From: Tepidimonas sp. | GTDB taxonomy: Bacteria > Pseudomonadota > Gammaproteobacteria > Burkholderiales > Burkholderiaceae_C | Length of the DNA stretch: 35,157 nt | Assembly: GCF_029335975.1 (NCBI RefSeq) | Contig: NZ_JARJMT020000129.1 | Coordinates: 1-35,157 of the forward strand | Direction: 5' to 3' | Part shown: positions 1 through 35,157 of the stretch, in pieces | Layout: every line of letters begins with the position of its first letter | How positions within the stretch are numbered: position 1 is the stretch's first letter | Translations under genes and position numbers: made by a program | The notes under the pieces: generated by a model | What the model was told of the DNA's origin: nothing | Seen by the model: the letters and a program-made list of their open reading frames with translations, nothing else | Databases searched by the model: none

Positions 1-2
1 CC

Positions 3-1079
3 CCCCAACCGCGCGCAGCGGGCGGTTTTGTGCGGCTGCTCGCCATGGTGGCCGCGGTGCTCGCCGCCGTGGCCCTGGCGGGGACGGCGCTGCTGTGGCA
101 GCGCCTGGCGCACACGCAGGAGGAACTGGCGCGCCGCACCACCGATGTTCAGGCCGAGCTGGCGGCGACCCGGATGCTGGCCGATCAGGCCCAGGCAGCG
201 GTGGCCGATATGCAGGCTCGGCTGGGGGTGGCGGAGGTCAAGCTGTCGGAGGTTTCGCTGCAGCGCAGCCAACTCGAGGAGCTGATGCTGTCGGTGTCGC
301 GTTCGCGCGACGATGCCCTGGTGCAAGATCTGGAAGCGGCGCTGCGTCTGGCCATCCAGCAAAGCCAACTCACGGGCAGCGTCCAGCCCGTGGTCACGGC
401 GCTGCAAGGTGCTCAGCAGCGCATCGAGCGTGCCGCGCAGCCTCGTCTCAACCCCGTGCAGCGGGCCATTGCCCGCGATCTGGAGCGCATTCGGGCCGCG
501 TCGCTGGTGGATGTGCCTGCACTGGTCACCCGACTGGATGAATTGGCCCGCGCGGTGGATGAGTGGCCGCTGCGCTCCGGCCCGCCGCTGGATGAGCCCG
601 CTCGGCCTGCAGGGGCGCCCGAACCCATGGGGGAGCCGCTGCCGCCGGCGTTGACGGCTGGAGAGGGGGGGGGCACGGCGGACTCTGTTTGGGCGCGCGC
701 CCGCACCAGCGTCCAACACGGGATCGAGGCCGCCTGGGCGCGGCTCAGGGGGGCCGCCCGCGATCTGGTCCGGCTGCGCCGCATCGACCAGCCGGAGGCC
801 GTGCTGCTTGCGCCCGATCAAGCCTACTTTTTGCGTGAGAATGTGCGCCTGATGCTGCTCAACGCCCGGCTGGGTTTGCTGGCACGTCAGTTCGACAGCG
901 CGCGCGCAGACCTGCGCGCCGTCGAGCGCCACCTGCGCCGCTATTTCGAGATCGACGCACCAGGGATGCGCCAGACCCTCGAGACCCTGGCGGCGCTGCA
1001 GCACGATCTGCGTCAGGAGAGCTTGCCCCGGCCCGACGAAACGCTGGCGGCCTTGTCCGCGGCGGCGGAGGGGCGCTGA
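3..1079 (+). CDS. hemX: HemX-type inner-membrane protein (5' end outside window)
   Basis: The reading frame is open to the left edge, so the N-terminus is missing; a GTG at 30 is the first start codon in view but need not be the real one. About 358 residues are visible. One hydrophobic segment (LLAMVAAVLAAVALAGTALL) is followed by a long helical, coiled-coil-prone stretch and a C-terminal domain with the HemX pattern (FLRENVRLMLLNARLGLL, then a YF..DAPGM-like end). Members are often annotated as uroporphyrinogen-III C-methyltransferase, but this family lacks the methyltransferase fold; HemX is thought to help organise tetrapyrrole enzymes at the inner membrane. hemY follows after 45 bp, the usual hemC-hemD-hemX-hemY order, so hemC/hemD probably lie to the left. 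A Gly/Pro-rich linker near the middle contains a run of nine G bases (665-673). Family assignment is fairly sure; biochemical role is not. Confidence 0.85.
   Translation, partial: PQPRAAGGFVRLLAMVAAVLAAVALAGTALLWQRLAHTQEELARRTTDVQAELAATRMLADQAQAAVADMQARLGVAEVKLSEVSLQRSQLEELMLSVSRSRDDALVQDLEAALRLAIQQSQLTGSVQPVVTALQGAQQRIERAAQPRLNPVQRAIARDLERIRAASLVDVPALVTRLDELARAVDEWPLRSGPPLDEPARPAGAPEPMGEPLPPALTAGEGGGTADSVWARARTSVQHGIEAAWARLRGAARDLVRLRRIDQPEAVLLAPDQAYFLRENVRLMLLNARLGLLARQFDSARADLRAVERHLRRYFEIDAPGMRQTLETLAALQHDLRQESLPRPDETLAALSAAAEGR
665..673 (+). repeat. G9 homopolymer inside hemX
   Basis: Nine consecutive G bases lie in the linker of hemX and encode part of a Gly-rich stretch. Runs of this length are prone to slipped-strand errors in replication or sequencing. 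The frame is intact here. Confidence 0.9.
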
Positions 1080-1124
1080 CATGACCGAGCGCATCCGCCG
1101 GGGGACCTTGGGCTGTGGAGGCCG

Positions 1125-2402
1125 ATGGTGAAGGGCGTCTTCGGCTTGCTGTTCGTGGCAGCGCTGGCGGTCGTCGCCGCGCTGCTGATGGGCGACAATC
1201 CCGCCACGGTGTCGCTGTTCTGGCCGCCCTGGCGGGTGGATGTTTCGTTCAACCTGGTGCTGATCGTGGCTGTTGCCGGCTTCGTGTTCGGCTACGGCGC
1301 ACTGCGTGGCATTGCGGTGTTGCGCGAGCTGCCGCGCCGAGCCCGGCGCTGGCGCGCTTTGCAGCAAGAGCGGGCCACGGTGGGGCTGGCGCTGCAAGCC
1401 TGGGGGCACCAGCTGGGCGGGCGCTTCGTGCGCGCCCAGGGGGCGGCGCGCGAGGCCATCGCGCGCCTGCAGACGACCGACCGGGACACCGTCCCATATG
1501 CCGATGCGCTGTGGGTGCTGGCGCATCTGACCGCTGCCGAGAGCGCCCATCAGCTCGGCCAGCGCGAGCAGCGGGATGTCTGGCTGGCAGCCGCCACCGA
1601 TGCGATGCACGCCCGCAGTGCGCCCGAGGCCCGCGAAGGCGCGCTGCTGCGCGCCGCCGAGTGGGCCATCGAGGCCCAGGATCCAGCCGAGGCGGCGCGC
1701 TGGCTGTCCGCGTTGCCCCAAGGCGCAGCCCGCCGCATCCAGGCGGTGCGGCTGCGGCTGCGGCTGGCCCAATTGCGGCGCGACAGCCGTGCTGCGCTGG
1801 ACATGGCACGGCTGCTCGCCAAACACCGAGCCTTCTCGCCCGACGCCGTGCGCAGCGTGTTGCGCGGCTTGTGGGTCGAAGCGCTGCGCGATGCCCGGGA
1901 CGAGGAGAGCCTGTGTGCGCTGTGGCGCAGCCTACCAGGCGACGAGCGCCGGGATCCCGCCCGGGCGATGGCCCTACTGGCGCATGCCCAGCGGCTGGTG
2001 GCCGAGGGCTTGATGGATGCGGTGGGGCCGGTACCTGCCCCGGTGGACGAAGCCATCCGCACGGCCTGGGCGGGTTATGACACCCTCAATGGCCCTGATC
2101 GCCTGCGGGCTGTCGCCTTGATCGAGCCCTGGTTGGTGCGGCTGGACACCGCCTGGCTGCCCCGGTTGGAGGAGGCTCAGCGGCGCGACCCATCGGATGC
2201 AGGCCTGCAATACTTGGCCGCACAGGCATACCGCAGCCGCGGCTTGTGGGGCAAGGCGCAAACCTTGCTGCAACAGGCGGTGCGTGGTCTGGACGACCGC
2301 GACCTGCGCCGGCGCGGCTGGTGTGCATTGGCCGAGTTGGCCGAGCAGCGCGGCGATCAGGCCGCAGCCAACAACGCCTGGAAGCAGGCTGCGCAGGCCT
2401 AA
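1125..2402 (+). CDS. hemY: HemY protein, membrane TPR protein of heme synthesis
   Basis: The 425-residue protein starts with two membrane segments (about residues 3-22 and 40-63) separated by the short loop with FWPPW..D, the signature of the HemY N-terminal domain. The remainder is a series of Ala/Leu/Arg-rich helical pairs of TPR type, ending with LAELAEQRGDQAAA. This HemY is not the protoporphyrinogen oxidase of Bacillus that shares the name; it is an inner-membrane protein of unclear role in late protoheme synthesis. A GGAGG at 1117-1121 precedes ATG 1125 by only 3 bases, so GTG 1128 could also be used. It follows hemX directly and is probably cotranscribed. Stop is TAA at 2400-2402. Confidence 0.9.
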   Translation: MVKGVFGLLFVAALAVVAALLMGDNPATVSLFWPPWRVDVSFNLVLIVAVAGFVFGYGALRGIAVLRELPRRARRWRALQQERATVGLALQAWGHQLGGRFVRAQGAAREAIARLQTTDRDTVPYADALWVLAHLTAAESAHQLGQREQRDVWLAAATDAMHARSAPEAREGALLRAAEWAIEAQDPAEAARWLSALPQGAARRIQAVRLRLRLAQLRRDSRAALDMARLLAKHRAFSPDAVRSVLRGLWVEALRDARDEESLCALWRSLPGDERRDPARAMALLAHAQRLVAEGLMDAVGPVPAPVDEAIRTAWAGYDTLNGPDRLRAVALIEPWLVRLDTAWLPRLEEAQRRDPSDAGLQYLAAQAYRSRGLWGKAQTLLQQAVRGLDDRDLRRRGWCALAELAEQRGDQAAANNAWKQAAQA

Positions 2403-2408
2403 TTGAGC

Positions 2409-2429
2409 CCTGATCAGGCCCTGATCAGG
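2409..2429. repeat. Two tandem copies of a 10-bp palindrome between convergent genes
   Basis: The perfect palindrome CCTGATCAGG occurs at 2409-2418 and again at 2420-2429, one base apart, between hemY and the convergent DUF2062 gene. The second copy contains the stop codon of the DUF2062 gene. The copies can pair with each other or each with itself. There is no T-run, so a factor-independent terminator is doubtful. Confidence 0.6.
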
Positions 2430-3060
2430 CCCGCCGTTCGGGGTGCGCGCGTGTGTAGTTCAAACGCTGGCGCTGACGGCGACGCCGAGCCCATCGCACT
2501 TTCAGAATCCACACCCCGTTGACCACCAGATACACCAGCACGCCGGCCAGGCTGGCGACGATGGCCAAGCCCACCACCAGGGGTTTGCCCACATCGGTGG
2601 CCCAGTGCCAGAAGTTGGCCAGCCATGTCCTGCCGGCGCTGTCGGGCGCTGCGCTGCGGTCTGCCGCTGCACCGGCGTCGGCCTGCGGCGCGGACAAGAC
2701 GATGGCACCGTCCCCGATATGGGGTGACGCTGCGTTGGGTTGTGCCTGCAGCACCCACTCGCCCAGCTTGTAGGCCCCAAAGTACACTGGCCCGAAGGTA
2801 ACCGGATTGGTCACCAGGGTGCTGGCCACAGCCGCTGGCACATTGGCCCGCAGCAAAACTGCGAACGTCGCGGACGCCGGAATCTGCGCCACCGGAATCA
2901 ACAGCCCGAAAAACACCCCCAGCGCCAACCCCAGCGCCAGCCCCTTGCGGTTGATGTGCCACAGCCGGGGGTGGTGCAGGTAGGGGGCAAGCCAGCGCAG
3001 CCAGCGCATGCCGTGCAGGCGCTCGCGGCTGGGCAACAGGGACTGGACGCGCGCTTTCAT
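2425..3060 (-). CDS. DUF2062 membrane protein
   Basis: The protein has 211 residues counted from ATG 3060; a longer frame reaches 3129 but would overlap the start of the divergent gene, and MKARVQSLLPSRERL looks like a natural N-terminus. The N-terminal half has the DUF2062 pattern: a basic segment (LAPYLHHPRLWHINRKG), a hydrophobic GLALG..FGLLIP segment, then LLRANVPAAVASTLVTNP with the family's conserved TNP. A second hydrophobic helix (VVGLAIVASLAGVLVYLVV) lies near the C-terminus before a basic tail. DUF2062 proteins are inner-membrane proteins of unknown function. The gene is divergent from the pseudouridine synthase gene, 67 bp between starts. Confidence 0.88.
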   Translation of the reverse strand: MKARVQSLLPSRERLHGMRWLRWLAPYLHHPRLWHINRKGLALGLALGVFFGLLIPVAQIPASATFAVLLRANVPAAVASTLVTNPVTFGPVYFGAYKLGEWVLQAQPNAASPHIGDGAIVLSAPQADAGAAADRSAAPDSAGRTWLANFWHWATDVGKPLVVGLAIVASLAGVLVYLVVNGVWILKVRWARRRRQRQRLNYTRAHPERRA

Positions 3061-3127
3061 GGATACAGGAATCGGAAACAATTCGGATTGTGACGCATCC
3101 CCCGCGATCCCCGCTATCCTCGCCCCC

Positions 3128-3889
3128 ATGCGCTGGGAAGATGTGTTGTATTCGCAAGGTTTTGGTACCCGGCGGGCATGCCGAGCGTTGATTTTGGGCG
3201 ATGCGGTGGCGGCGGGGACCGACCGACACGCCGTTGTCGACCCGGATGCGCCCGTCCCCCCGGATCAGTGCGTCCCCGGCATGCCGTTTTGGGTGAACGG
3301 GGTCTGCTGGCCGTATCAGCCGCGCGCCTATCTGATGCTGCACAAGCCCGCTGGCTATGAATGTTCGCGCCGGCCTTCGGCCTGGCCGAGTGTGCACACC
3401 TTGTTGCCTGCGCCGCTGCGCCAGCGCCCAGGACGGGCAGCCGACGGGGTGCAGGCCATCGGCCGGCTGGATCAAGATACGACCGGGTTGTTGTTGCTCT
3501 CGGATGACGGGCCTTTCATCCACCGCCTGACCTCGCCGCGTCACCATGTCCCCAAGGTGTATGCGGTGACCTGCCGGCACCCAGTCGACGAAGCGCAGAT
3601 CCAGTGCTTGCGCGCCGGGGTCGTGTTGCATGACGATCCGCGCCCCGTCACGCCGGCGGCGGTGGAACGCATCGATGCCAGGCGGCTGCACCTGACCCTG
3701 ACCGAGGGCCGCTACCACCAGGTCAAGCGCATGGTGGCGGCGGTGGGCAACCGGGTAGAGGTGCTGCACCGCACCGCCATCGGCCCCGTGGCCTTGCCCG
3801 CCGATTTGGCCCCGGGCCAATGGCGTTGGTTGAGCGACAGCGAAGTCACCGCTTTGCGTGCGTCTGCGGCGGGCGGGACAGGGCGTTGA
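3128..3889 (+). CDS. rsuA: 16S rRNA pseudouridine synthase, RsuA/RluB family
   Basis: The protein has 253 residues counted from ATG 3128. The N-terminus (VLYSQGFGTRRACRALI) resembles a short S4-type RNA-binding segment, followed by the catalytic domain. The key motif is AIGRLDQDTTGLLLLSDDG, with Asp115 at the place of the catalytic aspartate; YHQVKRM..AVGN..EVLHR is the conserved C-terminal motif of this family. It would isomerise a uridine of 16S rRNA (position 516 in E. coli for RsuA). The specific position is inferred from family resemblance; an RluB/RluE/RluF relation is possible. No clear Shine-Dalgarno sequence precedes the ATG. A longer frame upstream would run into the divergent gene. 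Confidence 0.85.
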   Translation: MRWEDVLYSQGFGTRRACRALILGDAVAAGTDRHAVVDPDAPVPPDQCVPGMPFWVNGVCWPYQPRAYLMLHKPAGYECSRRPSAWPSVHTLLPAPLRQRPGRAADGVQAIGRLDQDTTGLLLLSDDGPFIHRLTSPRHHVPKVYAVTCRHPVDEAQIQCLRAGVVLHDDPRPVTPAAVERIDARRLHLTLTEGRYHQVKRMVAAVGNRVEVLHRTAIGPVALPADLAPGQWRWLSDSEVTALRASAAGGTGR

Positions 3890-3930
3890 GCCCTGCGCAA
3901 GCGCGGCGCATCGCCGGTTATGCTTGCGGT

Positions 3931-4845
3931 ATGCGCATGCTGCTCACTTCATTTTGGCGTTCGGTGGCGTATTGCCTGCACCCGCGGGTCATCGCGCTGT
4001 CGTTGCTGCCCCTGGCGCTGATGGTGGCTGGGGCCTTGGCGCTGGGCTATTGGTTTTGGGACCGGGCGGTCGATGCCGTGCTCGGCTGGCTGCAGACCTG
4101 GTCGCTGGTCGAATTCGTGCTCGGCTGGCTCGACAGCGTGGGGCTGGGGGCACTGCGGGCGGTGGTCGCGCCGCTGCTGGTGCTCGTCCTGGTCACGCCG
4201 TTGATCGTCCTGTTGGCCTTGCTGCTGGTGGCGTTTTTCATGACCCCCGCCATGGTGGACCTGGTGGCCCAGCGGCGTTTTCCCGACCTGCAGCGGCGCC
4301 GGGGTGGCGGTTTATTGGGCAGCGTGGGCTGGTCCCTTTGGTCGACCGGGTTGGCGCTGCTGCTGTTGGGGATCTCGCTGCCTTTCTGGCTGATTCCGCC
4401 GCTGGTGCTCGTGCTGCCCCCGCTGATCTGGGGCTGGCTGACCTACCGCGTGTTCGCCTACGACGCGCTGGCCGAGCATGCCTCGGTGGACGAGCGGCGC
4501 ACCCTCATGGCCCGCCACCGCGTGCCTTTGCTGGCTATGGGGGTGATTGCGGGCCTGATCAGCGCAGCGCCCAGCGTGCTGTGGGCCTCCGGGGCGATGT
4601 TCATTGCGCTGGCCCCGCTGCTCGTGCCGCTGGCCATCTGGATTTACGCGCTGGTGTTTGCCTTCGCGTCGCTCTGGTACGCCCACTATCTGTTGCAAGC
4701 GCTGGACGAGCTGCGGCGCGAGACCGCCGCCTCGCCGACATCGCCCGGGCCCCCGGACCCTGCCGTTGCTGCAGCCCCTGCCGTCCCGGCGGACCGCATC
4801 GTCGACGTCGAGGCGCGCCCGCTGCCTGCTCCCCCTGCATCATGA
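3931..4845 (+). CDS. EI24 domain (CysZ-like) membrane protein
   Basis: The 304-residue protein counted from ATG 3931 is very hydrophobic, with segments around residues 18-43, 75-108, 135-170 and 195-245, the last ending in FAFASLWYAHYLLQALDEL. This pattern and the N-terminal RSVAYCLHPRVI fit the EI24 family, which includes the sulfate permease CysZ. Transport of sulfate cannot be claimed from sequence alone. A Pro/Ala-rich tail of about 40 residues follows the last membrane segment. The stop codon overlaps the next gene's start (ATGA at 4842-4845), so the two are probably translationally coupled. The frame extends upstream to 3820 inside the preceding gene, but the 3931 start gives a natural N-terminus. 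Confidence 0.82.
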   Translation: MRMLLTSFWRSVAYCLHPRVIALSLLPLALMVAGALALGYWFWDRAVDAVLGWLQTWSLVEFVLGWLDSVGLGALRAVVAPLLVLVLVTPLIVLLALLLVAFFMTPAMVDLVAQRRFPDLQRRRGGGLLGSVGWSLWSTGLALLLLGISLPFWLIPPLVLVLPPLIWGWLTYRVFAYDALAEHASVDERRTLMARHRVPLLAMGVIAGLISAAPSVLWASGAMFIALAPLLVPLAIWIYALVFAFASLWYAHYLLQALDELRRETAASPTSPGPPDPAVAAAPAVPADRIVDVEARPLPAPPAS

Positions 4846-5687
4846 AGCCCGACTCCCCTGCTGCCCCCGCCGTGCCCCGCTTTGGCCTGATCGTCATCGG
4901 CGACGAAATCCTGTCTGGCAAGCGCCAGGACAAGCACCTGCCCAAGGTGATCGAATTGCTCGGTGCCCGCGGTTTGCGCCTGGACTGGGCGCGTTATGTG
5001 GGCGACGACCGTGCGGCCATCACCGAGGTGCTGCGGCAGGCCTTTGCCAGCGGCGATGTGGTGTTTTCCACCGGGGGGATCGGCGCCACCCCCGACGACC
5101 ATACCCGCCAGGCAGCGGCCGCTGCACTGGGGGTGGAAGCGGTGTTGCACCCCGAGGCCAAGGTCCTGATCGAGCAGCGCATGCGCGAAGTGGCGGCCCA
5201 GCAGGGCATGCCCTTCGAGCCCGATCGCCCCGACCATGTGCACCGCCTCAATATGGGGGTGTTCCCAGTGGGTGCACGCCTCATTCCCAACCCGTACAAC
5301 CGCATTCCGGGGTTTGCCTGTGACGGCCCTGGGGGTGGGACGGTGCACTTCGTGCCGGGCTTTCCCGTCATGGCCTGGCCGATGATCGAATGGGTGCTCG
5401 ATACCGGCTATCGCGCCTATTTTGGACAGTCCCAGCAATGCGAGCGCTCGATCATCGTCTTGGATGGCATCGAGGCGATGCTGACCCCGCTGATGGAGCG
5501 CATCGAAGCGGAGCATCCCGGGGTCAAGGTGTTTAGCTTGCCCAGCGTCGACCATCCGCAGTGGGGCCGGCATATCGAACTCGGGGTCAAAGGCCCAGAT
5601 GCCGCGGCGAAGGCCGCATACGATGCCATGTTGGATGCCTTGCGAACGATGCCTGTACGGCTGGGCCCTGAATTGGTGCGCCAATGA
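4842..5687 (+). CDS. Competence/damage-inducible protein A-like, molybdopterin-binding domain
   Basis: The 281-residue protein starts at the ATG overlapping the previous stop. The MoCF/MoaB-like fold shows from FGLIVIGDEILSGKRQDK (N-terminal strand and loop) through VVFSTGGIGATPDDHTRQA, the conserved TGG.G.T.DD.T motif that binds the pterin or nucleotide in this superfamily. The later part (FVPGFPVMAWPMIEWVLD) matches the long-form stand-alone proteins found in betaproteobacteria. It lacks the C-terminal deamidase domain of full-length CinA, so pyridine nucleotide recycling cannot be assumed. Its real substrate is not known. The glnA control region begins only three bases after its stop codon. 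Confidence 0.85.
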   Translation: MKPDSPAAPAVPRFGLIVIGDEILSGKRQDKHLPKVIELLGARGLRLDWARYVGDDRAAITEVLRQAFASGDVVFSTGGIGATPDDHTRQAAAAALGVEAVLHPEAKVLIEQRMREVAAQQGMPFEPDRPDHVHRLNMGVFPVGARLIPNPYNRIPGFACDGPGGGTVHFVPGFPVMAWPMIEWVLDTGYRAYFGQSQQCERSIIVLDGIEAMLTPLMERIEAEHPGVKVFSLPSVDHPQWGRHIELGVKGPDAAAKAAYDAMLDALRTMPVRLGPELVRQ

Positions 5688-5690
5688 GGA

Positions 5691-5705
5691 GCACCATCCA
5701 GGTGC
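5691..5705 (+). promoter_or_regulatory. NtrC-type binding site 1 upstream of glnA
   Basis: The bases read GCACCATCCAGGTGC, that is GCAC-N7-GTGC, the core dyad of NtrC boxes. The centre is at 5698, about 93 bases before the predicted glnA transcription start. It lies directly after the preceding gene's stop codon. Confidence 0.75.
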
Positions 5706-5709
5706 AAAG

Positions 5710-5724
5710 GCACCAAAAAAGTGC
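5710..5724 (+). promoter_or_regulatory. NtrC-type binding site 2 upstream of glnA
   Basis: A second GCAC-N7-GTGC dyad (GCACCAAAAAAGTGC) is centred at 5717, 19 bp from the first and about 74 bases before the predicted start. Two adjacent boxes are expected for cooperative NtrC oligomers. A weaker third candidate (GCTT-N7-GTGC) lies at 5745-5759. Confidence 0.75.
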
Positions 5725-5764
5725 AATGTCCGCCGTCCAAGTGGGCTTGCAGCTCGTGCAAATC

Positions 5765-5780
5765 TGGCATGAAAACTGCT
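5765..5780 (+). promoter_or_regulatory. Sigma-54 promoter of glnA
   Basis: TGGCATGAAAACTGCT has GG and GC exactly 10 bases apart and matches the TGGCAC-N5-TTGCW consensus at nearly all fixed positions. The transcript would start near 5791, giving a leader of about 54 bases before the glnA ATG at 5845. Together with the two upstream dyads this is a complete NtrC/RpoN control region. Confidence 0.85.
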
Positions 5781-5844
5781 AACTACTGCTCAGCTTCAGT
5801 TCTCATCCTTGTTTCCTCGACCCGAACCTTTTAGGAGCACACTG

Positions 5845-7260
5845 ATGGCCAAAACCGTCGCCGACGTGATGAACATGGTGAAGGACAACGACGTCAAGTT
5901 CGTCGACTTCCGCTTCACCGACACCCGCGGCAAAGAGCAGCATGTGACCGTGCCGATTTCCGCTTTCGACGAAGACAAGTTCACATCGGGCCATGCGTTC
6001 GACGGCTCGTCGATCGCTGGCTGGAAGGGCATCGAGGCGTCCGACATGCTGCTGATGCCCGACCCCAACACCGCCAACATCGACCCCTTCTTCGAAGAGA
6101 CGACGCTCTACCTGCAGTGCGACGTCATCGAGCCCAGCGACGGCAAGGCCTACGACCGCGACCCACGCTCGATTGCCAAGCGCGCCGAGGCCTACCTGAA
6201 GGCCTCGGGCCTGGGAGACACGGCCTACTTTGGGCCGGAGCCGGAGTTCTTCCTGTTCGATGGGGTGCGCTGGAGCACCAACCCGGGCCACTGCTTCTAC
6301 GAAATCGAAGAGTACGAAGCCCCCTGGAACACCGGCGCCAAGTTCGAAAACGGCAACCGCGGCCACCGTCCGCGCACCAAGGGCGGCTACTTCCCCGTGC
6401 CGCCGGTGGACAGCACGCACGACATGCGCGCCGAGATGGTGCTGATCCTGGAGTCGCTGGGCATCCCGGTGGAGGTGTTCCACCACGAGGTGGCTGGCGC
6501 CGGCCAATGTGAGATCGGCACCAAATTCAGCACGCTGGTGGAGCGCGCCGACTGGACGCAGGTGCTCAAGTACGTCATCTGGAACGTGGCCAACAGCTAC
6601 GGCAAGACGGCCACCTTCATGCCCAAGCCCTACCATGGCGACAACGGCAGCGGCATGCATGTGCACCAGTCGGTCTGGAAGGACGGCAAAAACCTGTTTG
6701 CCGGCGACGGCTATGCGGGCTTGAGCGACTTTGCGCTGTACTACATCGGGGGCATCATCCAGCACGCCCGCGCGCTCAACGCCATCACCAACCCGACCAC
6801 CAACAGCTACAAACGCCTGGTGCCGCACTTCGAGGCCCCGGTCAAGCTGGCCTACTCGGCCAAGAACCGCTCGGCGTCCATCCGCATCCCGTACGTGGCC
6901 AATCCGAAGGCGCGCCGCGTCGAGGCCCGCTTCCCGGACCCCATGGCCAACCCATACCTGTGTTTCGCCGCGTTGCTGATGGCCGGTCTGGACGGCGTGG
7001 AAAACAAAATCCACCCGGGTGAAGCCGCCACCAAGGATCTCTACCACCTGCCGCCGGAGGAGGACAAGCGGGTGCCCACCGTGTGCCACAGCCTCGACAT
7101 GGCGCTGGACTACCTGGACAAAGACCGCGCTTTCCTGACCAAGGGCGGCGTGTTCACCGACTCCATGCTCGATGCCTACATCGAGCTGAAGATGCAGGAA
7201 GTCAACCGCGCCCGCGTCGAGGTGACGCCGACCGAGTACGACATGTACTTCAGCCTGTGA
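5845..7260 (+). CDS. glnA: Glutamine synthetase, type I
   Basis: The enzyme makes glutamine from glutamate, ammonia and ATP in the cytoplasm. The 471-residue length is that of bacterial GSI subunits. Visible landmarks are DGSSIAGW (beta-grasp domain end), [11 protein letters not shown] and [13 protein letters not shown] (metal and substrate ligands), [14 protein letters not shown], and [19 protein letters not shown] carries Tyr400, the equivalent of the adenylylated tyrosine of GSI-beta, so control by GlnE is likely. ATG 5845 follows an AGGAG at 5833-5837; an upstream in-frame ATG at 5809 lacks such support. Control by NtrC and sigma-54 is indicated by the sites at 5691-5780, and a terminator follows at 7305, so glnA may also be transcribed alone. 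Confidence 0.98.
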
Positions 7261-7304
7261 TGCGGATGGGCCGTCCGAGGAGGGCGGCTCGCCGCGCTAC
7301 CCCG

Positions 7305-7335
7305 GGGGCGGCCATATGCCGCCCCTTAAGGTTTT
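7305..7335 (+). terminator. Factor-independent terminator after glnA
   Basis: GGGGCGGC (7305-7312) pairs perfectly with GCCGCCCC (7318-7325) around a 5-base loop, followed by TTAAGGTTTTT. The stem is strong, but the T-run is interrupted, so read-through into the downstream genes is possible. Confidence 0.7.
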
Positions 7336-7363
7336 TGAACGATACTCTGTCACATGGCATACA
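7335..7363 (+). promoter_or_regulatory. Possible weak sigma-70 promoter before the DUF4124 gene
   Basis: TTGAAC (7335-7340) and CATACA (7358-7363) are 17 bases apart. The -10 element is a poor match. If real, transcription would start near 7370 and the downstream gene would have to use ATG 7381 rather than ATG 7354. Confidence 0.25.
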
Positions 7364-7380
7364 CAGGGATCCGGGCGGGC

Positions 7381-7944
7381 ATGTCGTTGCAGCAAAAGAT
7401 TCGGCGGTGGGGTCAGGCGGGCAGGGCGGCCGCTTGCGCGGCTGGCGTGTGGTGTGCGTTTGGGGTGGCTGGGGCGCAGGGCAGCGCCATCTGGCGTTGT
7501 GGCAATGAGTACACCAACCATCCCGGCCCCAATCCTGCGGCGCGCGGTTGCCGCGAAATTCTGGGTGGGCAACTGACCATCGTCGAAGGCGCCCGACCTG
7601 CCCGCGGGGCGACGGGGGCGCCGGCCAAGGCGGCTGGCGCAGCACCGGCCGTCGCGACGAATGGCGCGCGCTCGGCGGCCGAGCGGGTGGAGCCGGATCA
7701 GCAGCGGCAGCGCGACGCCGAGGCGCGTCGCATTCTGGAGCAGGAGCTGCGCCGGGCCGAGGAACGCCTGACGCAGGCCCAGAAGGAGTATGCCGAGGCC
7801 CAGTCGCCGCAGCAAACGAGCGAGCGCTCCGATCCCGCGCGCCAGACGGCCCGGATGGCGGAACTGCGCACCCGGATCGAGCGGGCCGAGGCCGATGTGG
7901 CGGCGATCCGTCGCGAGATCGGGCGCCTGGATGGTGCGCGTTGA
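7381..7944 (+). CDS. Exported DUF4124-type coiled-coil protein between glnA and glnL
   Basis: The protein has 187 residues counted from ATG 7381; ATG 7354 would add 9. The N-terminus is a signal peptide (basic start, hydrophobic core AAACAAGVWCAFGVAGA, likely cleavage near AGA-QG). The mature start, IWRCGNEYTN...GCREI, with two cysteines, fits the DUF4124-like segment seen in proteobacterial envelope proteins. An Ala/Pro-rich linker and a charged coiled coil (about residues 95-185, rich in Glu/Arg/Gln) follow. No enzymatic motif is visible. Its last 14 bases overlap the proposed start of glnL, so it is probably translated in a unit with the NtrB/NtrC genes. The function is unknown; an envelope or periplasmic location is inferred. 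Confidence 0.8.
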   Translation: MSLQQKIRRWGQAGRAAACAAGVWCAFGVAGAQGSAIWRCGNEYTNHPGPNPAARGCREILGGQLTIVEGARPARGATGAPAKAAGAAPAVATNGARSAAERVEPDQQRQRDAEARRILEQELRRAEERLTQAQKEYAEAQSPQQTSERSDPARQTARMAELRTRIERAEADVAAIRREIGRLDGAR

Positions 7945-9037
7945 CGCTGCGATGCAGGTGGGTCCAACGTTGTCGGCCGAGGCCGGCGAGCGCTTTGCAG
8001 CCCTGGATCTGCTGGCGACGCTGGTGGCGGTGGTGGACGATCGGGGCCGTGTGCGCTATGCCAACCATGCACTGGAGGATGCGATCGGACTGTCGCGCCG
8101 CAATCTGGCCGACGTATCGCTGACCGAGTGGTTGACCCAGCCGGAACTGCTGCAAAGTGCGCTCGATGGTGCACGCGGGCACGAATACGCCGTCATCCGC
8201 TACGACACCCATCTCAAACGCTTGCTGCGCGAGCCCTTGCCGGTGCATCTGGTGCTGGCGTCCACCGAATGGCCCGACCACCGCATTGTCGAGATGCTGC
8301 CATTGGAGCAGCAGACCCGCCAAGAGCGCGAGGAGCGTTTGCTGGAGCAGGCCCAGGCGAACAAGGAGCTGATCCGCAATCTGGCGCACGAGATCAAGAA
8401 CCCGCTGGGCGGGATTCGTGGCGCCGCGCAGTTGCTGCAGATGGAGTTGGCCGACCGCGACGATCTGGTCGAATACACCCAGGTCATCGTGCACGAGGCC
8501 GACCGCCTGCAATCGCTGGTGGATCGGCTGCTCGCACCGCACCGGCGCGCGCCCGTGGTAGCCGATGTCAATATCCACGAGGTTTGCGAGCGGGTGCGCG
8601 CCATCATTCTGGCCGAGTTTCCGCGCGGCTTGGACGTGGTGCGGGACTACGACACCTCCATACCGGAGTTTCGCGGCGACCGCGAACTGCTCATTCAGGC
8701 GGTGCTCAACTTGGCGCACAACGCGGCCCATGCCTTGAAGGGGCGCATCGCTGCGGGGGATGCCTGTATCACCTTGCGCACGCGCGTGCAGCGGCAGGTC
8801 ACCTTCGGCAAGCGGCGCTTTCGCCTGGCACTGGAATTGCGTGTCATCGACAACGGTCCCGGCGTGCCCGACGAGATCAAGGACCGCATCTTCTATCCGC
8901 TGGTGTCGGGTCGGGATGGCGGCTCTGGCTTGGGGCTGACCTTGGCGCAGATGTTCGTGCAACAGCACCAGGGGCTCATCGAGTGCGACAGCCGACCGGG
9001 GTATACCGATTTCAAGATCCTCATCCCGTTGTCGTGA
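7931..9037 (+). CDS. glnL: Nitrogen regulation sensor histidine kinase NtrB
   Basis: NtrB phosphorylates NtrC under nitrogen limitation and, with PII, dephosphorylates it under excess. The 368-residue protein from ATG 7931 has no membrane segment. A PAS domain covers about residues 20-110 (LVAVVDDRGRVRYANHALED), then the H-box NLAHEIKNPLGG with His153 as phosphorylation site, the N-box LNLAHNAAHAL, the G1 box IDNGPGVPDEI and the G2 box GGSGLGLTLA. GIRGAAQLLQ after the H-box is typical of NtrB. ATG 7952 is an alternative start that would remove the overlap with the previous gene; neither has a strong ribosome binding site. glnG follows after 37 bases. Confidence 0.95.
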   Translation: MVRVDAAMQVGPTLSAEAGERFAALDLLATLVAVVDDRGRVRYANHALEDAIGLSRRNLADVSLTEWLTQPELLQSALDGARGHEYAVIRYDTHLKRLLREPLPVHLVLASTEWPDHRIVEMLPLEQQTRQEREERLLEQAQANKELIRNLAHEIKNPLGGIRGAAQLLQMELADRDDLVEYTQVIVHEADRLQSLVDRLLAPHRRAPVVADVNIHEVCERVRAIILAEFPRGLDVVRDYDTSIPEFRGDRELLIQAVLNLAHNAAHALKGRIAAGDACITLRTRVQRQVTFGKRRFRLALELRVIDNGPGVPDEIKDRIFYPLVSGRDGGSGLGLTLAQMFVQQHQGLIECDSRPGYTDFKILIPLS

Positions 9038-9074
9038 CCCGGTGCGGTGGCGGGGCAGTCAGGAAGTGCTGCGT

Positions 9075-10604
9075 ATGAAACCGATCTGGATAGCCGACGA
9101 CGACCCTTCCATCCGCTTTGTGCTGGAAAAGGCGCTGGCGCGGGAGGCGCTGCCCACGCGCAGTTTCGACAGCCCCAAGGCCGTGCTGGACGCCTTGGCC
9201 GAGGGCGCGGACGAGGGGCCGCAGGTGCTGATCAGCGATATCCGCATGCCCGGCGGCTCTGGATTGGAGCTGTTGGAGCAAGTCAAGCGCCAGCACCCAG
9301 CGTTGCCGGTCATCATCATGACCGCCTATTCGGACCTGGACAGCGCGGTGGCTGCCTTTCAGGGTGGGGCGTTCGAACACCTGCCCAAACCGTTCGATTT
9401 GCCCAAGGCGGTGGAGCTGATCCGACGCGCCGCCGAAGAGCGCCAGCGCGAGGAGGTGGCCCAGGACGCCCTGGAGGCCATGCCCGAGATCCTGGGGCAG
9501 GCCCCAGCCATGCAAGATGTGTTTCGCGCCATCGGTCGACTCAGCCAAAGCCATGTCACGGTGCTGATCACGGGCGAATCCGGCTCCGGCAAAGAGCTGG
9601 TGGCCCGGGCGCTGCACAAGCATTCGCCGCGGGCCAAGGGGCCGTTCGTTGCCATCAACACCGCCGCCATCCCGAAGGATTTGCTGGAGTCGGAACTCTT
9701 TGGCCACGAACGAGGAGCCTTCACCGGCGCCCAGGCTTTGCGCCGAGGCCGCTTCGAGCAGGCCGAGGGCGGGACACTGTTTTTGGATGAAATCGGCGAC
9801 ATGCCGTTCGAGCTGCAGACCCGACTGCTGCGTGTGCTCTCGGATGGCCACTACTATCGTGTCGGCGGCTACAGCGCCATCAAGGCCCATGTGCGCGTCA
9901 TCGCCGCCACCCACCAGAACCTGGAGCAGCGGGTCAAGGAGGGGGCGTTCCGCGAGGACTTGTACCACCGCCTGAATGTGATTCGCCTGCGTTTGCCACC
10001 ACTGCGCGAGCGGCGCGAGGATATTCCGCTGCTGGCCCGATTCTTTTTGCAGCAAAGTGCACGCCAACTCGAGGTAGAGCCCAAACGCTTGTCCGAAGCC
10101 GCGTTGGACGCTCTCGGTGCGTTTGACTTTCCCGGCAACGTCCGACAACTGGAGAATCTGTGCCACTGGCTCACGGTGATGGCGCCGGCTCAGGTCATCG
10201 AGGTCAAAGACCTGCCGCCGGAGGTGCTGGCTGCGCTGGATGAGCGGCGCCGATCGTCCGCCGCGCCAGCAGCGGCCGCAGGACTGGCGCACGGCGCCCC
10301 ATTCGACGCCCCGGCGGCGCCGATCTCCGCCCCCGTGGCTCCAACGGCGGGGACGGCGGTGGCTTCACTGCCCCCGCCGGCTGGCGCGCTCCCGGATTGG
10401 GAAGCCGCTTTGCAGGCCGAGGCCGTGGCCCTGCTGGCCGAGGGTCGCCCCGCTGTGTGGGATGCCCTGATCCGACGCGTGGAAACGCGCTTGATTCAAG
10501 CGGCACTGCAAGCCACCCGAGGCCGGCGCATCGAGGCCGCGCAGCGCCTGGGCATCGGCCGCAATACGATCACGCGCAAGATCCAGGCGCTGGGGCTGGA
10601 GTGA
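9075..10604 (+). CDS. glnG: Nitrogen regulation response regulator NtrC
   Basis: NtrC activates sigma-54 promoters such as the one before glnA in this window. The 509-residue protein from ATG 9075 (CAGGAAG nearby upstream) has a receiver domain with acidic pocket DDD (8-10), phosphoacceptor Asp55 and KPFD near residue 113. An AAA+ domain follows with Walker A GESGSGKE (167-174), GAFTGA (214-219, the sigma-54 contact loop) and FLDEIGD. The C-terminal Fis-type helix-turn-helix is RRIEAAQRLGIGRNTITRKI. Between the AAA+ and DNA-binding parts lies a Pro/Ala-rich linker of about 45 residues, longer than in the enteric protein. The gene ends 20 bp from the convergent xth gene. Confidence 0.97.
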   Translation: MKPIWIADDDPSIRFVLEKALAREALPTRSFDSPKAVLDALAEGADEGPQVLISDIRMPGGSGLELLEQVKRQHPALPVIIMTAYSDLDSAVAAFQGGAFEHLPKPFDLPKAVELIRRAAEERQREEVAQDALEAMPEILGQAPAMQDVFRAIGRLSQSHVTVLITGESGSGKELVARALHKHSPRAKGPFVAINTAAIPKDLLESELFGHERGAFTGAQALRRGRFEQAEGGTLFLDEIGDMPFELQTRLLRVLSDGHYYRVGGYSAIKAHVRVIAATHQNLEQRVKEGAFREDLYHRLNVIRLRLPPLRERREDIPLLARFFLQQSARQLEVEPKRLSEAALDALGAFDFPGNVRQLENLCHWLTVMAPAQVIEVKDLPPEVLAALDERRRSSAAPAAAAGLAHGAPFDAPAAPISAPVAPTAGTAVASLPPPAGALPDWEAALQAEAVALLAEGRPAVWDALIRRVETRLIQAALQATRGRRIEAAQRLGIGRNTITRKIQALGLE

Positions 10605-10624
10605 TGGGCCGACCAAGGGGCGAC

Positions 10625-11419
10625 TCAACGGTCCGCCAGCGTCAGCACCACGGGGGCATGGTCGCTGGGCTGTGGGCGCTTGCGGGGCGCGCGGTCGATG
10701 GCGCAGGCCACAGCCTGCGGCTTGAGCGCCTCGCTGATCAGGATGTGATCGATGCGCAGCCCGCGGTTTTTGGGGAAGGCGAGCTGCCGGTAGTCCCACC
10801 ACGAGTAGCTTTTGGGGGGCTGCGGGAACAGCCGGAAGGCGTCGTGCAACCCCAGATCTTTGAGGGCCTGCAGTTGCGCGCGCTCCTCGCGCGTGCAGTG
10901 GATGGTGTCGCGCAGGCCGTCTGGGTCCCACACATCGTCGTCGTCCACGGTGATGTTGAAGTCACCCAGCAGCACCAGTCGCGGATGAGCGGCGAGCTGC
11001 TGCGCCACCCAGGCACGCAGCGCATCCAGCCAGCGCATTTTGTAGGCAAACTTGTCGCTGCCTGGGGCCTGTCCGTTGGGAAAGTAGGCCCCGATCACGC
11101 GCAGCGCCGGCGCGCCCGACGCCGGTTGGACCGTAGCGGCGATCACGCGTGCCTGTTCGTCCTCGAAGCCCGGGATGTTGCGCTGCACCTCCCCCACGGT
11201 GCCAGGCGAGCGCACCAGCAAGGCCACACCGTTGTAGGTCTTTTGACCCAACCACGCGGCCAGGTAACCCGCCTGTTGTAGCGCCTGGGCTGGAAATTTG
11301 TCGTCCGGGAGTTTGAGCTCCTGTAGCGCCAGCACATCCACCGGATGCTCGGCCAGCCAGTCGAGCAGGTGCGGCAATCGGACAGACAGGGAGTTGACGT
11401 TCCAGGTGGCCAGCTGCAT
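10625..11419 (-). CDS. xth: Exodeoxyribonuclease III (AP endonuclease)
   Basis: This enzyme cuts DNA 5' to abasic sites and removes 3' blocking groups during base excision repair. The 264-residue protein counted from ATG 11419 carries the EEP-fold motifs of the family: LATWNVNSL near the N-terminus, QELK with Glu34 as metal ligand, GAYFPNG, LLGDFNI (Asp/Asn pair), the WWDYR segment, RIDHIL and the final SDHAPV with the catalytic histidine. An in-frame ATG 12 bases upstream would add MESH; the shorter start is preferred because LATWNVNS is normally at the very N-terminus. It lies 38 bp after miaB on the same strand and may be cotranscribed with it. Confidence 0.93.
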   Translation of the reverse strand: MQLATWNVNSLSVRLPHLLDWLAEHPVDVLALQELKLPDDKFPAQALQQAGYLAAWLGQKTYNGVALLVRSPGTVGEVQRNIPGFEDEQARVIAATVQPASGAPALRVIGAYFPNGQAPGSDKFAYKMRWLDALRAWVAQQLAAHPRLVLLGDFNITVDDDDVWDPDGLRDTIHCTREERAQLQALKDLGLHDAFRLFPQPPKSYSWWDYRQLAFPKNRGLRIDHILISEALKPQAVACAIDRAPRKRPQPSDHAPVVLTLADR

Positions 11420-11457
11420 GTGGGATTCCAACGATCAGATGTCCCAAGCCATCATGG

Positions 11458-12795
11458 TCAGGCTGCGCTCGCCGTCTCGCGCAGCGCCACCTGCCCGCGC
11501 AGCGAGTGCGGCAGCGCCTGCGTGATGCGCACGTCGATCATCTGGCCGATCAGGCGCTGGCCGTTGGGGCCGCCGTCGAAATTGACGATGCGGTTGCAGG
11601 CGGTGCGGCCCATCAGCTCGTTGGGGTTTTTCTTGGATGGTCCTTCGACCAAAATGCGCTGCACCGTGCCGACGCGGCTGGCGCTGATGCGCTCGACATT
11701 GGCCTGCAGCGCGGTCTGCAGCGTCTGCAGGCGCTCGAGCTTGACCTCGTGCGGGGTGTCATCGGGCAGGCTGGCCGCCGGTGTACCCGGCCGTGGGCTA
11801 AAGATGAAACTGAAGCTGGCGTCAAAGCCCACGTCCTCCACCAGCCGCATCAGCTTGGCGAAGTCCTCCTGCGTCTCGCCAGGAAAGCCGACGATGAAGT
11901 CGCTCGAGAGGCTCAGGTCGGGCCGCATCGCGCGCAGCTTGCGCACCGTGCTCTTGTACTCCATTGCGGTGTAGCCACGCTTCATCGCCATCAGGATGCG
12001 ATCGCTGCCGTGCTGCACCGGCAGGTGCAGGTGGCTGACGAGCTGCGGGATGCGCGCATAGGCCTCGATCAGACGCGGCGTGAACTCGTTAGGGTGGCTG
12101 GTGGTGTAGCGGATGCGCTCGATGCCGGGGATCTCGGCCACACACTCGAGCAGCAGCGCAAAGTCCTCGCCGTCTGCGCCGCGCCAGGCGTTGACGTTTT
12201 GGCCCAGGAGCGTCACCTCCTTGACGCCCTGCTCGGCCAGACCTGCCACCTCCACCAGCACATCCTGCAGCGGGCGAGAAACCTCCTCGCCGCGCGTGTA
12301 GGGCACGACGCAGTAGCTGCAGTATTTGCTGCAGCCTTCCATGATGCTGACGAAGGCGGACGCCCCCTCCACCCGCGCCGGCGGCAGATGGTCGAATTTC
12401 TCGATCTCAGGGAAGCTGATGTCCACCTGCGGGCGGGCCTGCCGCTGGCGTTCGCGCAGCAGGTCGGGCAGGCGATGCAGCGTCTGCGGACCAAATACCA
12501 CATCCACGTAGGGCGCGCGCTGGATGATCGCCTCTCCCTCCTGGCTGGCCACACAGCCGCCCACCCCGATCAGTGCGCCCTTTTTCTTCAGATGCTTGAC
12601 GCGGCCCAGGTCGGAAAAGACCTTCTCTTGGGCTTTTTCGCGCACCGAACAGGTGTTGAACAGGATCAGGTCGGCCTGCTCGGGGTCGTCGGTGGGGGTA
12701 TAGCCATCGGCAGCGGCCAGCACGTCGGCCATTTTGGCCGAATCGTACTCGTTCATTTGGCAGCCGAAGGTTCGGATATAGACTTTTTTGCTCAT
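11458..12795 (-). CDS. miaB: tRNA-2-methylthio-N6-dimethylallyladenosine synthase
   Basis: MiaB adds a methylthio group to i6A37 of tRNAs reading codons that begin with U. The 445-residue protein has the three parts of methylthiotransferases: an N-terminal domain with Cys12 ([10 protein letters not shown]), Cys49 (NTCSVRE) and Cys81 (GGCVA) binding the auxiliary 4Fe-4S cluster; a radical-SAM core with Cys155, Cys159 and Cys162 (CSKYCSYC); and a C-terminal TRAM-like RNA-binding region ([16 protein letters not shown]...LMGRT). [17 protein letters not shown] and [13 protein letters not shown] are all intact. [15 protein letters not shown] is a normal start. It sits between the ATPase gene (55 bp upstream) and xth. 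Confidence 0.97.
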
Positions 12796-12850
12796 GGGGC
12801 GTCAGCGGTGCGTGGTGTAGATCCAGGGGCTGGACGGAAAGCCCATGAGT

Positions 12851-15595
12851 CTAACGCGCCGCGCGCAGCAGCGCCTTTTCCAACTCCAGTATCACCAACA
12901 CGCCCACACCGGCGCATGCGCTGACGGCCAGCAGCGGCAGGGGCAGGGCCGCGCTGCCAAACCACGCCTGCATGAACGGGGCATAGGTGAAGGTGGCTTG
13001 CAGCGCGCAGGCGACAGCCACGGCCGTCAGCACCCGGGGGGTGCCGCGCACGCCCGTCCAGGTAAACGACGGCGCTTTGAGGTAGCGCACGCTAAATAAA
13101 TAGAAAATCTCCATCGCCACCAGGGTGTTGACGGCCAGCGTCTGCGCAATGTCGGCGGGGTGGCCTGTATCCAGTGCCCAGCGGTAGACGCCAAAGATGC
13201 CCAGCGCGAACAGGGCGGACACCAGCCCTATGCGCCACAGCACGAAGCCGCCGAGGATGGGTTCGTCTGGCCGCCGGGGCGGGCGGCGCATGACGTCGGG
13301 CTCGGTCGGCTCGAAGGCCAGCACCGTGGCCAGCGCCACCGAGCTGACCATATTCACCCACAGGATCTGCACAGGCGCAATCGGCAGCGCCAGGCCAAAG
13401 AGCACCGCCAACAGCAGGGAAACCGACTCGCCGCCGTTGATCGGCAGCAGGAAAGTGACCACCTTGCGCAGATTGTCGTAGACCGTGCGGCCTTCCTCGA
13501 CCGCATGGGCAATGGTTGCGAAGTGGTCGTCGGCCAGCACCATGGCGGCGGCGCGCTTCGCGGCCTCGGTGCCTTTGTGCCCCATGGCGACGCCCACGTC
13601 AGCGGCTTTGAGCGCGGGGGCATCGTTGACGCCATCTCCCGTCATGGCGACGATCTCGCCGTTGGCCTGCAGCGCGCGCACCAGGCGCAGCTTGTGTTCG
13701 GGCGCCGCGCGGGCGAACACGTCGGTGGTTCGCACCGCCTCGCGCAAGGCTTGATCATCCAGCGCTTCGATCGCCTGTCCCGACAGCGCCGGCGCGCCCG
13801 ATCCCAGGCCGAGCTGCTGCGCAATCGCACTCGCCGTGGCCACATGGTCACCGGTGATCATCTTGACCCGGATGCCGGCAGCGCGGCATTGTGCGACGGC
13901 GGCTTTGGCTTCTTCGCGCGGCGGATCGATGATGCCAACCAGCCCGACGAGCACCAGATTCTCGGCCACGGTGTCGTGGGTGAGTGGACGGCGGCTTGGC
14001 AAGGTGCCAGTGGCGATGGCCAGCACGCGCCGGCCCTGACGGGCTTGCTGCTCGACCTGATCGGCCCATGCGGCGCGGCGCAGCGGCTGGGCGCGGCCAT
14101 GGGCGTCCAGTTCGCAGCTGCACATCGCCAGCAGACGCTCTGGCGCGCCTTTGACCCAGAGCTCGATGTGCGTCTCCGCCCCATCGCTGCGGCGGTGGGC
14201 CGTGGCCATGTAGCGGCGCTCGGATTCGAAGGGCAGCACGCCCACGCGTGGGCGCTCCTGCGCCAATCGGATGGGGTCCAGCCCCGCTTTCATCGCCAGC
14301 GTCAGCAGGGCGCCTTCGGTAGGGTCGCCAGACAGTCGCCAGTCGTTCGGGCTGCCTTCGCTCTGCAGGAGCTCCGCATCGTTGCACAGGGCCGCGCCTT
14401 CGGCCAGCGCAAGCAGGGCGGGTGCCTCGCGCCACAGCTCCGCAGGCTGCAGCGGCACCTCGGCGCGCAGCAGCGCCCCCGTCGGCGCATAGCCCACCCC
14501 TTCCACATCCACCAGGCCGTCGCCCAGTACCACCTGCTGGACGGTCATTTCGTTGCGGGTGAGGGTGCCGGTCTTGTCGGAACAAATCACGGTCACGCAG
14601 CCCAGTGTTTCCACTGCGGGCAGGCGCCGCACGATGGCCCGCCGCTGCGCCATGCGCTGCACACCGATGGCCAGCGTGATGGTCATGATGGCCGGTAGCC
14701 CCTCCGGGATGGCTGCCACCGCCAGACCCACGGCCGCCATGAAGGTGTCCAGCGCTGGCAGCCCGCGCACCCACCAGCCGAACACGAACAGCAGCGCGGC
14801 GGCGGCCAGCACGGCCAGCGTGATCCAGCGGCCCAATTGGGCCATCTGCCGCACCAGGGGGGTGGTGGTCTCGCCAACGTCCTGCAACAGCCGCCCGATG
14901 CGCCCCATTTCGGTGGCCATGCCGGTGGCCACGACGACCCCACGGCCCTGGCCGCGGGTCACCAGTGTGCCCGCGTAGCCCATGCTGCGCCGGTCGCCCA
15001 GCACGGCCTGCGCGGGGGCGGGGTCAGCGCGCTTGTGCACGGGCGCGGACTCGCCGGTCAGCGCCGCTTCGTCCACTTGCAATTCGTGTAACTGCAGCCA
15101 GCGCACATCCGCTGCCAGGCTGTCTCCGGCCGAGACCTGGACGATGTCGCCCGGCACCAGGTGGGCGGCGTCGATTTCGACCAGATGCCCGTCGCGCCAG
15201 ACGTTCGCGCGCGGGGCGAGCAAGTTGCGGATGGCGGCCAGGGCGCGTTCGGCTTTGCCCTCCTGAATCAGACCGATCGTGACGTTGAGCACGACCACCG
15301 CCACGATGACGAAGGCATCGATCCCGTGCCCGATGGCGACGGTGATGGCAGCGGCGGCGAGCAGGACCCAGATCAACAAGTTGTCGAACTGGTGTGCGAT
15401 GCGCCGCCACAGCGGCACGGGTGGTGTGTCCGCCAACCGGTTTTCACCGTGGCGTTGCAGCCGTGCGGTGGCATCGGCTGTGCTCAGGCCGCGCGCGGTG
15501 GTGTGCAACTGCTGTAAGACTGCGTCCCCGTCGAGGGCATGCCACGCGGGGGTGGGGCGGCTGTCGTCGCTGGGGGGCTGGGTCGGTGTCGGCAT
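12851..15595 (-). CDS. P2-type cation-transporting ATPase
   Basis: The 914-residue pump has the full P-type layout: N-terminal cation ATPase domain, M1-M2 helices (LLIWVLLAAAAITVAIG), actuator motif LTGES, M4 with AIPEGLPA, phosphorylation site DKTGTLT with Asp340, KGAPE nucleotide-binding motif, MITGDH, TGDGVNDAPAL hinge and six C-terminal helices. It resembles SERCA-like Ca2+ ATPases: the M4 Glu and the Asn/Glu of M5 (INGGES) are present. In M6, however, the segment reads WVNMVSS with Asn748 and Ser752, whereas Ca2+ pumps have Asp at the second place. The ion is therefore uncertain (Ca2+, Na+, Mn2+ or other). ATG 15595 is preferred to a TTG at 15607. The gene begins 12 bases after the CYTH-CHAD gene ends. 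Confidence 0.9.
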   Translation of the reverse strand: MPTPTQPPSDDSRPTPAWHALDGDAVLQQLHTTARGLSTADATARLQRHGENRLADTPPVPLWRRIAHQFDNLLIWVLLAAAAITVAIGHGIDAFVIVAVVVLNVTIGLIQEGKAERALAAIRNLLAPRANVWRDGHLVEIDAAHLVPGDIVQVSAGDSLAADVRWLQLHELQVDEAALTGESAPVHKRADPAPAQAVLGDRRSMGYAGTLVTRGQGRGVVVATGMATEMGRIGRLLQDVGETTTPLVRQMAQLGRWITLAVLAAAALLFVFGWWVRGLPALDTFMAAVGLAVAAIPEGLPAIMTITLAIGVQRMAQRRAIVRRLPAVETLGCVTVICSDKTGTLTRNEMTVQQVVLGDGLVDVEGVGYAPTGALLRAEVPLQPAELWREAPALLALAEGAALCNDAELLQSEGSPNDWRLSGDPTEGALLTLAMKAGLDPIRLAQERPRVGVLPFESERRYMATAHRRSDGAETHIELWVKGAPERLLAMCSCELDAHGRAQPLRRAAWADQVEQQARQGRRVLAIATGTLPSRRPLTHDTVAENLVLVGLVGIIDPPREEAKAAVAQCRAAGIRVKMITGDHVATASAIAQQLGLGSGAPALSGQAIEALDDQALREAVRTTDVFARAAPEHKLRLVRALQANGEIVAMTGDGVNDAPALKAADVGVAMGHKGTEAAKRAAAMVLADDHFATIAHAVEEGRTVYDNLRKVVTFLLPINGGESVSLLLAVLFGLALPIAPVQILWVNMVSSVALATVLAFEPTEPDVMRRPPRRPDEPILGGFVLWRIGLVSALFALGIFGVYRWALDTGHPADIAQTLAVNTLVAMEIFYLFSVRYLKAPSFTWTGVRGTPRVLTAVAVACALQATFTYAPFMQAWFGSAALPLPLLAVSACAGVGVLVILELEKALLRAAR

Positions 15596-15607
15596 GGTAG
15601 GGCCCAA

Positions 15608-17152
15608 TCAGTCGCTGCAGTGCGCTTCGGCCTGTCGGCTGGCCAAGGCTGCCCCGCGCAAAAAGCCGATCAGCTCTGCATCGGCATGGTGCTCGGCCAA
15701 CAGTTCGGCGGCGCGTTGGATGTCGCGCCAGCGGCCGATGCGACTTTGCCATGTGCGCGCATCGCGCTGCCAGCGTTGGATGCGCCGAGCGGCTTTGCCA
15801 GGCAAGGTGGGGGCGACGGCTTCGGCTCCGTAGCGCAGGCGCTTGGCCAACAGCCGGACGGCGTGCAAGGCGTCGGTCGTGCTCTGGCCCTCGGCGGGGC
15901 GGGCCGACTCCCTCAGGCGGCGCGTCAGCCGCGCATGCCATCGGTCCAAACGCTCGGCGGCCCAACCGTCAGAGGCTTCGACATGCTCGGGCAATTGCTG
16001 CAGCCATGTGGCGCAGGCCAGCAAAGCCTGCACGCTTGCCGGATTGGACAGTTGCGCCCGCAGCGCCTGCCGCGCGCTCCGAACGCTGCTGGTCAGACGC
16101 CGAGTGGCCTGTTGCCAGGCGCGCAGACGGTCGGGGTGTGCGGAGTCGCTTTCCACGAACAGCGGGCCCCAGACGGGCAGCGTTTCGGTGCGCGCCACGT
16201 CCAGGTCGCGCACCGTGCCCAGGCTGGCCAGCAATGGGCGTAGCGCGTCGTGCGCCGGCGGGGCGGGCAACCACGGGCGCAGCAGGCGCAGCAAGCTGCG
16301 CCAGCGCCGCCAACCCACCCGGGCCTGGTGTACGGCTTGCGGGTCGTCAAGGCGCGCCGCCAGCAGCAGGTTGTCGCACAACTGCCCCAAAGCGTCGCCC
16401 AAGGCCGCGCGGGCGACGGCCATCGGGTCGGCGTGTCGCGGCAGATCGAGCGGCCGCGCGAAGACGGGCTGATCGAGCGTGCCATCGCCCAGGCGCTGGG
16501 CTTGCTCGACTTTGCTGGTGCGGGCCGGCAGCAGCGGCAGGTCGCTGGCCAGCGCACCGGCCAGGGCGTACAGCGCGGCGGGGTTGCCGGCCAGCAGCTC
16601 CAGCTCCAGCTCCAGCAGCGGCGCCCGGCGGCCTTGCGTGTGGATGTCCCCGGTGTCCAGCGCGACTTCGATGATGCTGCCATCGTCGCCCTGCACCGTC
16701 CAGGTCGTGCGCAGGCACCGGGTTTCGTGCACCGGTTGCAAGGCATCGAGCCGTTGCGCCAGATCGGGGGCAGCAGCCAGCGCGGTGTTGCGCAGCGCCG
16801 CCCGATCCAGCACCGGGCGTGCCAACGGCATGGTCCATTCGCCGCGCACACTCAAGGCCCCGTTGCCATGGCCGGCGGTCTTGAGGGTTTGTTCCCACAT
16901 GCGCCTTGCGGGCGAGCCTGTTGTCGGCTGCCCGCCAGGGGGTGTCTTGCCCGCCAGCACCTCGATCCCCCGCAGGCGCAGAGCGCAGCGCTGGGTGCGC
17001 AGCCAGCCGTCCGGGGTGTCGTAGTAGCGGTTGACCAGCCGTTGCTGTTGTATGGGGCATGGGCGCAACAGCGGGTGGTGGCGCAGGCGCTGCAGGGCGT
17101 CGTCGGCGCGCAGCCCCGGCAGGGCGAACTTGAGTTCGATTTCTTGCGGCAC
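15608..17152 (-). CDS. CYTH and CHAD domain protein
   Basis: The protein has 514 residues when started at GTG 17152, where a good Shine-Dalgarno sequence (GGTGGAGG) lies about 5 bases upstream; GTG 17164 would add four residues but has no such site. The N-terminal CYTH domain (about 1-195) has the EIELK signature (E-x-E-x-K), [15 protein letters not shown] and the acidic strand LELELELL, all needed for binding metal and triphosphate. This predicts an inorganic triphosphatase or related activity. The CHAD domain (about 220-505) is helical with many His/Arg, such as [18 protein letters not shown] and [20 protein letters not shown] domains bind polyphosphate. It is probably in one unit with the downstream ATPase gene. 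Substrate and role are inferred from the families. Confidence 0.9.
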
Positions 17153-17202
17153 AATGGCCTCCACCAGATACAGATCTATCTATCTTAGCCGCGCCATCCG
17201 TC

Positions 17203-18105
17203 ATGAACCGCACCCCCCGCGACCTGTCCCACGTGGCCCCGCCGGACCGGGCCGAAATCCTCTCCCAGGCACTGCCCTACATTCGCCGCTACCACGGCAA
17301 GACGATGGTCGTCAAATACGGAGGCAACGCGATGACCGACCCTGCGCTGCAGGCGGCCTTCGCCGAGGACGTGGTGCTGCTCAAGCTGGTCGGCATCCAC
17401 CCGGTCGTGGTGCACGGCGGCGGTCCGCAGATCGAGACGCTGCTCAAGCGTCTGGGCAAAGAAGGCCGTTTCGTGCAAGGCATGCGCGTGACCGACGCCG
17501 AGACGATGGAGGTGGTCGAGTGGGTGCTGGCCGGCGAGGTGCAGCAAGACATCGTCGGCCTGATCAACCGCGCCGGCGGCAAGGCGGTCGGCCTGACCGG
17601 CCGCGACGGCGCGATGATCCGGGCGCGCAAGCTGCGCATGGTGGACCTCAACGACCCCAGCGTCGAGCACGACGTCGGCCAGGTCGGTGACATCGTCTCG
17701 ATCGACCCCAGCGTGGTGCGCGCGCTGCAGGAGGACCAGTTCATCCCGGTGATCAGCCCGATCGGCTTCGGCGAGCACAACGAGAGCTACAACATCAACG
17801 CCGACGTCGTGGCGGCCAAGCTCGCCACCGTGTTGCAGGCCGAAAAGCTGCTGATGCTGACCAATATCCGCGGCGTGCTGGATAAAGACGGCCAGTTGTT
17901 GCCCGAGTTGACACCGCGGCGCATCGACGAGCTGGTGGCCGACGGCACCATCAGCGGGGGCATGATCCCCAAGATCGCTGGCGCGCTGGACGCAGCCAAG
18001 AGCGGCGTCAAGGCGGTGCACATCATCGACGGGCGCGTGCCGCACGCCATCTTGCTGGAGGTGCTGGGCGACCAGCCATTTGGCACGATGATCCGCTCGC
18101 ACTGA
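17203..18105 (+). CDS. argB: Acetylglutamate kinase
   Basis: ArgB phosphorylates N-acetylglutamate with ATP, the second step of arginine synthesis. The 300-residue protein has the amino-acid kinase fold with [10 protein letters not shown] (the lysine stabilises the transferred phosphate), [10 protein letters not shown] (glycine loop), [10 protein letters not shown], the substrate segment [13 protein letters not shown] and GGMIPKI near the end. The start [20 protein letters not shown] fits betaproteobacterial ArgB. No Shine-Dalgarno sequence precedes ATG 17203, and only 38-50 bp separate it from the start of the divergent CYTH-CHAD gene, so its promoter must be very compact or lie within that gene's 5' end. 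No other arg gene is in the window. Confidence 0.97.
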
Positions 18106-18156
18106 CAGGGTCATCGATTTGGCGCTCAGGGGGCAGGGGCAGCGGCTCCACTGGGT

Positions 18157-18193
18157 CAGACCCAGGCGGAGACGGCTGGGGTCTGCGGGTTTT
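18157..18193 (+). terminator. Likely terminator after argB
   Basis: CAGACCC (18157-18163) pairs with GGGTCTG (18179-18185), extendable by AG/CT with one bulged base, and is followed by CGGGTTTT. The T-run is short. A competing hairpin TGGGTC/GACCCA overlaps its left arm. Confidence 0.45.
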
Positions 18194-18209
18194 CCCTAGT
18201 ATTTGGGGA

Positions 18210-18237
18210 TTGACACTTCTGTGTTCCTCTCTAGAAT
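18210..18237 (+). promoter_or_regulatory. Sigma-70 promoter of the tetR/beta-oxidation operon
   Basis: TTGACA (18210-18215) is a perfect -35 box and TAGAAT (18232-18237) matches the -10 consensus at 5 of 6, with a 16-base spacer. Transcription would start near 18244, about 27 bases before the tetR start at 18271. Confidence 0.75.
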
Positions 18238-18239
18238 AG

Positions 18240-18253
18240 AACGACCGTTCGTT
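18240..18253 (+). promoter_or_regulatory. TetR-family operator over the transcription start
   Basis: AACGA (18240-18244) and TCGTT (18249-18253) form an inverted repeat with a 4-base spacer. The surrounding GAACGACCGTTCGTTTT is typical of operators for TetR/AcrR-type repressors. It overlaps the predicted start site, so binding would block transcription of tetR and the genes behind it. Confidence 0.75.
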
Positions 18254-18270
18254 TTATTTTGGAGCTGTGC

Positions 18271-18921
18271 ATGGCTGACATCGACGCCGCCCATGCGGCG
18301 GCCCGCGCACGCGGTCGCCGGGCTGGTCGCGCCCCACACAAAGGGCAGCAGACCAAGGCCGCCATCATCGATGCGGCCCTCGGGCTGGCCTCTCAGGTCG
18401 GGCTGGAGGGTCTGAGCATCGGTGCCATCGCCGAATTGATGGGCATGAGCAAATCCGGCGTCTTCGCACACTTCGGCTCGCGTGAAGAACTGCAGATCGC
18501 GGTGGTGCGTGAGTACCACGCGCGTTTCGAGCGCGATGTGTTCCGCCCGGCGCTGGCAGCGCCCCGCGGGCTGCCGCGGCTGCGCGCGCTGTTCGACCAC
18601 TGGATGCGCCAGACGTCGCTGGAGATCGACTCCGGTTGTATCTACATCAGCGGCGCGGTGGAGTTCGACGACCGCCCCGGCCCGGTGCGCGATGCCCTGG
18701 TGGAGACGGTCAACACCTGGCAGTCGGCCGTGCGTCGAGCCATTCGCATTGCCATCGACGAAGGCCATCTGCGCGCCGATGCCGACCCCGCGCAGATCGC
18801 CTTCGAAATCCACGGCCTGATCCTCGCGCTGCACTACGAGGCACGTTTTCTGCGCAGCCCGGCCGGACTGCACCATGCTCGCACCGGTTTCGACAACATT
18901 CTGGCGCGCTACCAGCCCTGA
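18271..18921 (+). CDS. TetR/AcrR family regulator of the beta-oxidation operon
   Basis: The 216-residue protein counted from ATG 18271 (GGAG at 18261-18264) has a basic N-terminal arm (ARARGRRAGRAPHKGQQTK), then the TetR helix-turn-helix at about residues 28-75: IIDAALGLASQVGLEGLSIG..AELMGMSKSGVFAHFGSREEL. The rest is the ligand-binding, dimerising domain, with CIYISGAVEFDDRPGPVRD resembling a C-terminal domain found in this group (TetR_C). By position it most likely represses itself and the downstream acyl-CoA genes, with an acyl-CoA or fatty acid as inducer; that is inference. The gap to the dehydrogenase gene is 51 bp with no further promoter apparent. Confidence 0.92.
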   Translation: MADIDAAHAAARARGRRAGRAPHKGQQTKAAIIDAALGLASQVGLEGLSIGAIAELMGMSKSGVFAHFGSREELQIAVVREYHARFERDVFRPALAAPRGLPRLRALFDHWMRQTSLEIDSGCIYISGAVEFDDRPGPVRDALVETVNTWQSAVRRAIRIAIDEGHLRADADPAQIAFEIHGLILALHYEARFLRSPAGLHHARTGFDNILARYQP

Positions 18922-18972
18922 ACGCCAGCCCCTTCGATCCCTCACCCTCCACCCGCGTCCAAGGAGAGCACG

Positions 18973-20769
18973 ATGCCCCAGTACACCCCGCCCCTGCGCG
19001 ACATGCAATTCATGTTGCACGAAGTTTTTCACGTCGTCGACGAGCTCAAGGTCTGCCCGCCGCATGCCGAGGTGGACGCCGACACCATCAACGCGGTGTT
19101 GGAGGAAGGGGGCAAATTTGCCGCCGAGGTGGCTTTCCCCCTCAATATCAGTGGCGACACCGAGGGCTGCCGACTCGACAAGACCACCCACTCCGTCACC
19201 ACGCCGCAGGGCTTCAAGGCCGCGTACGAGCAGTATGTGGCTGGCGGCTGGCCCGCGCTGTCATGCGATCCGGCGTACGGCGGCCAGGGCCTGCCCTTCG
19301 TGGTCAACCAGTGTTTCTACGAGATGCTCAACAGCGCCAATCAGGCCTGGACCATGTACCCCGGTCTGAGCCATGGCGCCTACGAGTGTCTGCACGCCCA
19401 TGGCACCGAGGCGCAGAAAAAGCTGTTTCTGCCCAAGTTGGTCAGCGGCGAGTGGACCGGCACCATGTGCCTGACCGAGCCGCACTGCGGCACCGACCTG
19501 GGTCTGCTGCGCACCAAGGCCGAGCCACAGCCCGACGGCACTTACAAACTGACCGGCCAGAAGATCTTCATCTCCGCCGGCGAGCACGACCTGGCCGAGA
19601 ATATTGTCCACCTGGTGCTGGCGCGTCTGCCTGACGCACCGGCAGGCAGCAAGGGCATCAGCCTCTTTTTGGTGCCCAAGTTCCAGGTCAACCCCGACGG
19701 CTCGCTGGGCGAGCGCAACGCCATCTACTGCGGCGGTATCGAGCACAAGATGGGCATCCATGGCAACGCCACCTGCCAGATGATTCTGGACGGCGCCGTC
19801 GGCACTCTGGTCGGGCAGCCCAACAAGGGTCTGCAGGCCATGTTCGTGATGATGAATGCGGCGCGCCTGGGGGTGGGCAACCAGTCCGTGGGCTTGACCG
19901 AAGTCGCTTTCCAAAATGCGCTGGCCTATGCCAAGGACCGCATCCAGATGCGCAGCCTCTCGGGCCCCAAAGCCAAGGACAAGCCCGCCGACCCCATCAT
20001 CGTGCACCCAGATGTGCGCAAGATGCTGCTGACGGCCAAGGCCTACGCCGAGGGCGGGCGGGCCCTGTTGCTCTACTGCGCGCTGCTGCTGGACAAGGAG
20101 CTGCATCACCCTGATGAGAAGGTGCGCCAGGACAGCGCCGAGCTGCTGGCGCTGCTTACCCCCATCGCCAAAGCCTTCCTGACCGACAACGGGTTCGAGG
20201 CCACCAACCACTGCCTGCAGGTCTTCGGCGGCCACGGCTACATCAAGGAATGGGGCATGGAGCAGTATGTGCGCGATGCCCGCATCAACATGATCTACGA
20301 GGGCACCAACACCGTGCAGAGCCTGGACCTGCTGGGCCGCAAGGTGCTGGCCAACAGCGGCGCCACACTCAAGAAGTTCGGCAAGCTGGTCGCCGCCTTG
20401 GTGGAGGAAGAAGGCGTCAACGAGAAGATGGCCGAGTTCATCAACCCGCTGGCCTACCTGGGCGAGCAGATGACCAAGTTCACCACCGAGATCGGCTTCA
20501 AGGCGCTGCAAAACCCCGACGAGGCCGGAGCCGCTGCAGTGCCCTACCTGCGCGTGGCCGGTCATCTGGTGTTTGGCTACTTCTTTGCCCGCATGGCCTC
20601 GGTGGCGCTCAAGGCCATCGCCGCCGGCAGCACCGACCCCTTCTACACCGCCAAGCTGCAGACGGCGCGCTTTTATTTTGCGCGCCTGTTCCCGGAGACG
20701 GCGACGCTGATGCGCTTGGCCCGCAGCGGCAGCGCAGTGCTCATGGACACCGACGCCGCCTTGGCCTGA
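18973..20769 (+). CDS. Acyl-CoA dehydrogenase with C-terminal extension
   Basis: The flavoenzyme makes the 2,3-double bond of acyl-CoA, the first step of beta-oxidation. The 598 residues include the short N-terminal domain (PPLRDMQFMLHEVF), typical of the long subfamily; the N-terminal/middle parts with MCLTEPHCGTDLG and KIFISAGEHD; and the C-terminal helical part with FGGHGYIKEWGMEQYVRDARI. Glu443 in MIYEGTN stands at the catalytic base position of short/medium-chain enzymes. A last domain of about 120 residues (from FTTEIGFKALQNPDEAG) matches the extra acyl-CoA dehydrogenase C-terminal domain. AAGGAG precedes the ATG. Chain-length preference cannot be read from sequence, and this is not the 815-residue FadE of E. 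coli. Confidence 0.95.
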   Translation: MPQYTPPLRDMQFMLHEVFHVVDELKVCPPHAEVDADTINAVLEEGGKFAAEVAFPLNISGDTEGCRLDKTTHSVTTPQGFKAAYEQYVAGGWPALSCDPAYGGQGLPFVVNQCFYEMLNSANQAWTMYPGLSHGAYECLHAHGTEAQKKLFLPKLVSGEWTGTMCLTEPHCGTDLGLLRTKAEPQPDGTYKLTGQKIFISAGEHDLAENIVHLVLARLPDAPAGSKGISLFLVPKFQVNPDGSLGERNAIYCGGIEHKMGIHGNATCQMILDGAVGTLVGQPNKGLQAMFVMMNAARLGVGNQSVGLTEVAFQNALAYAKDRIQMRSLSGPKAKDKPADPIIVHPDVRKMLLTAKAYAEGGRALLLYCALLLDKELHHPDEKVRQDSAELLALLTPIAKAFLTDNGFEATNHCLQVFGGHGYIKEWGMEQYVRDARINMIYEGTNTVQSLDLLGRKVLANSGATLKKFGKLVAALVEEEGVNEKMAEFINPLAYLGEQMTKFTTEIGFKALQNPDEAGAAAVPYLRVAGHLVFGYFFARMASVALKAIAAGSTDPFYTAKLQTARFYFARLFPETATLMRLARSGSAVLMDTDAALA

Positions 20770-20794
20770 TCCCCCCGTGCCGAGGAGACGACCC

Positions 20795-21226
20795 ATGCGC
20801 TACCGCATCGCAGCCTTGTTGCTGGCCCTGGCCACCCCGGCCTGGGCCAACCCCACCCCCGTCGGCCGCTGGCACACCATCGACGACGACACCAAGGAAG
20901 TCAAAAGCGAGGTCGTCATCACCGAGCAGGATGGTGTGCTGACCGGGCGTGTCGAGAAGCTGTTGCGTAAGGGTGCCGACCCCAACCGCCGCTGCACCGC
21001 CTGCACCGACGACCGCAAGGATCAGCCCATCGTCGGGCTGGAGATCATCCGCGGTGTGCGACAGGTGCCGGGCAAGGCGGTCTGGGAGGGCGGCACCATC
21101 CTCGACCCCGAAAACGGCAAGACCTACCATGTGCGTCTGACCCCGGTGGAGGGCGGCGCCAAGCTGGAGGTGCGCGGCTCCATCCTGTTTATCGGCCGCA
21201 CGCAGACCTGGGTGCGCGCGAACTGA
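20795..21226 (+). CDS. Exported DUF2147 protein
   Basis: The protein has 143 residues counted from ATG 20795, with GAGGAG a few bases upstream. A signal peptide (MRYRIAALLLALATPAWA) is followed by a mature part opening with PVGRWHTIDDDTKEVKSEVVI, the normal start of DUF2147. The central C-TAC pair (RRCTACTDD), the segment QPIVGLEIIRG and the ending GSILFIGRTQTWVR also fit this family of about 120-150 residues, thought to form a small beta-barrel that may bind a lipid. It lies inside the beta-oxidation operon, 25 bp after the dehydrogenase gene and 28 bp before the next. The function is unknown; a role in envelope handling of fatty acids is speculation. Confidence 0.88.
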   Translation: MRYRIAALLLALATPAWANPTPVGRWHTIDDDTKEVKSEVVITEQDGVLTGRVEKLLRKGADPNRRCTACTDDRKDQPIVGLEIIRGVRQVPGKAVWEGGTILDPENGKTYHVRLTPVEGGAKLEVRGSILFIGRTQTWVRAN

Positions 21227-21254
21227 CGCGCCCCGCCCATTGCAAGGATTCATC

Positions 21255-23666
21255 ATGTCCCGATTCACCGTCAAACGCGTCGCCGTGCTCGGCGCCGGCG
21301 TCATGGGGGCGCAGATCGCCGCGCACCTGGTCAACGTCAAGGTGCCGGTGGTGCTGTTCGACCTGGCCAAAGACGGCGCTGACCAGAGCGCGATCGCCCG
21401 CCAGGCCATTGCCAACCTCAAAAAAATGAAGCCCAGCCCGCTGGGTGTGGCCGACGACGCCGACCTGATCCGGCCGGCCAACTACGACGAGCACTTGGCT
21501 CTGTTGGGCGAGTGCGACCTCGTCATCGAGGCGATCGCCGAGCGCATGGACTGGAAGCACCAGCTCTACGCTCGCATCGCGCCACATTTGGCTGCACATG
21601 CCATTTTGGCCACCAATACCTCGGGCTTGCCCATCTGCCAGTTGGCCGAGCCGCTGACGACCGAGCTGCGGCCGCGCTTCTGCGGCATCCACTTCTTCAA
21701 CCCGCCGCGCTACATGCCGCTGGTGGAGCTGATCGCCGCGCCGCAGACGCGCGCCGACGTGCTCGATGCGCTGGAGGCGTTCGTCACCACGACGCTGGGC
21801 AAAAATGTGGTGCGCGCCAAGGACACCCCCAATTTCGTCGCCAACCGTATCGGGATTGCGGGGATGCTGTCGACGATGATCGAGGCGCAGCAGTATGGCC
21901 TGACCTTCGACGTCGTCGATGACCTGACTGGCAAGCGGCTCGGGCGTGCTTCCAGCGGCACCTTCCGAACCGCCGACGTGGTGGGGCTGGATACGCTGGC
22001 GCACGTCATCCGCACGATGCAGACCCAGTTGAGTCCTGAGACCGACCCGTTCTACCCGACGTTTGCCACGCCCAAGGTATTGCAGGCGCTGCTGGACAAG
22101 GGCCACCTGGGGCAGAAGACGAAGGCGGGCTTCTACAAGAAGGTCGGGCGCGATGTGTTGCGCTTCGACCTGGCCAGCGGCGACTATGTACCCGCTGGCG
22201 CCAAAGCCGATGAAGTCTATGGCCGCATGCTGAAAAAACCCGCGCCCGAGCGCCTGAAGCTGCTGCGCGGTGCCGAGGGGCCACAGGGCCGCTTTCTGTG
22301 GGCCATCCTGCGCAACGGCTTTCACTACGCCGCGCTGCACCTGCAGTCGATCGCCGAGACGGCGCGCGACGTCGATCAGGCGATGCGCTGGGGCTTTGGC
22401 ATGCAGCAGGGGCCGTTCGAGCTGTGGCAGCAGGCCGGCTGGCTGGAAGTGGCACGCATGGTGCAGGAAGACATCGACGCTGGCCGCGCGCTGTGTTCTG
22501 CGCCGCTGCCAGCCTGGGTATTCGAAGGTCCGGTGGCTGAACGCGGTGGTGTGCACCAGCCGGAGGGCTCATGGAACCCCACCACGGGCCGCTTCGAGCC
22601 GCCGCGCACCTTGCCGGTGCACGCGCGCCAGCTCTACCGCGAACGCGTCTTCGGCGAAGGCGGGCCGGATTGGCGCACCGATGGCGCCACGGTCTACGAA
22701 GACGATGCGATCCGCCTGTGGACGCTGCCGCACGCCGGGTTGGGTGACGTGCTGATCGCCAGCCTCAAGACCAAGATGCACGCCATCAGCCCTGCGGTGG
22801 TGGAGGGGCTGGATCGCGCGGTCGAGGAGGCCGAGGCACGCTTCGCGGGCCTGGTGCTGTGGTCGGGCGACGAGCCGTTTTCGGTCGGCGCCGATCTGCA
22901 AGCCACGCTGCCGGCGTTTGCTGCCATGGGCGTGCAGGCCATCGAGTCGGTGGAGGCCGAGATGCAGCGCGTCATGTTGCGACTGCGTTATGCCCAGGTG
23001 CCGACGGTGGCGGCGGTGCGCGGCATGGCCTTGGGCGGCGGCTGCGAGCTGGCCGTGCACTGTGCGCGCCGCGTCGCGCACATGGAAAGCTACATGGGGC
23101 TGGTGGAGGTGGGCGTTGGCCTGATCCCGGGCGCCGGCGGGCTGACCTACATCGCCCGCCGCGCCGCAGAAAACGCCCGCCACAGCACCGGCACCGATTT
23201 GCTGCCGTTTTTGACCGAGGGCTTCAAGGCCGCGGCGATGGCCACGGTGGGCACCAGCGCGCTGGAAAGCCGCAAGCTCGGTTACCTGCTGGAGAGCGAC
23301 GTGATCGTGCCGCACCGCGATGAACTGCTGTTTGTCGCGGTGCGCGAGGCGCAAGCCCTGGCCACGGGCGGCTACCGGCCGCCGCTGCAGCGCCGCTTCC
23401 CCGTGGCCGGTCGTTCAGGCAAAGCCACCATTCTGGGCTCGCTGGTCAATATGCGCGACGGCGGCTTCATCACTGCGTACGACTTCCATATCGCCAGCCG
23501 CATTGCCCATGTGGTCACAGGCGGTGACGTCGAGGCCGGCACGCTGGTGACCGAGGAATATCTGATGAAGCTGGAGCGCGAAGCGTTCTGCGCCCTCATC
23601 GTCCAACCCAAGACGCAGGCCCGCATCATGGCCTTGCTCGACAGCGGCAAGCCCCTGCGCAACTGA
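21255..23666 (+). CDS. 3-hydroxyacyl-CoA dehydrogenase/enoyl-CoA hydratase fusion
   Basis: The 803-residue protein carries out the hydration and NAD-dependent oxidation steps of beta-oxidation. Unlike FadB, the dehydrogenase part comes first: NAD-binding VLGAGVMGAQIAAHL at about residues 10-24, ATNTSGLPI, His146 in IHFFNPPRYMPLVEL (catalytic), and KDTPNFVANRIG. The crotonase part lies at about 490-720, with Glu598 in GGGCELAV and Glu618 in LVEVGVGLIPGAGG, 20 residues apart like the two catalytic Glu of FadB. ATG 21255 has AAGGA upstream; an upstream TTG in frame is less likely. The thiolase gene follows 19 bp later, so the pair may form an alpha-beta type complex as FadB-FadA does; that is inference. 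Confidence 0.94.
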   Translation: MSRFTVKRVAVLGAGVMGAQIAAHLVNVKVPVVLFDLAKDGADQSAIARQAIANLKKMKPSPLGVADDADLIRPANYDEHLALLGECDLVIEAIAERMDWKHQLYARIAPHLAAHAILATNTSGLPICQLAEPLTTELRPRFCGIHFFNPPRYMPLVELIAAPQTRADVLDALEAFVTTTLGKNVVRAKDTPNFVANRIGIAGMLSTMIEAQQYGLTFDVVDDLTGKRLGRASSGTFRTADVVGLDTLAHVIRTMQTQLSPETDPFYPTFATPKVLQALLDKGHLGQKTKAGFYKKVGRDVLRFDLASGDYVPAGAKADEVYGRMLKKPAPERLKLLRGAEGPQGRFLWAILRNGFHYAALHLQSIAETARDVDQAMRWGFGMQQGPFELWQQAGWLEVARMVQEDIDAGRALCSAPLPAWVFEGPVAERGGVHQPEGSWNPTTGRFEPPRTLPVHARQLYRERVFGEGGPDWRTDGATVYEDDAIRLWTLPHAGLGDVLIASLKTKMHAISPAVVEGLDRAVEEAEARFAGLVLWSGDEPFSVGADLQATLPAFAAMGVQAIESVEAEMQRVMLRLRYAQVPTVAAVRGMALGGGCELAVHCARRVAHMESYMGLVEVGVGLIPGAGGLTYIARRAAENARHSTGTDLLPFLTEGFKAAAMATVGTSALESRKLGYLLESDVIVPHRDELLFVAVREAQALATGGYRPPLQRRFPVAGRSGKATILGSLVNMRDGGFITAYDFHIASRIAHVVTGGDVEAGTLVTEEYLMKLEREAFCALIVQPKTQARIMALLDSGKPLRN

Positions 23667-23685
23667 ACCCGCGGAGACACCCGAC

Positions 23686-24921
23686 ATGAAAACCCGACAA
23701 GACGCCTACATCGTCGCGGCCACCCGCACACCGATCGGCAAGTCCCACAAGGGCTATTTTCGCCACACCCGCCCGGACGACCTGCTGGCGCACGTGTTGC
23801 GCGCCGCCGTGGCGCAGGTGCCGGGGCTGGATCCTGCGGCCATCGAAGACGTGATCTGCGGCTGCGCCATCCCCGAGGCGCAGCAGGGCTTGAACGTCGC
23901 GCGCATCGGCGCGGTGCTGGCCGGCCTGCCCAAGAGCGTGGGCGGCATCACCGTCAACCGTTTTTGCGCCTCGGGCTTGTCGGCGGTGCAGATGGCGGCC
24001 GACCGCATCCGTGTCGGCGAGGCCGATGTGATGATCGCCGCCGGCGTGGAGAGCATGAGCCTCGTGCCGATGATGGGCAACTCGCCCAGCCTATCGCCTG
24101 CGATCTTTGCCAATACCGACGATGTGGACGACTATGGCATCGCCTACGGCATGGGGCTGACCGCCGAGAAGGTGGCGCAGCAGTGGAAAGTCTCCCGCCA
24201 GGCGCAGGACGAATTCGCGCTGCAGTCGCACCAGCGCGCCATCCGCGCACAGCAGGCGGGCGAGTTCCGCGACGAGATCACACCGGTGGAGGTGCAGGAG
24301 CGCATGCTGGACCTCGATCGGGGTGAAGTCGACATCCAACGCCGCACCGTCGATCGTGACGAGGGCCCGCGCGCCGACACCACCCTGGAGGCCCTGGCCA
24401 AACTGCGCCCAGTGTTCGCCACGCCCCGCCGCCCCGATCTGACGCCCACCGGATTGGGCAGCGTCACGGCCGGCAACAGTTCGCAGACCTCGGATGGTGC
24501 CGGCGCCCTGATCTTGGCCAGCGAGGCTGCGGTGCAACGCTTCGGCCTGCAACCGCTGGCGCGCTTCGTCAGTTTCGCTGCGCGTGGGGTGCCGCCGCAC
24601 ATCATGGGCATCGGCCCGATCGAAGCCATCCCGGCGGCGCTGAAGGCCGCAGGACTGAAGCAGGACGACCTCGACTGGATCGAGCTCAACGAGGCGTTTG
24701 CCGCCCAATCGCTGGCGGTCATGAACCAGCTTGGGCTCGACCCCGCCAAGGTCAATCCCATGGGCGGCGCGATCGCGCTCGGCCACCCGCTGGGGGCCAC
24801 AGGCGCCATCCGCTCGGCCACCGTCGTGCACGCGCTGCGCCGCCACGGCCTGCGCTACGGCATGGTGACGATGTGCGTCGGCATGGGGCAGGGCGCGGCC
24901 GGCATTTTCGAGCGGGTATGA
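23686..24921 (+). CDS. Acetyl-CoA acyltransferase (3-ketoacyl-CoA thiolase)
   Basis: The thiolase splits 3-ketoacyl-CoA with CoA to give acetyl-CoA and a shortened acyl-CoA. The 411-residue length is typical. Catalytic residues are intact: Cys94 in NRFCASGL, the NEAFAAQ loop, His367 in GGAIALGHPLGATG and Cys397 in MCVGMGQGAAG. The context (dehydrogenase, hydratase and 3-hydroxyacyl-CoA dehydrogenase upstream) argues for degradation rather than acetoacetyl-CoA synthesis. Its stop codon overlaps ATG 24918, but the downstream gene more likely starts at 24939. Confidence 0.95.
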   Translation: MKTRQDAYIVAATRTPIGKSHKGYFRHTRPDDLLAHVLRAAVAQVPGLDPAAIEDVICGCAIPEAQQGLNVARIGAVLAGLPKSVGGITVNRFCASGLSAVQMAADRIRVGEADVMIAAGVESMSLVPMMGNSPSLSPAIFANTDDVDDYGIAYGMGLTAEKVAQQWKVSRQAQDEFALQSHQRAIRAQQAGEFRDEITPVEVQERMLDLDRGEVDIQRRTVDRDEGPRADTTLEALAKLRPVFATPRRPDLTPTGLGSVTAGNSSQTSDGAGALILASEAAVQRFGLQPLARFVSFAARGVPPHIMGIGPIEAIPAALKAAGLKQDDLDWIELNEAFAAQSLAVMNQLGLDPAKVNPMGGAIALGHPLGATGAIRSATVVHALRRHGLRYGMVTMCVGMGQGAAGIFERV

Positions 24922-24938
24922 TGCAGCAGGAGACTCCG

Positions 24939-25703
24939 ATGGCCGACATCCTCGAACACACCGAAGGCGGCGTGCTGACGCTGACCCTCAACCGCCCTGC
25001 CCGCAAAAACTCGTTGACCAGTGCCATGTATGCGACGCTGGCCGATGCCCTGGCGCGCTCGGTGACAGATGCCGCCGTGCGCGTCGCCGTCATCCAGGGC
25101 AACGAGGCCATGTTTTCGGCGGGCAACGACATCGAGGAGTTTCTCCACGCTCCGCCGGCCGGTGCCGACAGCCCGGTGTTTCGCTTTCTGCGCGGCATCG
25201 CCACCTTCCCCAAGCCGCTGGTGGCGGCGGTCTGCGGGCCGGCAGTCGGCATCGGCACCACGATGCTGTTTCACTGCGATCTGGTATACGCTGGCGATAA
25301 CGCGGCATTTTCCATGCCGTTCGTGAACCTGGGTCTGTGTGCCGAGGGGGCGTCCAGTCTGATCGCACCGCAAATGTTTGGTTACCACCGCGCGGCCGAG
25401 GCGTTGCTGCTGGGCGAGCCGATCTACGCCGAGGCGGCGCTGGAGGTAGGGCTGGTCAACAAGGTCTTGCCGCCGACCGAGGTCAACGCCTATGCCCAGC
25501 AGATCGCACGCAAGCTGGCCGCTAAGCCCCTGTCGTCGCTGGTGGAGACCAAGCGCCTGATGAAAGGCACCCAGCAGGACGCGGTGCTGCAGCGCATGAC
25601 CGAGGAGGGCGCAAGCTTCGGCCGCATGCTGCGCGAACCCGCGGCCAAAGAAGCCTTCTCGGCCTTCTTGGAGAAACGCGCGCCCGACTTCAGCCGGGTG
25701 TGA
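24939..25703 (+). CDS. Crotonase family, probable enoyl-CoA isomerase
   Basis: The 254-residue protein is started at ATG 24939 because AGGAG lies 7 bases upstream; ATG 24918 and 24921 are alternatives overlapping the thiolase stop. The crotonase fold shows in LTLNRPARKNSLT, AMFSAGNDIEEF (oxyanion hole) and AVCGPAVGIGTTMLFHCDLVYA. The two Glu of true hydratases are missing: the GGGCE position reads GIGTT and the PE position reads PF. Instead LGLCAEGASS carries Glu where Delta3-Delta2-enoyl-CoA isomerases of the ECI2/PaaG-like groups have theirs. An isomerase for unsaturated fatty acids is therefore more likely than a hydratase, and fits an operon that already has a hydratase domain. Confidence 0.85.
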   Translation: MADILEHTEGGVLTLTLNRPARKNSLTSAMYATLADALARSVTDAAVRVAVIQGNEAMFSAGNDIEEFLHAPPAGADSPVFRFLRGIATFPKPLVAAVCGPAVGIGTTMLFHCDLVYAGDNAAFSMPFVNLGLCAEGASSLIAPQMFGYHRAAEALLLGEPIYAEAALEVGLVNKVLPPTEVNAYAQQIARKLAAKPLSSLVETKRLMKGTQQDAVLQRMTEEGASFGRMLREPAAKEAFSAFLEKRAPDFSRV

Positions 25704-25719
25704 TGGGCAGGGGCCGACC

Positions 25720-26211
25720 GTGACGCGCGTGACCCATCCGCCGCTGGCGCCCGTCCCCTTTGAGCCCGAGTTTGTCGAAGGCGTGCGCGAGATCTTCGAG
25801 CGGAAGATCGCCTTCAACACGGTGCTGGGCTTGCGTATCACGGACATCGCTGCCGACCGGGTGCAAGCCCGCATCGATATGCGACCAGAGCTGGTTGGTC
25901 ATTTCGCCTACCACCGCATCCACGGTGGCGTGATCAGCGCCGGGCTGGACGCGATGGGCGGGCTGGCGGTGATGGCTGCGATCGGTGCGCGCCACATGGA
26001 CGAGCCGCCCGGCCAGCGGCTGCACCGCTTCGCCAAGTTGGGCACGATCGATCTGCGCATCGACTATCTGCGTCCGGGCATCGGCGAGGCCTTTGTCTTG
26101 GAAGCCGAAGTGCTGCGCCTGGGCTCGCGTGTGGCCTCCACGCGGATGGCATTCCTGGGCGCGGATGGCAAACTGCTGGCCACAGGGGCAGCGGCTTACA
26201 TCGTATCGTGA
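25720..26211 (+). CDS. Hotdog-fold acyl-CoA thioesterase
   Basis: The 163-residue protein starts at GTG 25720, 16 bp after the previous gene, with AGGGG nearby upstream. The hotdog fold shows in RIHGGVISAGLDAMGGLA, the PaaI/YigI-type helix motif with HGG and a conserved Asp, followed by LRIDYLRPG and RMAFLGADGKLLATG. Such enzymes hydrolyse acyl-CoA to free acid and CoA. As last gene of the beta-oxidation operon it may relieve trapping of CoA by poorly metabolised acyl-CoAs; that role is inferred. Confidence 0.85.
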   Translation: MTRVTHPPLAPVPFEPEFVEGVREIFERKIAFNTVLGLRITDIAADRVQARIDMRPELVGHFAYHRIHGGVISAGLDAMGGLAVMAAIGARHMDEPPGQRLHRFAKLGTIDLRIDYLRPGIGEAFVLEAEVLRLGSRVASTRMAFLGADGKLLATGAAAYIVS

Positions 26212-26227
26212 GGGCCAGGCCAGCACG

Positions 26228-26998
26228 ATGTTGCCGGTCATCTACATCAATCTGGATCGGGACCTTGAGCGCCGGCAGGCGATGGAGGCGATGCTCCACC
26301 CTCACGGGTTGCCGTTTGAGCGACTGCGGGCCGTGGCTTGGGCGGAACTGGACCCGGCCAGCCGGGCGCAGCTTTATGACCCTGCGTTGAACCAGCGCCA
26401 GTTCGAGCGCCTGCTGGTGGATGGGGAGAAGGGCTGCTACGCCAGCCACCTCAAGGCCTGCGAATATCTGCTGGCTTCCAGCGCACCCGCATTGATCGTG
26501 CTGGAAGACGATGTCCATCTGACGGATGGTTTTGTCGATGTGCTGGCGGCGATCGAGGCCCTGCCCACCGAGGGTTGGGATGTGATCAAGTTGTACAGTC
26601 GGCACAACGAGCGGCCTGTGGCTGCCATGCCCTTGACCAGCGAGCACCAGTTGGTGACCTACCGTCGCGTGCCCAGCATGTGCTACGGCCACGCGATCAG
26701 CCGGGCCGGAGCCGCCAAGCTGCTGCAGCATCGGCGGCCGTTTGGTCGCCCCGTGGATGTGGACATGCGCTATTGGTGGGAAGCGGACCTGCGCATACTG
26801 GGCATCGTACCGGCGGTCGTGACACGGGGTGCAGCCTCCGAGATCAGCAGCATTTGGCAGGGAGGGCGTTTCAATCGCACCGGGGCAGAGCGTTGGCGTC
26901 GCTGGGGGCTGCAGTTGGACTATACGCTGCGCAACGCCTGGCACCGACATAGGCAGGTCTTGCCCGCCGAGGTCGTGCAACGGCGCCCCTCGGGGTGA
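26228..26998 (+). CDS. Glycosyltransferase family 25 (LPS/LOS type)
   Basis: The 256-residue protein counted from ATG 26228 opens with MLPVIYINLDRDLERRQAM, the standard GT25 start, then GEKGCYASHLKACEYLL and LIVLEDDVHL, where EDD is the metal/nucleotide-sugar motif. DVIKLYS, CYGHAISRAGAAKLL and PVDVDMRYWWE complete the pattern. Proteins of this family transfer galactose or glucose to lipooligosaccharide in several Gram-negative bacteria. There is no membrane segment. It lies 16 bp after the thioesterase gene on the same strand, so it could be read from the beta-oxidation operon, although it is functionally unrelated. The C-terminal 30 residues are basic. The sugar cannot be predicted. Confidence 0.88.
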   Translation: MLPVIYINLDRDLERRQAMEAMLHPHGLPFERLRAVAWAELDPASRAQLYDPALNQRQFERLLVDGEKGCYASHLKACEYLLASSAPALIVLEDDVHLTDGFVDVLAAIEALPTEGWDVIKLYSRHNERPVAAMPLTSEHQLVTYRRVPSMCYGHAISRAGAAKLLQHRRPFGRPVDVDMRYWWEADLRILGIVPAVVTRGAASEISSIWQGGRFNRTGAERWRRWGLQLDYTLRNAWHRHRQVLPAEVVQRRPSG

Positions 26999-27105
26999 AT
27001 GCCTGTGTAGCTTGCGCCGCAAACTCGCCGTTGCACACCCATCGATGGCGACCGGGCTCATCCGGCAAAACCTGTCCGAGACGACGCCGAGCGCCCCCGC
27101 GGGCG

Positions 27106-27123
27106 TTGCCGCATCAGCGGCAA
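27106..27123. terminator. Hairpin between convergent GT25 and ligase genes
   Basis: TTGCCGC (27106-27112) and GCGGCAA (27117-27123) form a 7-bp stem around ATCA in the 136-bp convergent gap. On the plus strand no T-run follows, so it is at best a weak bidirectional terminator. The rest of the gap shows no gene. Confidence 0.3.
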
Positions 27124-27134
27124 GCGGTCGAGGT

Positions 27135-28439
27135 TTACCGCTCGTCTGGCATCACAGTGGGCCGCAGAACCATGCTGACCCATACCAAGTTCATGAATAA
27201 ATACACCAGATTGCCACTGTTGTGCGCAAACAGGACCTGTGTCATGCCAAAGCCAAGATAGCCCGACACGAGGATCAGTCCCGCCCATGCGGCCCATACC
27301 CGGTCGTCGTCGGGGCGCCAGGGGCGCAGGTGGCGTACATAAATTGCTGCCGGAATGCCGTAAAACAGGGCCAGCGCCAACACGCCCAACGCCCCCGCCT
27401 TGGCCCACAAATCCAGCCACTCATGGTGTACATGGCCAAAGCGCAGCACGACGGCGGGGGCCTGGCCGCTTGCTACCCATTCGCGTTTGCGCTGCTCATA
27501 GCCAGCCTCGCTCCAGCCCAGACCGGGGCGCTCCCATCCCATTTGCCAAGCCAGTCGCCAGTGCGCTAGGCGATGGCCCACCGAGGTGCTTGCCTCCCCT
27601 TGTTCATAGTGCTGCAGATCGCGCTGCAGGTCTTGCAGCCGCTGGTGAAACGACGCAGCGGTGGCAGCCCAGATCAGCCCGCCACCCACGGCCAGCGCAG
27701 CCAGTGCAGCGAGGATTCCAGCGCGCCTGGCGCGTGGCCTCGACGCAGCTGGCAAAGTCCGACCACTTGGCAAATACCCCCGCCATCCGGCCCACACCAA
27801 TACGGCCAGCCAGGCCCCTAGCACCCACCAGCCACCGCGCGTACCGGACAGCAGCGAGGCATAGATGCCTGCCAGCACTGCACCGCCCGCGGCCCAGCGT
27901 TCCCAGCGGGATCGAGCCCGCAGCGCCGCCAAAGCGCTCCATAGCGCCAGCAGCACCGCCACATTGCCAAACTGGATGGCATTGAGGTATCCGTGCGCAC
28001 GCTCCAGCCCCATGGCGTGCATTTGCCAGCTGGCCACGGCTGCCGCCCCCCAGGCGCCCAGCCAGCAGCCGCGCAGCGTCCAGGTCAGCGACGGCGCGAA
28101 CCGTACCAATGCGATTGCCGCCACCAGCGCCGACACATATTTGGCAAAACGGTCGAAAGCCCCCGAGCCCATGGCGTGCCCGCCCCAGTCCAGCCGCAAC
28201 AGCCAGACCAATCCCATCAACGCGATCGACCCGAGCCACCAGAACCATGGCGCTGCCCATGCCACGGGCTGGGTCCGGGCGCAGACTGCCGTCAACAGGC
28301 CAGCCATGGCCAGGCACAGCGCCCCCCAAGAGTAGCCGGACGGCACAACCAGGCTGAGCGCAGGCAACAAGAACGCGCCCGCAGCAACCAAGCGTCTTAT
28401 CCAAGGCGGTGACGAGCGGTCAGAGCAGCAGCCACTCAC
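27135..28439 (-). CDS. O-antigen ligase-like (Wzy_C family) membrane protein
   Basis: The 434-residue protein has roughly ten to twelve membrane segments, a periplasmic loop between about residues 255 and 350, and the family pattern GTRGGWW (conserved Arg) followed in the loop by VHHEWLDLWAKAGALG, like the H-x-x-x-L...G motif of WaaL/Wzy proteins. It could ligate O-polysaccharide to lipid A-core or polymerise it; the two cannot be told apart by sequence. The start is GTG 28439; no in-frame ATG is close. It lies downstream of the zinc-finger and ilvE genes on the same strand (33 bp gap) and faces the GT25 gene, so the two form a small patch of cell-surface polysaccharide genes. Confidence 0.82.
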   Translation of the reverse strand: MSGCCSDRSSPPWIRRLVAAGAFLLPALSLVVPSGYSWGALCLAMAGLLTAVCARTQPVAWAAPWFWWLGSIALMGLVWLLRLDWGGHAMGSGAFDRFAKYVSALVAAIALVRFAPSLTWTLRGCWLGAWGAAAVASWQMHAMGLERAHGYLNAIQFGNVAVLLALWSALAALRARSRWERWAAGGAVLAGIYASLLSGTRGGWWVLGAWLAVLVWAGWRGYLPSGRTLPAASRPRARRAGILAALAALAVGGGLIWAATAASFHQRLQDLQRDLQHYEQGEASTSVGHRLAHWRLAWQMGWERPGLGWSEAGYEQRKREWVASGQAPAVVLRFGHVHHEWLDLWAKAGALGVLALALFYGIPAAIYVRHLRPWRPDDDRVWAAWAGLILVSGYLGFGMTQVLFAHNSGNLVYLFMNLVWVSMVLRPTVMPDER

Positions 28440-28472
28440 GGCAGAGCATGCGCGGTTGTAGGGCGCACACCA

Positions 28473-28694
28473 TCAGCCATGGTGCACAGGCCGTTGTCCT
28501 GCACGCAGCCGGTACACCGTACCGCAATAGGGGCAGCGTGCCTCACCGGTTTTGGCCACATCCAGAAACACGCGCGGATGGCTGTTCCAGATTTGCATGC
28601 CGGCTTGGGGGCTGGGGCAGATCACGCCGCCGTGCGCATTCAGGTCGCGCGAGGACAATTCGACGACAGCAGGGCTTGAAGTCGGGCTGCTCAT
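28473..28694 (-). CDS. Zinc-finger domain protein, NDUFS6/zf-CHCC type
   Basis: The 73-residue protein has the zf-CHCC pattern: a Cys in GGVICPSP, HPRVFLDV with a His, and CPYCGTVYRL with two Cys, giving one zinc site of C-H-C-C type. The family is related to the complex I accessory subunit NDUFS6 (13 kDa). In bacteria the role is not established. The gene begins only 6 bases after the ilvE stop and is surely cotranscribed, an arrangement common in betaproteobacteria. Confidence 0.88.
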   Translation of the reverse strand: MSSPTSSPAVVELSSRDLNAHGGVICPSPQAGMQIWNSHPRVFLDVAKTGEARCPYCGTVYRLRAGQRPVHHG

Positions 28695-28700
28695 AGGGCG

Positions 28701-29636
28701 TCACACCAGGGTCAGCCAGTGGGCATAGTTGGGGTTGCGGCCGTTGACGATGTCGAAGAAGGCGCTTTGGACGCGCTCGGTGATCGGACCGCGCTGGCCC
28801 TCGCCAATTTGGATGCGGTCGAGTTCGCGGATCGGCGTGACCTCGGCGGCGGTGCCAGTGAAGAAGGCCTCGTCGGCAATGTACACCTCATCGCGCGTGA
28901 TGCGCTTTTGCACCACTTCCAGGCCCAGATCTTTGGCGATGTGCAGCACGGTGTTGCGCGTAATGCCGTTGAGCGCTCCAGCCGACAGGTCTGGTGTGTA
29001 GAGGACACCGCTCCTGACGATGAAGAGGTTTTCGCCAGCGCCTTCGGAGACGAAGCCCGCCGGGTCGAGCAGCAGCGCCTCGTCGTAGCCGTCGTCGGTG
29101 GCTTCCATGTGGGCCAGAATGGAGTTGGTGTAGTTGGACACCGCCTTGGCCTGCGTCATGGTGATGTTGACATGGTGGCGCGCGTAGCTGGAGGTCTTGA
29201 CGCGGATGCCGCGCTTCATGCCTTCTTCGCCCAGGTAGGCGCCCCAAGCCCATGCCGCCACCATCAGGTGCACACGGTTGCCCTTGGGGCTGACACCGAG
29301 TTTTTCCGATCCAATCCAGGTCAGCGGGCGGATATAGCCGCTGTCCAGCCCGTTGGCGCGGATGACGGCGCGCTGCGCTTCGTTGACCTCTTGCACGCTG
29401 AAGGGGATCTTCATGCGCAGAATCTTGGCGCTGTTGAACAGTCGCTCGGTGTGCTCCTGCAGGCGGAAGATCGCCGTGCCGCGCTCGGTTTTGTAGGCGC
29501 GCACGCCCTCGAATGCGCCGCAGCCGTAGTGCAGCGTATGCGTCAGCACGTGCACCTTGGCGTCGCGCCAGTCGACGAGTTCGCCGTCCATCCAGATCTT
29601 GCCGTCGCGGTCGTGCAGCGGGAGGGGTGTCGCCAT
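28701..29636 (-). CDS. ilvE: Branched-chain amino acid aminotransferase
   Basis: IlvE carries out the last step of Leu, Ile and Val synthesis using PLP. The 311-residue protein from ATG 29636 (AAAGGA upstream) shows KIWMDGELVDW, HTLHYGCGAFEGVRAY (fold-type IV start), IRPLTW, Lys164 in MTQAKAVSNYTNS (forms the Schiff base), GAGENLFIV, and FFTGTAAEVTPI. The frame is open another 51 codons upstream, including ATG 29714, but the ribosome binding site and a possible promoter downstream of that ATG favour the shorter form. The zinc-finger gene follows 6 bases later. Confidence 0.96.
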   Translation of the reverse strand: MATPLPLHDRDGKIWMDGELVDWRDAKVHVLTHTLHYGCGAFEGVRAYKTERGTAIFRLQEHTERLFNSAKILRMKIPFSVQEVNEAQRAVIRANGLDSGYIRPLTWIGSEKLGVSPKGNRVHLMVAAWAWGAYLGEEGMKRGIRVKTSSYARHHVNITMTQAKAVSNYTNSILAHMEATDDGYDEALLLDPAGFVSEGAGENLFIVRSGVLYTPDLSAGALNGITRNTVLHIAKDLGLEVVQKRITRDEVYIADEAFFTGTAAEVTPIRELDRIQIGEGQRGPITERVQSAFFDIVNGRNPNYAHWLTLV

Positions 29637-29712
29637 CGAGGGTCCTTTGGGTTGGGGGCGCCCGTCTGGGGCCAGTGCCGGAGCGGGCGCGCCGGGGGTC
29701 AGAATGTGTGTC

Positions 29713-29740
29713 ATTTTACGTGGCTTGGTCCCGGTGGCCA
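29713..29740 (-). promoter_or_regulatory. Possible sigma-70 promoter of ilvE
   Basis: On the minus strand TGGCCA (4 of 6 to the -35 box) and TAAAAT (29718-29713, 5 of 6 to the -10 box) are 16 bases apart. Transcription would start near 29705, about 70 bases before the ilvE ATG. Confidence 0.3.
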
Positions 29741-29838
29741 TCCCCGATACAGCCCGATTCGATAGGCCCGCTGTCGGCGCTGGCGCCATGCCACGGCAGG
29801 CCGTGGGCCGATCGGTTGAAAAGCGGGCGATTTCCCCC

Positions 29839-29865
29839 TAAAGTCCGACTCAAGTTGGTCGATAA
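29839..29865 (+). promoter_or_regulatory. Sigma-28 (FliA) type promoter
   Basis: TAAA (29839-29842) and GTCGATAA (29858-29865) are exactly 15 bases apart. The consensus is TAAA-N15-GCCGATAA, so 11 of 12 key bases match. Transcription would start about seven bases after the -10 box, near 29872, leaving a leader of about 49 bases before the ATG at 29921. Confidence 0.8.
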
Positions 29866-29920
29866 CTGGGATGAGCGCGGGGAATCTGGCCCTTGCGCAC
29901 TGACGAGTTGGGGTTTCGCC

Positions 29921-30676
29921 ATGTTGACCATTTCATCGATTGCCGTGGCACCGGCGCCGCAATCGACGCCGACAGTGCGGGCCCAGCCGGTAACCCCGGC
30001 GCGGGCCAGCAACGCCGTTGCCCGTGAAAATGGCTCTGGTGCCGTCGTGGCGCCGCAGGGCGAGGCTGGGCGCGCGCAGGCGCAGCCTGCCCCGCCGACT
30101 CTGTCGCCCGTCACCCCGGCGCAAGAAGGCCAGCGCGTCGACGGTTTCGCCAACGGGGCCGCGCCCGAGCGGTCTGGACTGCCGCTGCCGGTGGCGGGGC
30201 GCGAGGACCGCCGCGCTGAGGATGCACAGGCAAGGACCAACCCGACAGAGGCACAGACCCGGTTGGCCGAGCGGGACAAGCGGGCACGCGAGGCTCGGGA
30301 TGCGCAAGAAGCAGAAGCGCGGCGTCGCGCGCAAGCCCAGACCAGCCCTGGGCGCGAGCAGGACGCTGGCGCGCGTTCGGGCCAGGCGGAGTTTCCCAAA
30401 GTCAAAAACCCCGTGCTGGAGGCCATGGACGCTCAGATCAAAGATCTGTTGCCCAATATGTGGAAGGCCAGCCGAGCGGCCGTGGACATGATGATTGGAG
30501 AGGAGGCCATGCAAGCCGCCCAAGAGCGCGCCCAGCGGTTGGAGGAGTTGCAGACCCGACTCAACACCCGGCCGCTGGCCAACCTGCCGTCCAACGACGC
30601 GGCACAAAATTACATCACGGCTGCCGACAGTGGCAAGCGGCCGAAGCCCGGGGGGCAAATCGACCAACTGGCTTGA
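29921..30676 (+). CDS. Unrecognised protein with sigma-28 promoter, convergent to cheB
   Basis: The 251-residue protein from ATG 29921 matches no family I know. Residues 1-90 are rich in Pro, Ala and Val and look disordered. Residues 90-150 are highly charged (many Arg, Glu, Gln, Ala) and likely helical. The C-terminal 100 residues look folded: FPKVKNPVLEAMDAQIKDL, then WKASRAAVDMMIGEEAMQ and a helix ending in RLNTRPLANLP. No signal peptide, membrane segment or cysteine-rich motif is visible. The shape (disordered front, helical end) is like flagellar chaperones, hook-length or secreted flagellar proteins, but no specific relation can be claimed. The sigma-28 type promoter and the chemotaxis genes 23 bp downstream suggest a late flagellar/chemotaxis gene. 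Only a weak Shine-Dalgarno sequence precedes the ATG. Confidence 0.75.
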   Translation: MLTISSIAVAPAPQSTPTVRAQPVTPARASNAVARENGSGAVVAPQGEAGRAQAQPAPPTLSPVTPAQEGQRVDGFANGAAPERSGLPLPVAGREDRRAEDAQARTNPTEAQTRLAERDKRAREARDAQEAEARRRAQAQTSPGREQDAGARSGQAEFPKVKNPVLEAMDAQIKDLLPNMWKASRAAVDMMIGEEAMQAAQERAQRLEELQTRLNTRPLANLPSNDAAQNYITAADSGKRPKPGGQIDQLA

Positions 30677-30699
30677 GTCCAGCCCTGGGAGTGTAGGCT

Positions 30700-31815
30700 T
30701 CAGACACGGTGCCGCACGCCTGAGGTGGCCACGCGTTCCATGATGGCCCGCGCAATCTGCTTGAGCGGCAGCACATCGTGCACGGCGCCAGCCTGAATCG
30801 CCATTTTGGGCATGCCAAAAACCACACAGCTTGCCTCGTCTTGGGCGATGTTGTATGCCCCGGCGTCGCGCATTTCTTTCATGGCTTGGGCGCCATCGCC
30901 ACCCATGCCGGTCAGCATCACCCCGATGGCGTTGGGCCCCAAGACCCGTGCACAAGAACGAAACAGCACCTCCACCGACGGTTTGTGGCGGTTGACTGGC
31001 GGTGAGTCATCCACCACGGCCACATAGTTGGCACCGCTGCGCGCGATCGAGAACTGCTTGCCGCCTGGTGCGATGTAGGCGTGGCCAGGCAGAATGCGCT
31101 CTCCGTCGCGCGCTTCAGCCACCCGAATGCGGCACAGAGAATCCAGCCGTGCTGCGAAACTGGCAGTAAAGCCTGGCGGCATGTGCTGGGTGATGACCAC
31201 TGCCGGCGCATCGGGCGGCAGTTCGACCAAGATCTCTTTGATGGCCTCGGTGCCCCCGGTGGAAGCGCCGATGCAGATGACTTTCTCGGTCGACAGTCGC
31301 AGCAGACCCGTGCCCAAAGCGGTCCCCGTCCGGGTGCTGGATACCGTGGTCGCAGGTGGCGTCGTGGCTGCGGCCGCAGAGGAAACAGGTGCTGCGGTCA
31401 GACGCCGCACATGGGCTTTGGCAGCGATGCGGATTTTGTCGACGATGTCGTCAGCCAGCTCCTGCAGTCCGGCGCTCACACCGATGCGCGGCTTGGCGAC
31501 GAAGTCCACCGCGCCCAGTTCCAGGGCTTTGAGTGTCGTCTCGGCGCCTTGCTCGGTCAGCGTCGAGACCATCACCACCGGAGTGGGGCGCAGCCGCATC
31601 AGGCGCGAGAGGAACTCCAGCCCGTCCATTTTGGGCATCTCGACGTCCAGCGTGATGACATCCGGGTTGCGCTCGCGGATGATTTCGCGCGCCTGCAGCG
31701 GGTCGGCGGCCGTGCCGACGCAGGTCATGTCCGGTTGTTGATTGATGATCTGGGTCAACAGACTGCGCACCAGCGCCGAGTCGTCGACCACCACCACTTT
31801 GATTTTTGAGGTCAT
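30700..31815 (-). CDS. cheB: Chemotaxis protein-glutamate methylesterase/deamidase CheB
   Basis: CheB removes methyl groups from chemoreceptors and is activated by CheA. The 371-residue protein from ATG 31815 has a receiver domain with VVDDSALVR (Asp11/Asp12) and phosphoacceptor Asp57 in [10 protein letters not shown], then a Thr/Ala-rich linker (about 140-172), and the esterase domain with Ser185 in GASTGGTEA, His211 in QHMPPGF and Asp307 in GMGGDGA, the catalytic triad. An upstream in-frame TTG at 31821 is unlikely. It is the last gene of the cheA-cheR-cheD-cheB run, 15 bp after cheD. Confidence 0.97.
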
Positions 31816-31830
31816 GCCCAATACACAGTG

Positions 31831-32466
31831 TCAAAACAGGTCCACGGTTCCACCTGCGTTCGCCTGCGCCAGACGGGTCGCCGTACCTTGGCGCTCCTGG
31901 GTCTCCAGCGTCTCTGGGTGTGCATGCGCCAACCGTTTGACCATGGCCTTGCCCGTGACCGGAAAAAACACCACTTTGCGCGGATAGATATCCATCACAT
32001 CCTTGGATACCACCGGAATCCGTTCGGTGGCCAGGTAATCCAGCACAAATTGGGTGTTGCGTTCCCCCACGTTCATGCTGGTCATGCCCGAGATGACGGC
32101 TCCGCCGCCAAAGACCTTGGCTTGCATGTACTCGCGCGACGAACCGCGCTTGATCAGCTCGTTGATCAGCAGTTCCATGGCATACGACCCGTACCGGCCC
32201 GAGGTATCGGCCCCGCCCTCGGGCAGCATGAAGTGGTTCATGCCACCGATACGCAAGCGCGAATCCCAGATACACGCCGCAATACACGAGCCCAGCACCG
32301 TCATGATGAGCAAATCCTCGTCGCTGACGAAATACTCGCCGGGCAGCACCTTCACCGCCGCATATTTGAAATGCTGGTCGAAAAAGAAAAACGATGCCTC
32401 CCCCGGTTTGCGCGGGCGTTCTTTGAGCTGTTGCACATGCATGGGGGTGCGCACCAAGGGCATCAT
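31831..32466 (-). CDS. cheD: Chemoreceptor glutamine deamidase CheD
   Basis: CheD deamidates glutamines of chemoreceptors. The 211-residue protein has Cys61 in TVLGSCIAACIWD (nucleophile) and His78 in GGMNHFMLP, then GRYGSYAMELLINEL, KVFGGGAVI and NVGERN, all standard. The start codon overlaps the cheR stop (ATGA), so translation is coupled; ATG 32463 directly after is an alternative. The last 40 residues, ending in GGTVDLF, extend past the usual core. Betaproteobacteria commonly keep cheD between cheR and cheB. Confidence 0.96.
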   Translation of the reverse strand: MMPLVRTPMHVQQLKERPRKPGEASFFFFDQHFKYAAVKVLPGEYFVSDEDLLIMTVLGSCIAACIWDSRLRIGGMNHFMLPEGGADTSGRYGSYAMELLINELIKRGSSREYMQAKVFGGGAVISGMTSMNVGERNTQFVLDYLATERIPVVSKDVMDIYPRKVVFFPVTGKAMVKRLAHAHPETLETQERQGTATRLAQANAGGTVDLF

Positions 32467-33302
32467 AGTTTTTCGTAGATGGTCTTGCCGCGCAGCCGAA
32501 ACAGGTCGCGTGCGTCGCTGAAGTTCTCGGCATGCCCGACGAACAGGGTGCCATGGGGGCGCAAAAGGCGGTGCAGGCGGCCGAGCACCTGCCGCTGTGT
32601 GGCATGGTCGAAATAAATCATGACGTTGCGGCAGAAGATCACATCGAACTCTTCGCGCAAGGGCCAGACCTCATCGACCAGGTTGAGCGTAAAGAATTGC
32701 AGATGCTTTTGCAGCTCCGGCTTGACACGGGCCAGCCCTTCGTTGGCACCCTTGCCGCGCAGAAAGTATCGGCGCAACTGCTCGGGCGTGACGGAGCGCA
32801 ACTGATCCAGCTTGTACACACCGCGCTGGGCGGTTTGCAGCACCCGGGTGTCGATGTCGCTGGCCCAGATGCGAAACGCCCCTTGCAGACCCAGCACATC
32901 GGCCATCGTGATGGCGATGGAGTACGGCTCCTCGCCCGTCGAAGCCGCGCTGCACCAAATCTTCCAGTCCCGCTGGGACGCCGACTCCCGCACCAGGCGA
33001 GCCAGCTCCACGAAGTGGTGATTTTCACGAAAAAACGAGGTCAGATTGGTGGTCAGCGCGTTGACGAATTCCTGCCATTCGGCCGCATCCTGGCTGGACT
33101 CCAACCAGTCCAGATAGGCCCGAAAGCTGTCGTGCCCAGTCTCGCGCAGGCGACGCGAGATGCGGCTGTACACCATGGCCTGCTTGCCCTCGTGCAGGCT
33201 GATACCGGCGTGCCGGTAGATGAGCTGTCGGATGCGGTCGAAATCCGCCACCGTCCACGCGAATTCACGGGATTGCAAGGCCGCGGCGGCGTCGCGCATC
33301 AT
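32463..33302 (-). CDS. cheR: Chemotaxis protein methyltransferase CheR
   Basis: CheR methylates receptor glutamates with S-adenosylmethionine. The 279-residue protein has the helical N-terminal domain (FDRIRQLIYRHAGISL, then SRISRRLRE) and the methyltransferase core with TNLTSFFREN, CSAASTGEEPYSIA (SAM-binding loop), ASDIDTRVL, and FDVIFCRNVMIYFD. The final HAENFSDARDLFRL is normal. ATG 33302 or ATG 33299 may be used. It lies 15 bp after cheA. Confidence 0.97.
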   Translation of the reverse strand: MMRDAAAALQSREFAWTVADFDRIRQLIYRHAGISLHEGKQAMVYSRISRRLRETGHDSFRAYLDWLESSQDAAEWQEFVNALTTNLTSFFRENHHFVELARLVRESASQRDWKIWCSAASTGEEPYSIAITMADVLGLQGAFRIWASDIDTRVLQTAQRGVYKLDQLRSVTPEQLRRYFLRGKGANEGLARVKPELQKHLQFFTLNLVDEVWPLREEFDVIFCRNVMIYFDHATQRQVLGRLHRLLRPHGTLFVGHAENFSDARDLFRLRGKTIYEKL

Positions 33303-33317
33303 CGCAAACGGCGTAGA

Positions 33318-35157
33318 TTACTGGCGCGCCCGCCGCACCAAGGCGGAAATATCCAGAATCAGCGAGACGCTGCCGTCGCCCAGGATGGTGGCTCCCGAGA
33401 CATTGGGGACCTTCTTGTAGTTGGCTTCGAGGTTTTTGATCACCACCTGCTGCTGTCCCAGCAATTCGTCGACCACCAGTGCCACGCGCGATCCGTCGGA
33501 CTCCACCACGACCATGATGCTGTTGGCGGATGCGTCCGTCGCCGGCCGTGGCACTTGGAACAGACGTTCCAGCTCGATGACCGGCATGTATTCCTCGCGC
33601 ACCTTGACGAGCTGGGCGCTTTGGGCCACGGTGTTGATATCGCTGGCCTGGACCTGAAAGGACTCGACCACCGAGGACAGCGGCAAGATGTAGACCTCGT
33701 CGCCCACGCGCACGGTCATGCCGTCCATGATCGCGAGCGTCAGGGGCAGACGCACCTTGACGCTCATGCCATAGCCTTCGGCCGAGTCGATCTCCACCGA
33801 ACCGCCCAGCGAGGCGATGTTTTTCTTGACCACGTCCATACCGACGCCGCGGCCAGAGACGTCGGTGACCACATCGGCCGTAGAAAAACCCGGAGCAAAG
33901 ATCAATTGCCACACTTCGGCATCGCTCATGTCGTCGGAGCAGGGCACGCCTTTCTCCCGCGCCTTGCGCAGCAGCTTGTCTCGCGACAAGCCACGACCGT
34001 CGTCACGCACCTCGATCAGGATCGAGCCCCCCTGGTGGGCCGCCGAGAGGGTGATCGTGCCGACTTCCGGCTTGCCCTTGGCGATGCGCTCCTGCGGCAG
34101 CTCGATGCCATGGTCGCAGCTGTTGCGTATCAGATGCGTCAGCGGATCGGTGATCTTCTCGATCAGGCCCTTGTCGAGCTCAGTCGCCTCGCCGTGTGTC
34201 ACCAATTCGACCTTCTTGCCCAGCTTGCTGGCCAGGTCGCGCAGCATGCGCGGGAAGCGGCTGAACACCACCGACATGGGGATCATGCGGATCGACATGA
34301 CCGACTCCTGCAAGTCGCGCGTGTTGCGCTCCAAGTCGGCCAGACCGGTGAGCAGCTGCTGATGCAAGGTTGCATCCAGGTCACGACTGTACTGCGCCAG
34401 CATGGCTTGGGTGATGACGAGCTCGCCTACTTGGTTGATGAGCTGGTCGATCTTGCTGACGGATACGCGCAGCGTCGTCGTCTCCAATTGGGCGCTGGCC
34501 GCGTTGCGGGCGGCCTTGGCGGTTTCGCGTGCGCGGGCATCCGCGCTGAGTGCGGGCGACGCGGCCGTCCCCCCCGGGGACAGGACCGAGCCCTGCAGGG
34601 CTGCCTCGGCTTGCAGGGCGGCGGCGTGCTCCGCGGGTGTCACCGGATTGCCCGGCGCACCAGAAAACAAACCATAGCCGTGCACCTCGTCGGGGGCTGG
34701 AATCGGGGCGCCGCTGGCATCCGGTCGCGTGCTGGCGACTGGACTGCCCGGAGCGCCGGCGAACAGGCCGTAGCCTTCCTCAATCACTTCACGGCTGTGT
34801 TCGGGGGCGGCGTTGTCTGCAGCGGTCGTGGTGACCGACGCCGCTGCCGCTGCCCCGGGCAGCAGGGCGACTTGATCACGGGCGACATGGAAGGCAAACA
34901 GGTCCAGCAGCTCTGCGTCGCTGCTGCTGGTGTCGATCTCGTAAATGCGGAAATTGCCCTCGTCGCGCTCTGCCGTGATGGTGCCCAGGCCGGCAATGTC
35001 GCGAAACAATTCCTTGATGGGGTCAGCCAGATCCAAGCGGCTCAGCGGGCCAATGCGGGCTTGCAGGTGCCGTGGTGCCCCGGCGGGTGATGGCGCGGGC
35101 ATGCCGCCCGGCGTGCTGCGCGCCCCGGGGTCGGCCGCCGCCGGTGGCGCAGGGGGG
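33318..35157 (-). CDS. cheA: Chemotaxis histidine kinase CheA (N-terminus outside window)
   Basis: About 612 residues are visible; the frame is still open at the right edge (PPAPPAAADPG...), so the His-phosphotransfer domain lies outside and ATG 35102 is not the true start. Parts in order: a module with IKELFRDIAGLGTI and ELLDLFAFHVARDQVAL (regulator-docking type), a long linker with two copies of a GYGLF-GAPG motif (34641-34775), the dimerisation domain (RVSVSKIDQLINQVGELVI), the kinase domain with LIRNSCDHGIE (N-box), VRDDGRGL (G1), FAPGFSTA and SGRGVGMDVVK (G2), and the CheW-like C-terminal domain ending in ISALVRRARQ. All catalytic boxes are intact. cheR follows 15 bp later; no cheW or receptor gene lies between. 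Confidence 0.96.
   Translation of the reverse strand, partial: PPAPPAAADPGARSTPGGMPAPSPAGAPRHLQARIGPLSRLDLADPIKELFRDIAGLGTITAERDEGNFRIYEIDTSSSDAELLDLFAFHVARDQVALLPGAAAAASVTTTAADNAAPEHSREVIEEGYGLFAGAPGSPVASTRPDASGAPIPAPDEVHGYGLFSGAPGNPVTPAEHAAALQAEAALQGSVLSPGGTAASPALSADARARETAKAARNAASAQLETTTLRVSVSKIDQLINQVGELVITQAMLAQYSRDLDATLHQQLLTGLADLERNTRDLQESVMSIRMIPMSVVFSRFPRMLRDLASKLGKKVELVTHGEATELDKGLIEKITDPLTHLIRNSCDHGIELPQERIAKGKPEVGTITLSAAHQGGSILIEVRDDGRGLSRDKLLRKAREKGVPCSDDMSDAEVWQLIFAPGFSTADVVTDVSGRGVGMDVVKKNIASLGGSVEIDSAEGYGMSVKVRLPLTLAIMDGMTVRVGDEVYILPLSSVVESFQVQASDINTVAQSAQLVKVREEYMPVIELERLFQVPRPATDASANSIMVVVESDGSRVALVVDELLGQQQVVIKNLEANYKKVPNVSGATILGDGSVSLILDISALVRRARQ
34641..34679 (-). repeat. 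CheA linker motif copy 2 (GYGLFSGAPGNPV)
   Basis: Thirteen residues match the copy at 34737-34775 at 11 places. The DNA differs at many third positions, so the similarity is kept at protein level. Confidence 0.85.
34737..34775 (-). repeat. CheA linker motif copy 1 (GYGLFAGAPGSPV)
   Basis: First of two copies, 96 bp (32 codons) from the other. Both follow an acidic or polar residue pair and lie in otherwise disordered Pro/Ala-rich sequence. Confidence 0.85.

Follow-up and report, generated by a model that had tools for sequence, protein, structure and literature searches.

What does a protein that fits no family do behind an apparent flagellar promoter, its gene pointing at a set of chemotaxis genes? 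The question is raised by a 251-residue protein encoded in a 35,157-nucleotide stretch of Tepidimonas sp. DNA, the whole of which we call the window and whose unplaced ORF we call the window gene (Table 1). The initial annotation had proposed, as its central idea, that this is an undescribed protein of the FliA (sigma-28) regulon, and the promoter of the gene and the co-occurrence of its family with FliA give that idea good support, as far as sequence can carry it. In our view the product is probably a soluble accessory protein, timed by FliA, that docks through a helix on some conserved protein of the flagellum or of chemotaxis.

The window gene and its FliA-type site

The window gene converges on cheB, their stop codons (30676 and 30700) lying 23 bp apart, the gap given in the initial annotation, and no terminator-like site is listed in those 23 bp. 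Its start codon is backed by the beginning MLT[IL]SSI, which is common to all 11 same-genus sequences that include the N-terminus. The proposed sigma-28 promoter, TAAA-N15-GTCGATAA, is present as first described and recurs across the family. When TAAA-N15-GCCGATAA was sought with at most two mismatches, the site of the window gene was the sole match in the 35-kb window (one mismatch). Because shuffled sequence gives a mean of 0.34 such matches, with at least one in 30 of 100 shuffles, the match alone is only suggestive at the scale of the window; what sets the site above chance is its conservation, which holds for 10 of the 11 same-genus upstream regions and for 65 of 68 family members.

In its own assembly (2.15 Mb, 200 contigs, 91% complete) the pattern TAAA-N14..16-GYCGATAA occurs exactly twice, and its reversed-pattern control not at all. 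The second exact copy precedes a gene that we take to be flgM; it lies downstream of flgA with fliA nearby, these names being given by recognition. With two mismatches allowed, the same assembly yielded 8 matches, both exact sites included, versus 14 in the reversed controls, and therefore nothing but the exact pair rises above background; the weak matches, equally frequent in the reversed controls, were discarded.

The one same-genus region without the promoter is L007 (G007:C63:1-154, the same place as L044), in Tepidimonas thermarum. Because the gene starts 154 bp from a contig end there, an assembly break and a true loss of the promoter look alike.

Table 1. Features of the window gene and its surroundings, in window coordinates
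Feature	Position	Strand	Basis or remark
ilvE-like aminotransferase, divergent neighbour, start presumed	28701..29636	-	named by recognition
Sigma-70-like TTGAAA-N17-TAAAGT	29816..29844	+	9/12 match; overlaps sigma-28 site
FliA (sigma-28)-type promoter	29839..29865	+	-35 TAAA 29839-29842, 15-bp spacer, -10 GTCGATAA 29858-29865
Leader, promoter to start codon	29866..29920	+	transcription start presumed
Window gene, 251-residue protein, family absent from Pfam/NCBIfam	29921..30676	+	ORF call, conservation, dN/dS
Conserved N-terminal motif MLTISSIAVAPAPQ	29921..29962	+	alignment; residues 1-36 median dN/dS 0.15
Fast-evolving charged linker, residues 93-157	30197..30391	+	median dN/dS 0.66; 97-141 predicted helical
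Conserved long helix, predicted residues 164-216	30410..30568	+	block pLDDT 66-83; strongest hydrophobic moment of protein
WKAS signature, residues 181-184	30461..30472	+	branch-A core alignment
cheB, convergent neighbour 23 bp away	30700..31815	-	named by recognition; synteny by tblastn
cheD	31831..32466	-	named by recognition; synteny by tblastn
cheR	32463..33302	-	named by recognition; synteny by tblastn
cheA-like ORF, start uncertain	33318..35102	-	named by recognition

One family with two branches

The gene is present in all 11 Tepidimonas genomes searched, its own and 10 others, whose copies are 53-88% identical to it, one of them split across two contigs. Its nearest named records are mostly from Tepidimonas, with one labelled Hydrogenophaga sp., and a single-sequence search of 49 genomes of other genera gave no match. 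A profile made from the same-genus set reaches Tepidicella and further genera. Over 399 genomes of the bacterial family, a 54-column profile of the branch-A core, the branch of the window gene, gave 64 matches at E 0.05, 25 of them strong, and many of the weak ones are a second, mostly shorter branch (branch B), which has the N-terminus MQLPPVDRSP..., the core PPxEPIYKQLLEFIQSMWRASGSAVE and the tail LTYSDPKVKRTGG. The two branches have a W-[KR]-A-S core in common; hhalign relates them with a probability of 94.1 and E 1.2e-7 over 35 columns, and a search with the branch-B profile recovers the window gene (E 4.3e-5) and gives matches in 103 of the 399 genomes at E 0.01. With the core found by profile in both directions, A and B belong, at the level of sequence, to a single family.

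At strict cut-offs, branch A is found in 25 of the 399 genomes, branch B in 93 and both in none, and by hand count the strict matches fall in 39 of the 141 genera of Tepidimonas' bacterial family. Strict here means E 1.3e-8 or better for branch A (25/64, the other 39 being weaker and many of them branch B) and E 1.2e-9 or better for branch B (93/103, the other 10 being 8 branch-A genes plus G011 and G101, which were omitted); the branch-A, branch-B and FliA searches are presumed, from their common handles, to cover the same 399 genomes. In 300 genomes drawn from the order, the branch-A core profile found nothing convincing outside this bacterial family. Three matches from beyond it (E 0.02-0.04) were set aside, one being an ABC transporter and two lacking the core motif.

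That no family could be named for the protein, as first stated, holds over Pfam, NCBIfam, PHROGs and PDB sequences: eight family proteins gave no score above a curated cut-off in Pfam and NCBIfam, three proteins gave one weak match (E 0.006) in PHROGs, to a family of unknown function, and the PDB sequences gave one chance-level match only, with nothing assignable in either of the last two. Nor was the family recognised in the literature searched, a search with most subscription journals outside its scope, and by undescribed we mean absent from that literature and from these libraries. One further ORF, L135 (G011:C18, start L135:1041), has a branch-B-style N-terminus (MQVPPTDRIAAFRPLGAEQLS) and TCAAGTTGGCTCAAGACCGGCCGATAA 91 bp upstream, with no recognisable WKAS core; it hints at more diverged members among the FliA genomes scored negative.

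Selection, predicted architecture and the likeness to FlgM

Among ten same-genus sequences the median pairwise dN/dS, taken over 40-44 usable of 45 pairs, is 0.15 for residues 1-36, 0.26 for 43-92, 0.66 for 93-157, 0.11 for 158-212 and 0.34 for the tail. Judged by these ratios, purifying selection acts on the N-terminus and the helix and more weakly on the linker, and the constraint is on the coding sequence. The W, A and S of WKAS and a following D are invariant in the 23-row branch-A core alignment.

An AlphaFold2 run with 14 sequences gave a weak model (mean pLDDT 58, pTM 0.21), with predicted helices at residues 97-106, 108-141, 164-216 and 226-236 and with no predicted secondary structure in the first 96 and last 15 residues. 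The initial annotation had described a disordered, charged N-terminal half and a compact helical C-terminus. Of this, the unstructured look of the first ~95 residues stands; the charged linker is predicted to be helical, and the conserved C-terminal part is predicted to be one long helix and not a compact unit. The strongest hydrophobic moment falls in the conserved helix, both in the window protein (0.53) and in one branch-B protein (0.56), and no membrane helix or signal peptide is obvious by eye. Because the helix holds invariant polar residues, docking on a protein would seem likelier than mere membrane contact.

FlgM, the anti-sigma-28 factor, is a small protein with a disordered N-terminus and a helical C-terminus, and flagellar export substrates have a charge-poor, S/T/P/A-rich N-terminus. 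The window protein could then be a checkpoint protein of the FlgM kind, made late and exported through the flagellar type III apparatus, its helix acting inside the cell until export. Its gene has the same type of site as flgM, its N-terminal motif is strongly constrained, its first 35 residues are charge-poor and S/T/P/A-rich in a way that would suit export, and the model pairs an unstructured N-terminus with the conserved C-terminal helix. We nevertheless hold this to be unlikely, since there is no profile similarity to FlgM and since flgM was found in its own genome and in 6 of 12 further stretches searched (not all 12 of them at fliA); with flgM present separately, the FlgM slot is filled in those genomes. 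Membership of the FlgM family itself was rejected on profile comparison (hhalign probability 0.2).

Co-occurrence with FliA and the genomic neighbourhood

A clear FliA is found in 115 of the 118 member genomes versus 161 of the 281 others (p 5e-19 by Fisher's test, with no correction for descent), where clear omits 39 of 315 matches, those at E 1e-74 or weaker. By genus and for any FliA match, a hand count from the listings gives 38/39 versus 71/102 (p about 1e-4). In genus g152, neither a FliA orthologue nor flagellin nor a family match was found in G381, while three congeners have both FliA and the gene. Another genome, G125, carries flagellins but in place of a clear FliA just a distant FliA-like protein (39% identity); it gave no family match, though four of its own congeners did.

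Two results of this survey count against the preferred reading. (i) The 161 clear-FliA genomes have no family match; in them the gene is dispensable, absent or diverged. (ii) G314 and G026 have the family gene and flagellins with no FliA orthologue (best E about 2.5e-7). The expectation that homologues should lie in FliA-bearing genomes thus holds for 115 of 118 and fails for these two, one of which, G314 (2 contigs, 100% complete), retains the sigma-28 site; the third member genome without a clear FliA, G073, is 74% complete. G314 and G026 (L133 and L134; flagellin loci L166, L169 and L179) have either lost FliA recently or use another sigma factor for late flagellar genes.

The neighbourhood differs between the branches. 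By tblastn, 27 of 30 branch-A loci have cheB as their convergent neighbour; of the other three, G371 has it about 2.9 kb off, and G311 and G147 have none within the 5.5-6 kb read. The gene cheB occurs in none of 34 branch-B stretches (5-20 kb), and that no flagellar genes were recognised near branch B in the stretches listed also counts against the preferred reading. Branch-B genes lie among varied genes, which at L054, L055 and L097 include what we take to be cyanophycin-synthetase-like ORFs. Adjacency to cheB and the che genes, which had suggested a chemotaxis role, is therefore not a general trait of the family, and that role is a hint at the level of branch A only. A search for cheB covered 21 genomes, 19 of them with no family match and the other two the doubtful G011 and G101; in the 1.5 kb past the 17 closest copies there was no convergent gene with core and site. 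A stray motif match lies beyond cheB at L205.

The FliA-regulon gene might act outside motility itself, for instance as a switch of surface attachment or growth state that is timed with swimming, and to such a role one could refer the varied non-flagellar ORFs around branch B in the stretches listed, the 161 clear-FliA genomes without a member and the two flagellin-bearing genomes that retain the gene with no FliA orthologue. We regard it as rather improbable, in view of the clear FliA in 115 of 118 member genomes, of G381, which with neither FliA nor flagellin has no match whereas its three congeners do, and of the adjacency to cheB at 27 of 30 branch-A loci.

Conservation of the promoter across the family

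Upstream DNA was scored for 68 members, 30 of branch A and 38 of branch B or B-like, the latter drawn from 36 of the 93 strict branch-B genomes and from G011 and G101. The best site reaches at least 9/12 in 59 of the 68, versus 15% of Markov-shuffled controls, and at least 10/12 in 42, versus 1.7%. The spacer is 15 bp in all 59 sites scoring at least 9/12, one of which (L007) is off position. In 65 of the 68 members, which are related and not independent, the best site with a 15-bp spacer is found 75-110 bp upstream of the ATG, and the distance from TAAA to ATG is 82 bp at the window gene and 79-106 bp over the 65 members counted. The homologues were to be checked for the same promoter, and these 65 have it; the exceptions are L031 and L097, with no recognisable site at the usual place, and L007, near its contig end. 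Of the refuting findings named in the initial annotation that sequence can show, homologues mainly in non-motile bacteria or with no conserved FliA promoter, the survey gave largely the opposite, these loci and the genomes G314 and G026 being the exceptions. A TAAA-N15-GCCGATAA-type promoter at a fixed upstream distance, one mark of a gene of the FliA regulon, is found both at the window gene and through the family. No variation is seen in the 65 members at the C before TAAA, a base outside the score, at the T, at the fourth-base A or at the CG of the -10, in the case of the CG partly by construction, since this set was picked by match and distance.

Many of the sites are individually weak (9/12 is reached in 15% of shuffled controls), which counts against the preferred reading, and the promoter argument rests on position and spacing. 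The site remains where a single-sequence search loses the protein; the promoter, more than the protein sequence, appears as the constant feature of the family. Many branch-B sites read TAAAT, TTAAT or TCAAT with GCCGTTA or GCCGTAA. In five branch-B genomes the flgM sites look more standard than the sites of the branch-B genes, and so do the better flagellin sites, many flagellins having no good site in the 300 bp scanned; that branch-B sites (TAAAT...GCCGTTA) are unlike the flgM and most flagellin sites of the same genomes again counts against the preferred reading. Upstream of one flagellin, L171 (G274:C13), stands TAAATAACCCGGCTTTTCTGCCGCTTA / TAAATAACCC...TCTGCCGCTTA, close to the site of the branch-B gene of G274. 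Taken together, these comparisons leave the promoter idea well supported.

The sigma-70-like match that overlaps the site (29816-29844) may be a rival or dual promoter or an A-rich upstream element. If it were the real promoter and the sigma-28 -10 coincidental, the gene would be a housekeeping one, for which the 9/12 match speaks, as does a TTGACA-like hexamer (at least 4/6) that stands at this position in 30 of 65 members, 19 of 28 in branch A but only 11 of 37 in branch B. With the CG of the -10 invariant in 65/65, partly by construction, and with a co-occurrence with FliA that a housekeeping gene would not predict, we think this very unlikely. Hardly credible is an antisense brake, in which FliA-driven read-through across the 23 bp would yield antisense RNA to cheB: the convergence on cheB at 27 of 30 branch-A loci and the gap with no listed terminator-like site would permit it, but the constraint is at the protein level (dN/dS) and branch B keeps core and site with no cheB in the 34 stretches checked.

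Discussion

Late (class 3) flagellar genes are switched on after completion of the hook, when export of FlgM frees FliA. The preferred reading makes the window gene a single-gene, FliA-dependent late transcription unit. The comparisons above establish, for sequence, the site with its conservation, the constraint on the coding region, the family and its co-occurrence with FliA, and FliA dependence of the gene is strongly implied. Its product would be soluble and extended, with an unstructured N-terminal third that begins with the conserved start motif, a charged linker and an amphipathic helix; the helix around W-[KR]-A-S would dock on a conserved flagellar or chemotaxis protein, and the protein would serve, in cells that are assembled and swimming, as a small tether or modulator. 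Where it is located, its docking and partner, and its effect on motility are what we infer from these features.

A bolder proposal, which we hold only tentatively, is that the family is a novel part of the flagellar checkpoint, the mature motor or the chemosensory complex, specific to this bacterial family. Such a part would be FliA-timed, partly disordered and possibly exported as FlgM is, with a WKAS helix that would bind and adjust a core flagellar protein. Few bacterial networks are as well mapped as flagellar regulation, yet a family present, at strict cut-offs, in 118 of the 399 genomes goes unnamed in the libraries searched. It offers an entry point to lineage-specific flagellar parts and is a candidate for a missing part of motility.

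Several known systems may be set beside it. The FliA promoters of E. coli mapped by ChIP-seq have, in the table of that study, the layout TAAA-N15-GCCGATAA, with entries such as tar (TAAAGTTTCCCCCCTCCTTGCCGATAAC) and flgMN (TAAAGATTACCCGTCCCTTGCCGATAAA) (PMC4183435). These two tabulated sites resemble those of the family, down to the spacer rich in C and T seen in branch B, although the predicted branch-B sites mostly have GCCGTTA or GCCGTAA instead of GCCGATA and TAAAT instead of TAAAG. The likeness to FlgM lies in the type of site, which the two genes share within one genome, and in a disordered N-terminus with a helical C-terminus, both as predicted for the window protein; the difference is that no profile similarity links the two and that FlgM is separately present. 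The window gene also recalls a FliA-dependent gene with no assigned role outside the core flagellar operons. This is flxA of E. coli, a gene of prophage origin that is not known to have a function. Its FliA dependence is given in the same table (PMC4183435). Unlike flxA, the Tepidimonas gene belongs to a family with strict matches in 39 of 141 genera.
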